64,000 bases of DNA from Actinomycetes bacterium (GTDB lineage Bacteria > Actinomycetota > Actinomycetes > Actinomycetales > Dermatophilaceae). The notes below the pieces were generated by a model. That model saw nothing but the letters and a program-made list of their open reading frames with translations, was not told the origin of the DNA and did no database searches. The stretch's first letter is position 1; each line of letters opens with the position of its first letter. Below are positions 1 to 64,000 of this stretch, in pieces. Position numbers and translations under genes: made by a program. The DNA is taken from contig JAKPEG010000225.1 of the NCBI GenBank assembly GCA_029552065.1, positions 1 to 64,000 on the forward strand. Reading direction: 5' to 3'.

Positions 1-1
1 G

Positions 2-57
2 GGGCCGGGCGGGGCGCAGGGGCCGGGGCGGGGCGCGGGGGCCGGGGCGGGGCGCAG
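2..57. repeat. GC-only tandem repeat, about 19-bp unit, three copies
   Basis: Three head-to-tail copies of a G-rich unit (gggccggggcggggcgcag type) at 2-19, 20-38 and 39-57. The first copy lacks one base and may continue beyond the window edge. The unit contains runs of three and four G. No function can be assigned from sequence. Confidence 0.8.
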
Positions 58-94
58 GACTCGCGGGGACCAGCACACGAGGGCGTGCCCGGCT

Positions 95-122
95 GACCGA
101 AGTCGGTCGGGCTGGCTACGCT
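95..122 (+). promoter_or_regulatory. Palindrome and putative -10 element upstream of the DAK2 gene
   Basis: GACCGA-ag-TCGGTC (95-108) is a perfect 6-bp inverted repeat. It is followed by TACGCT (117-122), which fits the actinobacterial TANNNT -10 pattern. Transcription would begin near 129, leaving a 5' UTR of about 33 nt with GGAGG at 151-155. The palindrome sits where a -35-proximal operator would lie. Inferred from pattern only. Confidence 0.4.
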
Positions 123-161
123 GGCAGCCGCAGATCTCGCCGTCCCCGCCGGAGGCCCCGC

Positions 162-1874
162 GTGCCCAGCGACCGACCCCTGCCTCGTCCGCTGCCCCCA
201 GCGTTGACCGAGCTCGACGCCGGCGGCTTCCTGCGCTGGGCCGCGCTCGCACGATCGTCGTTCGCGGCCAGGCGGGCCGAGGTCGACTCGCTCAACGTCT
301 TCCCGGTCCCGGACGGGGACACCGGCACCAATCTCTACCTCACCCTCGACGCCGCCCTCGACGCCACTCGGGTCGCGCTCGCGGGCACCGACAGGAGCGG
401 GCAGTCGGGATTGGCGGGGCTCTCGGACATGTGCCGGGAGATGTCCCGGGCCATGTTGCTCACCGCACGGGGCAACTCGGGGGTCATTCTCAGCCAACTC
501 TTCCGCGGCTTCGCCGAGCACGTCCTCGACTCGGGCGCGACGGATCTCGACGGGGCCGGCCTCGCCGGTGCACTCGCCCGGGCCGACCGGCTCGCCTGGC
601 GGGCCGTCACCGAGCCGAAGGAGGGCACGATCCTGTCCGTCTCGCGGGCGACGGCCGAGGCGCTCGGCGCCCTCGTCGCGGCCGACGTCGGTGTGTCGCT
701 CGAGTCGGTCGTCGACGCCGCCGCGCAGGCCGCCGAGGCCGCGCTCGAGCGCACGCCTGCGCAACTCCCGGTACTCGCCCGGGCCGGGGTGGTCGACGCC
801 GGGGGAGCCGGCTATGTGCTGCTCCTCGAAGCCCTCCAACGCGTCGTCACCGGCCACGGCGGCCACACGGCCGACGACCCGATGCACCGCCGAGCCGCGT
901 GGTCGCGTCCGGCCACCCCGCCGGGGCGCATCCCCACTCCCGCGGAGCATCCCGACGACGACCGCACCGGGCCGGCATACGAGGTGATGTACCTGCTCAC
1001 CGACACCGACGAGGCAAGGGTCGAGGCGCTGCGGGCGCGGCTGGCCGCGCTCGGCGACTCGCTGCTCGTCGTCGGAGCCGAGGGCACGTGGAACGTCCAC
1101 GTCCACGTCGACGACCCCGGGGCGGCGATCGAGGCCGGGATCGAGGCTGGGCGCCCGCACCGCATCGTCGTCACCCACTTCGGCGACCAGATCGCGCGCG
1201 CACTCGACCCCGACCGGCTCGGAGTGGTCGCCTGCGCGGCCGGCGAGGGCCTGGCGGAGGTCTTCCGCGCCGCCGGGGCCACCGTCGTCATGAGCGGGCC
1301 GGGCCGTCGGGCCTCCGCGGGGCAGCTGCTCGAGGCGGTCAAGGCGAGCGGGGCCGGCCAGGTCCTCGTCCTGCCCAACGACACCGACACCGAGATGGCG
1401 GCCCAGGCCGCCGCCGGGGCGGCCGGCGAGCAGGGGCAGCAGGTGCGGGTCGTCCGGTCCCGCACCGCGGTCCAGGGCGTGGCCGCACTCGCCGTATTCG
1501 ACCCGCAGGCGAGCCTCGAGGCCAACGCGGACGCGATGGCGCACGCCGCCTCGGCGACCCGGCACGGTGCGGTGACGATCGCCCGCAAGGAGGCGCTCAC
1601 CTCGGCGGGGGTGTGTCACGTCGGCGACGTCCTCGGGGTGGTCGACGGCGACTTCGCGATCATCGGATCGGACCTCGCCGAGGTCGCCGGACGGGTCGTC
1701 GAGCGGTTGCTCGGCGCGGACGGCGAACTGCTCACCGTCGTGAGCGGCGACGGTGCCCCGGACGATCTCGCCCAGACCGTCGTCGCGGCCGCACGCATCC
1801 GTCGGCGCGAGCTCGAGGTGACCGTCATCCGCGGCCTGCAGCCGCTCTACCCGCTCCTGCTCGGGGTGGAGTGA
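162..1874 (+). CDS. DAK2 (DhaL-type) domain protein, FakA-like kinase component
   Basis: A 570-aa protein with the architecture of FakA/YloV proteins. An N-terminal DhaL-type ATP-binding domain (about residues 25-220) carries the NVFPVPDGDTGTN metal/nucleotide motif and ARGNSGVILSQ. A middle region and a C-terminal DAK1-like half (about 270-570) follow. In Firmicutes FakA is the ATP-binding subunit that phosphorylates fatty acids presented by FakB/DegV proteins; in actinobacteria the role is less established. The GTG start at 162 has GGAGG six bases upstream. The stop overlaps a possible GTG start of recG (GTGA at 1871), which suggests coupling. No DegV partner is visible in the window. Confidence 0.85.
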   Translation: MPSDRPLPRPLPPALTELDAGGFLRWAALARSSFAARRAEVDSLNVFPVPDGDTGTNLYLTLDAALDATRVALAGTDRSGQSGLAGLSDMCREMSRAMLLTARGNSGVILSQLFRGFAEHVLDSGATDLDGAGLAGALARADRLAWRAVTEPKEGTILSVSRATAEALGALVAADVGVSLESVVDAAAQAAEAALERTPAQLPVLARAGVVDAGGAGYVLLLEALQRVVTGHGGHTADDPMHRRAAWSRPATPPGRIPTPAEHPDDDRTGPAYEVMYLLTDTDEARVEALRARLAALGDSLLVVGAEGTWNVHVHVDDPGAAIEAGIEAGRPHRIVVTHFGDQIARALDPDRLGVVACAAGEGLAEVFRAAGATVVMSGPGRRASAGQLLEAVKASGAGQVLVLPNDTDTEMAAQAAAGAAGEQGQQVRVVRSRTAVQGVAALAVFDPQASLEANADAMAHAASATRHGAVTIARKEALTSAGVCHVGDVLGVVDGDFAIIGSDLAEVAGRVVERLLGADGELLTVVSGDGAPDDLAQTVVAAARIRRRELEVTVIRGLQPLYPLLLGVE

Positions 1875-1888
1875 GGCGCACGGGAGCC

Positions 1889-4186
1889 ATGCTCACGGCA
1901 TACACGGAGGACACCCCGCTCACCCGGCTGGTGGCCAAGGGGGCGGCGTCCGCGCTCGCGACGAACAAGGGGCTGCGCACCGTCGGCGAGCTGCTCGACT
2001 TCGTGCCCCGCCGCTACCTGCGGCCCAACGAGCTCACCGACCTCGGCGATCTGCGCGAGGGCGAGGACGTCATGGTCGTCGCCGAGGTCGAGCGCGCCCA
2101 GACAGTGCCGATGCGCGCCCGCCGGGGTTTCCGGACCACCGCGGTGCTCACCGACGGCCGGGCCCAGCTCGACGTCACCCTCTTCGCGAAACGGCCGTGG
2201 GACTTCGGTCTCACGGCAGGCAAGTGGGGCGTCTTCGCGGGCACGGTCACCCGCTACGGCGGGCGTCTGCAGCTCACCCACCCCGAGATGGAACTCATGG
2301 ACGAGAGCCTCTCGGCCGAGCGCGCGGACTACCTGCGCACCCACCAGGTCCCCGTCTACTCGACGACCGGCAAGGTCACCTCCTTCAAACTGCGCCAACT
2401 CGTCGCTCTCGCCCTCGACGCGGTGGACGAGATCCGCGAACCGATCCCGCCGGAGGTGCTCGCCCGGCGGGACCTGCCCGGTCGGCGCGCCGCCCTCGAG
2501 CGCGTCCACCGGCCCGCCCTGCACACCTGCGTCGAGCCGGGTCTGCGCCGGCTGCGCTATGACGAGGCATTCGTCCTGCAGACGATCCTGGGCCAACGCC
2601 GCAGGGCCGCGCGGGCACGGCATACGGCAGCCCGTATGCCGCGTGCCGGCGGGCTGCTCGCGGCCTTCGACACGCGGTTGCCCTTCGCCCTCACGGCCGG
2701 GCAGCGGGAGGTGGGGGAGCTGCTGGCCGCCGAGCTCGCGGCGCAGGTGCCCATGCATCGGCTGCTCCAGGGCGAGGTCGGTTCGGGCAAGACGGTCGTT
2801 GCCCTGCGCGCCATGCTCGCGGTCATCGACGCCGGTGGACAGGCCGCCCTGCTCGCACCCACCGAGGTGTTGGCCGCCCAGCACCACCGGACGATCACGG
2901 CGATGCTCGGCGACCTCGCGATGGGCGGGATGCTCGGCGGCGCCGAAAGCGGGACCCGGGTGGCCCTGCTCACCGGCAGCCAGACGACCGCGGCGCGCAA
3001 GGCCGCCCTCGCCGACGCCGTGAGCGGTGCGGCCGGAATCGTCGTCGGCACGCACGCGCTCATCCAGCGGCACGTCGGCTTCCACGACCTCGCCCTCGTC
3101 GTCGTCGACGAGCAGCACCGGTTCGGAGTCGAACAGCGAGATGCGTTGCGCGAGAAGGGAACGACGCCGCCACACCTGCTCGTGATGACCGCGACCCCCA
3201 TCCCGCGGACGGTCGCGATGACCGTCTTCGGCGACATGGAGACGGCCACCTTGCGGGAGCTGCCCCGCGGTCGGCAACCGATCGACACCCACGTCGTCGA
3301 TGCCGCCCGGCCGGGGTGGGTCGAGCGGACCTGGGCGCGGGTTGCCGAGGAGGTCGGCAAGGGTCACCAGATCTACGTCGTGTGCCCGAAGATCGGTGAT
3401 CCCACCGACGGTTCGGTGCTCACGGCGGACACGTCCGACGAGGACGCCGGCTGGGCGGATGAGGGGCACGACGGGGTCGCCGGTGAGGGGGCCGGCGCGG
3501 GCGGCGAGCGGCCCGGCGCGGGCGGCGAGATGGTCGGCGACGGGGTCGCGGGTGAGGCCGGCGAACGGCCGTTGGCCGGGGTGTATGCCGTGGCCGACCT
3601 CCTGCGAGCGCACCCGGCGCTCGGCGAGCTGCGGATCGAGGTGCTCCACGGACGGCTGCCCGCGGAGGTCAAGGAGCGCGTGATGGCCGACTTCGGGACC
3701 GGACGGATCGATGTTCTCGTCGCCACGACGGTCGTCGAGGTGGGCGTGGACGTGCCGAATGCGAGCACCATGGTGGTCATGGACGCCGACCGGTTCGGGA
3801 TCTCGCAACTGCATCAGCTGCGTGGCCGGGTGGGTCGCGGCTCGGCCAAGGGCCTGTGCCTGCTCATGACCTCGAGCGAGCTCCCGGTGGCACGTGAGCG
3901 GCTCGAGGCGGTCGCCGCGACGAACGACGGTTTCGAGCTGGCTCGGCGCGACCTCGAGCTGCGGCGCGAGGGCGACGTACTCGGTGGCCGGCAGAGCGGT
4001 CGCGGGTCGGCGGTCCGCTTCCTGCGGATGGGGCACCGCGACGACGAGGAGCTCATCGCCGCCGCCCGCGAGGACGCCTTCGAGCTGCTCGACCGCGATC
4101 CGGACTTGGCCGACCATCCGGTGCTGGCCGCCCGGGTGGCCGCCCGCCTGGACGAGGACCAGGCGGCTTATCTGGAGCGGGGCTGA
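1889..4186 (+). CDS. recG: ATP-dependent DNA helicase RecG
   Basis: Branch-migration helicase that remodels stalled forks and Holliday junctions. An OB-fold wedge domain occupies about residues 50-150. Helicase domain 1 has Walker A GEVGSGKT (about residue 294) and the DEQH box (about 407). Helicase domain 2 carries the TTVVEVGVDVPNA and QLHQLRGRVGRG motifs. The protein is 765 aa from ATG 1889; GTG 1871, overlapping the upstream stop, would add six residues. Domain 2 contains a 50-60-residue Gly/Glu/Ala-rich low-complexity insertion (about nt 3410-3570). The stop overlaps the rsmD start by one base. Confidence 0.95.
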   Translation: MLTAYTEDTPLTRLVAKGAASALATNKGLRTVGELLDFVPRRYLRPNELTDLGDLREGEDVMVVAEVERAQTVPMRARRGFRTTAVLTDGRAQLDVTLFAKRPWDFGLTAGKWGVFAGTVTRYGGRLQLTHPEMELMDESLSAERADYLRTHQVPVYSTTGKVTSFKLRQLVALALDAVDEIREPIPPEVLARRDLPGRRAALERVHRPALHTCVEPGLRRLRYDEAFVLQTILGQRRRAARARHTAARMPRAGGLLAAFDTRLPFALTAGQREVGELLAAELAAQVPMHRLLQGEVGSGKTVVALRAMLAVIDAGGQAALLAPTEVLAAQHHRTITAMLGDLAMGGMLGGAESGTRVALLTGSQTTAARKAALADAVSGAAGIVVGTHALIQRHVGFHDLALVVVDEQHRFGVEQRDALREKGTTPPHLLVMTATPIPRTVAMTVFGDMETATLRELPRGRQPIDTHVVDAARPGWVERTWARVAEEVGKGHQIYVVCPKIGDPTDGSVLTADTSDEDAGWADEGHDGVAGEGAGAGGERPGAGGEMVGDGVAGEAGERPLAGVYAVADLLRAHPALGELRIEVLHGRLPAEVKERVMADFGTGRIDVLVATTVVEVGVDVPNASTMVVMDADRFGISQLHQLRGRVGRGSAKGLCLLMTSSELPVARERLEAVAATNDGFELARRDLELRREGDVLGGRQSGRGSAVRFLRMGHRDDEELIAAAREDAFELLDRDPDLADHPVLAARVAARLDEDQAAYLERG
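2618..2641. repeat. Inverted pair of the GGCATAC motif inside recG
   Basis: CGGCATACGG (2618-2627) and CCGTATGCCG (2632-2641) form a perfect 10-bp stem with a 4-nt loop inside recG. It is made of two opposed copies of the 7-mer that recurs throughout the window. Confidence 0.7.
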
Positions 4187-4770
4187 TGACCCGGATCATC
4201 AGTGGCAGCGCGGGAGGGCGACAGCTGTCCACTCCGCCGGGTGCGCGCACCCGCCCGACCTCCGACCGGGTCCGCGAGGCGGTGTTCTCCCGGCTCGACC
4301 ACCTCGACGTGCTCGCCGGCGCGCGGGTGCTCGACCTGTTCGCCGGCTCCGGGGCGCTCGGGCTCGAGGCGGCCAGCCGCGGGGCGAGTTCGGTCGTCCT
4401 CGTCGAGTCGGACCGCACCGCTGCGGCCGTCATCCGGGCCAATGCCCGGGCGGTCGGCTTCGGCGAGCGGGTGCTCGTCCTGGCCGACCTCGCCGAACGT
4501 GCCCTGCTCTCCGGGGCCGCCGAGGACGAGCGCTTCGACGTCGTCTTCCTCGACCCGCCCTACGAACTGCCCGAGGACCGGCTCGCCGACGTGCTCACCC
4601 TCCTCGTCGTCCACCGGTGGCTCGCGGCGGATGCCCTCGTCGTCGTCGAGCGGTCGGCGCGCTCGCCGGAGCCACGGTGGCCTGCCGGGCTCGAGTCCTC
4701 GGAGCAGCGGCGCTACGGCGAGACCACCGTGTGGTTCGCCCAGGTGCCCGAGCCGCAGGAGGTGGCGTGA
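4186..4770 (+). CDS. rsmD: 16S rRNA (guanine(966)-N(2))-methyltransferase RsmD
   Basis: Rossmann-fold SAM methyltransferase of 194 aa that modifies G966 in helix 31 of 16S rRNA. Visible marks are the N-terminal RIISGSAGGRQL segment, the TRPTSDRVREAVFS region, the SAM-binding VLDLFAGSGALGLEA loop and the catalytic DPPY motif (about residue 124). ATG overlaps the recG stop (TGATG), so translation is probably coupled. The recG-rsmD-coaD order is conserved in actinobacteria. Confidence 0.94.
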   Translation: MTRIISGSAGGRQLSTPPGARTRPTSDRVREAVFSRLDHLDVLAGARVLDLFAGSGALGLEAASRGASSVVLVESDRTAAAVIRANARAVGFGERVLVLADLAERALLSGAAEDERFDVVFLDPPYELPEDRLADVLTLLVVHRWLAADALVVVERSARSPEPRWPAGLESSEQRRYGETTVWFAQVPEPQEVA

Positions 4771-4796
4771 GCGCTCCGCCGGGCGCCGCCGACTGC

Positions 4797-4870
4797 CGGC
4801 CCTGCCGGCTGACCGGTCTGCCCCTGCCGGCCCTGCCGGCCCTGCCGGCTGACCGGTATGCCGCTGCCGG
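4797..4870. repeat. Two 34-bp direct repeats between rsmD and coaD
   Basis: Copies at 4797-4830 and 4837-4870 differ at two positions and are separated by 6 bp; both are rich in CTGCCGG. The second copy carries a GTATGCC motif where the first has GTCTGCC. They fill most of the rsmD-coaD spacer. Confidence 0.85.
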
Positions 4871-4883
4871 CCGGGCGGCATAC
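4856..4883. terminator. GC-rich hairpin in the rsmD-coaD spacer
   Basis: GTATGCCGC (4856-4864) pairs perfectly with GCGGCATAC (4875-4883) across a 10-nt loop. There is no T-run, so this could be a U-less terminator of the recG-rsmD unit or simply two opposed copies of the window-wide motif. It ends 24 bp before the coaD -10 element. Confidence 0.4.
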
Positions 4884-4906
4884 GGACGGCCGGGAAGGGT
4901 GGCTGC

Positions 4907-4912
4907 TAGCCT
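4907..4912 (+). promoter_or_regulatory. -10 element TAGCCT of coaD (leaderless)
   Basis: TAGCCT matches TANNNT and ends exactly 6 nt before the GTG start, with no Shine-Dalgarno sequence between. This is the arrangement expected of a leaderless transcript. Confidence 0.55.
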
Positions 4913-4918
4913 CCGTCC

Positions 4919-5404
4919 GTGGCCACGCGCGCGGTCTGCCCCGGGTCCTACGACCCGGTGACCAACGGACATGTCGACGTCATCCGACGGGCGGTGCAGC
5001 TGTGCGACGAGGTCGTCGTGGCGATCCTGCACAATCCCGCGAAGTCCGGAACCTTCCCCGTCGCCCGGCGCGAGCAGCTGCTGCGCGAGTGCCTCGGCGA
5101 CGACCCTCGGGTCCGGGTCGAGTCCTTCGCCGACACGCTCCTCGTCGACGTGTGCGCCCAGGTCGAGGCGACCTCGATCGTCAAGGGCCTGCGCGGCGGC
5201 ACCGACTTCGCCTACGAGCTGCCGATGGCGCTCATGAACCGCCATCTCACCGGGATCGAGACCGTGTTCCTGCCCGGCGACCCGGCCTTCGAACATGTCT
5301 CGTCCTCGCTCGTCAAGGAGGTGCACCGGTTCGGCGGTGACGTGTCCGGACTCGTACCCGACGTCGTGCTCGCAGCCCTGCGCGAGGCGATCCCGGCGCG
5401 CTGA
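4919..5404 (+). CDS. coaD: Pantetheine-phosphate adenylyltransferase CoaD
   Basis: Penultimate step of coenzyme A synthesis: 4'-phosphopantetheine plus ATP gives dephospho-CoA and PPi. The 161-aa protein begins RAVCPGSYDPVTNGH, with the nucleotidyltransferase (T/G)xGH signature. VKGLRGGTDFAYELPMA and the C-terminal SSSLVKEV motif are both typical. Length is standard. The GTG start lacks a Shine-Dalgarno sequence and follows a -10 element at leaderless spacing. A terminator-like hairpin follows. Confidence 0.95.
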   Translation: MATRAVCPGSYDPVTNGHVDVIRRAVQLCDEVVVAILHNPAKSGTFPVARREQLLRECLGDDPRVRVESFADTLLVDVCAQVEATSIVKGLRGGTDFAYELPMALMNRHLTGIETVFLPGDPAFEHVSSSLVKEVHRFGGDVSGLVPDVVLAALREAIPAR

Positions 5405-5422
5405 CCGGGCGCCCCACCGGGC

Positions 5423-5462
5423 GCCAACCCGCCCACGGTCGGGCGTTGGCCAGCGGGCTTTT
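5423..5462 (+). terminator. Intrinsic terminator after coaD
   Basis: GCCAACCCGCCC and GGGCGTTGGC form a bulged GC-rich stem (5423-5450), followed shortly by TTTT at 5459-5462. It lies just downstream of the coaD stop and before the DUF177 promoter. Confidence 0.55.
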
Positions 5463-5490
5463 GGGTGATGCGGTCCCGGTCCGGTAGCCT
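5461..5490 (+). promoter_or_regulatory. Promoter of the DUF177-rpmF-rnc-mutM unit
   Basis: TTGGGT (5461-5466) and TAGCCT (5485-5490), 18 bp apart, resemble a vegetative -35/-10 pair. Transcription would start near 5497, ahead of the DUF177 gene and the closely packed genes behind it. Confidence 0.45.
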
Positions 5491-5549
5491 GTGACCTCGG
5501 TCTTCGCCCGTCCGGGCGTGCGACCGTGCCTCTCTACCCCCCGGAAGAC

Positions 5550-6134
5550 ATGCCTCGCCTCGACCCCCGTGCACCCCTGGTCATCGACACCCGGGACCTG
5601 CGCCGACAGCCGGGGTCGCTGCAGGAGGTCCGCCGACAGGTGGAGGCACCCGAAGAGCTGGGCACCGACATCATCGCCGTGCCGGCCGGATCCCCGGTCG
5701 ACGTCGCGGTGCGGTTGGAATCGGTCTCCGAGGGTGTGCTCGTGAGCGGCACGGCCCGTGCGACGGCGAGCGGCGCATGCGTGCGCTGTCTGGAGCCGGT
5801 GAGCCTTCCCGTGGAGGCCGCCATCCAGGAGCTGTTCGTCTACGCCGATCGGGCGGCACACCACCACGAGGTGGGTGCCGACGAGGACGAGGACGAGGTG
5901 CGCGAGCTGGTCGACGACCTCATCGACCTGCAGCCCGTGCTCCGCGACGCGGTGGTGCCTGCACTGCCGTTCCAACCGGTGTGCCGGGCCGACTGCCCGG
6001 GCCTGTGCTCCGACTGCGGAGTGGCCCTGGCCGACGACCCGGACCACCGGCACGACCGGATCGACCCTCGATGGGCGGCGCTCGGCGGACTGCCGGGAGC
6101 CAGCACCCACGAGACCCGAGAGACAAGGACCTGA
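5550..6134 (+). CDS. DUF177 / YceD family protein
   Basis: A 194-aa protein of the YceD family, linked in bacteria to 23S rRNA accumulation and almost always adjacent to rpmF, as here. The start region [16 protein letters not shown] and the C-terminal cysteine-rich segment [14 protein letters not shown] are characteristic; an acidic stretch (DEDEDE type) lies mid-protein. The homologous start is ATG 5550; an in-frame GTG at 5526 would add eight residues and neither has a strong ribosome-binding site. The stop is one base before rpmF. Confidence 0.88.
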
Positions 6135-6135
6135 C

Positions 6136-6330
6136 GTGGCCGTCCCGAAGCGCAAGACCTCGCGCTCCAACACCCGCTCGCGCCGCGCGAACTGGAAGAC
6201 CACCGCGCCCGTTCTCGCCACCTGCCCCCGGTGCTCGTCCCCGACGCCGCCGCACCAGGCGTGCCCGTCGTGCGGCACCTACCAGGGTCGGCACTACGAG
6301 GCTGCCGAGCGCTCCGAACACCAGGGCTGA
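6136..6330 (+). CDS. rpmF: 50S ribosomal protein L32
   Basis: A 64-aa basic protein beginning [17 protein letters not shown]. It has a zinc ribbon of two CxxC pairs (CPRC and CPSC), so this is the zinc-binding form of L32. GTG start one base after the DUF177 stop. Confidence 0.95.
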
Positions 6331-6343
6331 GCCCGGCCTCGCC

Positions 6344-7156
6344 GTGGGCACGGTCGAGGGCGCACACGAGCAGCCGGTCGACGGTCTGCTCGACTACGTG
6401 CACGCAGTGGTGGACTGTTCCGTCGATGGCGATCTGCTCCAGCGTGCCCTCACGCACCGCTCCTTCGCCTACGAGAACGGCGGGCTGCCCAACAACGAGC
6501 GGCTCGAATTCCTCGGCGACTCCGTCCTCGGCCTGGTCATCACGGACACCCTGTATGCCGTCCACCCCGACCTCGCGGAGGGGCAGCTGGCGAAGCTGCG
6601 CGCCTCGGTGGTCAACATGCGGGCGCTTGCCGACGTCGGTCGGACCATCGACCTCGGGTCCTACCTGCGTCTCGGCCGGGGCGAGGAAACCACCGGAGGG
6701 CGCGACAAGTCCTCCATCCTCGCCGACGCGATGGAAGCTCTCATCGGGACCGTCTTCCTCTCCGGCGGGCTCCCGGCGGCCACGGCGTTCGTCCACCACC
6801 TGTTCGATCCGCTCCTGGCCACCGCCGCCCGGCTCGGTGCCGGGCTCGACTGGAAGACCAGCCTCCAGGAGCTGTGCTCGGCCCACCTGTTCGGTTCGCC
6901 GGAATACCGACTCGACGAGTCCGGCCCCGATCACGAGAAGTCCTTCCACGCCCAGGTCGTCGTCGGCCACGAGGTGCTCGGCTCCGGTGAAGGCCGCAGC
7001 AAGAAGGAGGCCGAGCAGGCTGCCGCCGAGCAGGCCTGGGTCGAGCTGAGCGCGCGGCTCGAACGTGCGGCCGCCGTCGAACGCGCCCTCGCCGAGCACG
7101 CCGAAGCCGGCACCGGGTCGCTGCCCGAACTCGACGCCGCGCCGCTGGACATCTGA
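6344..7156 (+). CDS. rnc: Ribonuclease III
   Basis: Endoribonuclease that cuts double-stranded RNA during rRNA and mRNA maturation. Signature [12 protein letters not shown] near residue 51 holds the first catalytic acidic cluster, and [12 protein letters not shown] carries the second. A C-terminal dsRNA-binding domain with [15 protein letters not shown] follows. From GTG 6344 the product is 270 aa, slightly long because of a C-terminal Ala/Glu-rich tail. It follows rpmF by 13 bp, so co-transcription is likely. Confidence 0.94.
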
Positions 7157-7168
7157 ACGGCCCTGCGG

Positions 7169-8032
7169 GTGCCCGAACTGCCCGAGGTCGAGGTCGTCCG
7201 GCGCGGTCTGGCCGAGCATGTCGTCGGTCGACGGATCGCGCAGGTGCAGATCCTCGGCTCCCGGGTCGCCCGTCGGCACGTCGCCGGGCCGGCCGACCTC
7301 GTGGCGCGCACGCAGCATACCGACGTGGTGACGGCGCGACGACGCGGCAAGTACCTCTGGCTCGTCCTGGACCAGCCCGGCGACGCCCGGCAGGCCCTCC
7401 TGCTCCATCTCGGGATGAGCGGGCAGTTGCTCGTCCGGCCGCCGGACGCACCCGACGAGCGGCACCTGCACGCGCGGTTCGCCTTCGCCGACGAGGGACC
7501 CGAATTGCGCTTCGTCGACCAGCGGACCTTCGGCGGGCTCGCCCTCGCCGAGGTCGACCCGCAGGGCCTGCCCGAACCCATCCGGCACATCGCCCCCGAC
7601 CCCTTCGACCCGGCTTACGACCCTGAGCAGGTCGTCACTCGGCTGCGGACGAAGCGCACGGAGGTCAAACGGGCCCTGCTCGACCAGACCCTCGTGTCGG
7701 GCATCGGCAACATCTATGCCGACGAGGCGCTCTGGCGGGCCGGCATTCACGGCGCGCGACCGACCGACCGGCTCACGCGCCCGGCGGCCCGGCGGCTGCT
7801 CGGGCATGCCCGCGCGGTGATGGCCGAGGCGCTCGAGCAGGGCGGGACGAGCTTCGACGCGCTCTACGTCAACGTGAACGGGGCGTCGGGCTACTTCGAC
7901 CGGTCGCTCGCGGCATACGGGCAGGAGGGAAGGCCCTGTCCCCGGTGCGGCGCCCCGATCCGGCGCGAGTCGTTCATGAACCGGTCCTCGTTCAGCTGCC
8001 CGCGCTGCCAGCCCCGGCCGCGCGCGGGCTGA
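7169..8032 (+). CDS. mutM: Formamidopyrimidine-DNA glycosylase (MutM/Fpg)
   Basis: Bifunctional base-excision glycosylase/AP lyase for oxidised purines. The mature N-terminus PELPEVE carries the catalytic Pro and Glu; the helix-two-turn-helix region follows. The C-terminal zinc finger CPRCG...CPRCQ is complete. 287 aa, normal length. GTG start 12 bp after rnc; the rnc-mutM-smc order is common in actinobacteria. Confidence 0.95.
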
Positions 8033-8033
8033 C

Positions 8034-8039
8034 TAGAGT
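8034..8039 (+). promoter_or_regulatory. -10 element TAGAGT of the M3 peptidase (leaderless)
   Basis: TAGAGT ends 6 nt before ATG 8046 with no Shine-Dalgarno sequence, immediately after the mutM stop. Confidence 0.5.
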
Positions 8040-8045
8040 GCTCGG

Positions 8046-9989
8046 ATGACCACCTCGCCCACCCCCGTGACCCTTCCGGCGCCCGAGGCGACGCAGGCCT
8101 GGCTCGACGACCTCGCGACGGCCCGGCTGGACCTGGCGCGGGAACTCGTCGCCGCCCTCAAGGCCGACCCGCCCGGCGACACCCTCGCCGCCCTGCGCCG
8201 CTGGAACGACCTCGAGATCGCGATGAGCGACGTCGCCGCGGTCGCGTCCCTGTTCAGCGAGGTCCACCCGCTCGAGCCGGTCCGCACCCGCGCCGAGGTG
8301 GCCATCCAGGACGTCCAGAAGTTGCAGACCGAGATCGGCCTGGACCGCGAGCTGTTCCAGGTCTACGCCGACCTGGACCCGGCCGGGCTCGACGAGTCGG
8401 CGGCGCGGCTGCTCGAGCGGATCCGTCGCGACTTCCGCCGTGCCGGCGTGGACCGCGACGAAACGACCCGGACCCGGATCCGGGAGATCAACGACCGGAT
8501 GGTCCTCGTCGGGCAGGAGTTCAACAAGAACATCCGCGACGACGTGCGGACGATCCGGGTCGAGCCGGCGGCGCTCGCCGGGCTGCCGCAGGACTGGCTC
8601 GCCGCCCACCCGGTCGGCGCGGACGGGCTCGTCACCGTGACCACCGACTATCCCGACGTCGTCCCGGTCTCCACCTATGGCACGGTCCGCGAGACCCGCC
8701 GCGCCTTGCGCGAGCAGTTCCTCAACCGGGCGTGGCCGGCCAACGACGCACTCCTGCACGAGCTGTTCGACCTGCGCCAGGAGCTCGCCGGCCTGCTCGG
8801 CTATGCCGACTGGGCCGAGTTCGACGCCGAGGTGAAGATGATCGGCTCGGGCGCGGCGATTCCCGTGTTCGTCGACAAGATCGCCGCCGTCTCGCTCGAG
8901 TCGGGGCTGCGCGACCGTGCTGTGCTCCTCGAGCGCGTGCGCGCCGACCGGCCCGACGCCGTCGAGGTCGACGGGGTCGACGCCGCGCACTACGAGGAGA
9001 TCGTCCGCCGCGAACACTACGACGTCGACGCACAGCAGGTGCGGGCCTTCTGCGACTTCACCAAGGTCCGCCAGGGGCTGCTCGACGTCACCGGCCGACT
9101 CTTCGGTCTCAGCTACCGCCCCGTGACCGACGCCGCCGTGTGGCATCCCGACGTCGCGGCATACGACGTCGTGCGCGCGGGGGAGGAGGGCACCGAGGGT
9201 GCCGGCAAGCGGCTCGGGCGCATCTACCTCGACCTGCACCCCCGCGAGGGCAAATACAAGCACGCCGCCCAGTTCGACCTGCGTTCGGGCGTCGCGGGTC
9301 GGGCGCTTCCCGAGGGCGTCCTCGTGTGCAACTTCTCCCGGGGGCTCATGGAGTTCGACCACGTGACGACGCTCTTCCATGAGTTCGGTCACCTGCTGCA
9401 CCACGTGCTCGGCGGGGCCCAGGAGTGGGTGCGCTTCTCCGGGGTCGCCACCGAGTGGGACTTCGTCGAGGCGCCCAGCCAGATGCTCGAGGAATGGGCG
9501 TGGGATGCCGACATCCTGCAGACCTTCGCCACCGACGAGGGCGGCACCCCGATCCCACGGGAGCTCGTCGAGAAGATGCGCCGCGCCGACGACTTCGGCA
9601 AGGGCTACAAGGCGCGCACCCAGATGTTCTACGCCGCGCTCTCCTATGCGCTCCACGTCGAGCGCCCGGCCGACATCACCGCGCGAGCCGTGCAGCTGCA
9701 GGAGCAGTATTCGCTCTTCCCCTACCAGGAGGGCACCCACTTCACGGCCTCCTTCGGCCACCTCGAGGGCTATTCGAGCGCCTACTACACCTACATGTGG
9801 TCGCTCGTCATCGCCAAGGACCTCTTCTCCGCCTTCGACCGGCGCGACCTGTTCGAGCCCACCGTCGCCGCGCGCTACCGCGACCGGGTGCTCGCCCGGG
9901 GCGGCAGCCGGGACGCGGCCGTCCTCGTCTCCGACTTCCTCGGTCGCCCTTACACCTTCGATGCGTATGCCGCGTGGTTGGCCGAGTGA
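8046..9989 (+). CDS. M3 family oligoendopeptidase
   Basis: A 647-aa cytosolic zinc metallopeptidase of the thimet oligopeptidase/Dcp family, expected to degrade short peptides. The zinc motif HEFGH (about residue 445, in TLFHEFGHLLHHV) and the downstream third-ligand region VEAPSQMLEEW are intact. No signal peptide. The stop overlaps the acylphosphatase start (GTGA at 9986), suggesting coupling. Confidence 0.9.
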   Translation: MTTSPTPVTLPAPEATQAWLDDLATARLDLARELVAALKADPPGDTLAALRRWNDLEIAMSDVAAVASLFSEVHPLEPVRTRAEVAIQDVQKLQTEIGLDRELFQVYADLDPAGLDESAARLLERIRRDFRRAGVDRDETTRTRIREINDRMVLVGQEFNKNIRDDVRTIRVEPAALAGLPQDWLAAHPVGADGLVTVTTDYPDVVPVSTYGTVRETRRALREQFLNRAWPANDALLHELFDLRQELAGLLGYADWAEFDAEVKMIGSGAAIPVFVDKIAAVSLESGLRDRAVLLERVRADRPDAVEVDGVDAAHYEEIVRREHYDVDAQQVRAFCDFTKVRQGLLDVTGRLFGLSYRPVTDAAVWHPDVAAYDVVRAGEEGTEGAGKRLGRIYLDLHPREGKYKHAAQFDLRSGVAGRALPEGVLVCNFSRGLMEFDHVTTLFHEFGHLLHHVLGGAQEWVRFSGVATEWDFVEAPSQMLEEWAWDADILQTFATDEGGTPIPRELVEKMRRADDFGKGYKARTQMFYAALSYALHVERPADITARAVQLQEQYSLFPYQEGTHFTASFGHLEGYSSAYYTYMWSLVIAKDLFSAFDRRDLFEPTVAARYRDRVLARGGSRDAAVLVSDFLGRPYTFDAYAAWLAE

Positions 9990-10315
9990 CCCCTGCGTCC
10001 GGCCGCGACACCGGTCCTCACACCGACACCGGGACCGAGCGGGTGGTCGTCTTCGTCACCGGTCACGTCCAGGGCGTGGGCTTCCGGTGGTGGACGAGCG
10101 CCAAGGGTCGTGAGCTCGGGCTCGTCGGCTATGCCCGCAATCTCGAGGACGGGCGGGTCGAGGTGCTCGCCCAGGGGCCGACGGCCGCCGTCGACGCCCT
10201 CGTCACGCTCCTGCGCGAGCAGCCCTCCACTGCCCGGCGACCCGGGCGGGTCCGCGGCTGCGTCGTCCAGTTCGGCCAGCCGGTCGCAGGGCTCACCGGC
10301 TTCCGGGAGCGCTGA
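9986..10315 (+). CDS. acyP: Acylphosphatase
   Basis: A 109-aa protein that hydrolyses carboxyl-phosphate bonds. It has the two family signatures: GHVQGVGFRWW with the catalytic Arg, and GYARNLEDGRVEV with the catalytic Asn. An N-terminal tail of about 20 residues precedes the domain. GTG overlaps the preceding stop by 4 nt. Confidence 0.92.
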   Translation: MTPASGRDTGPHTDTGTERVVVFVTGHVQGVGFRWWTSAKGRELGLVGYARNLEDGRVEVLAQGPTAAVDALVTLLREQPSTARRPGRVRGCVVQFGQPVAGLTGFRER

Positions 10316-10356
10316 GCGCGCCGGCGTCGGCCGGCCGGCTGTCGCGGGTGGCCGCG

Positions 10357-10389
10357 GGGTGGGCCGAGGGTGGGCCGAGGGTGGGCCGC
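10357..10389 (+). repeat. Three tandem 11-bp repeats upstream of the chorismate mutase gene
   Basis: gggtgggccga is repeated at 10357, 10368 and 10379 (last base changed in the third copy). It lies 38 bp upstream of the -10 element of the next gene. An 11-bp period places the copies on one face of the helix, so they could be operator half-sites; this is inference. Confidence 0.75.
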
Positions 10390-10427
10390 TGGGTGGTCGG
10401 CGGCGGGCGTGCGGTGGGCACACGGCA

Positions 10428-10433
10428 TACGCT
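10428..10433 (+). promoter_or_regulatory. -10 element TACGCT of the chorismate mutase gene (leaderless)
   Basis: TACGCT overlaps a GGCATAC motif and ends 7 nt before GTG 10441, with no Shine-Dalgarno sequence. Confidence 0.45.
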
Positions 10434-10440
10434 GCGGTTC

Positions 10441-10746
10441 GTGAGCGAGATCCCCGCCGAGCTCGTCGCGCTGCGCGCGAGCATCGACAACCTCGACGCC
10501 GCCCTCGTGCACCTGCTCGCCGAGCGGTTCAGGTGCACGCAGACCGTGGGTCACCTCAAGGCGCGCCTGGGCCTGCCTCCGTCCGACCCCGACCGCGAGG
10601 TGGCCCAGATGGCCCGGTTGCGGGAACTCGCCGAGGAGTCGGGCCTGGACCCCGCCTTCGCGGAGAAGTTCCTCGCCTTCGTCATCGCCGAGGTCATCCG
10701 CAACCACGGGACGATTGCGCAGCAGTCCGTCCGGACCGCGGACTGA
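10441..10746 (+). CDS. Chorismate mutase, AroQ type
   Basis: A 101-aa all-helical protein matching stand-alone AroQ chorismate mutases, which convert chorismate to prephenate for Phe/Tyr synthesis. The first helix LRASIDNLDAALVHLLAER carries the conserved Asp and Arg. VGHLKARLGLPPSDPDRE and the C-terminal helix complete the fold. An in-frame upstream extension runs through the 11-bp repeats and is not homologous, so GTG 10441 is chosen. No other aromatic amino acid gene is adjacent. Confidence 0.85.
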   Translation: MSEIPAELVALRASIDNLDAALVHLLAERFRCTQTVGHLKARLGLPPSDPDREVAQMARLRELAEESGLDPAFAEKFLAFVIAEVIRNHGTIAQQSVRTAD

Positions 10747-10770
10747 GGCGAGCCCGCCAGGGCCGTCCAC

Positions 10771-11850
10771 ATGCCGCTCCAGGAGCATCAGCCGCCCGAC
10801 CGGTGGCATCTGCGGGTCCGGCTGCACTTGCCGGTCCGCGACGCCGAGGGCCCGGACCGCTTCCAGGCCTTCCTCGTGAGCGCGATCGCGGCGATCACCC
10901 TCACCCGGGCGTTCCTCGGGCTCACCGGCTATCCGCAGCTCGGCGGGGGCGGGTTGCACCTCGCCCACCTGCTGTGGGGCGGGCTGGGGATGGTCGTGGC
11001 CCTCCTCGTGGGGATGCTCTTCCTCAGCCGCACGGCGCGCACGGGCGCGGCCGTCGTCGGCGGGGTGGGCTTCGGGCTGTTCATCGACGAGGTCGGCAAG
11101 TTCGTCACCGGCGACAACAACTACTTCTTCCAACCGGTCGCCGCGATCATCTATGCGACCTTCGTCGCCCTCTATCTCGTCGTCCGCGCCGTCGTCGAGC
11201 GCCGTCCGCTCACCGACCGGGAGCGGCTGGTCAACGCCGTCGAGCTGCTCAAGGAGTTCGCCGCCCGGGACCTCGACGAGGGGGAGCGCGCACGGGCCCT
11301 GGCCCTGCTCGCCGCCGCGGATCCCGCCGATCCGCTCGTCGGCCCCCTCACCGAGGCGCTGCGCGCCGTGCCCTCCCAACCCCCGTCGCGCTCGTGGGTC
11401 GCGCGAGGCTATGCCGCGACCCGCCGCTCGATCATCAGCCTGCCCCGGCTCGAGCTGGTCAAACGCTGGTCGATCCTCGCATTCGTCGCCTTCTGTGCGG
11501 TGGCCCTCGCCGACGCGGTGCGGGCGCTGCAGGCCGAGCCGACCGTCGGCAACCGGATCTACGTCGGCGCCGCCGCCCTCTCCGCGCTCCTCTCGCTCGT
11601 CGCGGCGGGGGTCTGGGTCCGGCGCGACCGCGACCGCGGGCTGCGGCTCGTCGAGCTCGCGCTGCTCCTGCAGGTGCTCGTCGTCCAGTTCTTCCGGCTG
11701 CTGGCCGCTCAGTTCGAGGGCTACCTCACGGCGATCGTCGGGCTCGCGCTCGTGGGGCTGTGCCGCGCGATGCGTTTCGAGCACCGGACCCGACATGCCT
11801 CCGATGCCGACCCGGTCGTCCCGCCGGGTGAGCCGGGTGAGCCGGGGTAG
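10771..11850 (+). CDS. Polytopic membrane protein of unknown function
   Basis: A 359-aa protein with about eight predicted membrane spans: four between residues 35 and 140 and four between 230 and 330. They are separated by a soluble loop rich in Glu/Leu/Arg. The conserved-looking stretch [12 protein letters not shown] sits in the third span. I recognise no enzyme motif. It starts 24 bp after the chorismate mutase gene and may be co-transcribed with it. It ends in a short GEPGEPG tail. Confidence 0.75.
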
Positions 11851-11895
11851 GACACCGCCACCCGCCTCGCCTCAACAGCCTCATATACCCCATCA

Positions 11896-11930
11896 GTCAC
11901 TCACGTCACTCACGTCACCAAACGTCACTC
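11896..11930. repeat. Iterated GTCAC repeats upstream of smc
   Basis: GTCACTCAC occurs at 11896-11904 and 11905-11913, followed by GTCACC at 11914 and GTCACTC at 11924. The stretch is lower in GC than its surroundings and precedes the putative smc promoter. It could bind a regulator; nothing more can be said. Confidence 0.6.
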
Positions 11931-11976
11931 GAATCACCGGTATGCCGTGCTGTCCGGTCGGGCGCGGCGACCCGGG

Positions 11977-11982
11977 TAGCCT
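11977..11982 (+). promoter_or_regulatory. Putative -10 element TAGCCT of smc
   Basis: TAGCCT fits TANNNT. There is no start codon at leaderless distance, so the smc mRNA would have a 5' UTR of about 114 nt containing an 11-bp tandem repeat. Confidence 0.4.
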
Positions 11983-12029
11983 GTTCGGGATCCGTCGACG
12001 GCGCGCCGGAGTTGCGTGCGCCGACGCCG

Positions 12030-12084
12030 TGCCACCGCTGTCCCACCGCTGTCCCACCGCCGTTCGACCGCCGTCCCGCCACAC
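12030..12084 (+). repeat. 11-bp tandem repeat in the smc leader
   Basis: Four units of tcccaccgctg type lie at 12030, 12041, 12052 and 12063, plus a degenerate fifth at 12074. They sit between the putative promoter and the smc start. It is C-rich on this strand, so the RNA would be largely unstructured there. Confidence 0.75.
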
Positions 12085-12102
12085 CAGGGGAGTCCGACCA
12101 CC

Positions 12103-15100
12103 GTGTACCTGCGCAGCGTGACCCTCAAGGGGTTCAAGTCGTTCGCCTCGGCGACGACCATGCGCCTGGAACGGGGGATCACCTGCATCGTCGGTCCCAA
12201 CGGATCGGGCAAGTCCAATGTCGTCGACGCCCTCGCCTGGGTGATGGGCGAGCAGGGGGCCAAGAGCCTGCGCGGCGGCAAGATGGAGGACGTGATCTTC
12301 GCCGGCACGGCCGGCCGTCCGCCGTTGGGCCGGGCCGAGGTCGCGCTCACGATCGACAACTCCGACGGGGCCCTGCCGATCGACTACACCGAGGTGACGA
12401 TCAGCCGGACGATGTTCCGCAACGGCGGCTCCGACTATGCGATCAACGGCACCCCGTGTCGTCTGCTCGACGTGCAGGAACTGCTCTCGGACAGCGGAAT
12501 CGGCCGCGAGATGCACGTGATCGTCGGCCAGGGCCAGCTCGACGCGGTGCTGCGCGCGACGCCCGAGGAGCGCCGTGGCTTCATCGAGGAGGCCGCCGGG
12601 GTCCTCAAGCACCGCAAGCGCAAGGAGCGCGCGCTGCGCAAGCTCGAGGCGATGGAGGCCAACCTCACCCGGGTCCAGGACCTCACCGGTGAGATCCGCC
12701 GCCAGCTGGGTCCGCTCGGGCGTCAGGCCGAGACCGCGCGCCGGGCGGGGGTCATCCAGGCCGAGGTGCGCGACGCCCGGCTGCGGCTCATCGCCGACGA
12801 CCTCGTCCAGCTCACGGCGACCCTCGAGCAGGAGGTTGCCGACGAGAGCGCCCTCATGACCCGTCGGGCCGAGGTGGAGGCCGATCTGTCCCGGCTCGGC
12901 GCCCGCTTGACGGCCCTGGAGACCGAGGCCGACGAGGCCCGCCCCCAACTCGCCGCGACGCAGGAGAGCTGGTTCTCGCTCACCCGACTCGTCGAGCGGC
13001 TCGGGGCGACCGCGACCCTCGCCGGCGAGCGGGTCCGGCTGCTCGCCGAGGACGACGAGCCCGAGGCGGCCCGCCCCGGCGTGCCGACCCGCGACCCCGA
13101 GGCGATGCGGGCCCAGGCCGCCCAGCTGCGCGAGGAGCACGGCACCCTGCTCGAGGAGATCGTCGCCGCGTCGACCGCGCTCGGCGAGGCGGTCGCCGCG
13201 CGCGCCGACGCCGAGGCGAGGTATGCCGCCGAGCAGGCCCGGCTCGCCCAACAGATCCGCGCGGCGGCCGACCGGCGGGAAGGCCTCGCACGGCTGGCCG
13301 GCCAGGTGGCGGCCCGGGCCTCGCGGGTGGAGGCGGGGGAGGCCGAGCTCGGCCGGCTCGACGACATCGCAGCCCAGTCGCTCGTCCGCGCCGCCGAGGC
13401 CGAGCGCGAGTTCGCCCGACTGGAGGCGAGCATCGCGGTGGACGAAGAGGGTGAGGAGGGCCTCGACGCCGCGCACGAGGAAGCCGCCTCCCGGCTTGCG
13501 ACGCTCGAGGCCGAGGCCGACGGACTGCGCGAGCAGGAGCGGTCGGCCGACCGCGACCGGCAGTCGGCCCAGGCCCGCGCGGAGGCGCTCGAACTCTCCC
13601 TCACCCGCAAGGACGGCGCGGCCGCCCTCCTGGCGACGGCTGCGAACGGGACCCGGCCGGGCGTCGGCGACGGGGGCGACGGGGGCGACGGGGGCGACCC
13701 GAGCGTGCTCGGCTCGGTGTCCGGTCTCCTGCACGTCCAGCCCGGCGACGAGGCGGCCCTCGCAGCGGTGCTCGGCTGGGCCGCGGACGCGGTCGCCGTG
13801 TCCACGCTCGCCGACGCCGCCCGCCATGTCGCCGCCCTGCGGGAGAGCGACGGCGGGCGCGCCGGCATCCTCGTCGGCGCGACGGCCCGGCCCACCGAAC
13901 CTGCCGGATGGCCCACGCTCGACGAGGGGGCGCGCTGGGCCCGCGAGGTGGTGAGCGCTCCCGCCGACCTACGACCCGCGCTCGAGCAGTTGCTCGACCG
14001 AGTGGCGCTCGTCGCCGATCCCGAGGCGGCCCAACGCCTCGCGGCCCGCGGGATCACGGCGGTCACCCCGCTGGGCGACGTCTTCGCACCCGGCTTCGTC
14101 CGTGGCGGCGGCGGCGGTGCGCCGAGCCTGCTGGAGATCCAGGCGGCACTCGATGAGGCCCGCGAACGGGCGGCGGCGGCGACCCGGCTGGTCCAACAGG
14201 CCCGGTTCGGGCTCGCCGGCCTCGCCGACCGGATCCGTGCGGCGAGCGAGTCGGTGGAGGCCAGCCTCGACCGGCTGCACGACTCCGACGCCCGGATGAC
14301 CGCCGTCGGCGAACAGCTCGGTGGCCTGGGGTCGGTCGTGCGCGCAGCCCGTGCCGAGGCAGAGCGCACCCAGCGCGCGATGGCCGCCGCCCGCGCGGCG
14401 CTCGAGATCGACCGGGCCGAGCACGCCGCGCTGGCCACCCGGCTGGCAGCAGCCACGGTGCCCGAGGCCGGCGACGAGGACGAACCCGACAGCGGCCTGC
14501 GCGACGAACTCGAGGCAGCGGCCGCGACGGCGCGCGGCCACGAGACCGAGGCACGGCTCACCCTGCGCACCAGAGAGGAACGGGCCCGGGCGGTGCACGA
14601 CCGTGCCGAGTCGCTCGAGGCGGCGGCGAGCGCCGAGCTGGCCGCCCGCGAGCGCCAGGCGGCCCGCCGCCAACGGCGCGCGCGAGAGGCCCGGGTCGCC
14701 GCAGCGGTGCGCGAGGGCGCGGCATACGCCGCGGCGCGGCTGCAGCTGAGCGCGATGCGGGCCGACGAGGCACGTCGGGCCGGCGAGGCGGCCCGCGACG
14801 CGCGTGACGCCGAGTTGGGGATCGTGCGACGAGAGACCTCGGGACTGCAGGAGCACCTGCGCGAACTCACCGACTCGGTCCACCGCGACGAGGTCGCCCG
14901 CGCCCAGCAGCGACTGCGCATCGACGCGCTCCAGGCCCGCGCGTTGGAGGAATACGGCGTCGAATCCGCCACTCTCGTCGAGGAATTCGGCCCGCATCAG
15001 CCCGTTCCCGTGCTTCCCGACCCGGATCGCGGCGACGGCGACGCCGACACGGACCAGCAGTTCCAACCGCAGTCGCAGCCCTTCGTCCGCGAGGCGCAGG

Positions 15101-15747
15101 AGAAGCGGCTGCGGTCGGCCGAACGCAAGCTCGCCGCCCTCGGCCGGGTCAACCCCCTCGCCCTCGAGGAGTTCGCCGCGCTCGAGGAGCGCCATACCTT
15201 CCTCACCACGCAGCTCGAGGACCTCAAGCGGTCCAAGCGCGACCTGCTCGACATCGTCAAGGAGGTCGACGAACGGGTCGAGCAGGCCTTCGCCGAGGCC
15301 TTCCGCGACACGGCCGAGCAGTTCGAGGGGGTTTTCTCGCGGCTGTTCCCCGGCGGAGAGGGGCGGCTCACCCTCACCGACCCCGAGCACATGCTCACCA
15401 CCGGCCTCGAGGTCGAGGCGCGGCCGCCCGGCAAGAAGATCAAGCGGCTCTCGCTGCTGTCCGGCGGCGAACGCTCGCTCGTCGCGGTCGCGCTGCTCGT
15501 CGCGATCTTCAAGGCCCGGCCCAGCCCGTTTTACATCATGGACGAGGTGGAGGCCGCGCTCGACGACGCCAACCTCGGGCGGCTGCTCACCCTCTTCGAG
15601 GAGTTGCGCGACTCGAGCCAGCTCATCGTCATCACGCATCAGAAGAAGACGATGGAGATCGCCGACGCCCTCTACGGCGTCACCATGCGCGGCGATGGGG
15701 TGACGGCCGTCGTCTCTCAGCGGATGCGCGACCTCGCCACCGCCTGA
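12103..15747 (+). CDS. smc: Chromosome segregation protein SMC
   Basis: A 1214-aa SMC ATPase that, with ScpA/ScpB, compacts and segregates the chromosome. The N-terminal head has Walker A GPNGSGKS (about residue 31). Two long coiled coils flank a hinge at about 510-665. The C-terminal head has the ABC signature LSGGE (about 1119) and Walker B YIMDEVEAALDD (about 1145). Start GTG 12103 gives the canonical N-terminus YLRSVTLKGFKSFA and has GGGGAG upstream. The hinge entrance carries a 9-bp repeat encoding Gly-Asp-Gly. ftsY, usually next, is displaced 14 kb downstream. Confidence 0.96.
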   Translation: MYLRSVTLKGFKSFASATTMRLERGITCIVGPNGSGKSNVVDALAWVMGEQGAKSLRGGKMEDVIFAGTAGRPPLGRAEVALTIDNSDGALPIDYTEVTISRTMFRNGGSDYAINGTPCRLLDVQELLSDSGIGREMHVIVGQGQLDAVLRATPEERRGFIEEAAGVLKHRKRKERALRKLEAMEANLTRVQDLTGEIRRQLGPLGRQAETARRAGVIQAEVRDARLRLIADDLVQLTATLEQEVADESALMTRRAEVEADLSRLGARLTALETEADEARPQLAATQESWFSLTRLVERLGATATLAGERVRLLAEDDEPEAARPGVPTRDPEAMRAQAAQLREEHGTLLEEIVAASTALGEAVAARADAEARYAAEQARLAQQIRAAADRREGLARLAGQVAARASRVEAGEAELGRLDDIAAQSLVRAAEAEREFARLEASIAVDEEGEEGLDAAHEEAASRLATLEAEADGLREQERSADRDRQSAQARAEALELSLTRKDGAAALLATAANGTRPGVGDGGDGGDGGDPSVLGSVSGLLHVQPGDEAALAAVLGWAADAVAVSTLADAARHVAALRESDGGRAGILVGATARPTEPAGWPTLDEGARWAREVVSAPADLRPALEQLLDRVALVADPEAAQRLAARGITAVTPLGDVFAPGFVRGGGGGAPSLLEIQAALDEARERAAAATRLVQQARFGLAGLADRIRAASESVEASLDRLHDSDARMTAVGEQLGGLGSVVRAARAEAERTQRAMAAARAALEIDRAEHAALATRLAAATVPEAGDEDEPDSGLRDELEAAAATARGHETEARLTLRTREERARAVHDRAESLEAAASAELAARERQAARRQRRAREARVAAAVREGAAYAAARLQLSAMRADEARRAGEAARDARDAELGIVRRETSGLQEHLRELTDSVHRDEVARAQQRLRIDALQARALEEYGVESATLVEEFGPHQPVPVLPDPDRGDGDADTDQQFQPQSQPFVREAQEKRLRSAERKLAALGRVNPLALEEFAALEERHTFLTTQLEDLKRSKRDLLDIVKEVDERVEQAFAEAFRDTAEQFEGVFSRLFPGGEGRLTLTDPEHMLTTGLEVEARPPGKKIKRLSLLSGGERSLVAVALLVAIFKARPSPFYIMDEVEAALDDANLGRLLTLFEELRDSSQLIVITHQKKTMEIADALYGVTMRGDGVTAVVSQRMRDLATA

Positions 15748-15887
15748 ACTCCGCTACCCCGGCCGTCCGCATTCTGGGACAGACCCCGGACGAATCGGGG
15801 GTGTGCCCGCATGTATGCCGTGATCCAGGTCACGTCGCGCGCGCGTCATGGTGGTCTCGGGCTCGCGGATTTGCGACCCTGGTGGGC

Positions 15888-16283
15888 ATGGTCGCGCTCG
15901 TCTTCGGCATGATCCTCGTCCTGTGCCTCGGCCTGGCGGTCGTCCTGGCCGTGGCCCTGCCGGCCCGGCGCGAGGGTCGCGACCTGCTCACCCCGCACGG
16001 GGAGGACGTCGTCGCCAAGGTGCGCGAGCGCACCGGGACGCTCGCCTCGGCGACCGCCGAGCGGACCGGCGACCTGGTGAACTCGGCGAAGGACAGGGTG
16101 GATGCGGCCCGGGAGCGAGTCGAGAGCGTCCGGGGCAACGCGGCCACGGGTGCCGCAGGTGACAACGCGGCCACGGGTGCCACCGGTGACAGCGCGGTCA
16201 CGCGTGGCCACGTGGCCACCGGGCAGCCAGGTCTGGATTCGTCCCCGGCGGCGATGGTCGACGCGCCGTCTCGCGAGCGCTGA
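15888..16283 (+). CDS. Small single-pass membrane protein with a repeat tail
   Basis: A 131-aa protein with an N-terminal hydrophobic span (about residues 2-25). A charged helical region resembling apolipoprotein-like amphipathic segments (VRERTGTLASATAERTGDL) follows, then an Ala/Gly/Thr tail holding two copies of a nine-residue repeat. Family not recognised. Start ATG 15888 places the span at the N-terminus; the frame is open upstream. It lies between smc and the convergent IclR gene. Confidence 0.6.
   Translation: MVALVFGMILVLCLGLAVVLAVALPARREGRDLLTPHGEDVVAKVRERTGTLASATAERTGDLVNSAKDRVDAARERVESVRGNAATGAAGDNAATGATGDSAVTRGHVATGQPGLDSSPAAMVDAPSRER
16137..16190 (+). repeat. 27-bp in-frame tandem repeat
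   Basis: Two copies (16137-16163 and 16164-16190) encode NAATGAAGD and NAATGATGD in the C-terminal tail of the small membrane protein; a degenerate third follows. Confidence 0.85.
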
Positions 16284-16338
16284 GGCCTCCTTCAGTCACT
16301 GCGCCGATCCCTTTGCGCGTCCGATCCGGATGTCGGCG

Positions 16339-17040
16339 CTAGATCCTCGACCCCAGGGCGTGCGCTTCGGCCATGACGAGTTCAGCCACCTCCTCGGCGA
16401 CGACGTCGCCGACGAAGACGACGGCCAGGGCCGCACGGCATACCCGATGGCTGTCGAAGACGGGTGCGGCGATGGCGCGGAAGCCCTCGATCACCTCGCT
16501 CTCGCTCGCCGCCCAGCCGCGCGCCCGGGCCACGGTGACCTCGGCGCGCTCGCCGGGCAGTGGCGCTTCACCCGCGAGCAGGGCCATTCCGGGTGCTCCG
16601 TGGTCGATGGGATGGCGCAGCCCGGGGCGATAGCTCACGTGCGCAGCGGCGGCGGGCGGCTCGACCACCTCGATCGTCACGGCCTCCTCCCCGTGTCGGA
16701 CGACGAGGAAGGCGGTCTTGTCGGCCGCGACGGCCAACCGCAGCAGGTGCCGGCTCGCGACGGCGCGCAGCTGTGGGGTGAACCGGCCGGCGAGCACGGT
16801 GAGTCCGGCACCGGGCTGGTAGCGACCGGTAGTGTCGCGGGCGAGCAGGCCGTGGTCCTCGAGGGTGCGCAGCATCCGATAGGTGATCGAACGGTGCATC
16901 CCGACCTCGCGGGCGATCTCGGCGACCGACAACGGTTCGCCCGCCTCGCTCACGTGCTCGAGGACCCGTAGGCCTCGGTCGAGGGTCTGCGACGCCGGGC
17001 GGTTGAGGTCGTTCCGCGACGCGGTCTCACCCGTTGCCAT
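16339..17040 (-). CDS. IclR family transcriptional regulator
   Basis: A 233-aa regulator. The N-terminal winged helix (LDRGLRVLEHV ... LSVAEIAREVGMHRSITYRMLRTLEDHGLL) is followed by the IclR effector-binding domain (about 85-230). ATG 17040 is preferred because GAAGGG lies six bases upstream; GTG 17046 would abut that site. It is divergent from the ABC importer gene at 17202 with palindromes between, so it probably controls that importer and the downstream catabolic genes. IclR proteins often sense aromatic or carboxylic acids; the ligand is unknown. Confidence 0.9.
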   Translation of the reverse strand: MATGETASRNDLNRPASQTLDRGLRVLEHVSEAGEPLSVAEIAREVGMHRSITYRMLRTLEDHGLLARDTTGRYQPGAGLTVLAGRFTPQLRAVASRHLLRLAVAADKTAFLVVRHGEEAVTIEVVEPPAAAAHVSYRPGLRHPIDHGAPGMALLAGEAPLPGERAEVTVARARGWAASESEVIEGFRAIAAPVFDSHRVCRAALAVVFVGDVVAEEVAELVMAEAHALGSRI

Positions 17041-17054
17041 CGCCACCCCTTCGC

Positions 17055-17116
17055 CTCTAGAGTGTCGGCATTCCTATATCGAACGACGCTGTCCGACTAT
17101 AGAGCAAGACTCTAGA
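17055..17116. promoter_or_regulatory. Divergent operator region between the IclR gene and livJ
   Basis: CTCTAGAG (17055-17062) and CTCTAGA (17110-17116) flank an imperfect dyad with half-sites CTATATCG (17074-17081) and CGACTATAG (17094-17102). The tract is AT-richer than its surroundings. TATAGA (17098-17103) could be a -10 for livJ. Paired sites in a divergent promoter fit autoregulation by IclR. Confidence 0.5.
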
Positions 17117-17201
17117 CGAGGGCAGTGCGTGCCGGTAGGGCTGGGGTCCGAGTCCGGGTTCCAGGAAGCACGGCGGGATACCGCCAGCGTCAGGAGGCGT
17201 C

Positions 17202-18380
17202 ATGCAGCGCAGCATGCGGGTGGTCTCGTTCGGCGTCATCGCGGGCTTGGCGGTCGCCATGTCCGGATGTTCGGAGAACAAGGCCAGCACGACCACGACG
17301 AGCGGGTCGAGTGCGGGAGACATCAAGATCGGCGTCGTGCTCGACATCACGGGAGCCGGGGCGAGCCTCGGGGTGCCCGAGCGGCAGACGGTCGAGATGT
17401 TGGCCGAGCAGGTCAACGCCGCCGGCGGCGTCAACGGCCGCAAGCTCAAGCTCCTCATCGAGGACAACCAGTCGACCGAGGACGGCGCCGCCAAGGCGAC
17501 CACGAAGCTCCTGGGCACCGAGAACGTCGACATCCTCCTGGGCGCCTCGCGCACCGGGCCGAGCATGGCCATGAAGCCGCTCGCCGAGAAGGCCCAGAAG
17601 CCGATGATTTCGATGGCCGCCAACGCCGCCATCGTCAAGGACGCCAAGTGGGTCTTCAAGACCGCCCAGAACGACCGGGTCGTCATCGAGAAGATGGTCG
17701 ACGACATGAAGGCCAAGGGCCTCACCAAGGTCTCGATCGCCCGGGATGCCTCGGCCTTCGGCGAGGGCATCCCCGAGATGCTCACCGAGGTCGGCGCCAG
17801 CGCCGGTGTCACCGTGGCCAACGTCCAGAAGTTCGCGCCGGACGCCACCGACTTCACCGCCCAGATGCTCGGCCTGCGCGACTCGCAGCCGCAGGCGGTG
17901 GTCATCTGGGGCATCCCGCCGGCCGCGGCCCTCGCGCAGAAGGCCTTCAAGCAGCTGAACCTCAACGTGCCGGTCTACCAGTCGCACGGCATCGGCAACC
18001 AGGCCTTCCTCGACACCGCGGGTGACACCGCCAACGGTCTGCTCGCCCCGCTCGGGCGCATGCTCGTCGCCGACCAGCTCAAGGCCGACGACCCGCAGAA
18101 GCCGGTCGTCACCAAGTTCATCGCCGACTTCAAGGCCAAGTACAACAACTCCCCGTCGACCTTCGCCGGGCACGCCTATGACGCCTTCAGCCTCGCCGTC
18201 GAGGCGCTCAAGAAGGCCGGCACCGACGCCTCCAAGCTGCGCGACGCGCTCGAGCAGACGAGCAAGTGGGCCGGTGTGAGCGGCGTCTTCACGATGACCC
18301 CGACCGACCACTCGGGTCTCACCAAGGACGCCCTCGTCATGGTGACTGTCGACAACAAGGCATGGAAGGTCGCAGGCTAA
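17202..18380 (+). CDS. Branched-chain-amino-acid-type ABC transporter substrate-binding lipoprotein
   Basis: A 392-aa periplasmic-binding-protein fold of the Leu/Ile/Val family, anchored as a lipoprotein. A hydrophobic signal ends in the lipobox VAMSGC (Cys about residue 23), followed by a Ser/Thr linker. The domain IKIGVVLDITGAGASLGVPE is typical of this family. GGAGG sits upstream of ATG. First gene of the livJ-H-MG-F set. The ligand could be an amino acid or an aromatic/carboxylic acid; the downstream monooxygenase favours the latter, as an inference. Confidence 0.9.
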   Translation: MQRSMRVVSFGVIAGLAVAMSGCSENKASTTTTSGSSAGDIKIGVVLDITGAGASLGVPERQTVEMLAEQVNAAGGVNGRKLKLLIEDNQSTEDGAAKATTKLLGTENVDILLGASRTGPSMAMKPLAEKAQKPMISMAANAAIVKDAKWVFKTAQNDRVVIEKMVDDMKAKGLTKVSIARDASAFGEGIPEMLTEVGASAGVTVANVQKFAPDATDFTAQMLGLRDSQPQAVVIWGIPPAAALAQKAFKQLNLNVPVYQSHGIGNQAFLDTAGDTANGLLAPLGRMLVADQLKADDPQKPVVTKFIADFKAKYNNSPSTFAGHAYDAFSLAVEALKKAGTDASKLRDALEQTSKWAGVSGVFTMTPTDHSGLTKDALVMVTVDNKAWKVAG

Positions 18381-18386
18381 GCACTC

Positions 18387-19256
18387 ATGACCGACCTTCT
18401 CCAGCTCGTCTTCTCCGGGTTGGCGCAAGGAACCGTCTACGGGTTGGTGGCACTCGGCTTCGTCGCGATCTTCGCGGTGCGTGAGATCGTCAACCTGGTC
18501 CAGGGTGAGTATGCCGCCCTGGCCGGGTTGGCCGCGATCAGCGCGGTCGCAGCCGGTGTGCCCCTTCTCGTGGCGATCCTTGTTGTCATCCCCCTCGTCA
18601 TGGGCGTCGCGGTGCTCCTCGAGCGCCTCACGATCGCCCCCATCAAGAAGATGACGCCGCTCACGTCGATCATCCTTACCCTCGGGGTGTCGACCGCGGT
18701 GAAGGCGGTCATGCTGCTCATCTGGGGACCGGAGGCCAAGGCGCTTCCGGCTTTCCCCGGTTCCGACTTCACCGTCGGGGGCGTGAGTATCCGCAGCCAG
18801 GAGCTATGGGTGCTCGGGGCCGGGGCAGTGGTCGCCTATGCGGTCATCTGGTTCTACGAGCACACCATCCGCGGGAAGTCGCTGCGCGCCTGCGCGGAGC
18901 AGCCTGTCGCGGCCCGGCTCGTAGGCATCTCGCCCCGCACGGCCACCGTCGTCGCCTTCGCCGTGGCCGGTTTCACCGGCGCGGTCGCCGGAGTCGTCGG
19001 CAGCCCGATCTACCTCAGCTCGTGGCAGAGCGGTCTCTCGCTCGGCCTCAAGGGCTTCGTCGCGGCGACCCTCGGTGGTCTCACCTCGCTGCGCGTGGCG
19101 ATGATCGGTGGGCTGCTGCTCGGCGTGCTCGAGAACCTCGTCGCCGGCTATCTCAGCTCGGGATACCGAGACGCGGTGGCCTTCGTCGTCCTGCTGCTCG
19201 TCCTGCTGCTGCGGCCGCAGGGACTGGCCAGCAAAGGCTCGGCGGTGCGGGTATGA
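18387..19256 (+). CDS. livH: ABC transporter permease, LivH type
   Basis: A 289-aa inner-membrane permease with about eight spans. It has the LivH N-terminus (LVFSGLAQGTVYGLVALGF) and the cytoplasmic loop AVAGFTGAVAGVVGSPIY near the ATPase contact. It starts 6 bp after the substrate-binding gene. Its TGA overlaps the next ATG (ATGA). Confidence 0.92.
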   Translation: MTDLLQLVFSGLAQGTVYGLVALGFVAIFAVREIVNLVQGEYAALAGLAAISAVAAGVPLLVAILVVIPLVMGVAVLLERLTIAPIKKMTPLTSIILTLGVSTAVKAVMLLIWGPEAKALPAFPGSDFTVGGVSIRSQELWVLGAGAVVAYAVIWFYEHTIRGKSLRACAEQPVAARLVGISPRTATVVAFAVAGFTGAVAGVVGSPIYLSSWQSGLSLGLKGFVAATLGGLTSLRVAMIGGLLLGVLENLVAGYLSSGYRDAVAFVVLLLVLLLRPQGLASKGSAVRV

Positions 19257-21181
19257 GCCCGATGTTGCGCAGGCAGCTGCCCTTCGTGGCCCTGCTCGTC
19301 GGGCTGCTGGTCTTCGGCGCCGTCGGCCCCCAGTCGATGGTCAACGTGGGCATCTATGCGCTCATCTACGGCATCGCCGCGATCGGCCTCTCGCTGCTCA
19401 TGGGCCTGGCCGGCCAGGTGAGCCTCGGGCACGCGGCGTTCATCGCCGTCGGCGCCTATACGCAGGCGATCCTCGTGGGCAAGGCCGACTGGAATCCGCT
19501 CGCCGCGGCTCCGGTGGCGGTCGTCGCCTCGATGATCATCGCTCTGCTCGTCGGGCTGCCGCTGCTCCGGTTGCGCGGACACTTCCTCGCCCTGGCCACC
19601 CTCGGCCTGGGGATCATCGTCGGGGTGTTCGTCACGGAGCAGGACTTCACCGGCGGCACCTCGGGCATCTACGGCCTGCCCTACCTCTCCTTCGGGGGTC
19701 GTGAATACGACACGCCCCAGGAATACTTCCTCCTGCTCGTCCCCTTCGTCGTCGTGGGTCTGTGGCTGGCCAACAACCTCGTCTACTCCCGCACCGGCCG
19801 CGCCTTGTCGGCCGTGAACGACTCCGAGGTCGCGGCCGAGTGTCTCGGTGTCGACACCTTCACCCTGCGGCTGCGCGTCTTCGTGCTCAGTGCGGGCTAT
19901 GCCGGCCTCGCCGGTGTCTTCTATACCCACTGGCTCACCATCGTGAACCCCTCGGTCGCCCACTTCGAGCTCTCGGTGAAGATCCTGCTCATGGTCGTGC
20001 TCGGTGGCCTGGGCACCGTGTGGGGCGCGCTCATCGGCGCCGTCGGTGTCCAGTTGCTCGACGACGGCCTACGCGAACTCATCCCGGTGCTCATCCCGGG
20101 GGCCAAGGGCGAGATCCAGCTCATCGGCTACGGCGTCGTGCTCGTGCTCGTCATCATCCTCATGCCCGGCGGTCTGGCTCAGCTGTGGGGGATGCTGCGA
20201 CGTGCCTTCGTCGACCGGCGCCACCCCATCGAGCGGGGCGAGCACGAGCACGCGATGAGCACGCAGGAGCAGCGCGAGGTCCTCGACGAGGCGCTCGGAC
20301 TGCTCTCCCGTGCCGACCACCAACCGCCGGGAACCCCGATCCTCACGGTGACCGGACTCACCAAGCGCTACGGCGGCGTGGTGGCTCTCGACGACCTCGG
20401 CTTGGAGATCCGGGCCGGGGAGATCATGGCCCTCATCGGCCCCAACGGCGCAGGCAAGACGACGGCCTTCAACATGATCACCGGGGTGATGGCCCCCACC
20501 GAGGGCTCGGTCGTCCTGCACGGCCACGAGGTCGCGGGCAAGCGACCGCACATCGCCGCGGCGCTCGGGGCAACCCGGACCTTCCAGAACCTGCAGACCT
20601 TCAAGAGCACGACCGTCATCGGCAACGTCAAGGTCGCCCGGCACCTACGCAGCCACGCCGGGATCGTCCGGGGAATGCTCCTGCTCGACCGGGCCGAGGA
20701 GCGCGAGATCGACCGCGCCTCGCAGGCCGCGGTCGATGCCATGGGCCTGAGCCGGCTGGCCGACCGACCGATCGCGGATCTCGCCTTCGGCAAGCAACGC
20801 CAGTCCGAGGTCGCCCGGGCACTCGCGCTCGAGCCCTCCGTGCTCCTGCTCGACGAGCCCATGGCGGGCCTTTCCGGGCCGGAACGGGACAGCCTGTCCT
20901 GGCTGCTGCGGCAGGTAAAGGCGAGTGGGGTGACCGTGCTGCTCGTCGAACACGACGTCGCCGCCGTCATGGCCCTGGCCGACCGGGTCGCCGTGCTCGA
21001 CGACGGTAAGCTCATCGCCCTGGGCACCCCCGCAGAGGTGACGAGCGATCCCGCGGTCATCGCGGCATACCTGGGCGAAGAGGACTCGGGCGGCGAGGCT
21101 TCGGCCTCACCGGCGGCGAGTGGAGCACCCACCGCCCCCGCCGCGACGGCTTCGAGCACCGGTGAGGAGACGGCACGATGA
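19253..21181 (+). CDS. livM: Fused LivM permease / LivG ATPase
   Basis: One uninterrupted 642-aa ORF. Residues 1 to about 320 are a LivM permease (GLSLLMGLAGQVSLGHAAF and the conserved GGLGTVWGALIGA loop). After an Arg/Glu-rich linker, residues about 355-600 are a LivG ATPase with Walker A GPNGAGKT (about 395) and Walker B LLLDEPMAGL (about 532). The signature LAFGKQRQSEVARAL replaces the usual LSYGQQR type. A 30-residue Ala/Ser/Thr tail follows. Such fusions couple permease and ATPase stoichiometry. The stop overlaps livF (ATGA). Confidence 0.93.
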   Translation: MSPMLRRQLPFVALLVGLLVFGAVGPQSMVNVGIYALIYGIAAIGLSLLMGLAGQVSLGHAAFIAVGAYTQAILVGKADWNPLAAAPVAVVASMIIALLVGLPLLRLRGHFLALATLGLGIIVGVFVTEQDFTGGTSGIYGLPYLSFGGREYDTPQEYFLLLVPFVVVGLWLANNLVYSRTGRALSAVNDSEVAAECLGVDTFTLRLRVFVLSAGYAGLAGVFYTHWLTIVNPSVAHFELSVKILLMVVLGGLGTVWGALIGAVGVQLLDDGLRELIPVLIPGAKGEIQLIGYGVVLVLVIILMPGGLAQLWGMLRRAFVDRRHPIERGEHEHAMSTQEQREVLDEALGLLSRADHQPPGTPILTVTGLTKRYGGVVALDDLGLEIRAGEIMALIGPNGAGKTTAFNMITGVMAPTEGSVVLHGHEVAGKRPHIAAALGATRTFQNLQTFKSTTVIGNVKVARHLRSHAGIVRGMLLLDRAEEREIDRASQAAVDAMGLSRLADRPIADLAFGKQRQSEVARALALEPSVLLLDEPMAGLSGPERDSLSWLLRQVKASGVTVLLVEHDVAAVMALADRVAVLDDGKLIALGTPAEVTSDPAVIAAYLGEEDSGGEASASPAASGAPTAPAATASSTGEETAR

Positions 21182-21975
21182 GCACCGACGACCACCACCC
21201 GCGCGTGGGCCTCACGGTCGAGCACATCCATGCGGCCTACGACCGGCTCCAGGTCCTCTGGGACGTGAGCCTGCACGTCGCCCCGGGGGAGTTGCTCGCC
21301 CTCGTGGGATCCAACGGCGCGGGCAAGACGACCGTCCTGCGTGCGGTCTCCGGGCTGCTGCGTCCCACCCATGGCCATGTGCACCTCGGCGACACCGAGA
21401 TCACCTCGGCGGGGGCCGAACGCATCGCCGGGCTCGGCCTGGCCCACGTGCCGGAGAACCGGCTGGTATTCCCCAGCCTCACCGTCGAGGACAACCTCGT
21501 GCTCGGGGGCTACGTCCGCCGCAAAGACGGGCGCTACCAGGTCCGGCGGGACGAGGCGCTGGCCCTGTTCCCACGGCTGGCCGACCGGATCCAGTTGCTC
21601 GCCGGCGCGCTCTCCGGCGGCGAACAACAGATGCTCGCGATGGCCCGGGCGCTCATGTCCGACCCCTCGGTCATCATCCTGGACGAGCCGAGTCTGGGCC
21701 TGGCCCCCAAGGTGGTCGGCGAGATCATGACCGCCCTGGGACACCTGCGCGACGAGAAGGGCCTGGCGATCCTGCTCGTCGAGCAGAACGTCCGGGCGGC
21801 CTTCAAGATCGCCGACCGGGTGATGGTCATGGACCGAGGCCGGGTCGTCGCGGAAGGGACCCCCGCCGAGCTGGCGTCCGACGAACGGGTGCGCGCGGCA
21901 TACCTCGGTGGTTCCTCGACCTCCTCGAGCGGCGTCGCCGCGCCCATACCGAAGACCACGTCCTCCGCCCCCTAA
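21178..21975 (+). CDS. livF: ABC transporter ATP-binding protein, LivF type
   Basis: A 265-aa ATPase forming the second nucleotide-binding subunit of the importer. Walker A GSNGAGKT (about 43), signature LSGGEQQ (about 144) and Walker B VIILDEPSLGLAP are all intact, unlike the modified signature of the fused LivG half. The start overlaps the fused gene's stop by 4 nt. A 20-residue Ser/Thr/Pro tail ends the protein. Confidence 0.94.
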   Translation: MSTDDHHPRVGLTVEHIHAAYDRLQVLWDVSLHVAPGELLALVGSNGAGKTTVLRAVSGLLRPTHGHVHLGDTEITSAGAERIAGLGLAHVPENRLVFPSLTVEDNLVLGGYVRRKDGRYQVRRDEALALFPRLADRIQLLAGALSGGEQQMLAMARALMSDPSVIILDEPSLGLAPKVVGEIMTALGHLRDEKGLAILLVEQNVRAAFKIADRVMVMDRGRVVAEGTPAELASDERVRAAYLGGSSTSSSGVAAPIPKTTSSAP

Positions 21976-21988
21976 GGAAGATGCCCGC

Positions 21989-22948
21989 ATGAGCAAGCCC
22001 TTCGCCTCCTCGACCGACCTGGCCGCCAAGACCGAGACCCTCGAAATCCTCGCCGACGGCGTCTATGCCCTTACCGCCGAGGGCGACCCCAATGTGGGGG
22101 CGATCGAGGGGGAGGACTTCCTCGTCGGCTTCGAGGCCCGCGCCACGCCGGCGGCGGCACGCGACTGGATCGCCAAGCTGCGCGAGCACACGGACAAGCC
22201 CTTCCGCTACCTCGTCCTCTCGCACTACCACGCGGTCCGCGTGCTCGGCGCCGAGGCCTTCGACGCGCAGGAGATCATCGCCCACGAGCGCACCCGCTTC
22301 CTCGTCGAGGAACGGGGTATGCAGGACTGGGCCAGCGAGTATGGCCGGATGCCGAGGCTGTTCAAGGAGCCCGAAGGCATCAAGGGGCTCACCCGGCCGA
22401 CGCTCACGTTCAATGACCGGATGACCATCCCGCTCGGCGGCGACCGCGGCGAGCTGGTGCTGCAATACCTCGGGCGCGGTCACACCGAGGGCGACATCGT
22501 CGCCTGGTTGCCCCAGCACCGGATCATGTTCGCCGGCGACCTCGTCGAGGCCAAGGCCGCCCTCTACACCGGCGACGCCTTCCACCAGGAGTGGTCGAGC
22601 ACGACCCTCGACGCGGTGAAGGCGATGGGTGCCGACCAACTCGTCGGCGGCCGGGGCGAGATCCCCAAGGGCAAGGAGGCCGTCGACGCCGCCATCGAGC
22701 AGTCTCGCGGCTTCCTCACGGCGATCATCGACAACGTCCGGGCCACCCAGGCCGCGGGCGGCTCGCTCAAGGACGCCTTCGAGGCCTGCCACGTCGCGCT
22801 GTCGCCGACCTACGGCCACTGGCCGATCTTCGAGCACACGCTGCCCTTCGACGTGGCACGTACCTGGGAGGAACTGCAGGGGGTCGAGCGGCCGACGATC
22901 TGGACCGCCGAGCGCGATCGCGAGATCTGGGCGCAGCTGCAGGGCTGA
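21989..22948 (+). CDS. MBL-fold hydrolase-like protein with an altered metal motif
   Basis: A 319-aa metallo-beta-lactamase-fold protein. The signature position reads HYHAVR (about residue 78) instead of HxHxDH, so the second-metal Asp/His pair is missing. Later ligand-like motifs GRGHTEGDIVAW and FAGDLVEAK are present. AAGGAAG precedes ATG at 9 bp. It lies 13 bp after livF and just before an FAD monooxygenase, so it is probably part of the same catabolic unit, perhaps hydrolysing or isomerising a ring-opened product. Substrate unknown. Confidence 0.75.
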   Translation: MSKPFASSTDLAAKTETLEILADGVYALTAEGDPNVGAIEGEDFLVGFEARATPAAARDWIAKLREHTDKPFRYLVLSHYHAVRVLGAEAFDAQEIIAHERTRFLVEERGMQDWASEYGRMPRLFKEPEGIKGLTRPTLTFNDRMTIPLGGDRGELVLQYLGRGHTEGDIVAWLPQHRIMFAGDLVEAKAALYTGDAFHQEWSSTTLDAVKAMGADQLVGGRGEIPKGKEAVDAAIEQSRGFLTAIIDNVRATQAAGGSLKDAFEACHVALSPTYGHWPIFEHTLPFDVARTWEELQGVERPTIWTAERDREIWAQLQG

Positions 22949-22992
22949 CCCGCCCAGAGCCATGTCTGCGAACCGATCCGTGAGGTGTGCCC

Positions 22993-24666
22993 ATGAGTGA
23001 CCAGCCGATGCCCGAGGGCACACCCAGCGACGCGGCGCCCGGGGGGCGCGTGCTCGTCATCGGGGCAGGACCGGTGGGGCAGACCGCCGCGCTGTGCCTG
23101 GCCCGGTGGGGGATCCCCGTGCTCGTCCTGGACGCCCGGCCGGCACGCGACCCGGTCGGGAGCAAGGCACTGTGCCAGCAGCGCGACGTCCTGGACGTGT
23201 GGGATGCCTGCGGCGCCGGGGCGGTCGCCCGCGAGGGCCTGGTCTGGCAGGACGCGCGCACCTTCTACCGGGACAAGGAGCTGTTCTTCTACCGGATCCC
23301 CGATCCTGGTCGCTCCTCGCTGCCGCCCTTCGTCAACATCTCGCAGGCGCGCACCGAGGAGATCCTCGACGAGGCCATCGCGGGCAATCCGCTCATCGAG
23401 GTCCGCTGGGGACACGAGGTCGTGGCGATAACCGGCGGCACCGGCGGCACGGGCGGCACCGGCGGCACCGGCGGGCAGGGCGGCGACGAACCCGCGCGCG
23501 TGCGCTGCCGCACCGCCGACGGGGAGACCGAGATCGAGGGCGAGTATGCCGTCGTCGCCGCCGGTTCCCGGGGCGGGGCCCTGCGCGAGGCGCTGGGGGT
23601 GGCCTTCCCCGGGCGCACCTTCGAGGATTCGTTCCTCATCTGCGACATCGAGGCCAAGCTCAAGGGCTGGGAGAACGAACGGCGCTTCTACTTCGACCCC
23701 GAGTGGAATCCGGGCCGTCAGGTGCTCATCCACCCGTGCCCCGGCGGGATCTTCCGGATCGACTGGCAGGTCGACACCGACTTCGACCTCGCGAAGGAGC
23801 GCAAGAAAGGCACCCTGGACAAGCGGATCCGCAAGGTCATCGGCCGGAAGCGCAAGTACCGCATCGACTGGGCCTCGGTCTACCGGTTCCACGCGCGGAT
23901 GGCCGATCACTTCCAGGTGGGCCGGTTCTTCCTCGCCGGCGATGTCGCCCACCTCGTCGCGCCGTTCGGCGCGCGAGGGCTCAACAGTGGCGTGCCCGAC
24001 GCCGAGAACGCCGCGTGGAAGATCGCCTTCGCGCTCAAGGGCTGGGCCGGCCCCGGGCTCCTGGGCAGCTACGAGTGGGAACGTCAGGCGGCCGCGCGCG
24101 AGAACCTCGCCGTGACCTCGGCGACCATGGACTTCCTCGTGCCCCAGACCAAGGCGGCGGCCAAGCATCGGGTGCGGGTGCTGTCCCGGGCACGCAAGGA
24201 CCCGGGCAACGCCGCCCTCGTCGACTCCGGCCGGTTGGCCGAGGCCTTCTGGTACGTCGACAGCCCCCTCACGACGGCCGACCCGCACCGGTTCTGGCCG
24301 GGTCGCCCGCCTCGCGGAGCCTCGCCGACGCCGGTGCCGGGCGTGATCCTCCCCGACGCCGACACACCCGGCGCCGCACACGGAGCCACGCGCGTGCGGG
24401 GCCTGTGCCGCGACGGGCTGCTCGTCCTCGTCGGCGAGGCCGTCGACGTCCACGAGGTGGAAGGCGTCCTCTCCGATGTCGTCCCACGAGGTATGCCGTT
24501 GCGCGTGTTGCGCTTCGGCGAGCTCGGCGACGGCGGGGTGGTCGCCCACGCGCTCGATGCCCGCGCCGACGAACTGTGGCTCGTGCGTCCCGACGCCCAC
24601 ACGGCTGCCTGCGCCCACACCCCCGAGGCGCTCGCCGTCGCGGTCCGCCGGGTGCTCGGGCACTGA
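22993..24666 (+). CDS. FAD-dependent aromatic monooxygenase (PHBH-like)
   Basis: A 557-aa class A flavoprotein monooxygenase. The N-terminal GxGxxG (VIGAGPVGQTAALCLARWG) binds FAD. The GD motif region FLAGDVAHLVAPFGARGLN contacts the FAD ribityl chain. A C-terminal thioredoxin-like domain (from about 445) is typical of phenol-hydroxylase-type members. A run of five 9-bp repeats encodes Thr-Gly-Gly near residue 147. ATG 22993 has GAGG at 7 bp. It probably hydroxylates an aromatic acid imported by the neighbouring transporter; substrate unproven. Confidence 0.85.
   Translation: MSDQPMPEGTPSDAAPGGRVLVIGAGPVGQTAALCLARWGIPVLVLDARPARDPVGSKALCQQRDVLDVWDACGAGAVAREGLVWQDARTFYRDKELFFYRIPDPGRSSLPPFVNISQARTEEILDEAIAGNPLIEVRWGHEVVAITGGTGGTGGTGGTGGQGGDEPARVRCRTADGETEIEGEYAVVAAGSRGGALREALGVAFPGRTFEDSFLICDIEAKLKGWENERRFYFDPEWNPGRQVLIHPCPGGIFRIDWQVDTDFDLAKERKKGTLDKRIRKVIGRKRKYRIDWASVYRFHARMADHFQVGRFFLAGDVAHLVAPFGARGLNSGVPDAENAAWKIAFALKGWAGPGLLGSYEWERQAAARENLAVTSATMDFLVPQTKAAAKHRVRVLSRARKDPGNAALVDSGRLAEAFWYVDSPLTTADPHRFWPGRPPRGASPTPVPGVILPDADTPGAAHGATRVRGLCRDGLLVLVGEAVDVHEVEGVLSDVVPRGMPLRVLRFGELGDGGVVAHALDARADELWLVRPDAHTAACAHTPEALAVAVRRVLGH
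23431..23475 (+). repeat. Five 9-bp in-frame repeats (Thr-Gly-Gly)
   Basis: accggcggc-type units start at 23431, 23440, 23449, 23458 and 23467. Copy-number change would keep the reading frame and alter a surface loop of the monooxygenase. Confidence 0.9.
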
Positions 24667-24716
24667 GGCCCCCCCGTTCGGCGACGGACCGGGCGGTCGT
24701 GTGATGTGATGCCGGG

Positions 24717-26666
24717 ATGACCTCCGGCATCCGACTCGAGCATCTCGACCCCGCCGTCCGGCCGCAGGACGACCTCTTCCGCTACACGAACGGCACGTGG
24801 GTCGCGACGACCGAGATCCCCGAGGACCGGGGGCGCTATGGCAGCTTCGACCTGCTGCGCGAGGCTGCCGAGCACGACCTGCGGGCCATCCTGGACGAGC
24901 TCGCGGCCGGCGAGCCGGACCTCGCGACTCCCGCGGGCCGGTGTGCCGCGCTCTACCGGTCCTTCCTCGACGAGGCCGCGGTCGAGGCGCGCGGCCTCGG
25001 ACCGGTCGCCGCGCTGCTCGACGAGGTCGCGGCGGTCGTGGACGTGCCCGCCCTCGTCGCTCTCCAGGGCAGGCTCAGCCGGATCGGCGTCGCCGGGGCG
25101 GTGCGCGCCGTCGTGAGCACCGACGACCGTGCCTCGGACCGCTACATCGTCTACCTCGACCAGGCAGGGCTCGGGCTGCCCGACGAGTCCTACTACCGTG
25201 AGGAGGCGCACGCGGCCATCCGCGCGGCATACCTCCCGCATGTCGCGGCGATGCTCGCGCTCGGCGGCTGGCCCGACCCGCACGGCGCGGCCGAGCGGGT
25301 GATGGCGCTGGAGACTCGCCTGGCCGCGCACCACCTCGACAACGTCGCCGACCGCGACGCGGTCGCGACCTACCACCTGCTCGACGCCGCCGAGCTCGCC
25401 GCCCTCACCCCGCGCTGGGACTGGCCCGCGTATGCCGCCGGCCTCGGCGCGTCCTCCGACGCCCTCGCGCAGGCAGTCGTGCGGCAGCCGGACTACCTGC
25501 GCGGCCTGGACGACGCCCTCGGCGAGGTGCCGATCGGCCAGTGGCGCGACTGGCTCGCCTGGCAGGTGCTGCGCGCGCGGGCGGCATACCTGCCGGAGGC
25601 GTTCGTGCAGGAGAGCTTCGCCTTCTACGGGCGCACCCTCGCGGGCACACCGGCGCTGCGCGAGCGGTGGAAGCGCGGCGTCGACCTCGTCGACCGGCTC
25701 CTCGGCGAGGCGCTCGGCGAGCTTTACGTCGCCCGGCACTTCCCGCCGCGGGCAAAGGAGCGGATGGAGACCCTCGTCGCCCACCTCGTCGAGGCCTTCC
25801 GACGGTCCTTCGCGAGCCGCGCGTGGATGGGTGCCGAGACGAAGGCGGCGGCCGCCGCCAAGCTCGAGGCCTTCACGCCGAAGATCGGCTATCCGCAGAC
25901 CTGGCGCGACTATTCGGCGCTCGTGGTCGGCGACGACCTGCTCGCCAACGTCGCTGCCGCCCAGGCCTTCGAGACCGACCGCAACCTCGCCAAGCTCGGC
26001 GGTCCGGTCGACCGGTCCGAATGGTTCATGACCCCGCAGACCGTCAACGCCTACTACAACCCGGGGATGAACGAGATCGTCTTCCCCGCGGCGATCCTGC
26101 AACCGCCGTTCTTCGACGTCGACGCCGACGACGCCGTCAACTACGGGGGTATCGGCGGGGTGATCGGGCACGAGATCGGGCACGGCTTCGACGACCAGGG
26201 CAGCCGTTACGACGCGGCCGGCAACCTGCGCGACTGGTGGACCGAGGACGACCGGGCGGCCTTCGACGCCCTCTCCGCCCGGCTCATCGCCCAGTTCGAC
26301 GCGCTCACCCTCGCGGGCGTCCCCGACCGGCACGTCAACGGCGCGCTCACGGTGGGGGAGAACCTCGGCGACCTGGCCGGGCTGGGAGTCGGCCACGCGG
26401 CATACCGGCTCGCGTGCGGCGACAGCGAGCCGCCGGTGCTCGACGGCTACACCGGCGACCAGCGCTTCTTCCTGGGCTGGGCCCAGGTGTGGATGGGCAA
26501 GGCGCGCCCCGAGACGGCGGCGATGCTCCTGGCCGTAGACCCGCACGCGCCGCAGGAATGCCGGGCCAACGTCGTGCGCAACGTCGACGCCTTCCACGCG
26601 GCCTTCGGGGTCGGCGAGGGCGACGGGATGTGGCTCGAACCGGCGCAGCGGGTGGAGGTCTTCTGA
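24717..26666 (+). CDS. M13 family metallopeptidase (neprilysin/PepO-like)
   Basis: A 649-aa zinc endopeptidase. It has the substrate motif NAYYNP, the zinc site HEIGH (about residue 484, in GVIGHEIGHGFDDQG), the downstream GENLGDLAGL third-ligand motif and the C-terminal CRANVVRNVDAFHAAFG. No signal peptide or membrane anchor is seen, as in bacterial PepO-type enzymes. TGA overlaps the next ATG (TGATG), so the VOC gene is translationally coupled. Confidence 0.92.
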   Translation: MTSGIRLEHLDPAVRPQDDLFRYTNGTWVATTEIPEDRGRYGSFDLLREAAEHDLRAILDELAAGEPDLATPAGRCAALYRSFLDEAAVEARGLGPVAALLDEVAAVVDVPALVALQGRLSRIGVAGAVRAVVSTDDRASDRYIVYLDQAGLGLPDESYYREEAHAAIRAAYLPHVAAMLALGGWPDPHGAAERVMALETRLAAHHLDNVADRDAVATYHLLDAAELAALTPRWDWPAYAAGLGASSDALAQAVVRQPDYLRGLDDALGEVPIGQWRDWLAWQVLRARAAYLPEAFVQESFAFYGRTLAGTPALRERWKRGVDLVDRLLGEALGELYVARHFPPRAKERMETLVAHLVEAFRRSFASRAWMGAETKAAAAAKLEAFTPKIGYPQTWRDYSALVVGDDLLANVAAAQAFETDRNLAKLGGPVDRSEWFMTPQTVNAYYNPGMNEIVFPAAILQPPFFDVDADDAVNYGGIGGVIGHEIGHGFDDQGSRYDAAGNLRDWWTEDDRAAFDALSARLIAQFDALTLAGVPDRHVNGALTVGENLGDLAGLGVGHAAYRLACGDSEPPVLDGYTGDQRFFLGWAQVWMGKARPETAAMLLAVDPHAPQECRANVVRNVDAFHAAFGVGEGDGMWLEPAQRVEVF

Positions 26667-27382
26667 TGCGCGCCGGCGGCGCGCCGGTTCTGCGGGTGCG
26701 CGACGGCCAGGCGGCGATCGCGTGGTGGGCACGGCTGGGCTTCGCCGTCGAGTTCGAGCACCGCTTCGAGCCGGGTATGCCGCTCTATGTCGGCCTGCGT
26801 CGCGACGACGCCATCGTCCACCTCTCCGAGCACGCCGGCGACGCCCGGGGGCCCTCGCTCGTCTATCTCTACCTGCCCGACATCGACCGGATCGCGGCCG
26901 AGTTTGGCCTCGAGGTGAGCGAGGCGCCGTGGGCCCGCGAGATCCATCTCACCGACCCCGACGGCAACCGGGTGCGCTGCGGCTGGGTGCCACCGCCTGC
27001 CGGTATGCCGCCGCGGGTGCGGGTCTCGACCTTGTCGCTCTCGGCCGCGGACGTGCCCGCCCTGTCCGGCTTCTATGGTTCCTTGCTCGGCTATGCCGTG
27101 CACGACGAGGATCCCGGCTGGCACTACCTGCTCGCCTCGGACGGGTCGGTCGCGCTGGCGATCCAGGGCGAGCCGACCCACGTGCCGCCGGTATGGCCGC
27201 AGACCGCGGACGGCCAGCAGATGCAGGCACACCTGGAGATCCGGGTCGAGGGCGAGCTGGACGCGGCGGTCGAGCGTGCCGTCGCGCTCGGGGCGAGGCT
27301 CGCGGCATACCAGCCGCAGGACGACGTGCGCGTCCTGCTCGACCCGGCCGGTCACCCCTTCTGTCTCTGGGTGGCGACCTGA
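26666..27382 (+). CDS. Tandem VOC (glyoxalase/bleomycin-resistance-like) protein
   Basis: A 238-aa protein made of two vicinal-oxygen-chelate modules (about 5-108 and 118-236). The first resembles bleomycin-resistance/glyoxalase superfamily proteins (FAVEFEHRFEPG, DPDGNRVRCGW). The second has LDPAGHPFCLW at its end. Function could be dioxygenase-, isomerase- or binding-type; nothing in the sequence decides. Coupled to the M13 peptidase by a one-base overlap and convergent with the PLD-family gene. Confidence 0.75.
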   Translation: MRAGGAPVLRVRDGQAAIAWWARLGFAVEFEHRFEPGMPLYVGLRRDDAIVHLSEHAGDARGPSLVYLYLPDIDRIAAEFGLEVSEAPWAREIHLTDPDGNRVRCGWVPPPAGMPPRVRVSTLSLSAADVPALSGFYGSLLGYAVHDEDPGWHYLLASDGSVALAIQGEPTHVPPVWPQTADGQQMQAHLEIRVEGELDAAVERAVALGARLAAYQPQDDVRVLLDPAGHPFCLWVAT

Positions 27383-27406
27383 CGGCCCAGGGGGCTGACA
27401 ACAGCT

Positions 27407-27967
27407 CTAGCTGCGCCTAACGACCTCATAGAGGTGGTTCTCGAACTCCGCCATTTGCCCTTCGATGCCCTGCGCAACTACCGCATCGTCGATCACCAGG
27501 CCAAGCTCGACGTTGTGCTGCTCGGCCGAGGTGGAGAAGTTGGCGCTGGTCACCACAAGGAAGCGATGGTCGACCGAGACGAATTTCGCGTGGCTTCGCA
27601 CCAGTGAACCGTTGCGGCGCCGCGTCCGTAGAAGGGTCGCACCCGCCATGGCAGCGGCCATCTCGGAAGTCGTCGGCGCACCTGCCACGGGATGACGGTC
27701 CGCAGCCCCGGTGTCCAGATACACCCGCACGGACAACTCTGGCCGCCGCGCGGCACCTGCGAGCACCTCCCACAGAACAGAGGACCGCTGGAAGTTGAAC
27801 GTCGAGCACACGACTGATTCACGGGCACGTTCGACTGCATGGTGCAGTAACGCCGTGAGTTGCCCTCGCTGGACGAGGTTGTCAGGCGCCGTCCACACCG
27901 TCCCGACCGCACCGCGCACGTCATCAGCGCCCTCCACTGCCCGAAGCACCGAAAACCCAACGCCCAC
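27407..27967 (-). CDS. PLD-superfamily (HKD) protein, DrmC-like
   Basis: About 186 aa with one phospholipase-D motif, HAKFVSVD, followed by VVTSANFS and NVELGLVI, as in DrmC-type proteins associated with DISARM phage defence. The leading VWTAP also fits that family. No drmA, drmB or methyltransferase gene is present, so it is an orphan or a shortened relative. The frame stays open upstream to about 28330, but that part is antisense to the XRE gene and lacks homology. Candidate starts are GTG 27967, 27949 and 27937, the first lying inside the palindrome. Noticeably lower GC than flanking genes. Confidence 0.6.
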   Translation of the reverse strand: MGVGFSVLRAVEGADDVRGAVGTVWTAPDNLVQRGQLTALLHHAVERARESVVCSTFNFQRSSVLWEVLAGAARRPELSVRVYLDTGAADRHPVAGAPTTSEMAAAMAGATLLRTRRRNGSLVRSHAKFVSVDHRFLVVTSANFSTSAEQHNVELGLVIDDAVVAQGIEGQMAEFENHLYEVVRRS

Positions 27968-28010
27968 CCTGCCAGCGACTTGCGATTTTCGCAAGTCGCT
28001 GGCAGGGTGG
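27964..28010. promoter_or_regulatory. Perfect 21-bp inverted repeat (operator or cruciform) between divergent genes
   Basis: Arms 27964-27984 and 27990-28010 are exact reverse complements across a 5-nt loop, with TTGCGA...TCGCAA at the centre. The element lies between the PLD-family gene and the XRE/ImmA-type gene, ending 5 bp before ATG 28016. It is well placed to be the autoregulatory operator of the XRE protein; it could also act as a hairpin in either transcript. Confidence 0.8.
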
Positions 28011-28015
28011 TGACC

Positions 28016-29104
28016 ATGACCACACCGGCGGATCGGGTGCGCGAACTCGTCGTGCGCAGCGGCATGAGCCAAGGGGACTACGCGCTGTCTATCGGGCTCG
28101 ACCCAACAAAGCTGTCCAAATCGCTGTCGGGAGCTCGACGCTTCTCGTCGCTCGACCTTGCCCGGATCGCCGAGCGCTCCCAGGTGACCGTCGACTGGCT
28201 GCTCACCGGGGCCGAGACGCCGCTGGCCACGGCGGCTCGGGCCTCGCGGGGCAGCTCCACCGAGCTCGCGCTCGCCGAGGCAGGTCGCATCGTCGAGCTG
28301 AGGGAGTCCGCGGCTCGACTGGGCTATCACCAGCCGTGGGCTCCCGTGCCGTCGCGGTCCGAGGCCCGCCGAGCAGTCTCGACCGGAGTCGCTCTGGCAG
28401 GTGAGGCGCTTGCCCGGCTCTCGGCGATGGATCTTGATCCCGTGGTTCTGGATCTGGCGATTGTGGTCGAGAAGGCATTCGGGGTGGACGTCGCCATCAC
28501 GTCACTCGGCGACGGCTTTGACGGTCTCGCCGTCGCGACCGATGGAGTCAAGCTCATCCTAGCCGCGCTCACCCCTGTCGCCTTTCGGCTGCGGTTCACC
28601 ATCGCTCACGAATTGGGTCACCTTCTTGCCGGTGACGATCAGGGGGTGCATCTCGACCAGGACGTCTACGCGCGCGGAGACAACTCGGAGCGCAGGGCGA
28701 ATGCGTTCGCCGCCGTCTTCCTCATGCCCGAGCCGATCCTGCGCGCCCGGGTCGTGCGCGGGTTCGACCAGGCTGGCTTCGCGGCACTGGCCGTCAGCCT
28801 GATGGTCTCGCCCTCGGCACTTGCCTTCCGGCTGCGTGAGCTGCGCCTCATCGATTCAGGGGCCGCGGCTGCGTGGCAGGGGATGTCGGCTGCGCAGGCT
28901 GCCCGGCTCGCCGGCGCGGCCGAGGCGATGGCCGCAGCGACGGCATACTCCACCGAACCGCGTCGCCCCGGTCTGCTGGCCCGTGACCTGTTTGCCGCCT
29001 ATCTCGACGAACGGACGACGCTGCGGCCCTATGCCAACCTGCTGGGAGTCGACACGGTGACGCTGCGAGCCGAGCTCGAGCGCAGCCGCGAGGTGTCCGG
29101 CTGA
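28016..29104 (+). CDS. XRE-family regulator fused to an ImmA/IrrE-type metallopeptidase
   Basis: A 362-aa protein. The N-terminal helix-turn-helix (about 5-65; SQGDYALSIGLDPTKLSKSLSG) is followed by a COG2856 peptidase domain with HELGH (about 198) and the companion motif ERRANAFAAVFLMP. In ICEBs1 ImmA cleaves the ImmR repressor, and IrrE cleaves DdrO in Deinococcus. Fused XRE-COG2856 proteins are predicted antitoxin-like regulators. GTG 28010 is an alternative start. It ends 1 bp before the PIN-like gene, indicating a two-gene operon under the 21-bp palindrome. Confidence 0.88.
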   Translation: MTTPADRVRELVVRSGMSQGDYALSIGLDPTKLSKSLSGARRFSSLDLARIAERSQVTVDWLLTGAETPLATAARASRGSSTELALAEAGRIVELRESAARLGYHQPWAPVPSRSEARRAVSTGVALAGEALARLSAMDLDPVVLDLAIVVEKAFGVDVAITSLGDGFDGLAVATDGVKLILAALTPVAFRLRFTIAHELGHLLAGDDQGVHLDQDVYARGDNSERRANAFAAVFLMPEPILRARVVRGFDQAGFAALAVSLMVSPSALAFRLRELRLIDSGAAAAWQGMSAAQAARLAGAAEAMAAATAYSTEPRRPGLLARDLFAAYLDERTTLRPYANLLGVDTVTLRAELERSREVSG

Positions 29105-29105
29105 C

Positions 29106-29645
29106 ATGAGCGCCGCGGTCTTCCCCGACAACACGGTCCTGTGCAATTTCGCGGCCGTGCAGCGGTTGGACCTTCTCGAGGGGGCGCTCAGAGGCCGGGG
29201 CCGATGGACTGAGGCCGTCGCCGACGAAGTGACACGCTCAGCGGCATTCCTGCCCGACCTGGCCACGATCTCGATCCGTGGGTGGCTCGGCGAGGCGATC
29301 GAGATCGATGACGAGATCGCCATCGCACGAATCGAGCATCTTCGTGTCGACGTCTTCGGTGGGACCGTCAGCGCCCCGCTCAAGCATCTGGGGGAAGCCC
29401 AAACGTGCTACCTGCTCAAGGAAGATCCGGGCTGGGCTGGCGCCTGGTGGGTCAGCGATGATCGTGACGCCCTCGAGTTTGCCCGCCGACAAGGCATCAC
29501 CACGCGGGAGACAGTCGACCTGGTGGCCGGGCTGGTGGCCGATCGGGAACTGACCGCGAGACAAGCCATGGAGCTCCTTCGTGCGATGGTTGCCGCTGGC
29601 CGGGTTCTGCGTTTGCCGGCGAGCGTCGGTGAGCTTCAGCGCTGA
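29106..29645 (+). CDS. PIN-like nuclease domain protein, putative toxin partner
   Basis: A 179-aa protein with PIN-like acidic residues in order: FPDNTVLCNFA (Asp), HLGEAQTCYLL (Glu) and WVSDDRDALEFARRQGI (Asp pair). This resembles DUF3368/COG2405-type predicted nucleic-acid-binding proteins. It starts one base after the XRE/ImmA-type gene, a toxin-antitoxin-like arrangement. RNase activity is inferred from fold resemblance only. Confidence 0.7.
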   Translation: MSAAVFPDNTVLCNFAAVQRLDLLEGALRGRGRWTEAVADEVTRSAAFLPDLATISIRGWLGEAIEIDDEIAIARIEHLRVDVFGGTVSAPLKHLGEAQTCYLLKEDPGWAGAWWVSDDRDALEFARRQGITTRETVDLVAGLVADRELTARQAMELLRAMVAAGRVLRLPASVGELQR

Positions 29646-29971
29646 AGGCATGCCGGCGCCGGGACAAACGTGTGGCTTGACGGCCCGGTGGACGCGGACG
29701 CGGTCGGCGGTGCGGACAGTCACCTGGGTGACGATCCGGGGACCGTGACCAAGTTCGGCGAGCGCTGGCGAAGTCGAGCGGTCCGCCGCCGAGGAGCGTG
29801 GTGTCGGCGCTCTCGTCGATCGCGCAGGAGCGTCCGCCGGCGGCGACCACCATTCACCCTCCCGCAGGCCCGACCCACGAGCGCCGCCACTCAACGGCAG
29901 TGGCGGCGGTATTCGACAGTGCCCTGAGGGCGGGCAGGGCGTCGCCGCGGGCCGCATGTGAGGATGGAGCC
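29646..29971. other. 326-bp gap between the defence-like island and ftsY
   Basis: No convincing gene. Short frames on both strands lack recognisable homology; antisense segments such as HGPRIVTQVTVRTADRV look protein-like but change frame, so a decayed gene is possible. It contains the hairpin at 29882-29908. The ftsY ribosome-binding site lies near the end. Confidence 0.4.
29882..29908 (+). terminator. Hairpin upstream of ftsY
   Basis: CGCCGCCACT (29882-29891) and AGTGGCGGCG (29899-29908) pair perfectly over a 7-nt loop. There is no T-run. Probable terminator for the island genes or a structured leader for ftsY. Confidence 0.45.
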
Positions 29972-31189
29972 ATGTTCGAGCAGGTCTGGCAGTGGGTCGT
30001 TCTTGTTGCCGTCATCGCCCTCGTGGGGGTCGGTGCGGTCGTCGGCTTGGTGCGCGGGCGCGCCGGGCGCACGGCGACCCTGCCACCGCCGGCGAGGACT
30101 CCCGGCTCGACCGGCACCGGGCTGCCGTCGGGCGGCGCCGGGGGAGGCGACGGCGGCGGGGTCGCGACCCTGCCCGGCGGGCCGGTCACGACGACACCCG
30201 GGGAGGCCGCCGCCGACACGGGGACCCTGCCCGCGGAGCCCGAGGCACCGGCATACGAGAAGCCGGAGAGCGCACGCGGGCGACTCGCGCGGCTGCGCGC
30301 CCGACTGGCCCGGAGCAACACCGCGCTCGGCAAGGGGCTGCTCGCGCTGCTGTCCCGCGGGCACCTCGACGACGCCGCGTGGGAGGACGTCGAGGACACC
30401 CTGCTGCTCGCCGACCTCGGGCCCGAGGCGACCGGCGAGCTCGTCGCCTCGCTCAAGACCCAGGTGAAGGTCGAGGGGAGCACCGACGAGGCGCAGGTCC
30501 GCAGCTGGCTACGGGAGGACCTGCTGCGCCTGGTCGACCCGGGCATGGACCGGCGGATCGCCTCGAGCCGGGTGCAGGGGCGGCCTGCGGTCGTCCTCGT
30601 CGTCGGCGTCAACGGCACCGGCAAGACGACGACCGTCGGCAAGCTCGCGCGCGTCCTCGTCGCCGAGGACCGCGACGTCGTGCTCGGGGCGGCCGACACC
30701 TTCCGGGCCGCGGCCGCCGACCAGCTCGCGACCTGGGGCGACCGGGTCGGGGTCCCGACCATCCGCTCCGAACGCGAGGGGGCCGACCCGGCCGCCGTCG
30801 CCTACGACGCGGTGAAGGCGGCCGCCGAGATCGAGGCCGACGTCGTGCTCATCGACACGGCCGGCCGGCTGCACACGAAGACCAACCTCATGGACGAGCT
30901 CGGCAAGGTCAAGCGGGTGATCGAGAAGCTCAGCCCGATCGACGAGGTGCTGCTCGTCCTGGACGCGACGACCGGTCAGAACGGTCTCGAGCAGGCCCGG
31001 GTCTTCGGCCAGGCCGTCGACGTCACCGGCATCGTGCTCACCAAGCTCGACGGCACCGCCAAGGGCGGGATCGTCGTCGCGGTCCAGCGCAAGCTCGGCG
31101 TGCCGGTCAAGCTCGTCGGGCTGGGCGAGGGCCCCGACGACCTGGCGCCCTTCGACCCGGCGGCCTTCGTCGACGCGCTCCTGGACTGA
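29972..31189 (+). CDS. ftsY: Signal recognition particle receptor FtsY
   Basis: GTPase receptor that docks SRP-ribosome complexes to SecYEG. A 405-aa protein with an N-terminal membrane helix (about 5-27), then a Pro/Gly/Thr-rich linker (about 40-90) in place of the acidic A domain of E. coli. The NG domain follows: GVNGTGKTTT (about 211), DTAGR (about 294) and TKLDG. ATG 29972 is preceded by GGATGGA. Normally adjacent to smc in actinobacteria; here a 14-kb insert separates them. Confidence 0.95.
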   Translation: MFEQVWQWVVLVAVIALVGVGAVVGLVRGRAGRTATLPPPARTPGSTGTGLPSGGAGGGDGGGVATLPGGPVTTTPGEAAADTGTLPAEPEAPAYEKPESARGRLARLRARLARSNTALGKGLLALLSRGHLDDAAWEDVEDTLLLADLGPEATGELVASLKTQVKVEGSTDEAQVRSWLREDLLRLVDPGMDRRIASSRVQGRPAVVLVVGVNGTGKTTTVGKLARVLVAEDRDVVLGAADTFRAAAADQLATWGDRVGVPTIRSEREGADPAAVAYDAVKAAAEIEADVVLIDTAGRLHTKTNLMDELGKVKRVIEKLSPIDEVLLVLDATTGQNGLEQARVFGQAVDVTGIVLTKLDGTAKGGIVVAVQRKLGVPVKLVGLGEGPDDLAPFDPAAFVDALLD

Positions 31190-31230
31190 CCCGGCATACC
31201 GGCATACCGGCCGCGCGCGCCCGAGCGGCG

Positions 31231-31277
31231 GAAACGCGATCCTTACCTGCGGGCGGGCCCGATAACACGCCCGTAAC
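31231..31277 (+). promoter_or_regulatory. GlnR-like boxes upstream of amtB
   Basis: GAAAC (31231-31235)-n6-CTTAC (31242-31246) and ATAAC (31262-31266)-n6-GTAAC (31273-31277) match the actinobacterial GlnR pattern of GTnAC/GAAAC half-sites spaced by 6 bp. They precede amtB-glnB-glnD, standard GlnR targets, so nitrogen-limitation activation is likely. Two GGCATAC motifs lie in tandem just upstream (31193-31207). Confidence 0.55.
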
Positions 31278-31323
31278 ACGCTCAGGCCTTCCCGGAAACG
31301 CCGTCCGGTCATCGTGTGGAGTC

Positions 31324-33059
<1,736 letters not shown>

Positions 33060-33126
33060 GGCCGATCACCATCCTCGTCCGGCACCGCGGGGACCGGGCA
33101 TGGGGCGGGCCACCCACGAGAGGTCT

Positions 33127-33160
33127 GCCCTCGGCTGCCAGACCGCCCTCAGCCGAGGGC
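33127..33160 (+). terminator. Hairpin between glnB and glnD
   Basis: GCCCTCGGCTG (33127-33137) and CAGCCGAGGGC (33150-33160) form a perfect 11-bp stem over a 12-nt loop, without a T-run. It may attenuate read-through from amtB-glnB into glnD. Confidence 0.5.
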
Positions 33161-33186
33161 CCGACGAGCAAGGAAGACCGCATCGC

Positions 33187-35556
33187 ATGTCCGACGTCAC
33201 ACAACGGCGGCTCGACCTGGCCGGCACCCGCAGCTTCGCCGCTGCGGGCGCCGGCCCGGCGCGTCGGGCCGCCCTCGCCGACTTCGCCCGGGAGTGGCTG
33301 GGCCAGCGGTGGACCGAGGCCAGCGCCGACCGGGCCACTCCGGGTCTGGCCCTCGCGGCGGTGGGCAGCATCGCCCGAGGCGACGCCGGTCCGCTCAGCG
33401 ACTACGACCTCGTCCTGCTCCACGAGGGTCGGGGGACCAACCAGAAGACCCTCGACGCTTTCGCCGACCGGCTCTGGTATCCCATGTGGGACGCCGGCAT
33501 CAAGATCGACCACTCGGTCCGCACGGTCGCCCAGTGCCGCCAGGTGGCCCAGGCCGACCTCTCCGCGGCGATCGGCCTGCTCGACCTCACCTGGATCGCC
33601 GGCGACGAACAGGTGGTAAGTGCGGCCCGCTCCACCGTGGCCCACGACTGGCGGGCCAACGCCCGCAAACGCCTGCCGGAGGTGCTCGAGGCGGTGACCG
33701 CGCGGCATACCCGGATGGGGGACGCCGCCCACCTCATCGAGCCGGACCTCAAGGAGGCCCGCGGCGGCCTGCGCGACATGACCATCCTGCGTGCGCTCAC
33801 GGCCGCGTGGCTCGCCGACCGGCCGCACGGTGAGGTCGACGCGGCATACCTGCGGATCCTCGACGTGCGCGACGCGGTCCACGTCGTCACGGGCCGGGCC
33901 CGCGACCGGCTGGGCCGCGAGGACCACGACGCGGTCGCCGCGCTGCTGGGCTACGACGAGACCGACCGGATGCTCACCGACCTGTCCCACGCGGCGCGGG
34001 TCGTCGCCTATGCGCTCGACGGCACGCTCCGGCGCGCCTCCCAGTCCCAACGGGCAAGGTTGCTCCGTGCCGGCCCGCGTCGGCCGACGCTCGAACCGTT
34101 GGGTTACGGGCTGTTCCGGCACGACGGCGAGGTCGTCCTCGGCGCGGGGGTGGACCCGCGCAACAACCCGCTGCTCGCCCTGCGGGCCGCTCTCGTGGCC
34201 GCCCGCGAGAGTATGCCGCTCGCCCCCGCCACGCTCGCCAACCTCGCCGCAGGCTGCCCGCCCCTGCCTCAGCCGTGGCCGGCCGACGCACTCGCGCTCT
34301 TCACCGACCTGCTCGCCGCCGGCCCAGGCCTGGTCGGGGTGTGGGAGGGCCTGGACCTCGCGGGGATCGTCGAGCAGTGGATCCCCGAATGGCAGGACGT
34401 GCGCAGCCGGCCGCAGCACAACGCCGTTCACCGGCACACCGTCGACCGGCACTCGATCGAGGCCGTCGTCGTCGCCGGCGGACTCGTCCGCGACGTCCAC
34501 CGACCCGACCTGCTCCTGTTGGCCGCACTCCTGCACGACATCGGCAAGGTCGCCGGGGCCGCCGACCACGCCGAGGTCGGCGCGCCGGTGGCCGACCGGA
34601 TCCTGCGCCGGCTCGGGGTGGCCGACGCGGACCGGACCCTCGTCGTGCGCCTCGTCCGCGAGCACCTCACCCTCGTCGAGCTCGCCACCCGCCGCGACCC
34701 GCACGATCCGGGCACGCACGCGACCCTCGCCGAGGCCGTCGACGACTCACTCGAGACCCTCACGCTGCTGCGGGCCCTCACCGAGGCCGACGCGGTCGCC
34801 GCCGGTCCGGCCGCCTGGACCGACTGGCGGGCGCAACTCGTCGGGCGGCTCACCCAGGAGGCCCGGCGCCGGCTCACCGTCACTCCGTCGGCGCTCGAGG
34901 ACGACCTCGCGCTCCCGCTCGAGGTCGACCGAGCGCTCGGCGAGCGTGTCCGCGAGGGTCATCCGGTCGTGCGCGTCGAGAGTCTCGGCACGGCATACCG
35001 GGTGCTCGTCGTCGAACGCGACCGGCTCGGCCTCTTCGCCGACGTCGCGGGCCTGCTGGCCACCGAGGGCCTGGTCGTGCGCTCGGCGATCCTGCGCACG
35101 GTCGAGGGCCTCGCGATCGACGAATGGCACGTGGACGCCCCCCGCGGGGACGCTCCCGACCCGGCCGCGCTGGCCCGCGGGCTGAGCCGGCTCGCGGCCG
35201 GCGACCAGGCACCGCTGGCCCAGCTGCAGCGCCGGGAGGCGGCGGCCGCGTCGACCCGCGGCAGCAGCGGCTTCCGCGGCGTCACCCGGGCGATGCTCGT
35301 CACGGGTGCCTCGAGCACGGCCACGGTCCTCGAACTGCGGGCCGGCGACCGGCCCGGGCTCTTGTTCACCCTCGGGCGGACCCTCGCGCGCGAGCGGGTC
35401 TCCGTGCGCAGTGCCCACATCGCCACCCACGCCGGCCAGGCCGTCGACACCTTCTATCTCACCGACGTCCGAGGCGGGCTGCTCGAACCGGCCGCCGTGG
35501 GCCGGCTCATCACCGGGCTCATCGACGCCGCCGACGTGCGGCTGCGCGACGACTGA
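33187..35556 (+). CDS. glnD: Bifunctional PII nucleotidylyltransferase/removing enzyme GlnD
   Basis: A 789-aa enzyme that modifies and demodifies PII according to glutamine. The nucleotidyltransferase domain has GSIARGDAGPLSDYD (about 58-72). A GlnD-type middle region follows. The HD domain has LLHDIGK (about 448). Two C-terminal ACT domains (about 595-670 and 705-780) bind glutamine. ATG 33187 is chosen because upstream in-frame sequence runs through the hairpin and lacks homology. Confidence 0.94.
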   Translation: MSDVTQRRLDLAGTRSFAAAGAGPARRAALADFAREWLGQRWTEASADRATPGLALAAVGSIARGDAGPLSDYDLVLLHEGRGTNQKTLDAFADRLWYPMWDAGIKIDHSVRTVAQCRQVAQADLSAAIGLLDLTWIAGDEQVVSAARSTVAHDWRANARKRLPEVLEAVTARHTRMGDAAHLIEPDLKEARGGLRDMTILRALTAAWLADRPHGEVDAAYLRILDVRDAVHVVTGRARDRLGREDHDAVAALLGYDETDRMLTDLSHAARVVAYALDGTLRRASQSQRARLLRAGPRRPTLEPLGYGLFRHDGEVVLGAGVDPRNNPLLALRAALVAARESMPLAPATLANLAAGCPPLPQPWPADALALFTDLLAAGPGLVGVWEGLDLAGIVEQWIPEWQDVRSRPQHNAVHRHTVDRHSIEAVVVAGGLVRDVHRPDLLLLAALLHDIGKVAGAADHAEVGAPVADRILRRLGVADADRTLVVRLVREHLTLVELATRRDPHDPGTHATLAEAVDDSLETLTLLRALTEADAVAAGPAAWTDWRAQLVGRLTQEARRRLTVTPSALEDDLALPLEVDRALGERVREGHPVVRVESLGTAYRVLVVERDRLGLFADVAGLLATEGLVVRSAILRTVEGLAIDEWHVDAPRGDAPDPAALARGLSRLAAGDQAPLAQLQRREAAAASTRGSSGFRGVTRAMLVTGASSTATVLELRAGDRPGLLFTLGRTLARERVSVRSAHIATHAGQAVDTFYLTDVRGGLLEPAAVGRLITGLIDAADVRLRDD

Positions 35557-35601
35557 GGCGGGCGCGGCACCGGCCGATCGGCCCGTATGCCGTGCGAAAG
35601 G

Positions 35602-35607
35602 TAGTGT
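35602..35607 (+). promoter_or_regulatory. -10 element TAGTGT of ffh (leaderless)
   Basis: TAGTGT ends 6 nt before GTG 35614, with no Shine-Dalgarno sequence. A GTATGCC motif lies at 35585-35591, just upstream. Confidence 0.5.
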
Positions 35608-35613
35608 TTGCGG

Positions 35614-37206
35614 GTGTTCAACAACCTGTCCGACCGGCTGACCGCGACCTTCCGCAACCTGCGGGGCAAGGGCCGGCTGTCCGAGCACGACATCAACACG
35701 ACGCTGCGCGACATCCGGCTGGCGCTGCTCGAGGCCGACGTCGCCCTTCCGGTCGTCAAGACCTTCGTCGCCTCGGTTCGTGAGCGGGCGCTGGGCTCGG
35801 AGGTGAGCCAGGCGCTCAACCCCGGCCAACAGATCGTGAAGATCGTCAACGAGGAGCTCGTCGCGATCCTGGGCGGGCAGACCCGCGGGCTGGCCCTGGC
35901 CAAGAACCCGCCGACGGTCATCATGCTCGCCGGCCTGCAGGGGTCGGGCAAGACGACCCTCGCCGGCAAGCTCGGGCGCTGGCTCAAGGAGCAGGGCCAC
36001 ACCCCGGTGCTCGTCGCCGCCGACCTCCAGCGACCCAACGCCGTCACCCAGCTCGAGGTCGTCGGTGAGCGTGCCGGGGTGCCGGTCTTCGCGCCCGAGC
36101 GCGGCAACATCGCCGGGCATGACGCGGTCGGGTCGACCGGTGAGGGCACCCGCTCCTACGGCGACCCGGTGCAGGTGGCCGACGACGGGATCCAGTACGC
36201 GATCTCCAAGCTCTACGACGTCGTCATCGTCGACACCGCAGGCCGGCTCGCGGTCGACGCCGACCTGATGGACCAGGCCAAGCGGATCCGTGCGACGATC
36301 CGGCCGGACGAGGTCCTCTTCGTCGTCGACGCGATGATCGGCCAGGCGGCGGTCGACACGGCGCTGGCCTTCCAACACGGGGTCGGCTTCACCGGGGTCG
36401 TCCTGTCCAAGCTCGACGGTGACGCGCGCGGTGGCGCGGCCCTGTCGATCGCCCAGGTGACCGGGCGGCCGATCCTGTTCTCCTCGATCGGCGAGGGGGT
36501 CGCCGACTTCGAGGTCTTCCACCCCGACCGGATGGCCTCGCGCATCCTCGACATGGGTGACGTCCTCACCCTCATCGAGAAGGCCGAGCGGGCCTTCGAC
36601 AAGCGCCAGGCCGACGAGATGGCGCGCAAGTTCCTCGCCGAGGAGGACTTCACCTTCGAGGACTTCCTCGAGCAGATGTCCGCGATCAAACGGATGGGCA
36701 ACTTCAAATCGATGCTCGGGATGATGCCGGGCATGCAGCAGATGCGCGCCCAGCTCGACGCCTTCGACGAGCGGGAGTTCGACCGGGTCGAGGCGATGGT
36801 CCGCTCGATGACCCCGTTCGAGCGCACCCACCCCAAGGTGATCAACGGTTCGCGCCGTCAGCGGATCGCCCGTGGTTCGGGCATGCAGGTGAGCGACGTC
36901 AACCAGTTGCTCGAACGCTTCGGCCAGGCCCAGAAGATGATGAAGTCCCTCGCCCGGGGCGGCGGCGCCGGCCTGCCCGGGATGCCGGGCATCCGCAAGG
37001 CCAAGCCGGTCGCCAGTCGCAAGAAGGCCAAGAGCGGCAACCCGGCCAAGCGTGCCGCCGAGGAGCGCGCGATCGCCGACCGCGCCGCCACCGCGCGCCA
37101 GGACGCCGCCGGGTCGGCCTTCGGTATGCCGCCCGGTGCCGGCACCGACGCGCCTTTCGACGCCGGCTCCCTGCCGCCCGGCTTCGACAAGTTCCTCGGC
37201 CGCTAG
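35614..37206 (+). CDS. ffh: Signal recognition particle protein Ffh
   Basis: SRP54 GTPase of 530 aa that binds signal sequences and 4.5S RNA. NG domain: GLQGSGKTT (about 106), DTAGR (about 206) and SKLDGDARGG. The Met-rich M domain starts near 300 (MKSMLGMMPGMQQM-like region) with the RNA-binding SRRQRIARGSG loop. A short Gly/Thr insertion (AGHDAVGSTGEGTRSYGDP) follows the second GTPase motif. GTG 35614 gives the canonical FNNLSDRLTATFRNLRGKG start. Confidence 0.95.
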   Translation: MFNNLSDRLTATFRNLRGKGRLSEHDINTTLRDIRLALLEADVALPVVKTFVASVRERALGSEVSQALNPGQQIVKIVNEELVAILGGQTRGLALAKNPPTVIMLAGLQGSGKTTLAGKLGRWLKEQGHTPVLVAADLQRPNAVTQLEVVGERAGVPVFAPERGNIAGHDAVGSTGEGTRSYGDPVQVADDGIQYAISKLYDVVIVDTAGRLAVDADLMDQAKRIRATIRPDEVLFVVDAMIGQAAVDTALAFQHGVGFTGVVLSKLDGDARGGAALSIAQVTGRPILFSSIGEGVADFEVFHPDRMASRILDMGDVLTLIEKAERAFDKRQADEMARKFLAEEDFTFEDFLEQMSAIKRMGNFKSMLGMMPGMQQMRAQLDAFDEREFDRVEAMVRSMTPFERTHPKVINGSRRQRIARGSGMQVSDVNQLLERFGQAQKMMKSLARGGGAGLPGMPGIRKAKPVASRKKAKSGNPAKRAAEERAIADRAATARQDAAGSAFGMPPGAGTDAPFDAGSLPPGFDKFLGR

Positions 37207-37266
37207 CCCGACGGGCTGCCGCCGATCGACTCTGTCACGGCGGCACCACCCGGGCAGGTGCGTACC

Positions 37267-39354
37267 TCAGGGCCCCGGTCGCGCTCGACGGGGCTCGTCG
37301 GCGAAGCGACCCGAGGTGGCGGCGAGCCTCGGGAGTGCCGCTCCGGCCGGGAAGGCGGGTGAGGCCAGACGCTCGATGCGGGCGAGCGCCTCGCCTGCGC
37401 CCTGACGGTCCACCCAATGGAAAGGCCCGCCGAGTGCCCGCGGGAATCCGATGCCCAGGACGGCGGCGACGTCGCCGTCGTCGGGATGACACAGGGTCGC
37501 GTCGTCCCAACATTGCAGCGACTCGGTGACGAAGGCGAGCAGCAGCCGTTCGCCCGACGCGCCGGGTGCGACCCCCGGGCCCGGGGAGGCCACCACCCTC
37601 GCGAGGTCGGGTTCGATGCCGGAGCGTCGCCCCGCGGCATACCCATAGCAGCCGCGGCCGTGGCGTTTGCCGCGGATCCCGGCGTCGATGAGCCGTTCGA
37701 GCAACTCCTTGACGGCGGGCACGTCGATCCGGCCGGGGAAGACGCGCTCGGCGACCTGGACGACGCTCGCGTCCCGGACCAGCTCGAGCGTCACTTCGTC
37801 GCAGGCCTGCAGCGGCCCGACGGGGAATCCCACGGCCCGGGCCTCGCTCTCGACGAGGGCGGGATCGGCTCCTTCGGCGAGCAGGCGCAGACCCTCGACA
37901 AGCCAGCGCGCATAGACCCGGGAGGTATAGAAGCCAGGCCGGTCGGCGACGACCACGGCCACCTTGCCCAGAGCCCGGGCCAAGCCACCGGCGCGGGCCA
38001 CACTGTCGGCGTCGGTGCCTGCGTGGGGGACGAGCTCGACGAGGGGCATCTTCTCGACCGGGGAGAAGAAGTGGGTCCCGAGGAACTGGTGCGGACGGGA
38101 GAGCGCCGCTGCGAGGCGGGCCACGGGGATCGCCGAGGTGTTGGTGGTGATGAGGGTGTCGGGGCCGACTCGGGCGTCGACGAGGGCGAGGGTCTCGCGC
38201 TTGAGGTCGGGTAGCTCGAGCACGGCCTCGACGACCACCTGCGCGGGTTCGAAGCCCTCCCACGCACTCGTGCCCGTCCAGCGCGCCAGCGCCTGCGGGC
38301 CGGCCGCCGCCGCCCGCTCGCGGGCGCCGCCGATCCGGGCAGGGTCGATGTCGCGAACCGCTGCGCGCAGCCCGTGCGCGACCGCAGCCGCCGCGATGCC
38401 CGCGCCCATCTGTCCACCGCCGACGACCGCGATCGCCGTCGGGGCGGTGCCCAGGCCTCGGAACCGGCGCTTGGCAGCGGTTTCGGCGTGGAAGAGGTGA
38501 ATGAGGGCGGCGCTCTCGTCGCCGCGCAGGAGTGGGACGAAGAGTTCGCGTTCCCCGGCCAGGCCGGCGGCGCGGCCCTCGGACAGCCCGCGGCGCAAGA
38601 GGCCGAGAACGGCCGCACGGGCCGTCTCGCTCGGCACACGCCGCACCGCGCGGCCGGCTGCGTCGGCGGCGTCTGCACGGGCCAGATCCGGGCCGGGGTG
38701 GTGCAGCAGCGGGACCTCGCCGGTGCGCGCCGTCGCGATGGCGGTGGCGATCAGGTCGTCGGCGGGCACGACCCGATCGACCAATCCGACCTCCAGGGCG
38801 CTCGGGGCGGTGAGTGTGCGGCCGGTGACGAGCAGTTCGGCGGCCGTCTCGGGGGCCACGCGGCGCAGGATGAGCTGGGTGCCGCCGCCGGCCGGGATGA
38901 GCCCGAGGGTGGCCTCAGGCAGTCCGACCACCGCGTCTTCCGTGGCGACGATGGTGCTGGACCCGAGGACCAGTTCGAAGGCACCGCCGAGGGCATAGCC
39001 CTCCAGCGCGGCGACTATCGGCTTGGGCGTCTGGCACATCGACTCCATGAGTCGGTGGACCTTCTCGAGATAGCGCACGGTCGACTCGGGGTCCTCGGCC
39101 AGCGCGGGCAGGGTGGTGAGGTCGGCGCCGCCGCCGAAGGACCCCTCCTTGCCCGACGTGAGCACGATGCCGACGACGGCGGGGTCGAGCAGGGCCGCGT
39201 CCATGGCCGCGATGAGATCGTCGACGACGGTCTCGTCGACGACGTTCATCGTGCGTCCCGGCACGTCGAGGCGCAGCACGGCGACCCCGTCCTCGTGGGT
39301 CACCGAGATGGTGGGGTGCGACGGCAAGACGTCGGGCGGGGCCGTGGGCGACAA
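37267..39354 (-). CDS. Multifunctional fatty-acid oxidation protein (FadB/FadJ-like)
   Basis: A 695-aa protein with an N-terminal enoyl-CoA hydratase domain (about 15-190; SFGGGADLTTL, LPEATLGLIPAGGGTQ). The C-terminal 3-hydroxyacyl-CoA dehydrogenase has NAD motif VVGGGQMGAGIA (about 305), GTHFFSPVEKMPLVE and a duplicated C-terminal helical domain. Start is TTG 39354 with GAAGGAG six bases upstream. It is the last gene of the long minus-strand catabolic run and pairs functionally with the thiolase at 43049-44257. Confidence 0.9.
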   Translation of the reverse strand: MSPTAPPDVLPSHPTISVTHEDGVAVLRLDVPGRTMNVVDETVVDDLIAAMDAALLDPAVVGIVLTSGKEGSFGGGADLTTLPALAEDPESTVRYLEKVHRLMESMCQTPKPIVAALEGYALGGAFELVLGSSTIVATEDAVVGLPEATLGLIPAGGGTQLILRRVAPETAAELLVTGRTLTAPSALEVGLVDRVVPADDLIATAIATARTGEVPLLHHPGPDLARADAADAAGRAVRRVPSETARAAVLGLLRRGLSEGRAAGLAGERELFVPLLRGDESAALIHLFHAETAAKRRFRGLGTAPTAIAVVGGGQMGAGIAAAAVAHGLRAAVRDIDPARIGGARERAAAAGPQALARWTGTSAWEGFEPAQVVVEAVLELPDLKRETLALVDARVGPDTLITTNTSAIPVARLAAALSRPHQFLGTHFFSPVEKMPLVELVPHAGTDADSVARAGGLARALGKVAVVVADRPGFYTSRVYARWLVEGLRLLAEGADPALVESEARAVGFPVGPLQACDEVTLELVRDASVVQVAERVFPGRIDVPAVKELLERLIDAGIRGKRHGRGCYGYAAGRRSGIEPDLARVVASPGPGVAPGASGERLLLAFVTESLQCWDDATLCHPDDGDVAAVLGIGFPRALGGPFHWVDRQGAGEALARIERLASPAFPAGAALPRLAATSGRFADEPRRARPGP

Positions 39355-39396
39355 GGGGAGCTCCTTCTTCGGGTCGGGCGCAAACGGATGCCGGGG

Positions 39397-40314
39397 TCAG
39401 CCGGTGCCGAGTCGGGTGACGGGGAATCCACCCGCGTGGAGCACCATCGCCGGCAGCGGGCGGCCCATGACAGCCTCCAGCCATTCGCCGGCCTCGTGCA
39501 CCGAGCCCGGGTCGAGATCGTGGGTGATCCCGGACCGGTCGAGGGCATAGACCAGGTCCTCGGTCGCGACATTGCCGGTGGCGCGCGGCGCGAAGGGGCA
39601 CCCCCCGATCCCCCCGAGGCTGGAGTCGAGGATGGTCACCCCGGCGTCGATGGCGGCGAGGGCGTTGGCGACGCCGGTGTTGCGGGTGTTGTGGAAGTGT
39701 GCCCGCAGGGCGGTGCCGCCTGGCAGCAGGTCGCGCACCGCGTCGACGCGCAGGGTGACGTCGCGCGGCACGGCGACCCCGATCGTGTCGGCGAGCGAGA
39801 GCTCCGCCGGGATGCCCGCGTCGAGCACCCGCCCGCCAACCTCACGGACCACCTCGGGCGTGACCTCGCCTTCGAACGGGCACCCGAAGGCCACCGCCAG
39901 GGTGACGTTGGCCCGGACGCCGGCGTGTGCGCAGCGGGCCGCGACGGCCTGCCAGATCCGCACCCCGCCGGCGATGTCGGTGCCTTGGTTGCGACGGCTG
40001 AAGGTGTCGGTGCAGTGGACGACGGCATTGACCTCGGTGACGCCGGCGGCGATCGCCCGCTCGAGCCCGCGTTCGTTGAGCACGAGCGCGCTGTAGACGA
40101 CCCCGTCGGCGGGGGAGAGCCGGGCGAGCAGCTGCTCGGCGTCGGCCATCGCGGGCACCTTGCCGGGGTGGACGAAGCTGGTGACCTCGACGTTGCGGGC
40201 GCCGAATCGTACTGCGCGGCGGACGAGTTCGTGCTTCTGATCGGTGGTCAGCAGCACGGACTCGTTCTGCAGACCGTCGCGTGGGGACACCTCGACGATT
40301 CGGATCTCAGCCAT
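39397..40314 (-). CDS. Hydroxymethylglutaryl-CoA lyase family protein
   Basis: A 305-aa TIM-barrel lyase with SPRDGLQNE at the N-terminus and the HMG-CoA lyase signature GGIGGCPFAPRATGN carrying the catalytic Cys. HMG-CoA lyase cleaves HMG-CoA to acetyl-CoA and acetoacetate in leucine catabolism; related enzymes cleave other 3-hydroxy-3-methyl-acyl-CoAs. ATG 40314 has GGAG upstream; an upstream GTG is possible. It overlaps the enoyl-CoA hydratase gene by 8 bp. A branched-chain substrate for the cluster is an attractive inference. Confidence 0.9.
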   Translation of the reverse strand: MAEIRIVEVSPRDGLQNESVLLTTDQKHELVRRAVRFGARNVEVTSFVHPGKVPAMADAEQLLARLSPADGVVYSALVLNERGLERAIAAGVTEVNAVVHCTDTFSRRNQGTDIAGGVRIWQAVAARCAHAGVRANVTLAVAFGCPFEGEVTPEVVREVGGRVLDAGIPAELSLADTIGVAVPRDVTLRVDAVRDLLPGGTALRAHFHNTRNTGVANALAAIDAGVTILDSSLGGIGGCPFAPRATGNVATEDLVYALDRSGITHDLDPGSVHEAGEWLEAVMGRPLPAMVLHAGGFPVTRLGTG

Positions 40315-41059
40315 GCGCACTCCGTCGGAAACCACCGATCCGTGCTCGCGCGTCGTCGGAAGTGATCACTCCTACTTGATTGTCGGCCTCGGCGTCGAGG
40401 GCCTGACCGAGGGTGCGGGTCCAGGTCGTCGCGACCAGCCGTTTGGTGCCGGCCAGAGCGAGCGGGTTGAACGCGGCCAGGCGCGCGGCCACCTCGCCCA
40501 CCCGCTCATCGAGCCGATCGTCGGCGACCACCGCGGTCACCATCCCCATGTCGTATGCCGCCGCCGCTGCGACCGGGTCGCCGAGCAGCGACAGCTCGAG
40601 CGCGCGGCGCTCGCCGACCAGACGCGGCAACAGCCAACTCGCCCCACTGTCGAGGGAGAGCCCGCGGTGGATGAAGATCTGGACGAAACGTGCGCTGTCG
40701 GCGGCATACACCAGGTCGCAGGCGAGGGCGAGGTTCGCCCCCGACCCGGCGGCGACGCCACCGACCTTGGCGATCGTGGGGATCGGCAGCTCACGCATGG
40801 CGAGCACGCACCGGTTGGACACGTCGATCCGCTCGCGCAAGGACGGCAGGTCCTCGAGCAGCCCGCCGACGTCGGATCCCCCGCAGAAGGCGCCGCCCGC
40901 GCCGGTGACGACGAGCACCCGGTCGGTCCCGCCGGGGTCGAGGTCGCCCAGTCGAGCCTCGAAGGCCGACCACATCGCGTCGGTCATCGCGTTGCGTTTC
41001 TCCGGGCGATCCATCGTGATCGTGGCGACGCCGCCGTCGCGCTCCAGCCGAACCGTCAT
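40307..41059 (-). CDS. Enoyl-CoA hydratase/isomerase family protein
   Basis: A 250-aa crotonase-fold protein. It has DRPEKRNAMTDAMW, the oxyanion-hole segment GAFCGGSDVGGL, and VAAGSGANLALACDL. The position of the second catalytic Glu reads LDSGASWLLPRLVG, lacking a clear Glu, so it may be an isomerase or hydrolase rather than a classical hydratase. The start overlaps the acyl-CoA dehydrogenase stop by 4 nt. Confidence 0.88.
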   Translation of the reverse strand: MTVRLERDGGVATITMDRPEKRNAMTDAMWSAFEARLGDLDPGGTDRVLVVTGAGGAFCGGSDVGGLLEDLPSLRERIDVSNRCVLAMRELPIPTIAKVGGVAAGSGANLALACDLVYAADSARFVQIFIHRGLSLDSGASWLLPRLVGERRALELSLLGDPVAAAAAYDMGMVTAVVADDRLDERVGEVAARLAAFNPLALAGTKRLVATTWTRTLGQALDAEADNQVGVITSDDARARIGGFRRSAHG

Positions 41060-42228
41060 GAGGGAGCCTTGGAGCCGTAGCTCGTCTCGAGGGTGCGTGC
41101 GACGATCTCGCGCATGATCTCGTTGGTTCCCCCGAAGATCGACTGGATCGGCGCGTCGAGATAGGCACGGGCGATGGGGTATTCGCGCATGAAGCCATAG
41201 CCGCCGTGCAGCTGAAGCCCCTCGCGGATCACCTCCTGCTGCAGCGCCGTCGTGAGCAGTTTGCCTTTGGCCGCGTCCTCGCCGGTGAGTTCGCCCTCGA
41301 GGTGCAGGGCGATCAGTCGGTCGACGAAGACCTGGATCGCGTCGACCTTGGCGCCCAGCTCGGCGAGGGTGAAACGGGTGTTCTGCAGGTCGAGCACGCG
41401 GGTGCCGAAGACCTCCCGCTGGGCGCAGTAGTCGACGGTATGCCGCAGCGCCGTCCGGGCCGCGGAGATCGCCGACACGCAGAGCCCGAGCCGTTCCTGG
41501 GCGAGGTTGCGCATGAGCACGGTGAAGCCGTTGCCCTCGCCGCCGATGAGGTTGTCGGCAGGGACGCGGGCGCCCTCGAAGAACAACTCCGCAGTGTCCT
41601 GGCTGCGCAGCCCGATCTTGTCCAGATGCCGGCCCCGGGTGAAGCCGGGGGTCGGCTCCTCCACGACCAGCAGGCTGATCCCGCGGTGGCGCTCGGTCGG
41701 GTCGGTGCGCACCGCGACAATGACCAGGTCGGCGTTGAGTCCGTTGGTGACGAAGGTCTTCGCCCCGTCGACGACATAGTGCTCGCCGTCGCGACGTGCC
41801 CGGGTGCGCAGCGCGGCCAGGTCCGAGCCGCACCCCGGCTCGGTCATCGAGATGGCGGCCATGTGCTCTCCGGTCACCATGCCGGGCAACCAGCGGCGGC
41901 GCTGCTCCGGCGTCGTTGCCTCCATGAAGTACGGCAATGCGACGTCGTTGTGCAGGGTGAGGCACATCCCGGAGCCGATGACTCCGGCGCGCTGCAATTC
42001 CTCGCCGATGATCGCGTTGAACCGGAAGTCCTGCGCGCCCAGGCCACCATATTCCGCAGGGACCGCCATCCCGAGGAAGCCGTTGTCGCCGGCCTTGCGG
42101 AACATCTCGCGGTCGACCCTCCCGGCCTGCTCCCACCGGTCGTGATGCGGGACGATCTCCGCGGCGACGAAGGCGCGGAAGGCCGCGCGGAAGTCCTCGT
42201 GGGTCTGATCGTAGAGATCTCGGCGCAT
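41056..42228 (-). CDS. Acyl-CoA dehydrogenase
   Basis: A 390-aa FAD enzyme introducing an alpha-beta double bond into an acyl-CoA. Signature stretches are AISMTEPGCGSDLAAL (FAD/substrate), the central ERLGLCVSAISAARTAL and the C-terminal GGYGFMREYP / GGTNEIMREIVAR. It looks like a complete homotetramer-type enzyme, unlike the shorter protein at 44282-45415. Coupled to the hydratase gene by an ATGA overlap. Confidence 0.92.
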   Translation of the reverse strand: MRRDLYDQTHEDFRAAFRAFVAAEIVPHHDRWEQAGRVDREMFRKAGDNGFLGMAVPAEYGGLGAQDFRFNAIIGEELQRAGVIGSGMCLTLHNDVALPYFMEATTPEQRRRWLPGMVTGEHMAAISMTEPGCGSDLAALRTRARRDGEHYVVDGAKTFVTNGLNADLVIVAVRTDPTERHRGISLLVVEEPTPGFTRGRHLDKIGLRSQDTAELFFEGARVPADNLIGGEGNGFTVLMRNLAQERLGLCVSAISAARTALRHTVDYCAQREVFGTRVLDLQNTRFTLAELGAKVDAIQVFVDRLIALHLEGELTGEDAAKGKLLTTALQQEVIREGLQLHGGYGFMREYPIARAYLDAPIQSIFGGTNEIMREIVARTLETSYGSKAPS

Positions 42229-42296
42229 GCGCTCTCGTGTCCTCGTGTCTTCGGGTGGCCGGCGGATGGGTGGTCAGCAGCTGGTATGCCGGGTGG

Positions 42297-43052
42297 TCAG
42301 CGGGCGGTCCAGCCGCCGTCGACGGTGATGACCTGGCCGGTGAGATAGCTGCTCGCGGGGGAGGCGAGCAGCAGGAGCACACCGTCGAGCTCCTGCACCT
42401 GGCCGGGCCGCCCGACCGGCAGATTGCGGCGCAGCCACGCCATGGCCCGCTCGTCGGCGAACATGGCCTCGGTCTGCTCGCTGGGGAACCAGCCCGGGGC
42501 GATCGCATTGACCCGGATCCCGTCGCGTGCCCACTCGGTGCCCAGGCTGCGCGTGAGGTTGACCACCCCACCCTTGGCCGCGGCATACGCGCTCTGGGTG
42601 ACCGGCCAGGAGCCGACCAGACCGAGGATCGAGGCGATGTTGACGATCGACCCGCCGCGTCCGGCGGCCAGCATCGCGCGGGCGGCGAGCACGGACAGCT
42701 GGAAGGTGGCGGTGAGGTCGACCTCGAGGGTGCGTCGGAAGTTCTCGATCGAGGTCTCCAACGCCGGCTGGGCGTCGCCGAAACCGGCGGCGTTCACCAG
42801 CACGTGCGGCCCGCCGAGTTCCACGGCTCGCGCGACGAGCCGCTCGCAATCCTGGGCGCTCGTGACGTCGCACACCTCGGGCCGGACGCGGGGCTGCTCG
42901 GCGGCCAGCTCGGCGAGCCGGTCGGCGCGGCGCGCGGCGGCTACGACGGTCGCGCCGTTGGCGGCCAGCACGCGGCAGAAGTGCCGTCCGAGCCCGCTGG
43001 ACGCGCCGGTGACGACCGCAACCGTCCCGCCGAGGTCGGCGGTGAGGGTCAC
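42297..43052 (-). CDS. Short-chain dehydrogenase/reductase
   Basis: A 251-aa classical SDR. NAD(P) motif TGASSGLG, NAAG, and the catalytic Ser (NIASILGLVGSW) with SAYAAAKGG are all present. The C-terminal LTGQVITVDGGW is typical of FabG-like members. GTG 43052 overlaps the thiolase stop (GTGA). Probably a hydroxyacyl-CoA or alcohol dehydrogenase step of the cluster. A 68-bp gap with a GTATGCC motif separates it from the dehydrogenase at 41056-42228. Confidence 0.9.
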   Translation of the reverse strand: MTLTADLGGTVAVVTGASSGLGRHFCRVLAANGATVVAAARRADRLAELAAEQPRVRPEVCDVTSAQDCERLVARAVELGGPHVLVNAAGFGDAQPALETSIENFRRTLEVDLTATFQLSVLAARAMLAAGRGGSIVNIASILGLVGSWPVTQSAYAAAKGGVVNLTRSLGTEWARDGIRVNAIAPGWFPSEQTEAMFADERAMAWLRRNLPVGRPGQVQELDGVLLLLASPASSYLTGQVITVDGGWTAR

Positions 43053-44257
43053 GGCAACCGCTCGATGATGGTCGCGTGCGCCATCCCGCCGCCCTCGCAC
43101 ATCGTCTGCAGGCCGTAGCGGCCGCCGGTCCGTTCAAGCTCGTGCAGAAGGGTGACGAGCAGCTTGGCCCCCGAGGCGCCCAACGGGTGGCCCAGCGAAA
43201 TGCCGCCGCCGTTGACGTTGACCTTGTCGTGGCTCACGCCGATCTCCTTGAGCCAGGCGAGAACGACGGGGGCGAAGGCCTCGTTGACCTCGTAGAGGTC
43301 GATCTCGTCCGCGCGGACGCCGAAGCGCGCCAGCCCGCGTCGGGTCGCGGGGATGGGGGCGGTGAGCATCGCGACCGGGTCGTCGCCGACCAGGCTGAGG
43401 TGGCGGATGGCCGCGCGTGGGCGCAGGCCCATCGACGCGGCGGCCTGCTCGCTCATGACGAGCACTGCCGCTGACCCGTCGACGATCTGCGAGGCATTGC
43501 CCGCGGTGACCCGCCCGGCCTCGATAAACGCGGGTGTGAGCGCGGCGAGCGCTTCCGCAGTCGTCGCGCGGATGCACTCGTCGGCGGTGAGCAGGTCGTC
43601 GTATGCCGTGACGGCGCCGGTCTCGCGGTCCCGCACCTTGCGGGGGACCGGGACGATCTCGCGGTCGAACCGGCCCTCGTCGCGCGCGCGGGCGGCCCGC
43701 TCATGGCTGGCGAGTGCATAGCCGTCGAGCTCCTCGCGGGTGAGCCCCCAGCGATCCACGACGAGTTCGGCGGACAGTCCCTGGGGCACAAGCCCGCGCA
43801 CGCCGAAGGTGACCCGGTCGGCATACCGTGCCTGCATCCGCTCGCCATAGACGGCCCGGATGTCGCCACCGGGGGCGTTGGAGAACATCGGCACCGTGCT
43901 CATGCACTCGATCCCTGCCGCGACGACGACGTCCATGGTCCCGGACATGATCGCCTGCGCGGCGAAGTGCACGGCCTGCTGCGACGAGCCGCACTGCCGA
44001 TCGATCGTCGTGCCGGGGACGCCCTCGGGCAGCCCCGCCGCGAGCGCGGCATTGCGGCCGATGTTCGTGCTCTGCGGGCCTACCTGGGTGACGCACCCCA
44101 TGATGACGTCGTCGATCCGCCCGGGGTCGACCCCGGACCGTTCGATCAGCGCGGTGAGCGTGTGGGCCGCGAGGTCGACCGGGTGCCAGCCGGACAGCGA
44201 GCCGCCGCGTTTCCCGGCCGGGGTGCGGACGGCCTCGACGATGACGGGAACGGGCAT
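43049..44257 (-). CDS. Thiolase (acetyl-CoA acyltransferase)
   Basis: A 402-aa thiolase with catalytic Cys in DRQCGSSQQAVHFAA, His in GGGISLGHPLGASGAK and the second Cys in CEGGGMAHATII. It performs the CoA-dependent cleavage ending a beta-oxidation cycle. Overlaps the SDR gene by 4 nt; a 24-bp gap separates it from the upstream dehydrogenase-like gene. Confidence 0.93.
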   Translation of the reverse strand: MPVPVIVEAVRTPAGKRGGSLSGWHPVDLAAHTLTALIERSGVDPGRIDDVIMGCVTQVGPQSTNIGRNAALAAGLPEGVPGTTIDRQCGSSQQAVHFAAQAIMSGTMDVVVAAGIECMSTVPMFSNAPGGDIRAVYGERMQARYADRVTFGVRGLVPQGLSAELVVDRWGLTREELDGYALASHERAARARDEGRFDREIVPVPRKVRDRETGAVTAYDDLLTADECIRATTAEALAALTPAFIEAGRVTAGNASQIVDGSAAVLVMSEQAAASMGLRPRAAIRHLSLVGDDPVAMLTAPIPATRRGLARFGVRADEIDLYEVNEAFAPVVLAWLKEIGVSHDKVNVNGGGISLGHPLGASGAKLLVTLLHELERTGGRYGLQTMCEGGGMAHATIIERLP

Positions 44258-44281
44258 GGCGGGTCCTTTGCTCAGGGAGGG

Positions 44282-45415
44282 TCAGCCCACCGGGGCGGTG
44301 AGCAGGTCGAGGCAGCCGGCCTTGACCGCTGCCTCGCGCAGTTGCGCGGGCGTGCCGCCGTCGGGGGCGGTGGCACGGGCGTGGCGGAAGTAGAGGTGGG
44401 CGTCGTGCTCCCAGGTGAATCCGATGCCGCCGGAGAGCTGCACGTATGCCGCCGAGGCCTCGACGAAGCACTCGGCAGCCTCGGCCCGGGCCAGCAGCGC
44501 GAGCGGCTCGGCCCGGTCCTGCGCTCGGTCGTGCGCATCGGCCGGTCCGTCGAGGGCTGCGGCCGCCGCCGCGACGAGCGCGCGGGCGGCCGCGACGTCG
44601 ACGGCGACGGTGGCGCATCGGTGCTGGATGGCCTGGTAGGAGCCGATGAGCTCGCCGAACTGGTGGCGCAGCAACGCATAGTCGACCATGGCGGTGAGGC
44701 ATGCCTGGGCGCCGCCGACCTGCTCCGCGGCCAACAACAGCCGCGCGAGGGTGACCAGCCGCGTGTATGCCGTCCGGTCGCCCGGTCGGGTGAGCGCGAC
44801 GGCGGGCGCGCGGCATACCGACAGGTCGGCCCGGGGGACGACGAAGTCGATCGTCCGTCGTGGGCTGCGGGCCGTCTCCGGTGCGACGAGGACCAACACG
44901 ATCGCCGGGCCGGCCGGCAGATCCGCGGCGGCCACCACGAGGTCGGCGACGGCGCCGTGGGTGACCGCGCTCAGGGTGCCGGTGGCGGTGCCGTCGGGCC
45001 CGACTGCGAGCCGGTCGCCGGTGAGCCCGGCCAGTCCCACGACGGCAGTTCCGGCGAGGACCGCCGCGACGGAGCTTGCCACCGAGGCCGGGAGGGCATC
45101 GGGGGACAGCGCCGCGAGGCCGGCCCCCAGCAGGGCGGTGCCTCGGGCCGGGCCCGGGTGCAGGCTGGCACCGCACTCCTCGACGGCGGCGGCGAGGTGG
45201 CAGGCGCCCAGACCGAGTCCACCCCAGACCTCGGGGGCCCCGAGGGCGGCCAAGCCGACCTGTTCGGTCAGACGAGCCCAGTCGTCCCGGTCGAAACCGG
45301 CGGCCGCGAAATCGGTTCCTTCGCGCACCCCCCGGACCTGGGCGATGCCGGGCGAGCCGGCGAAGTAGGCCCGCAGTGCCAGCTGTGCCTCGTCCGGCTC
45401 GAGCGTGCTGCTCAT
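44282..45415 (-). CDS. Short acyl-CoA dehydrogenase-like subunit
   Basis: A 377-aa divergent acyl-CoA dehydrogenase. The N-terminal half is Ala/Gly-rich and lacks the usual FAD-loop motif. The C-terminal half keeps HQFGELIGSYQAIQHR and GGIGFTWEHDAHLYFRHA. This pattern is seen in one partner of heterotetrameric dehydrogenases such as ChsE1/ChsE2 and IpdE1/IpdE2 in steroid catabolism. A partner could be the protein at 49275-50531. The ATG overlaps the ligase stop by 4 nt. Confidence 0.85.
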   Translation of the reverse strand: MSSTLEPDEAQLALRAYFAGSPGIAQVRGVREGTDFAAAGFDRDDWARLTEQVGLAALGAPEVWGGLGLGACHLAAAVEECGASLHPGPARGTALLGAGLAALSPDALPASVASSVAAVLAGTAVVGLAGLTGDRLAVGPDGTATGTLSAVTHGAVADLVVAAADLPAGPAIVLVLVAPETARSPRRTIDFVVPRADLSVCRAPAVALTRPGDRTAYTRLVTLARLLLAAEQVGGAQACLTAMVDYALLRHQFGELIGSYQAIQHRCATVAVDVAAARALVAAAAAALDGPADAHDRAQDRAEPLALLARAEAAECFVEASAAYVQLSGGIGFTWEHDAHLYFRHARATAPDGGTPAQLREAAVKAGCLDLLTAPVG

Positions 45416-46971
45416 GCGGTCTCCTCAATGGCGGCGAGGGTGTCGGGAAGGGCCGAACGCACGATCTTGCCGGTCGCCGTCTTGGGCAGTTCGTCGAGGA
45501 AGACCACCGTCTTGGGGATCTTGTAACCGGCGAGGCGACCGCGGCAGTGCTCGACGACCTGCGCGGCATCGAGGTTGCCCGACCGGGAGACGACGAGAGC
45601 CGCGACCTTGCGTCCCCAAAGCGGGTCGGGCACGCCGAAGACGGCCGACTCGACCACGTCGGGCAACTCGGCGATGACGCCCTCGACCTCGCCCGGATGG
45701 ACGTTCTCGCCGCCGGTGATGATCATGTCGTCGCTGCGGCCCTCCATGTAGATGTAGCCGTCGGCGTCGACGTGCCCGATGTCGCGGGAGTTGATCCAAC
45801 CGTCGACGAAGACCTTGGCGGTCTGCTCGGGTCGGCCGATGTAGTGGTTGGCCATGAACGGCGTGCGGAACCACAGCTCACCGGAGGCGCCGGCGGGAAG
45901 CGGCGTGCCGATCCCTGGCTCGCGGACCTCGAGTTCCACGCCGACTGTGCAGCGGCCAGCGGAGGCGAGCCGATGGGCATGGGGACCCTCGATCAGGTGG
46001 TCCGCCGGGGGTAGGTAGCTCACCACGCCGCCCGCCTCGGTCATCCCCATCACCTGGCAGAACTCGCAGCCGATGACCTCGAGGGCCTCCGAAAGCAGCG
46101 ACACGGTGATGGGGGAGGCGCCATAGGCGATGTGGCGCAGGGCCGGCAGTGGCACTGGTCGGGCGCGCAACTCGTCGACGATCGCCCGAATGAGGGTGGG
46201 GACATAGACCGCGTGCGTGATGCCGTGCTCGGCCATGGCGGCGACGATGCCCTGGGGGCTCGGGTTGTCGATGTAGGTCTGGCGCGCGCCGTAGAGCAGG
46301 CCGTATTGCGCCCAGTAGGTCCCGGCGAGGTGGAAGACCGGGGGGATGATGAGCAGGCGTGAGTCGGTCGTGAAGCGGTGCACGACCGGCGTGCTCGCCC
46401 CGATCTCGACCGCGAGCCGGTCCTGGGGCACCGACTTGGGCACGCCTGTGGAGCCGGAGGTGAAGAACACGAAACCCAGGTCGTCGTATTCGGGTTCGAG
46501 AGGCTCGGCGGGCTCGAGGTCCGGCCACGGGTTGCTCACCGTCTGGTCGACGACCTCGACGTGGACCCCGTCCGCGGCGAGCGCGGCGGCACGATCGGCA
46601 AAGGCGGCGGAGGTGAAGATGTGGGTGACTCCGGCCTCCTGCGCGGCGGCGGCGAGGTCCCCGTCGGTCAGCCGCCAGTTGAGCCCCACGAGCCCGCCGC
46701 GGCTGCGCCAGGCACCCAGCAGGCTGACGAGGTAGCCGACGTCGTTGGTGCCGAACCAGGCCACTCGGGGAGCGGGCCCACCGGTCGCGCGGATGATGGC
46801 GGCTGCCCGGCCGGCGGCGGCGTCGAGCTCACGCCAGGTGAGCGAGGCCGTGGGTCCGACGACGGCCAGTTCGTCCGGTCGCTCGGCCGCATGTCGACGG
46901 ACGGCGTGGTCGATGGTCTCCTTCGGCCAACCTGCTGCTCGAACTTCGGCTGCACTCAGAACGTGGTCCAT
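45412..46971 (-). CDS. Acyl-CoA synthetase (AMP-forming)
   Basis: A 519-aa ANL-superfamily ligase. The P-loop FFTSGSTGVPKSV, VMGMTEAGG, the hinge motif RSDDMIITGGENVHPGEVE and the C-terminal catalytic Lys in LPKTATGKIVRS are intact. It activates a carboxylic acid to its CoA thioester, probably the entry step of the cluster. ATG 46971 has GGGAGAG upstream and overlaps the preceding hydrolase gene by 16 bp. Confidence 0.92.
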   Translation of the reverse strand: MDHVLSAAEVRAAGWPKETIDHAVRRHAAERPDELAVVGPTASLTWRELDAAAGRAAAIIRATGGPAPRVAWFGTNDVGYLVSLLGAWRSRGGLVGLNWRLTDGDLAAAAQEAGVTHIFTSAAFADRAAALAADGVHVEVVDQTVSNPWPDLEPAEPLEPEYDDLGFVFFTSGSTGVPKSVPQDRLAVEIGASTPVVHRFTTDSRLLIIPPVFHLAGTYWAQYGLLYGARQTYIDNPSPQGIVAAMAEHGITHAVYVPTLIRAIVDELRARPVPLPALRHIAYGASPITVSLLSEALEVIGCEFCQVMGMTEAGGVVSYLPPADHLIEGPHAHRLASAGRCTVGVELEVREPGIGTPLPAGASGELWFRTPFMANHYIGRPEQTAKVFVDGWINSRDIGHVDADGYIYMEGRSDDMIITGGENVHPGEVEGVIAELPDVVESAVFGVPDPLWGRKVAALVVSRSGNLDAAQVVEHCRGRLAGYKIPKTVVFLDELPKTATGKIVRSALPDTLAAIEETA

Positions 46972-48137
46972 GATCGCTCTCCCATCCACGTGGTGATGCG
47001 TTCCACAGCGGCATTCAGGTGGGGTACCTGAGCCGCACCAGAGTAGTAATGGGTGGCGCCCGGAATGGTGTGTAGCTCCTTGTCCGCATGCCCGACCGCA
47101 TCGAAGAGGCGCTGCGTGTGGCTCGGCGTGCAGGCATCGTCGGCGGAGTTGCCGATGACCAGGGTCGGCACCGTCAGGTCGGCGGCGCACCGCGGGCCGT
47201 CGCCGAGTGCGTCGTCCAGGCTCCACTGCGACAGCCAGCTGCGCAGGGTGCTGAAGCGGGCCAGTCCGACCGGGCCCATGTTGACGATCCGCGGGTCGCC
47301 CAGATAACACCGGCCCGGTGTGCGGTCGTTGGGGTCGATCGTCGGGTCGAGCCAACGTGGGTCGGCCATCGTGCCGTGCACGACGAAGGCGCGCTCGAGC
47401 AGCTCTTCGCCGCGGCCCCTGAGCCCGGCGAGCTCGTCCTTGACCCACGCGGTGATCCGTCGATTCCGCGCGATCTGCGCGGCCCGGTAGCGCGCGAGGA
47501 AGTCGGCCGAGTAGGGAGGCCGGTTCGGCCCCCTGGGGTCGTAGAGGTCCAGCTCGGGGTCCCGTCGGGTGGGGTCGGACTCGTCCACTACTGCCGGGTC
47601 GATCCACTCGGTGAGGGTGCCGTGCCGGCTCACGTGCGCGGCGAGGAGCATCACCCCGTCGGCCGGCGGGAGGTCCAGCCGGGTGAGATCGGGGGGGTCC
47701 CCGGCCGGGGTCGCGGTCACGGTGGCGTGCTGGGCCTGCTGCTGGTAGTAGAGCGAGAGGGCACCGCCGCCGCTCCAGCCGCCGAGGATGACGTTGCGGT
47801 AGCCCAGTCGCTCGCGGGCGTCCCGCATCGCGGCACCGAGATCCTGGACGACCTTCTCCATGATCAGCGCGCTGTCGACCCCGCGGTAGCGACTGTTGGC
47901 GTAGATCACGTGGTGACCGGCCCGCGCGAGCGCGTTGCTCATCGGGAGGTAGGCCCCGCCCCCGATCGGGTGCATGAACAGGATCGCGGTGTCCGAGGGC
48001 ACCCCCGTGGGGCGCAGCAGGTAGCTCTCCAGGACGACGCTCTCGGTCACCCCACCGTAGGTGTCCCGATAGGCCGAGTCGTCCTCGAAGACGACGAGAT
48101 AGGGGATGCGCTCGTAGTCGTGGGCGCTCGCGCTCAC
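46956..48137 (-). CDS. Alpha/beta hydrolase
   Basis: A 393-aa serine hydrolase with nucleophile elbow GGWSGGG, acid-region NSADDACTPSHTQ and His in GATHYYSG. A substantial cap insertion lies between about 185 and 300. It has no signal peptide. GTG 48137 overlaps the stop of the cupin dioxygenase gene, so the two are coupled. This fits hydrolysis of a ring-cleavage product (C-C hydrolase) or an ester/lactone; undecided. Confidence 0.85.
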   Translation of the reverse strand: MSASAHDYERIPYLVVFEDDSAYRDTYGGVTESVVLESYLLRPTGVPSDTAILFMHPIGGGAYLPMSNALARAGHHVIYANSRYRGVDSALIMEKVVQDLGAAMRDARERLGYRNVILGGWSGGGALSLYYQQQAQHATVTATPAGDPPDLTRLDLPPADGVMLLAAHVSRHGTLTEWIDPAVVDESDPTRRDPELDLYDPRGPNRPPYSADFLARYRAAQIARNRRITAWVKDELAGLRGRGEELLERAFVVHGTMADPRWLDPTIDPNDRTPGRCYLGDPRIVNMGPVGLARFSTLRSWLSQWSLDDALGDGPRCAADLTVPTLVIGNSADDACTPSHTQRLFDAVGHADKELHTIPGATHYYSGAAQVPHLNAAVERITTWMGERSWTTF

Positions 48138-49243
48138 ACCCGCACCTCTTCGGGGACCTCCACCGGCGTGGCCGCGATCATCACCTGCGCGGGCACCAGT
48201 CGGCGACGCACGTCGATGGCGATGACCTGCCATTCGACCCTCCCGTCCTCGTCATGGCGCCGCCGGGACCGCTCGCGAGCCCGCTCCGGTATGCCGTGGT
48301 GCATGCCTTGTGGGGCCAGCGAGATGAGGCCGGCGGGCATATCGACGCCGAAGACGCTCCCTCCGTGGTAGAAGGCGACCTCGTCGTAGTCGGCGTTGCG
48401 GTGGTACCACGGGATGCGCTCGACACCCCTGGGTCCCTCTGCCGGACGCGGCAGGAAGTTGAGCACGTAGACGCCGGTCGCCTCCATGAACAGGTGGACC
48501 GTCGGAGGCAGGTGGACGGTGTCGGAGTTGATGACGTCGTAGTCCTCGATGTTGAAGACGAAGGGCACGTTGTCGCCCTTCCACGCCTCGGCGTCCAGGG
48601 GGTGGAACGGGTAGAAGAGCGACGTGCGGCCCTCGCGGGTGCGTAGCCGCACTTCGTATTCGTCGCGGCCGTCGCCCTCGAATGCCTCCGCCTGGGGGGT
48701 GGTGACCAGCGAGGAGTCGAAGGGGAAGAAGCGACCGAGCAGGCCGCCCTTGGGAGCCCGGAACTCCTCGACGGCCTCGATGATGAGGGCGTGGGTCTGC
48801 TCGTCGGGGACCTGACGGTAGGTCGCCCCCTTGGGCAGGTAGACGTAGTCGCCCGGCCGATAGCGCAGCCGTCCGAACTCGGTCTCCAGTTCGCCGCTGC
48901 CGGCGTGGATGAACCACAGCTCGTCACCGTCGACGTTGCGCACGAGGTGCGGCATCGGGGCCTGGCGTCGGCTCAGCAGGATTCGACAGTCCTGGTTGTG
49001 GAACATGAGCAGCGGCTCGCCGGCCGGGTCGGCCTCGTCGCTCGGGTGCAGGCCGAAGGTGTCGGTGTCGACGAAGCGCAAGTCACCCTCGGTCCGGTAC
49101 CGGGTCGGGTCGTTGCGCCGGTAGAGGTGCGCCGTGCGCCCGAAGAAGCCGTAGCGGCCTAGCTCGTCGTCCTTGAGGTGGCCGACGTCGCGATGGATCC
49201 GCCGGGGTGCCGGACCGCTGGTGAGCTGGATGAACGATTCCAC
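48134..49243 (-). CDS. Homogentisate 1,2-dioxygenase-like cupin
   Basis: A 369-aa bicupin similar to homogentisate dioxygenase, which opens an aromatic ring with Fe(II) and O2. Candidate iron ligands are the His and Glu of WYHRNADYDE and the His pair in QGMHHG, in the same order as in HgmA. The N-terminal cupin has DELWFIHAGSGELETEFG. It is shorter than HgmA (about 430 aa) and divergent, so the substrate is probably not homogentisate. AAGGAG precedes GTG 49243. Confidence 0.85.
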   Translation of the reverse strand: MESFIQLTSGPAPRRIHRDVGHLKDDELGRYGFFGRTAHLYRRNDPTRYRTEGDLRFVDTDTFGLHPSDEADPAGEPLLMFHNQDCRILLSRRQAPMPHLVRNVDGDELWFIHAGSGELETEFGRLRYRPGDYVYLPKGATYRQVPDEQTHALIIEAVEEFRAPKGGLLGRFFPFDSSLVTTPQAEAFEGDGRDEYEVRLRTREGRTSLFYPFHPLDAEAWKGDNVPFVFNIEDYDVINSDTVHLPPTVHLFMEATGVYVLNFLPRPAEGPRGVERIPWYHRNADYDEVAFYHGGSVFGVDMPAGLISLAPQGMHHGIPERARERSRRRHDEDGRVEWQVIAIDVRRRLVPAQVMIAATPVEVPEEVRV

Positions 49244-49274
49244 GTCGGCTGCTCCTTGAGGGTTCTGGGATGCG

Positions 49275-50531
49275 TCAGGAGGCTGCCGGCCGCGGCCGGG
49301 GGAGCCCGAGCCCACGCTGGGCGATGACGTTGAGCTGGATCTCGTCGGTTCCACCGGCGATGTGCAGGGCCGGGACCCCGAGGACGAACTCGGCCCAGGC
49401 AAAGGTGTCGGGGTCGCCGGTGTCGACGACGGCCCGTTCCCCCAGCACGGCGAGGGCGAGTCGACAGATCTCGTCGGCCGCGCGCGCCATGAGCATCTTG
49501 AGGACCGATCCGCACACGGGCTCCAGGCGGTGGCTCCAGGTGGCCGGTCCGAGCGACGCGGCGGCACGCATGGCGGTCACCGCGGCGACGGTGCGGGCGA
49601 CCTGTGCCTGGGTCCCGGCCGTGGCCTCCGGCTCGAGCCGGCGCACGAGGGCGACCAGGCGCTCGAGGACGTAGGGGGTCAACGGTCCGGCGACCCCGCT
49701 CATCAGGCTGCGCTCGGATCCCAGCGAGGTCGAGGCCACCTTCCACCCCTCGCCGACGCCCCCGATGCGGCAGCTGTCCGGGACACGCACGCCGTCGAGG
49801 AATACCTCGTTGAATGCGGCCCCTCCGGTCATCTGACGGATCGGTCGGACCGTCACCCCGGGGGCGTGCATGTCGACGAGGAACATCGTGAGCCCGGCAT
49901 GCTTGGGCACGTTGCGGTCGGTGCGCACGAGGGCCTCGCCGACATCGGCGAGATGGCCCATCGAGGTCCACACCTTCTGGCCGCTGATGACCCAATCGTC
50001 CCCGTCGCGGACGGCCCGGGCGTTGACTCCGGCGAGGTCGGATCCGGCCCCGGGTTCGGAGAACAGTTGGCAGCCGACGAGGTCGCCGCGGAAGAGCGCC
50101 GGCAAGGTCGCCGCCTGCAGTTGCTCGGTGCCGTGGCGCAGAACCGCCGGAGCGACGATGTTGAGTCCGACGAACAACGCCTCGCGGGAGGGCAGGTCGA
50201 GCTCGTCGATCACCTCGTCGAGGACCGTGTCGTGGCGGGGGCTGAGCTCGAGTCCGCCGTGGTCGAGCGGACCGCTCGGCCAGGCCACGCCGAGGTCGAA
50301 CAGCGCGGCCTGGAAGCGCCGCACCCGCGCGACCTCGTCGGTGTGCCCGTCGCGCAGCTCCTCGACCGCCGCGACTCGGTCGCCCTCGGTATGCCGTGTG
50401 CCCCCGTCCGCGAACCGCTCGCGCAGCGGGGCCAGCACCTCGCGCAGGTGCGCCGTGAATACGGCCGGGTCGGTGAGTTCGGCGCTCCTCACCCGGGTGG
50501 GGTCGGCCACCGGGGCGGACACGGCGATCAC
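49275..50531 (-). CDS. Acyl-CoA dehydrogenase, large-type subunit
   Basis: A 418-aa acyl-CoA dehydrogenase with the FAD-loop motif CQLFSEPGAGSDLAG, QKVWTSMGHLADVG and the C-terminal GGTDEIQLNVIAQRGLGLPR. The motif set resembles the FAD-binding partner of heterotetrameric steroid-type dehydrogenases, the natural complement of the divergent protein at 44282-45415. GTG 50531 overlaps the HpaB-like stop by 4 nt; GTG 50522 is an alternative. Confidence 0.88.
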   Translation of the reverse strand: MIAVSAPVADPTRVRSAELTDPAVFTAHLREVLAPLRERFADGGTRHTEGDRVAAVEELRDGHTDEVARVRRFQAALFDLGVAWPSGPLDHGGLELSPRHDTVLDEVIDELDLPSREALFVGLNIVAPAVLRHGTEQLQAATLPALFRGDLVGCQLFSEPGAGSDLAGVNARAVRDGDDWVISGQKVWTSMGHLADVGEALVRTDRNVPKHAGLTMFLVDMHAPGVTVRPIRQMTGGAAFNEVFLDGVRVPDSCRIGGVGEGWKVASTSLGSERSLMSGVAGPLTPYVLERLVALVRRLEPEATAGTQAQVARTVAAVTAMRAAASLGPATWSHRLEPVCGSVLKMLMARAADEICRLALAVLGERAVVDTGDPDTFAWAEFVLGVPALHIAGGTDEIQLNVIAQRGLGLPRPRPAAS

Positions 50532-51904
50532 GACAGTCCGGCGAGCTTGAGGGCCAGTCCCTTGGCCCGGTCCATGTCGTAGTGCTTGCGGGCGACCAGA
50601 CGCTGGGCATACAGCCCCCCGCCGGACTGCAGCATCGTCACCAGCTGCCAGCCTCCATAGGCGTCGGCGGTGTAGTCGCGAATCGCGTGGAACAGCTGGG
50701 TGCGGTATTCGCCGCTCACTCCGGGCTTGGTCGCCATGTACTTCTTCACGAACGGTCCGACCTCGTCGTTCTCCAGGTCCTTCACCGACGGTGCGGTGAC
50801 GATGGAGCCGCCGCCGATGTCGTGGACGTGGCGCACCATGTGGCTGAATTCGGCTGCGGCATAGTGCTTGGCGGCGTTTGTGTAGAGCTCGCTGGGGAAG
50901 TACCACCCCTCTGGGCTCGGCTCGGCGTTGGCGATCGCCGCCTCCAGACCGGCTCGCACGAGGGTCGCGTAGATGACCATCTCGGCGATCTTCTCCCGGA
51001 TGTGGGAGATCCGTTCCGTGCCGTTGGCCTCGGCGATGAGCTCGGCCAGACCCACGAGCGTGTCGCCGAACTCCGACATGTGGGCCGTGCCGCCGAGGCG
51101 CTCCCACAGGCCCAGCGAGTGGGCGAAGGTTGCCGAATGGGCGACCTCGCCGGCGAGGAAGACCCGCTCGTGCGGGACGAAGACGTCGTCGAGGATGACG
51201 AAGCCCTCGGGCATGTTGTGCGCGGAACTCGCGGGGAAGTCTTCGTGCCGATCCCGCGGGGCGTAGTTCGTGTTGACGATCTTCACCCCGGGAGCGTTGA
51301 CCGGAATGGCGCAGGCGATGGCGTAGTCGTCCTCGCCGTCCTTCATGCGCTTGGTCGGCATGACGACGAGTTCGTGGCTCACGGCGGCCGCGGAGATGTG
51401 CAGCTTGGCCCCTCGGATGACGACCCCGTCGGGCCGACGCTCGACGATTCGGGTGTAGACGTCGGGGTCTTCCTGGGCCCCGGGTGCGATCCGGCGGTCG
51501 CCCTTGGCGTCGGTGATCGCCTGGACGCAGCGCAGATCGTTGCGCCGACAGTGCTCGAAGTAGTCCTCGATCCGCTGCGAGTAGTGCGGGTGGTCCGCGC
51601 GCATCCGGGCCGCTGCAGTGAGCAGCGCGAGCAGCCCCTGGCTGGTCGTCACGGTGACCATGTCCCAATGCAGGAGGGTCCCGAGCAGGCTGCGCAGGTC
51701 GTCCCGACTGCGCGGGATCGCGAAGTAGGGGCCGTTGACGTCGTCCCCGGGCTGGTAGTGGTCCGCGTAGCCCTTCTCGACCAACCGGATCGCCGTGGCG
51801 AACTGCGGATGTGAAGTGAGGTCCTTCACCTGCTCACCATCGGCGTAGATGCGCCGTCCGTCCTCGAGTGAGGCGAGGTACTGCTCCCCGGTCATCATCG
51901 GCAT
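50528..51904 (-). CDS. HpaB/PvcC-family flavoprotein hydroxylase
   Basis: A 458-aa member of the 4-hydroxyphenylacetate 3-hydroxylase family, which also includes 4-hydroxybutyryl-CoA dehydratase. It has family stretches QAITDAKGDR, GAKLHISAAAVSHE and DDVFVPHERVFLAGE. The iron-sulfur cysteine set of the dehydratase is not evident, so an FADH2-dependent hydroxylase is more likely. No HpaC-type reductase gene is in the window. It is the first gene of the minus-strand run, starting 120 bp from the operator-like site region, with GGGAG upstream. Confidence 0.87.
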   Translation of the reverse strand: MPMMTGEQYLASLEDGRRIYADGEQVKDLTSHPQFATAIRLVEKGYADHYQPGDDVNGPYFAIPRSRDDLRSLLGTLLHWDMVTVTTSQGLLALLTAAARMRADHPHYSQRIEDYFEHCRRNDLRCVQAITDAKGDRRIAPGAQEDPDVYTRIVERRPDGVVIRGAKLHISAAAVSHELVVMPTKRMKDGEDDYAIACAIPVNAPGVKIVNTNYAPRDRHEDFPASSAHNMPEGFVILDDVFVPHERVFLAGEVAHSATFAHSLGLWERLGGTAHMSEFGDTLVGLAELIAEANGTERISHIREKIAEMVIYATLVRAGLEAAIANAEPSPEGWYFPSELYTNAAKHYAAAEFSHMVRHVHDIGGGSIVTAPSVKDLENDEVGPFVKKYMATKPGVSGEYRTQLFHAIRDYTADAYGGWQLVTMLQSGGGLYAQRLVARKHYDMDRAKGLALKLAGLS

Positions 51905-51936
51905 CGTGAGTCTCCCGTCGCTGTCTTCCCCATGAA

Positions 51937-51958
51937 CTGAAAATGATGTTAGATTCAG
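51937..51958. promoter_or_regulatory. Operator-like site between the HpaB-like and TetR genes
   Basis: CTGAA...TTCAG dyad in an AT-rich island of the divergent promoter. It shares CTGAAA-n6-TTAG-ATTC with a site at 55581-55601 (one-base spacer difference). It is a plausible TetR target controlling both directions. Confidence 0.5.
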
Positions 51959-52087
51959 AGTGGCTGTTCTGACAAGTGTCGAAAGCGAGGTGACCGGCCG
52001 TGAGCGGGTCGAGGATGGATGATGTACCCGCCATGGTCCCGAGCCGGGGACCGCAGGTCGGTGACGGAGCGGATCGGACACAGACGG

Positions 52088-52708
52088 ATGCCAGCCAAGG
52101 GCAGGACCAAGGGCCAGCGCACCGAGGCTGCGTTCCTGGCCGCCGCGCGCGAGGTGTTCGCCGAGAAGGGTTACTTCAACGCGAAGATCTCCGACATCGC
52201 GGCCCGCGCCGGGCGTTCCCCCGGGTCGTTCTACAACTACTACGACAACAAGGAACAGCTGCTGCAGGCTCTGCTCGTGTCCTTCGGCAGCGAGGTGCTC
52301 TCCGGGGTGCTACCCAGGGGAGGGGCGTCGTCGCCGGAGGAGGGGGTGCGTGCGGCCGTCACGGCATACTGGACGACCTACAAGAGCTACCTGCCCGAGA
52401 TGATCGGGTTGTTCCAGATGTCGATGACCGATGCGGCCTTCCGGCAACGTTGGCGCGAGGTCCGATCGTTGGGCATCCAGGGGGTCCTCGGTGGCCTGCA
52501 GGCGGCCGAACGCGGCGGGCAGCAGATCGGTCTGCCGCTCGAGCTGTTGGCCTCGGCGCTCGTGGGGGCGCTCGAGTCCTTCTGCTGGACCTGGCTGGCG
52601 GCGGGAGGTGACGATGATGTCCCAGCTCCCGACGACGACCTGGCCATCGACGTCCTCTCGGCCATCTGGTTCCGCACCGTCTATGGACGGCCTGCGGTCG
52701 AGCACTGA
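52088..52708 (+). CDS. TetR family transcriptional regulator
   Basis: A 206-aa regulator. The helix-turn-helix lies in residues about 10-55 (AAREVFAEKGYFNAKISDIAARAGRSPGSFYNYY); the ligand-binding helical domain follows. ATG 52088 gives the usual short N-terminus; ATG 52019, with GAGG upstream, would add 23 residues. It is divergent from the twelve-gene catabolic run, which it probably represses, with an acyl-CoA or pathway acid as likely inducer (inference). Confidence 0.9.
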   Translation: MPAKGRTKGQRTEAAFLAAAREVFAEKGYFNAKISDIAARAGRSPGSFYNYYDNKEQLLQALLVSFGSEVLSGVLPRGGASSPEEGVRAAVTAYWTTYKSYLPEMIGLFQMSMTDAAFRQRWREVRSLGIQGVLGGLQAAERGGQQIGLPLELLASALVGALESFCWTWLAAGGDDDVPAPDDDLAIDVLSAIWFRTVYGRPAVEH

Positions 52709-52739
52709 CCCGGCGGGCGCGCGCGCGCCCGAGGGCACC

Positions 52740-53906
52740 GTGGACCCTGCCGGTCCCGTGTGCAAGGGGCCGCTCGACGGCGTCACAGTGGTGGAGTTCG
52801 GTGGCTTCATCGCCGGTCCCTTCGCCGGCCAACTGCTCGGCGACTACGGCGCGCGCGTCATCAAGATCGAGCCGCCCAGTGGCGATCCGACGCGTACTTG
52901 GGGCGTCCTTGACGACCGGGGCCAGAGCCTGTGGTGGCCGGGCATCGCCCGCAACAAGGAGTCGGTCGTCCTGGACCTCAAGAGCGAGGCCGACCGCGAC
53001 GTGGCCCGCAAGATCATCCGGGGTGCCGACGTTGTCCTGGAGAACTTCGCCCCCGGTCGGATGGCCGAATGGGCGCTGGACTATGCCTCGCTCGCCCCGG
53101 AACAACCCGGTCTCATCATGGTCCACGTCTCCGGCTTCGGGCAGGACGGTCCTCGAGCGGCCGACCGCGGCTTCGGCAGCATCGCCGAGGCAATGGGCGG
53201 ACTGCGGGCCTTGTTGGGCTATCCGGATCGCCCGCCGGCTCGGGCCGGGATCAGTTTCGGCGACGAGGTGTCGGGGCTGTTCGCGGTCATGGGCACGATG
53301 GCCGCGCTCGTCGAGCGGTCCCGCACCGGCCTGGGCCAGGAGGTCGACGTCGCCCTCTACGAGAGCGTCTTCGCGCTCTCGGAGTCGCTGATCCCCGACT
53401 ACGCGATCGGCGGGATCACCCGGCGACGTACCGGCAGCACGTTGCCGGGGATCGCCCCGTCGAACGCCTACACCTGCCGCGATGGGGTCGAGGTGCTCAT
53501 CGCCGCCAACGCGGACAGCTTGTTCCGGCGCCTGTGCGCGGCGATGGACCGACCGGATCTCGCCGCCGACCCGCGCTATGCCGACCACCAGGCGCGCGGC
53601 ACCCATGCGCAGGCCCTCGACCGCGAGGTCGCCCAGTGGGCGGCCACTCTCGACGCGGCTGACGTCGAGGCTCTGCTCGACGAGTACGACATCCCGCGCG
53701 GTCGGATCTTCACGCCGGCCGACATTCTCGGGGACGAGCAGTATGCCGCCCGCAAGATGATCACTCGGGTGGTGGCCGACGGCTACGCCGACCCGGTGCC
53801 GATGCCCAGCGTCGTGCCGAAGTTCAGTCGATCACCGGGGACGATCCGAGCCGCGGGACCTCGACTGGGCGCACACACCGACGCGGTGCGGGCCGAGTTC
53901 GCCTGA
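52740..53906 (+). CDS. CaiB/BaiF (class III) CoA-transferase
   Basis: About 388 aa, matching family III CoA-transferases. It has VVEFGGFIAGPFAGQLLGDYGARVIKIE at the N-terminus, GRMAEWALDYASL, HVSGFGQDGPRA and the DEYDIPRGRIFTPADIL region. It would move CoA between acyl groups of the pathway. GTG 52740 has GAGG upstream; ATG 52683, overlapping the TetR gene, is an alternative. Co-directional with and close to the TetR gene. Confidence 0.9.
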   Translation: MDPAGPVCKGPLDGVTVVEFGGFIAGPFAGQLLGDYGARVIKIEPPSGDPTRTWGVLDDRGQSLWWPGIARNKESVVLDLKSEADRDVARKIIRGADVVLENFAPGRMAEWALDYASLAPEQPGLIMVHVSGFGQDGPRAADRGFGSIAEAMGGLRALLGYPDRPPARAGISFGDEVSGLFAVMGTMAALVERSRTGLGQEVDVALYESVFALSESLIPDYAIGGITRRRTGSTLPGIAPSNAYTCRDGVEVLIAANADSLFRRLCAAMDRPDLAADPRYADHQARGTHAQALDREVAQWAATLDAADVEALLDEYDIPRGRIFTPADILGDEQYAARKMITRVVADGYADPVPMPSVVPKFSRSPGTIRAAGPRLGAHTDAVRAEFA

Positions 53907-54051
53907 ACTCAGGGTGCCGCGGTGGCCGGCCGGATCCCCGGCGGCCCGCCCGCTCCCACGGCCGCCAGCCGCTCCCACAACCCCGCCCACTCGCACAACT
54001 CCACCTGGGCGACCGGGGGGAGCGGGGAGCTGTGAAGGGCTCCTGACGGGG

Positions 54052-55437
54052 TCAGAGTGCCGCTGCCGCGAGGACGTCCAGGGCCCGCGGCATGGCATCG
54101 GCGAGGTCCCAGACGTTGTCCACCTGGTCGGGGCAGGCCATGAGCGAGACGTCGAAGGTAGTGATCCGGCTGTCGAGGGTGATGTTGAGTCCAGAGCCGT
54201 GGGTGAGGAAGCCAAAACCGAAGTGGCGCAGGAGGCGCGCACCGGTGCAGTACTGGGCCACCCGCGCGCCGGGGACGTTGCTCACGCTGAGGTTGAACAT
54301 TCCGGGGACCCGATCCATCATCCGCGTCACCTCGAGAAGGGCGGATCCGAGACCCGCTGACACGGGCGGGAGCAGCCCCGTCATGCGTTCGGTGAGATCT
54401 CCCGGGGCCAGCCCGATGGTCTGCTTCTGCAACCGCATGTCCTCCGCCGCCACCCGCAGGACCTCCATCGGGTCGGCGATGTGAACGGGCAGGGCGGTCA
54501 TCACCGCGGTCACCTGGTTGGCGTCGTCGCTGCCGCCCTCCTCGCGCGTGGATACCGGCACCCCGGCGAGCAGCGCCTTGGTGGGCAGCTCCCCGCGCCG
54601 GGCGAGCCACTCCCGCAGCGCGATCGCGCACGTGGTGAGGACGACGTCGTTGATCGTCGTCCCGGTCGCCTTGCTGATCGAGCGCACCGTGGCGAAGTCG
54701 AGCTCGGTGTAGGCGACCGCTCGCCTCGACGTGATGGCGCTGCTGAAGGAGACCCGGGGGACGGTGCGCAGCCGCGGCCGCTTTCCGCCGGCGACCCAGC
54801 GGACGACTCCGGGCACCATCGCGACGATGCTCCCGCCCAGGCCGACCAGGGTCTTTGCCGTCGTCGCGGTGTCCTCGACCCCGCGCCGCAGCATGTTCAG
54901 GCTCGAAGGAGCCGCCGGGTCGGGGTGCCACGGGACCGCCGGCCCGATCTCGACGTCGTCGGGATCGGTGCTGTTGAGGATGCGGGTGATGGCCACCCCC
55001 GTGGCTCCGTCGACGGCTGCGTGATGCAGCTTGAGGGCGTGCGCGACGAGCCCGCCCTCGATCCCGGTGAGCACGTGCATCTCCCACATCGGTTTGCGTC
55101 GGTCCAGGGCGGTCTCGCAGATGGCCGAGATGGCATCGGCGAGTTGCTCCCGACCACCGGGAGCGGCGACCTCGTGCTCGAAGACGTGCCGGGTGATGTC
55201 GAAGTCGGGGTCATCGACCCAGTAGGGCCGCGCGAAGGAGCCGGGGACGGTCGCCAGCTTCTGGCGCAGGACCGGGATCTGGTCGATCTTGCTGAGCAGG
55301 AGGCGCTGGGCGTGTTCGGCGTCGAAGGTGTGCGGACTCGTCGAGGGGTCATAGACAGACACCGCGACGACGTGGAGGAATACCGAGGTGGACTCCATGC
55401 CGAGGAATGCCGCGTCGACGCCACCGAGCCTGCGCAT
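54052..55437 (-). CDS. WS/DGAT family wax ester synthase / diacylglycerol acyltransferase
   Basis: A 461-aa acyltransferase with the catalytic HHxxxDG motif as LKLHHAAVDGATG (about residue 136) and the N-terminal LGGVDAAFLGMES. The C-terminal NVPGARVAQYCTGARL region is also typical of the family. It acylates diacylglycerol or long-chain alcohols to store triacylglycerol or wax ester. AAGGAG lies 8 bp before ATG. Its upstream region shares an operator-like site with the TetR promoter, suggesting co-regulation of storage with the catabolic cluster. Confidence 0.92.
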   Translation of the reverse strand: MRRLGGVDAAFLGMESTSVFLHVVAVSVYDPSTSPHTFDAEHAQRLLLSKIDQIPVLRQKLATVPGSFARPYWVDDPDFDITRHVFEHEVAAPGGREQLADAISAICETALDRRKPMWEMHVLTGIEGGLVAHALKLHHAAVDGATGVAITRILNSTDPDDVEIGPAVPWHPDPAAPSSLNMLRRGVEDTATTAKTLVGLGGSIVAMVPGVVRWVAGGKRPRLRTVPRVSFSSAITSRRAVAYTELDFATVRSISKATGTTINDVVLTTCAIALREWLARRGELPTKALLAGVPVSTREEGGSDDANQVTAVMTALPVHIADPMEVLRVAAEDMRLQKQTIGLAPGDLTERMTGLLPPVSAGLGSALLEVTRMMDRVPGMFNLSVSNVPGARVAQYCTGARLLRHFGFGFLTHGSGLNITLDSRITTFDVSLMACPDQVDNVWDLADAMPRALDVLAAAAL

Positions 55438-55580
55438 GGTCTCTGCTCCTTCTCGAGGTTCCCACGATGTCCGTGCGTGACGACGCGCCATTCAGCTGTG
55501 GCCGGCGCTCAGCCGATTCCGCGACCTGCGAACGTCCTGCCGTGGCTGCGACCCGGGACGCGGTCCCTGCTGGAATAAAC

Positions 55581-55601
55581 CTGAAATCAGATTTAGTATT
55601 C
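55581..55601. promoter_or_regulatory. Operator-like site between the WS/DGAT and lipase-like genes
   Basis: CTGAAATCAGATTTAG is a near-palindrome followed by TATTC. It lies in an AT-rich island between divergent genes and resembles the site at 51937-51958, so the same TetR protein may act here. Confidence 0.5.
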
Positions 55602-55663
55602 TAGCCGAGGGTGGGTAGGTCGGCAACCGACCCAGGGCTCAGCCAGACACATAAGGAGTGACC

Positions 55664-56437
55664 GTGTCCGAGATCGACGTCGGCGAGGGTCAGCCCGAGG
55701 TCCGTCCCCCGCGCGTGTGGGCTTCGCGCCGAGAGCTGCGTATGCCGTTCGAGCTGGTCAACTCGGTGGCCCGCACGAGAGTGCTGCGGGGGTGGCCCCG
55801 GGGGGATGGTCATTCGGTCGTCGTCGTGCCCGGCTTCCTCGCGGGAGCCGAGTCCACCGCCTTCCTGCGCAACCATCTCGGGCGGCTGGGCTATCAGGTC
55901 TCGGACTGGGGGTTGGGCCGCAACTCGGGGGTCACCCGGGCGCGCACCGAGGCATTCGCGCGCAGGGTCGCCGAGTTGCGCGAGCGCAGTGGGCGCAAGG
56001 TGAGCATCGTCGGCTGGAGCGCGGGTGGGATCTATGCGCGCGAGATGGGGCGGCTGCATCCCGACCAGGTGCGATGCGTGATCACCATGGTGACGCCGTT
56101 CAACGTCCACCTCACCGAGACGCCCGCCTGGAAGCTCTATCTCATGGTGAACCGCGGCTCGCACGACGAGACGCTCTTCACCGACGAGGTCGTCCGGCTC
56201 CGTGGCCGCCCGTTGTCCCTGCCGACCACGAGCATCTACACCAAGGACGACGGGATCATCGCTTGGCAGTCGTGCGTGGGCGAGCCCGGACCTCTCAACG
56301 AGGCCGTAGAGGTCAGGGGAAGCCACCTGGGTACGGTCCATCAGATCGATTCCATCCGGGTGATCGCCGACCGATTGGCCCAGCCCGAAGGCGACTGGCG
56401 GCCCTATGCGCAGGCCCGAGACTCGCACCGGAACTGA
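55664..56437 (+). CDS. Lipase-like alpha/beta hydrolase
   Basis: A 257-aa hydrolase resembling triacylglycerol-lipase-like proteins that often sit beside WS/DGAT genes in actinobacteria. It has VVVVPGFLAGAEST, nucleophile elbow GWSAGG (about residue 117), an Asp-containing SIYTKDDGIIAW segment and the His in EVRGSHLGTV. No signal peptide. GTG 55664 is chosen because AAGGAG lies 5 bp upstream; GTG 55658 is too close to it. Confidence 0.85.
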   Translation: MSEIDVGEGQPEVRPPRVWASRRELRMPFELVNSVARTRVLRGWPRGDGHSVVVVPGFLAGAESTAFLRNHLGRLGYQVSDWGLGRNSGVTRARTEAFARRVAELRERSGRKVSIVGWSAGGIYAREMGRLHPDQVRCVITMVTPFNVHLTETPAWKLYLMVNRGSHDETLFTDEVVRLRGRPLSLPTTSIYTKDDGIIAWQSCVGEPGPLNEAVEVRGSHLGTVHQIDSIRVIADRLAQPEGDWRPYAQARDSHRN

Positions 56438-56480
56438 CACGCCCCCGGCGGCGTGGGTGCGAAGGAGTATGCCGTTCGGC

Positions 56481-56486
56481 TAGGTT
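56481..56486 (+). promoter_or_regulatory. -10 element TAGGTT (leaderless start of the alpha/beta hydrolase)
   Basis: TAGGTT ends 6 nt before ATG 56493; no Shine-Dalgarno sequence. A GTATGCC motif lies at 56467-56473. Confidence 0.5.
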
Positions 56487-56492
56487 CCGCCC

Positions 56493-57323
56493 ATGACTTC
56501 CGTGCGACTGCACACGATGTCGGTCGGAACGGCTGGGCCGCGAATCGCGTTCTGCCATGGGCTGTTCGGTCAGGGTCGCAACTGGCTGCAGATCGCCCGT
56601 GCCGTCGCCGGTCCGGACGAGGACCAGGCCCGCGCCCTCCTCGTCGACCTGCCCGACCACGGCCGCTCGCCGTGGACCGACCACTTCTCGCTGCAGGCCT
56701 ATGCCGCGGCCGTGGGCGCCCAGCTGCGCGCGGTCGCGCCGGGGGAGCGGTGGACACTCGTCGGGCACTCCCTCGGGGGCAAGGTCGCGATGATCCTCGC
56801 CCTCTCGCAGCCCGACCTCGTCGAGCGGCTCGCCGTCGTCGACATCGCCCCCCGGCGCTATCCCTCGCACGGCTGGGTGCTCGACTACGCCGACAGCCTT
56901 CGCGCACTGCCGCTGGCCACCCTGCCCGACCGGGCAAGCGCCGATGCCCTGCTCGCCGAGTCGATCCCCGAACCCGCCGTGCGCGCCTTCCTCCTGCAGA
57001 ACCTCCGTCGCGGGCGCGACCATGCCTGGCGCTGGCAGGCCAACCTCGACGTGCTCGCCGGCGATGGCTCGGGCTCCGGCGGGGTGGGGGACTGGCCGGA
57101 GGGTGACGCGACGGCGTACCGGCCCTTCCGCGGTCGGGTCGTGTGGCTGGCCGGGGCGGACTCCCCGTATGTCACCGAGGCCGACGTCGAGCCGATGCGC
57201 CGGCTCTTCCCGTTCGTCCGGCTGGTCGTCGTGAAGGACGCGGGGCACTGGGTGCACTCCGACCAGCCCGAGGTCGTCGTCGAGGTGCTCCGCCGGCTGC
57301 TGCGCCCCCGCCGACACCACTGA
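56493..57323 (+). CDS. Alpha/beta fold hydrolase
   Basis: A 276-aa hydrolase of the YbfF/haloperoxidase-like type. It has the oxyanion strand IAFCHGLFGQGRNW, DLPDHGRS, nucleophile elbow GHSLGG (about 91), acid AGADSPYV and His DAGHWVHSDQPE. The triad is complete. Likely an esterase or thioesterase; substrate unknown. Leaderless start; an inverted repeat follows the gene. Confidence 0.85.
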   Translation: MTSVRLHTMSVGTAGPRIAFCHGLFGQGRNWLQIARAVAGPDEDQARALLVDLPDHGRSPWTDHFSLQAYAAAVGAQLRAVAPGERWTLVGHSLGGKVAMILALSQPDLVERLAVVDIAPRRYPSHGWVLDYADSLRALPLATLPDRASADALLAESIPEPAVRAFLLQNLRRGRDHAWRWQANLDVLAGDGSGSGGVGDWPEGDATAYRPFRGRVVWLAGADSPYVTEADVEPMRRLFPFVRLVVVKDAGHWVHSDQPEVVVEVLRRLLRPRRHH

Positions 57324-57337
57324 GGTGCCAGCCCCCC

Positions 57338-57377
57338 GACCTGGAAAACCTGCACAGTAAGTGCACGTTTCCAGGTC
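57338..57377. repeat. Imperfect 17-bp inverted repeat after the alpha/beta hydrolase gene
   Basis: GACCTGGAAAACCTGCAC and GTGCACGTTTCCAGGTC pair with one bulge and one mismatch around AGTAA. The region is lower in GC than its neighbours. It could be a terminator, an operator for the amidohydrolase gene or a small mobile palindromic element. Confidence 0.55.
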
Positions 57378-57456
57378 AGATCGCCCGATGTTGCGCGAAA
57401 ACCGCACAGGCAAGCGCTTACTCGCGGTGACGCGAGGTGGGCGGGGCCGGCCTGGA

Positions 57457-57462
57457 TAGGGT
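57457..57462 (+). promoter_or_regulatory. -10 element TAGGGT of the amidohydrolase gene (leaderless)
   Basis: TAGGGT ends 7 nt before ATG 57470; no Shine-Dalgarno sequence. Confidence 0.45.
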
Positions 57463-57469
57463 GCCAACC

Positions 57470-58579
57470 ATGGCGACGGTGCTGCACCTGGTCGGCGACA
57501 TCCTCGTGGGGCCGCAGGACAGCCGCCCCGAGTGTTGGGTGATCGGCGGGCAGGTGACGTATGCCGCCCCCACCGGTGCCGGTCACGACGTCCAGACGGT
57601 GCGTGGCTGGGTGCTCCCGGGCCTGGTCGACGCCCACTGCCACGTCGGGCTCGATGCCCACGGGCCGGTCGACGCGGCAACCGCCGAGGCCCAGGTTCGC
57701 ACCGACCGAGACGCCGGCACCCTGCTCATCCGGGACGCCGGAAACCCCTCGGACACCCGCTGGATCGACGACCGCGAGGACCTGCCCCGGATCGTGCGGG
57801 CCGGCCGGCACATCGCGCGGACCCGCCGCTACGTGCGCAACTACGCCCACGAGATCGAGCCCGACGAACTCGTCGCGCACGTCCGGCTCGAGGCTCGGCG
57901 CGGCGACGGCTGGGTGAAGCTCGTCGGCGACTGGATCGACCGCGACACCGGAGACCTCACGCCCTGCTGGCCCCGGCAGGCCCTGGTCGCCGCGGTCGCC
58001 GCGGCGCACGAGGAAGGGGCCCGGACGACCGCCCACTGCTTCGGCGAGCAGTCCCTGCACGACTTCGCCGCCGCCGGCACCGACTGCATCGAGCACGCGA
58101 CCGGTCTCGACGAGGAATCGACGCGGGCCTTCGCCGCGCAAGGGATCACGATCGTCCCCACCCTCGTCAACGTGGCGAACTTCCCCGACCTCGCCGAGCC
58201 GGCCCGGGACAAGTACCCCACCTATCACCGGCACATGCTCGACCTGCACGCGCGCCGCTACGCGACGATCGCGCAGGCCTTCGAGGCCGGCATACCCATC
58301 CGCACCGGGACCGACGCCGGCGGGGCACTCGCGCACGGCCTCATCGCCCGCGAGGCACTCGAGCTCGAGCGGGCCGGGCTGCCGCGGACGGCCGTGCTCG
58401 CCGCGGCGACCTGGGAGGCCCGGGAGTGGCTGGGCCGACCGGGCATCGAGGAGGGCGACCCCGCCGACCTCGTCGTCTATCCCGCCGACCCCCGAGCCGA
58501 TCTGCAGGTCCTCGGCGATCCGGCGGCGATCATATTGCGCGGCAACCGGATCCGAGGCGGCCGTCGGCCGGCGCCGTGA
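57470..58579 (+). CDS. Amidohydrolase family protein
   Basis: A 369-aa metal-dependent hydrolase of the imidazolonepropionase/prolidase-like subgroup. Metal ligands are visible in order: VDAHCHVG (HxH, about 58), the bridging Lys in GWVKLVGDW, AHCFGEQ, IEHATG and the Asp of TGTDAGG. The small beta-sandwich is formed by both termini (ECWVIGGQVTY; GDPADLVVYPADP). Substrate unknown. The start at ATG 57470 follows a -10 element at leaderless spacing. Confidence 0.87.
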   Translation: MATVLHLVGDILVGPQDSRPECWVIGGQVTYAAPTGAGHDVQTVRGWVLPGLVDAHCHVGLDAHGPVDAATAEAQVRTDRDAGTLLIRDAGNPSDTRWIDDREDLPRIVRAGRHIARTRRYVRNYAHEIEPDELVAHVRLEARRGDGWVKLVGDWIDRDTGDLTPCWPRQALVAAVAAAHEEGARTTAHCFGEQSLHDFAAAGTDCIEHATGLDEESTRAFAAQGITIVPTLVNVANFPDLAEPARDKYPTYHRHMLDLHARRYATIAQAFEAGIPIRTGTDAGGALAHGLIAREALELERAGLPRTAVLAAATWEAREWLGRPGIEEGDPADLVVYPADPRADLQVLGDPAAIILRGNRIRGGRRPAP

Positions 58580-58644
58580 GGTCCGAGCGGAACGCCCCAT
58601 CGCCCTCGGTCCGGGCGCATACTCGTGTGACGGAGGTGGGACTC

Positions 58645-59259
58645 GTGGGCAGGTCAGGGGCGGCGCGCACGGTCCTGGCCGTCGTGCTCTCGGCACTCGC
58701 GGCCTGCTCGGCCCCCGCCTATGTCATCGGCGATGCCCCGCCCGGCGATCGGCGCAGTACCCCCGGGGTGAGCACGGCCCGCCCGATCACCGCGGCCCCC
58801 GGCGTGAGCTTCTCCGCCCGCCCGGGCGCGGTGGAGGGGGCGCTGGCGGCATACCGGGGCTTCCTCTCGACGACCGCGGTCGCGGCGGCGAGCCCACCGG
58901 CCGCCGGACGGCCGTGGCCCAAGGGAGGCGACGTCACGGCATACTCGGTCGATCCCGCGCGGGCCGCCGAGGTCACCCAGCTGCACGCGATGGCGCAGCG
59001 GGGGGAGCATTTCGTCGGAGTACCCATCGCGCCACGGCCGATCGCGACCGTCACCGGGACCGACCGCGTGCAGGTGCTCGACTGCCCCGTCCCCTCGCAG
59101 GGGTGGAGGCTCGTGGCCCGCGACGGTTCGACGGCCTGGTCGCCGCCGGCGGGCTGGGCCCCGCAACCCAATCCCATCGAGGCGACCCTGGTCTTCCGGG
59201 ACGGGCGCTGGGCGGTCGCCAAGCTCGTCGTCGACACGAGCCGCACGTGCACGCCCTGA
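58645..59259 (+). CDS. Putative lipoprotein of unknown function
   Basis: A 204-aa secreted lipoprotein. The signal sequence [14 protein letters not shown] ends in a lipobox, then an Ala/Pro/Thr-rich linker. The C-terminal half, [18 protein letters not shown] onward, resembles actinobacterial hypothetical lipoproteins with an NTF2-like layout ([19 protein letters not shown]). GTG 58645 has GGAGG at 8 bp; GTG 58627 and 58636 are alternatives. Confidence 0.7.
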
Positions 59260-59310
59260 GCCGACTCCCACGAGGCCCGGCCGCGGCCCGGGTGGCATGC
59301 CGGACCCCCC

Positions 59311-59326
59311 GGGTCTGGCACAATGG
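59311..59326 (+). promoter_or_regulatory. Promoter-like element upstream of rpsP
   Basis: GGGTCTGGCACAATGG closely matches GGGCTCTGGCACACTTGGG ahead of rplS (62916-62934), pointing to a shared ribosomal-protein promoter core with CAATGG or CACTTG as the -10 region. The rpsP leader would be about 125 nt. Confidence 0.45.
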
Positions 59327-59452
59327 TGCGCCGTACCCGACGGGCTGCGGCATCTGCTGCGGGCCCGGGCGCCTACACACCGAGTCCCGGCACCCCGGAG
59401 CGACCTGCCCCGGTCTGGCCGTGCTCACGAATGCGAAAGCAGGACATCGCTC

Positions 59453-60100
59453 GTGTCTGTGAAGATTCGTCTCAAGCGGATGGGCAAGATCCGCGCCCCC
59501 TTCTACCGGGTCGTCGTCATGGACAGCCGCACCAAGCGTGACGGCCGGGCGATCGAGGAGATCGGGAAGTACCACCCCACCGAGAACCCGTCGGCCATCG
59601 ACATCGACTCCGCCCGCGCCCAATACTGGCTCGCGCAGGGCGCCCAGCCCACCGAGGCCGTCGAAGCCCTGCTCAAGGTGACCGGCGACTGGCAGCGGTT
59701 CAAGAAGATCGACGGCGCCGCCGGCACCCTCCAGGTCGCCCCGCGCAAGCCGAGCAAGAAGGAACTCTACGAGGCCGCGGTCGCCGCCGCCGGGAAGAAC
59801 CTCGAGCTCAAGGGCGCCGCGGTCACCGCTCGCAAGCGTCCGACCAAGGCCGAGGCCGCGGTCGCCGACGTCACCGAGGCGCTCGCCGAGAAGCCGGCCG
59901 CAGACGGTGGCTTCGGCGCCGACTCGGCGGCCCCGCTCGCCGACGGCAGCGCCCCGGCCGGCTTCGCGATCAAGGGCAACAAGGACTCGATGAAGTACCA
60001 CGAGCCCGACGGCCAGTGGTATGCCGCGACCGTCGCCGAGGTGTGGTTCCGCACCGCCGAGGCCGCCGAGGCCGCCGGCTTCGTCAAGGCCGGAGCCTGA
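59453..60100 (+). CDS. rpsP: 30S ribosomal protein S16 with a C-terminal sunset-type domain
   Basis: A 215-aa protein, well over the usual 80-150. Residues 1 to about 85 are S16 ([28 protein letters not shown]). A Lys/Ala/Glu-rich linker follows to about 170. The last 45 residues ([33 protein letters not shown]) form a sunset-type domain known as an extension of several actinobacterial ribosomal proteins. Start GTG 59453. First gene of rpsP-khpA-rimM-trmD. Confidence 0.94.
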
Positions 60101-60102
60101 CC

Positions 60103-60342
60103 GTGCTCGAGGAGGCCCTGGAACACCTCGTCAAGGGCATCGTCGACCAGCCCGACGAGGTCGTCGTCCGGCGCAAGGAACTGCGCCGCGGAGACCTGCT
60201 CGAGGTCCGGGTGCACCCGGACGACCTCGGTCGGGTGATCGGCCGCAGCGGCCGCACCGCGAGCGCCCTGCGCACCGTCGTGAGCGCGCTCGCGGGCGGG
60301 GCCGGGGTCCGGGTCGACATCGTCGACACCGACCGCCGCTGA
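60103..60342 (+). CDS. khpA: KhpA family RNA-binding KH-domain protein
   Basis: A 79-aa KH-domain protein with the GxxG loop in RVIGRSGRTASALRTVV. KhpA pairs with KhpB in Gram-positives to bind RNA and influence division and ribosome-related functions. It lies 2 bp after rpsP, the conserved position between rpsP and rimM. Confidence 0.93.
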   Translation: MLEEALEHLVKGIVDQPDEVVVRRKELRRGDLLEVRVHPDDLGRVIGRSGRTASALRTVVSALAGGAGVRVDIVDTDRR

Positions 60343-60367
60343 GTCGACTCCGCGTGCGGCGGTCGCC

Positions 60368-60898
60368 ATGAGCCACGTCGTCGCCCGGATCGGTAAGCCG
60401 CACGGCGTGCGCGGCGAGGTGACCGTCCAGACGCACACCGACGACCCGGCCCTCCGCTTCGCCGTCGGCACCGTGCTGCCCACGCGCGCCGCGGGCGGCT
60501 CGGGTGTCCCGCGTCGCCTCACCGTGCGCTCGTCGCGGCTGCACAACGGCACCTGGTTGCTCGCCTTCGAGGAGATCCCCGACCGGACCGGTGCCGAGTC
60601 GTTGCGCGGCACCCGGTTGCTCACCCCCGCGGGGGAGGAGGAGTTGCTCGAACCGGACGAGGGCGGCGACGCCTGGTATGCCGAGCAACTCGTCGGGCTG
60701 ACAGCCTTCCGTCCGGACGGCAGCCTCGTCGGCACGGTGAGCGGCCTGGACATCGGCCCCGGCCAGGACCGGCTCGTGCTCACGCTCACCGGCGGCCGCA
60801 CGGCATACGTGCCGTTCGTCGCGGCACTCGTGCCCGAGGTCGACGTGGCGGGCGGGCGGGTCGTCATCGACCCGCCTCCCGGGCTGCTGGAGCTGTGA
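60368..60898 (+). CDS. rimM: Ribosome maturation factor RimM
   Basis: A 176-aa protein assisting 30S head assembly by binding S19. N-terminal VVARIGKPHGVRGEVTV and the C-terminal PRC-barrel region (LLEPDEGGDAWYAEQLVGLTAF-type, then AYVPFVAALVPEVD) are standard. ATG start 25 bp after khpA. Confidence 0.94.
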   Translation: MSHVVARIGKPHGVRGEVTVQTHTDDPALRFAVGTVLPTRAAGGSGVPRRLTVRSSRLHNGTWLLAFEEIPDRTGAESLRGTRLLTPAGEEELLEPDEGGDAWYAEQLVGLTAFRPDGSLVGTVSGLDIGPGQDRLVLTLTGGRTAYVPFVAALVPEVDVAGGRVVIDPPPGLLEL

Positions 60899-60910
60899 GG
60901 CGTGATCCGG

Positions 60911-61606
60911 ATGCGCATCGACGTCGTGACGATCTTCCCCGACTATCTCGCGCCGCTGCGGCTCTCGCTCATCGGCAAGGCGGTCGAGTCAGGCCCGGTC
61001 GACCTGCGGGTGCATGACCTGCGCGAGCACACCCACGACCGGCACCGGACGGTCGACGACACTCCCTATGGCGGGGGAGCGGGGATGGTGATGCGGCCCG
61101 AGCCGTGGGGCGAGGCGCTCGATGCACTGGTCGCCTCGGCGCCGGTCGCCGGCAGCGTCCCGCGGCTGCTCGTGCCCACCCCCTCCGGTATGCCGTTCAC
61201 CCAGGCGATGGCGCGCGAGCTCGCCGGGGAGCCGTGGCTGGCCTTCGCCTGCGGGCGTTACGAGGGCATCGACGAGCGGGTGCTCGTGGACGCCGCGACC
61301 CGGATGACCGTCACGCCGGTGTCGCTCGGCGACTACGTGCTCAACGGGGGCGAGGTCGCCGTGCTCGCCATCGTCGAGGCCGTCGCCCGGCTGCTGCCCG
61401 GTGTGATCGGCAATGCCGAGAGTCTCGTCGAGGAGTCGCACGAGGACGGGCTGCTCGAATACCCGGTCTATACCAAGCCGGCGTCCTGGCGCGGGCTCGA
61501 CGTGCCCGAGGTGCTGCTGTCGGGCAACCACGGCGCGATCGCCGGATGGCGGCATACCCAGCGGCTCGAACGGACCCGCGCCCGGCGTCCCGACCTGTTG
61601 GACTGA
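60911..61606 (+). CDS. trmD: tRNA (guanosine(37)-N1)-methyltransferase TrmD
   Basis: SPOUT methyltransferase (about 231 aa) making m1G37, which prevents +1 frameshifting. It has [37 protein letters not shown] and [13 protein letters not shown] of the trefoil knot. ATG 60911 has GAGG at 10 bp; GTG 60902 is an alternative. Normally rplS follows at once; here a palindrome-bounded segment intervenes. Confidence 0.94.
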
Positions 61607-61642
61607 GGCTGCTCGCGGGGTCTCTCATACGGTCACCCTCCC

Positions 61643-61684
61643 CGCTATGCCGAACGTGCGTCCTCGCGCACGTTCGGCATAGCG
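61643..61684. repeat. Palindromic repeat copy 1 (18-bp perfect arms) after trmD
   Basis: Arms 61643-61660 and 61667-61684 are exact reverse complements around loop TCCTCG. The same palindrome recurs at 62792-62843 with the loop reversed (CGAGGA). A GC-rich stem without a T-run; it may terminate trmD transcription. Confidence 0.92.
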
Positions 61685-61771
61685 CTGCGGGGTCTGGCCG
61701 CGGGAGCTGTGGATATCCCAGCAGCCGTGCGACCCCGATCGGGCACCCTGGTACACACGGCCGGCGCACCA

Positions 61772-61852
61772 CCTCCCGGTGCGCCGGCCGACCCGGCCCC
61801 TCCCGGTGCGCCGGTCGACTCGGCCCCTACCGGTGCGCCGGCCGGTGCCCGT
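61772..61852 (+). repeat. 27-bp tandem repeat upstream of the endonuclease-like gene
   Basis: Units at 61772-61798, 61799-61825 and a degenerate 61826-61852. In the frame of the following gene they would encode PPGAPADPA-type repeats. The frame is open from ATG 61709, so these residues could belong to a longer N-terminus. Confidence 0.85.
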
Positions 61853-61876
61853 GAGGGGAGGCATCAGGGGGACGCG

Positions 61877-62836
61877 GTGACGAGCAGGCAGGCCATCGAG
61901 CGGGCCAGACGCGCCCGTATCGCGACCGAACTCGCGGCGATCCACGGTGGGGTCGTCCATCGTCGGGACCTGGCCCGCGCCGGGGTGGACCGGTTCGGGA
62001 TCCGCACCGAAGTGGCGGCGGGGCGCTGGGCGCTGGCCGGACGGCATACCGTCGTGGTGGGAGCGCCGGCCCCCGCCGGGATCGGACGCGGCTGGCAGGC
62101 GGTCTGGGAATCCGGCTCGGGTGCGGTCCTCGACGGCGCGGCCGCCCTCCTGGCCGCAGGACTCACCGGCTTCGAGCCGGCAGCCCTCGACGTGTGGGTG
62201 CCTCCACGCAGCACCGCCCGGCCGATGCCGGGGGTCACCCTGCATCGCTACCGCGCGGCCCCGTGGGTGCGGGTCGGCGGGCTGCCGCGGGTGGTCCCGG
62301 AGTGGGCGACGATCCACGCCGCGCAGTGGGCGGTGAGCGATCGGCAGGCGGCGCTGCTGGTCTGCCTGCCAGTGCAACAGCGGCTCGTGCCACCCGACCG
62401 ACTGCTGGCGGCCTGGGAATCGGTCGGCCGCTCTCCGCGACGTGAGGTGCTCTCGGCGGTGATCCCCGACGTGTGTGACGGGGCTCAATCGCTCGGCGAA
62501 CTCGATTTCGGGCGATGGTGCCGGCGTTATCGCCTGCCGCGGCCTCGGCGCCAGACCTTGCGGGTGCTCGACCGCGGCCGTGCTTCGATCGCCTTTCTCG
62601 ACGTCGAGTTCGACGGTCTCGTCGTCGAGATCGACGGGGCCCAGCATCTGTTCGGGCTCACGCCGGTCGAGGATGCCCTGCGCGCCAACGACCTCGTGCT
62701 AGCGGGCAAAGAGCGGGTGCTGCGCCTGCCCGTCCTGGGCCTGCGGCTGGCCCCCGACGCGTTCATGGCCCAGGTCGCCCGGGGCCTGGGACTTCCCGCT
62801 ATGCCGAACGTGCGCGAGGACGCACGTTCGGCATAG
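61877..62836 (+). CDS. DUF559/Vsr-like endonuclease-domain protein with an AbiEi-like N-terminus
   Basis: A 319-aa protein. The N-terminal wHTH-like part (about 10-60; IHGGVVHRRDLARAGVDRFGI) resembles AbiEi-type antitoxin modules. The C-terminal PD-(D/E)xK-like domain has DVEFDGLVVEIDGAQH (about 240-256) and ERVLRLPVLGLRL, as in DUF559/Vsr-like proteins common in actinobacteria. GTG 61877 has AGGGGGA upstream. The last eleven or so codons, including TAG, lie inside palindrome copy 2. Biochemical role unknown. Confidence 0.8.
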   Translation: MTSRQAIERARRARIATELAAIHGGVVHRRDLARAGVDRFGIRTEVAAGRWALAGRHTVVVGAPAPAGIGRGWQAVWESGSGAVLDGAAALLAAGLTGFEPAALDVWVPPRSTARPMPGVTLHRYRAAPWVRVGGLPRVVPEWATIHAAQWAVSDRQAALLVCLPVQQRLVPPDRLLAAWESVGRSPRREVLSAVIPDVCDGAQSLGELDFGRWCRRYRLPRPRRQTLRVLDRGRASIAFLDVEFDGLVVEIDGAQHLFGLTPVEDALRANDLVLAGKERVLRLPVLGLRLAPDAFMAQVARGLGLPAMPNVREDARSA

Positions 62837-62843
62837 CGGGAAG
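62792..62843. repeat. Palindromic repeat copy 2 (23-bp perfect arms) before rplS
   Basis: Arms 62792-62814 and 62821-62843 are exact reverse complements around CGAGGA. It contains the stop codon of the endonuclease-like gene (62834-62836). Its orientation is opposite to copy 1. Confidence 0.93.
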
Positions 62844-62879
62844 GGAGGGAGACAGGGAGGGAGACAGGGGAGGGAGAGG
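62838..62879 (+). repeat. Polypurine G-run tract (possible G-quadruplex)
   Basis: All purine except two C. GGGAGGGAGACA is repeated, giving at least six GGG runs separated by 1-5 nt on the coding strand, between the palindrome and the rplS promoter-like element. Confidence 0.75.
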
Positions 62880-62915
62880 TGGGTGTCGGTGCCCCATCGA
62901 TTTCCCCGGGGCCCC

Positions 62916-62934
62916 GGGCTCTGGCACACTTGGG
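62916..62934 (+). promoter_or_regulatory. Promoter-like element upstream of rplS
   Basis: GGGCTCTGGCACACTTGGG matches the element ahead of rpsP. It suggests rplS has its own promoter now that it is separated from trmD; the leader would be about 150 nt and contains a GGCATAC motif at 63028. Confidence 0.45.
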
Positions 62935-63088
62935 AGGTTGCCATCCGGCACCAGAGCAGCCCCTGCCACAGGGGGAGCGAAGCGGACCACTCGGACACCG
63001 GGAGGGCCGACGCGCGGCCGGCCGGACGGCATACGACAGACGACACCACCCGAGGCGACCTGTGGCGCCACGAGAAAGCGAAGCGACC

Positions 63089-63445
63089 ATGCACCACCTC
63101 GACGACGTCGACGCCGCGAGCCTACGCTCGGACATCCCCGCCTTCCGCGCCGGGGACACCCTCAAGGTCCATGTGAAGGTCATCGAAGGCAACCGCTCCC
63201 GGATCCAGGTCTTCCAGGGCATCGTCATCCGCCGTCACGGGTCGGGCGTGGGCGAGACCTTCACCGTCCGCAAGGTCTCCTTCGGCGTGGGCGTCGAGCG
63301 GACCTTCCCCGTGCACACCCCGATCATCGACAAGATCGAGGTGCTCACCCGCGGCGACGTGCGCCGCGCCAAGCTCTACTACCTCCGCGACCTGCGCGGC
63401 AAGGCCGCCAAGATCAAGGAGAAGCGCGAGAGCGTCACCAAGTGA
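63089..63445 (+). CDS. rplS: 50S ribosomal protein L19
   Basis: A 118-aa L19 located at the 30S-50S interface. It has [48 protein letters not shown] and the C-terminal [18 protein letters not shown]. Length normal. Followed by lepB, as in most actinobacteria. Confidence 0.96.
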
Positions 63446-63470
63446 CGCGCGCGACGGGGGGCAGCGCGGC

Positions 63471-64000
63471 GTGACCTCGGGACCCACGGGCGACGACACC
63501 GAGCACGGCTCCGGTGCGACCGGGTCCGGGGCGTCCGGGTCCGGTGCGTCCGGCTCGGCTGCGTCCGGCTCGGCTGCGTCGGGCTCCGGTACGTCGGGCT
63601 CGGCCGGCTCACCCGGGCCGTCGGCCCGTCGGCCCGGCTCGTTCCTCACGACCCTGGGCGTCGCCTTCCTGGTCATGCTGCTGGTGCGGGGGCTGCTCGT
63701 CCAGTCCTTCCAGGTTCCGTCGACCTCGATGGAGCCGACCCTCGAGCCCGGCGACCGGATCCTCGTGAGCCGCCTCACCCGTGGCCCCTCGATCCAGCGT
63801 GGCGATGTCGTCGTCTTCGACGGCACCGGCACGTGGGGGCCGCCGGGGGGAAGCACGAGCACCGGCAGGGGTCTCGGCCAGTTCGTGCGGTCGATGCTCA
63901 GCCTCGTGTCCCTCGGCTCGGGTGCCGACTACGTCAAGCGCGTGATCGGCGTGCCCGGCGACCATGTCGTCTGCTGCGACGCCGACGGGCGGCTGCGCGT
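63471..64000 (+). CDS. lepB: Signal peptidase I (partial, runs off the window)
   Basis: The first 176 or so residues are present. A Gly/Ser/Ala repeat region (about 12-47) precedes the membrane helix (TTLGVAFLVMLLVRGLLVQ). The catalytic Ser is in PSTSMEPTLEPGD and the catalytic Lys in YVKRVIGVPGD. It cleaves Sec/Tat signal peptides. GTG 63471 start, 25 bp after rplS. The C-terminus lies outside the window. Confidence 0.92.
   Translation, partial: MTSGPTGDDTEHGSGATGSGASGSGASGSAASGSAASGSGTSGSAGSPGPSARRPGSFLTTLGVAFLVMLLVRGLLVQSFQVPSTSMEPTLEPGDRILVSRLTRGPSIQRGDVVVFDGTGTWGPPGGSTSTGRGLGQFVRSMLSLVSLGSGADYVKRVIGVPGDHVVCCDADGRLR
63507..63611 (+). repeat. Seven 15-bp in-frame repeats in lepB
   Basis: Units starting at 63507 and every 15 bp to 63597 encode five-residue Gly-Ser-Gly/Ala-Ala-Ser/Thr repeats in the cytoplasmic N-terminal tail of signal peptidase I. 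Confidence 0.88.

Follow-up and report, generated by a model that had tools for sequence, protein, structure and literature searches.

Palindrome-bracketed genes for AbiEi-like, Vsr-type nucleases in Actinomycetota: a candidate REPtron-like system at a trmD-rplS junction

The trmD and rplS genes in the window (the whole 64,000-nucleotide stretch analysed here) are separated by 1.48 kb, from the trmD stop at 61606 to the rplS start at 63089. This interval holds a palindrome, a nuclease-like gene and a second palindrome (Table 1), a split that had been noticed in a preliminary description of this DNA and is confirmed by the window coordinates. The open reading frame is real, with DUF559/Vsr-type residues and a GTG start after AGGGGG. 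The three repeats with 27-bp spacing upstream of the gene (61758-61844) were not seen to take any part in the wider palindrome-nuclease system. The rplS leader (62904-63088) carries a conserved CCCCTGCCACAGGGGGAG ... CGACCTGTGGCGCC pattern, which is common to distant genera, and a search of this leader against Rfam matched no family.

Table 1. Coordinates of the features at the trmD-rplS junction, in window numbering.
Feature	Position	Strand	Remarks
trmD, left neighbour	60902..61606	+	ORF and sequence; next to rplS in congener G031
Upstream cognate palindrome, 42 bp	61643..61684		18-bp perfect arms, loop TCCTCG; covariance model 69.7 bits
Three imperfect repeats, 27-bp spacing	61758..61844	+	between upstream palindrome and gene start; family D1
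AbiEi-like winged-helix + DUF559/Vsr-type nuclease gene	61877..62836	+	319 aa, GTG start after AGGGGG
Nuclease domain	62480..62788	+	invariant E207, D241, E250, H256, D265
Downstream cognate palindrome	62792..62843		23-bp perfect arms, loop CGAGGA; covariance model 69.7 bits
rplS promoter-like and leader region	62904..63088	+	alignable with congener empty site (ATTTCCC...CCCCTGCCACAGGGGGAGCG...CGACCTGTGGCGCC)
rplS, right neighbour	63089..63445	+	ORF

The 42-bp core of the downstream palindrome (62797-62838) is identical to the upstream palindrome and lies in the opposite orientation, so that its loop CGAGGA is the reverse complement of the upstream loop TCCTCG. The earlier picture of one palindrome in inverse orientation, with 18-bp and 23-bp arms, an identical core and a reversed loop, is therefore accurate. 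The stop codon of the nuclease gene sits within the downstream palindrome. Folded as single-stranded DNA, the two window palindromes are much stronger than their shuffled counterparts, with z values of -9.5 and -11.9. Allowing up to three mismatches, TATGCCGAACGTGCG matches the window 7 times where 2.2 matches are expected, and none of 100 shuffles reaches this number.

Residues of the window nuclease are numbered from the codon at 61880. The residues E207, D241, E250, H256 and D265 are unchanged in all 55 members compared, and D252 is kept in 50 of them. The window protein matches only AbiEi_4 in Pfam, below threshold, and gives nothing above the curated cut-off for DUF559; among 55 relatives, AbiEi_4 was found in 22 and DUF559 in 18 (E-values up to 0.1; best 1.8e-4). 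These matches refine the DUF559/Vsr label given previously. The NCBIfam scan gave the window protein no name, and no Y1 transposase was found in the 55 members by Pfam and NCBIfam scans. The AbiEi models of PADLOC match 51 of the 55 members and its methyl-directed restriction enzyme model matches 39. Comparison of the C-terminal part with profiles of solved structures yielded PvuRts1I and AbaSI at marginal E-values, with the D...ExD..HH residues aligned. The AlphaFold2 model of the window protein has a mean pLDDT of 93.5. Entries 6y8q and 1zel lead its Foldseek matches, the proteins being M. tuberculosis Rv2827c and the S. agalactiae antitoxin AbiEi. Each of these proteins binds to 23-bp inverted repeats within its own promoter (PMC7319586), which makes recognition of the palindrome by the window protein plausible. 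Based on the domain matches, the fold and the invariant residues, the window protein joins an AbiEi-like DNA-binding part to a nuclease of the Vsr/DUF559 type, and the nuclease part looks active. Inspection of the neighbours of the window gene, trmD and rplS, revealed no AbiEii nucleotidyltransferase toxin. A plasmid search for the nuclease gave no match. A nuclease with 53% identity is encoded at 3694-4539 of the unannotated 7.6-kb 'Bacteriophage sp.' record MT837139.1, reflecting either phage carriage or contamination.

An empty site was found in the congener G031, as had been suggested for checking. The trmD-rplS gap is about 237 bp in this genome, and both the nuclease gene and the palindrome are absent. 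Some 20 bp past the trmD stop, the sequence begins to align with the window's promoter and leader of rplS. Short trmD-rplS gaps are also present in G052, G088 and G005.

The nuclease family is present in 93 of 120 genomes of the taxonomic family, often in several copies, some of them with stops. A strict finder of perfect palindromes (36 of 84 loci) missed many pairs with imperfect interiors, so the best ungapped match between the upstream and downstream flanks was adopted as the measure, with a score of at least 17 as the pass. When the flanks of the 84 loci were compared, the best match was usually a palindrome on both sides, with a sequence specific to the locus. With narrower flanks, a matched pair was found at 63 of 82 family loci, versus 1 of 161 control intervals, which were shifted along the same DNA; cross-locus flank controls reached the pass in 7 of 400 comparisons in one set and 0 of 252 in another. 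About a quarter of the family loci have no matching pair. Further, mostly more distant relatives in the order and phylum passed at 25 of 32 distinct places. The median gap between palindrome and gene is 126 bp on the upstream side and 39 bp on the downstream side. The preliminary description had allowed that all relatives might carry the gene without palindromes; on the contrary, other genes of the DUF559 type have palindrome pairs of their own. Its inverse orientation holds at the window locus but is not the general rule, as 38 pairs are direct and 19 inverted.

The palindromes differ from gene to gene. The window genome contains five genes of the wider family with five different palindrome pairs, and the palindromes of different genes are dissimilar even where the proteins are 70-80% identical. 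At the orthologous locus L085/L089, where the flanks are 75-90% and the proteins 75% identical, both palindromes differ between the species. Both are likewise switched at L140/L125, with the outer GGGTGT conserved. The two copies within a locus stay matched, indicating either concerted evolution or joint replacement. Judged at the sequence level, the palindrome is private to each gene, a point that lies beyond the preliminary description. No recognition domain stood out when palindrome similarity was compared with each protein domain by Mantel tests.

The palindrome also occurs away from the gene. A covariance model of the window palindrome found 10 places in its own assembly, the pair at the gene plus eight solitary copies, so that the palindrome recurs elsewhere in the genome, which had been proposed as a check. 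The assembly is a 3.65-Mb draft in 239 contigs, 88% complete with 6% contamination, and a few of the solitary copies could therefore be foreign. The same model gave few and weak matches over 60 genomes of the family except in G006, which belongs to another genus and where it found 13 places, including two bracketing the nuclease gene of that genome. Alignment of the flanks in the window genome (G000, 10 copies) and G006 (13 copies) revealed that exactly 42 bp, CGCT...AGCG, are common to the copies and that the flanks are unrelated. Compensatory changes in both arms distinguish the G000 palindromes from those of G006. The congener lacking the gene gave one weak match to the window model. The different palindrome of the C120 paralogue was found at three solitary places, all of which have both arms correctly spaced. 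Dispersal is also seen in the complete genome G102, for the palindromes of L097 and L103, and in G114, for the L074 and L077 palindromes. The congeners G040 and G077 gave no L097 palindrome, nor were the G102 palindromes found in G040. In these comparisons the copies go with the gene; weak matches to the L103 palindrome family in G077 are consistent with its own gene L113 using a similar palindrome. The copy numbers, about 10-13, are low compared with classical REPs.

Many solitary copies are only 3-23 bp away from the 3' end of a gene, the genes being predicted by a simple codon-composition rule, and one copy overlaps a stop codon; such a position would suit terminators as well. REPs have also been reported mostly just past gene ends (PMC3733652, PMC8266576). 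On contig C150 of the same assembly (L285), an enzyme-like gene unrelated to the nuclease stands between window-type palindromes at 1501-1542 and 2473-2514. A palindrome there covers the stop of that gene, giving the ending PAMPDVTGGARLA, which closely resembles the PAMPNVREDARSA of the nuclease itself. A decayed nuclease gene was sought between this pair and not found; the bracketed gene is possibly a passenger, or there by chance.

Tandem palindromes beside the gene always have one orientation and are spaced 61-65 bp from centre to centre in 15 of 19 intervals, the others being 72, 74, 98 or 107 bp. The palindromes and the spacers differ in sequence among the cases spaced at 61-65 bp. Solitary arrays follow the same pattern: two independent arrays in G020 (L310 and L311) have an exact 62-bp period with different spacers, and the G102 arrays have a 65-bp period. 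Six and seven helical turns would measure about 63 and 73.5 bp, which suggests a geometry set by a protein. A moved unit of 63 bp with the palindrome at its centre was considered and abandoned, as the solitary copies have only 42 bp in common.

Similar palindromes accompany sister genes at unrelated loci in four pairs (L087/L089, L079/L086, L074/L075 and L069/L070), and the DNA similarity in all four is limited to the unit. Palindrome-free empty sites were found at trmD-rplS in G031, at the L097 site in G040 and, in two congeners, at the L077 site; these relatives are 75-85% identical, so that the insertion joint can be placed only approximately. The L140 site in G040 contains a different gene. 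Target-site duplications, which the preliminary description had listed for checking, were not detected at 19 solitary copies, where lengths of 2-12 showed no excess over shuffles. Long candidate duplications at L097 and L077 are repeated spacers, which fit local tandem duplication, and were rejected, the 19-copy test being negative. The empty site, the dispersed 42-bp unit and the other pairs support the earlier suggestion that the nuclease gene is enclosed in a small mobile unit or a REP/MITE-like pair, with movement itself as the probable explanation.

Based on these findings, we propose a REPtron-like selfish system, to which we assign a probability of roughly 0.6, in which the AbiEi-Vsr nuclease would recognise and spread its private palindrome and the whole unit would sometimes move. 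The selfish unit would consist of palindrome, nuclease gene and palindrome. The AbiEi-like N-terminal part, probably dimeric, would recognise its own palindrome, either as a duplex inverted repeat or as an extruded hairpin, and the Vsr-type domain would cut at or near it. Repair or rejoining would then copy the palindrome to new places, generating the solitary 42-bp copies, of which those surviving would mostly lie just past gene ends or about 63 bp from an existing copy. The entire unit would relocate now and then, for example between trmD and rplS, and drift of the recognition specificity would be fast enough to give every gene a private palindrome. The sequences themselves display the pairing, its gene-specificity and joint change, the 42-bp unit and its dispersal, the empty sites, the relatives at unrelated loci and the conserved active site; binding and cutting by the protein as the cause of the spread, and transposition as well, are inferred from them.

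The main rival is an operator role, in which an AbiEi-type autoregulator is bound on both sides of its gene with looping, the solitary copies are a regulon or decoys, and the nuclease targets other DNA, such as phage or modified DNA. The promoter binding of AbiEi and Rv2827c described above (PMC7319586), the AbiEi profiles in 51 and the methyl-directed restriction enzyme profile in 39 of the 55 members, and the median of 126 bp between upstream copy and gene all speak for such a role. However, an operator would require neither the second copy beyond the gene nor a sharply delimited 42-bp unit in unrelated flanks, the 3' ends of genes and not promoters are where many solitary copies sit (one over a stop codon), and the window gene has no adjacent toxin partner; we therefore regard this explanation as unlikely. 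Next comes homing, with the solitary palindrome as the target and the gene entering through double-strand-break repair to end up flanked by two copies. The EDxHD homing endonucleases are a recognised family whose catalytic motif is related to PD-(D/E)XK (PMC6083498), and two whole flanking palindromes are the expected repair product at a pre-existing palindrome. A possible remnant palindrome was also seen at the L079 site in G071 (L249), which gene loss would fit too. The empty sites at trmD-rplS, L097 and L077 are nevertheless free of palindromes, albeit in diverged relatives only, and homing alone leaves the arrival of the palindrome in new, unrelated flanks unexplained, making it somewhat less probable still than the operator.

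Ordinary terminator or insulator hairpins on either side of the gene are the least probable of the rivals, with only a very slim chance. Strong hairpins do occur near the stop codons, and actinobacterial terminators may lack T-runs. A terminator would, however, not be expected to have the identical sequence on both sides of the gene (63/82 versus 1/161), to belong to a homologous 42-bp family, or to change jointly with its partner copy at an orthologous locus. With about 10 places in the 3.65-Mb assembly, the palindrome is not a terminator found after most operons, the possibility that the preliminary description had set against its own reading.

The proposed selfish system resembles the REPtrons (RAYT/TnpAREP) in several respects. 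These also combine an enzyme gene with adjacent cognate palindromes that are dispersed as well, mostly past gene ends (PMC3733652, PMC8266576), and several enzyme-palindrome pairs likewise occur per genome. REPtrons use a HUH tyrosine transposase, whereas the enzyme here is an AbiEi-DUF559/Vsr nuclease; their GTAG foot is absent here, the 42-bp units beginning with CGCT and ending with AGCG, and the palindromes here are longer (about 40-50 bp) and low-copy. The system is therefore not a REPtron by membership, though REPtron-like in its working. In addition, TnpAREP is usually single-copy with no evidence of mobility (PMC8266576), unlike the nuclease genes here, which lie at unrelated loci. The AbiE type IV toxin-antitoxin antitoxins (AbiEi and Rv2827c) have the N-terminal winged helix and the AbiEi-like fold in common with the window protein, the known inverted-repeat binding being theirs. 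The window protein differs in its C-terminal nuclease with an invariant active site, in palindromes on both sides and dispersed, and in the lack of AbiEii; with no toxin neighbour, it does not form an AbiE toxin-antitoxin pair. The modification-dependent nucleases PvuRts1I/AbaSI and mREase_II contain a similar nuclease domain with D...ExD..HH aligned, but no base-modification reader was seen here, the N-terminal part is another one, and the association with palindromes is particular to this system. Similar to EDxHD homing endonucleases such as I-Bth0305I, the nuclease gene is free-standing and patchily distributed, with a related catalytic motif; it differs in having paired and dispersed cognate palindromes, no intron or intein and no fixed conserved host target gene. 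TIRtrons, which are tyrosine transposases with long inverted repeats (PMC3733652), likewise possess gene-specific bracketing repeats, maybe of a dispersed family; their enzyme is unrelated, and the flanking repeats here are palindromes, more often direct than inverted. The lack of a target-site duplication separates the unit from a classical insertion sequence. No description of a palindrome-bracketed AbiEi-DUF559/Vsr system was found in the open-access literature, which was the scope of the search.

There is a substantial chance that the palindrome-nuclease system merits a class of its own. Such a class would join an AbiEi-type DNA-binding fold to a Vsr-type nuclease, be widespread in Actinomycetota, and recognise and propagate short gene-private hairpin palindromes at a constant interval of about six helical turns. 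Enzyme and palindrome would co-evolve rapidly, and the origin would be independent of the HUH (RAYT) transposases; we advance this full definition tentatively, at slightly less than even odds. If it is true, dispersed palindromic repeats are not solely the work of HUH transposases, and a restriction-enzyme-like nuclease does likewise, independently and across a phylum. Recognition specificity in the nuclease family would have changed many times, and many multi-copy actinobacterial genes annotated just as 'DUF559' or 'AbiEi family antitoxin' would be explained. With its own palindrome for each gene and several natural pairs per genome, the family would offer a ready set of orthogonal protein-DNA recognition pairs.

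A separate observation concerns the octamer GTATGCCG / CGGCATAC, which occurs 67 times in the window on both strands versus about 2 expected, that is about once per kb and equally on the two strands. The shorter GTATGCC is found at 68 window places (for example 61187, 61550, 62042 and 63027), followed by G in 67 of the 68. This 7-mer is enriched in many other genera of the family and absent from some, and the octamer resembles a DNA-uptake-type or other genome-wide signal.
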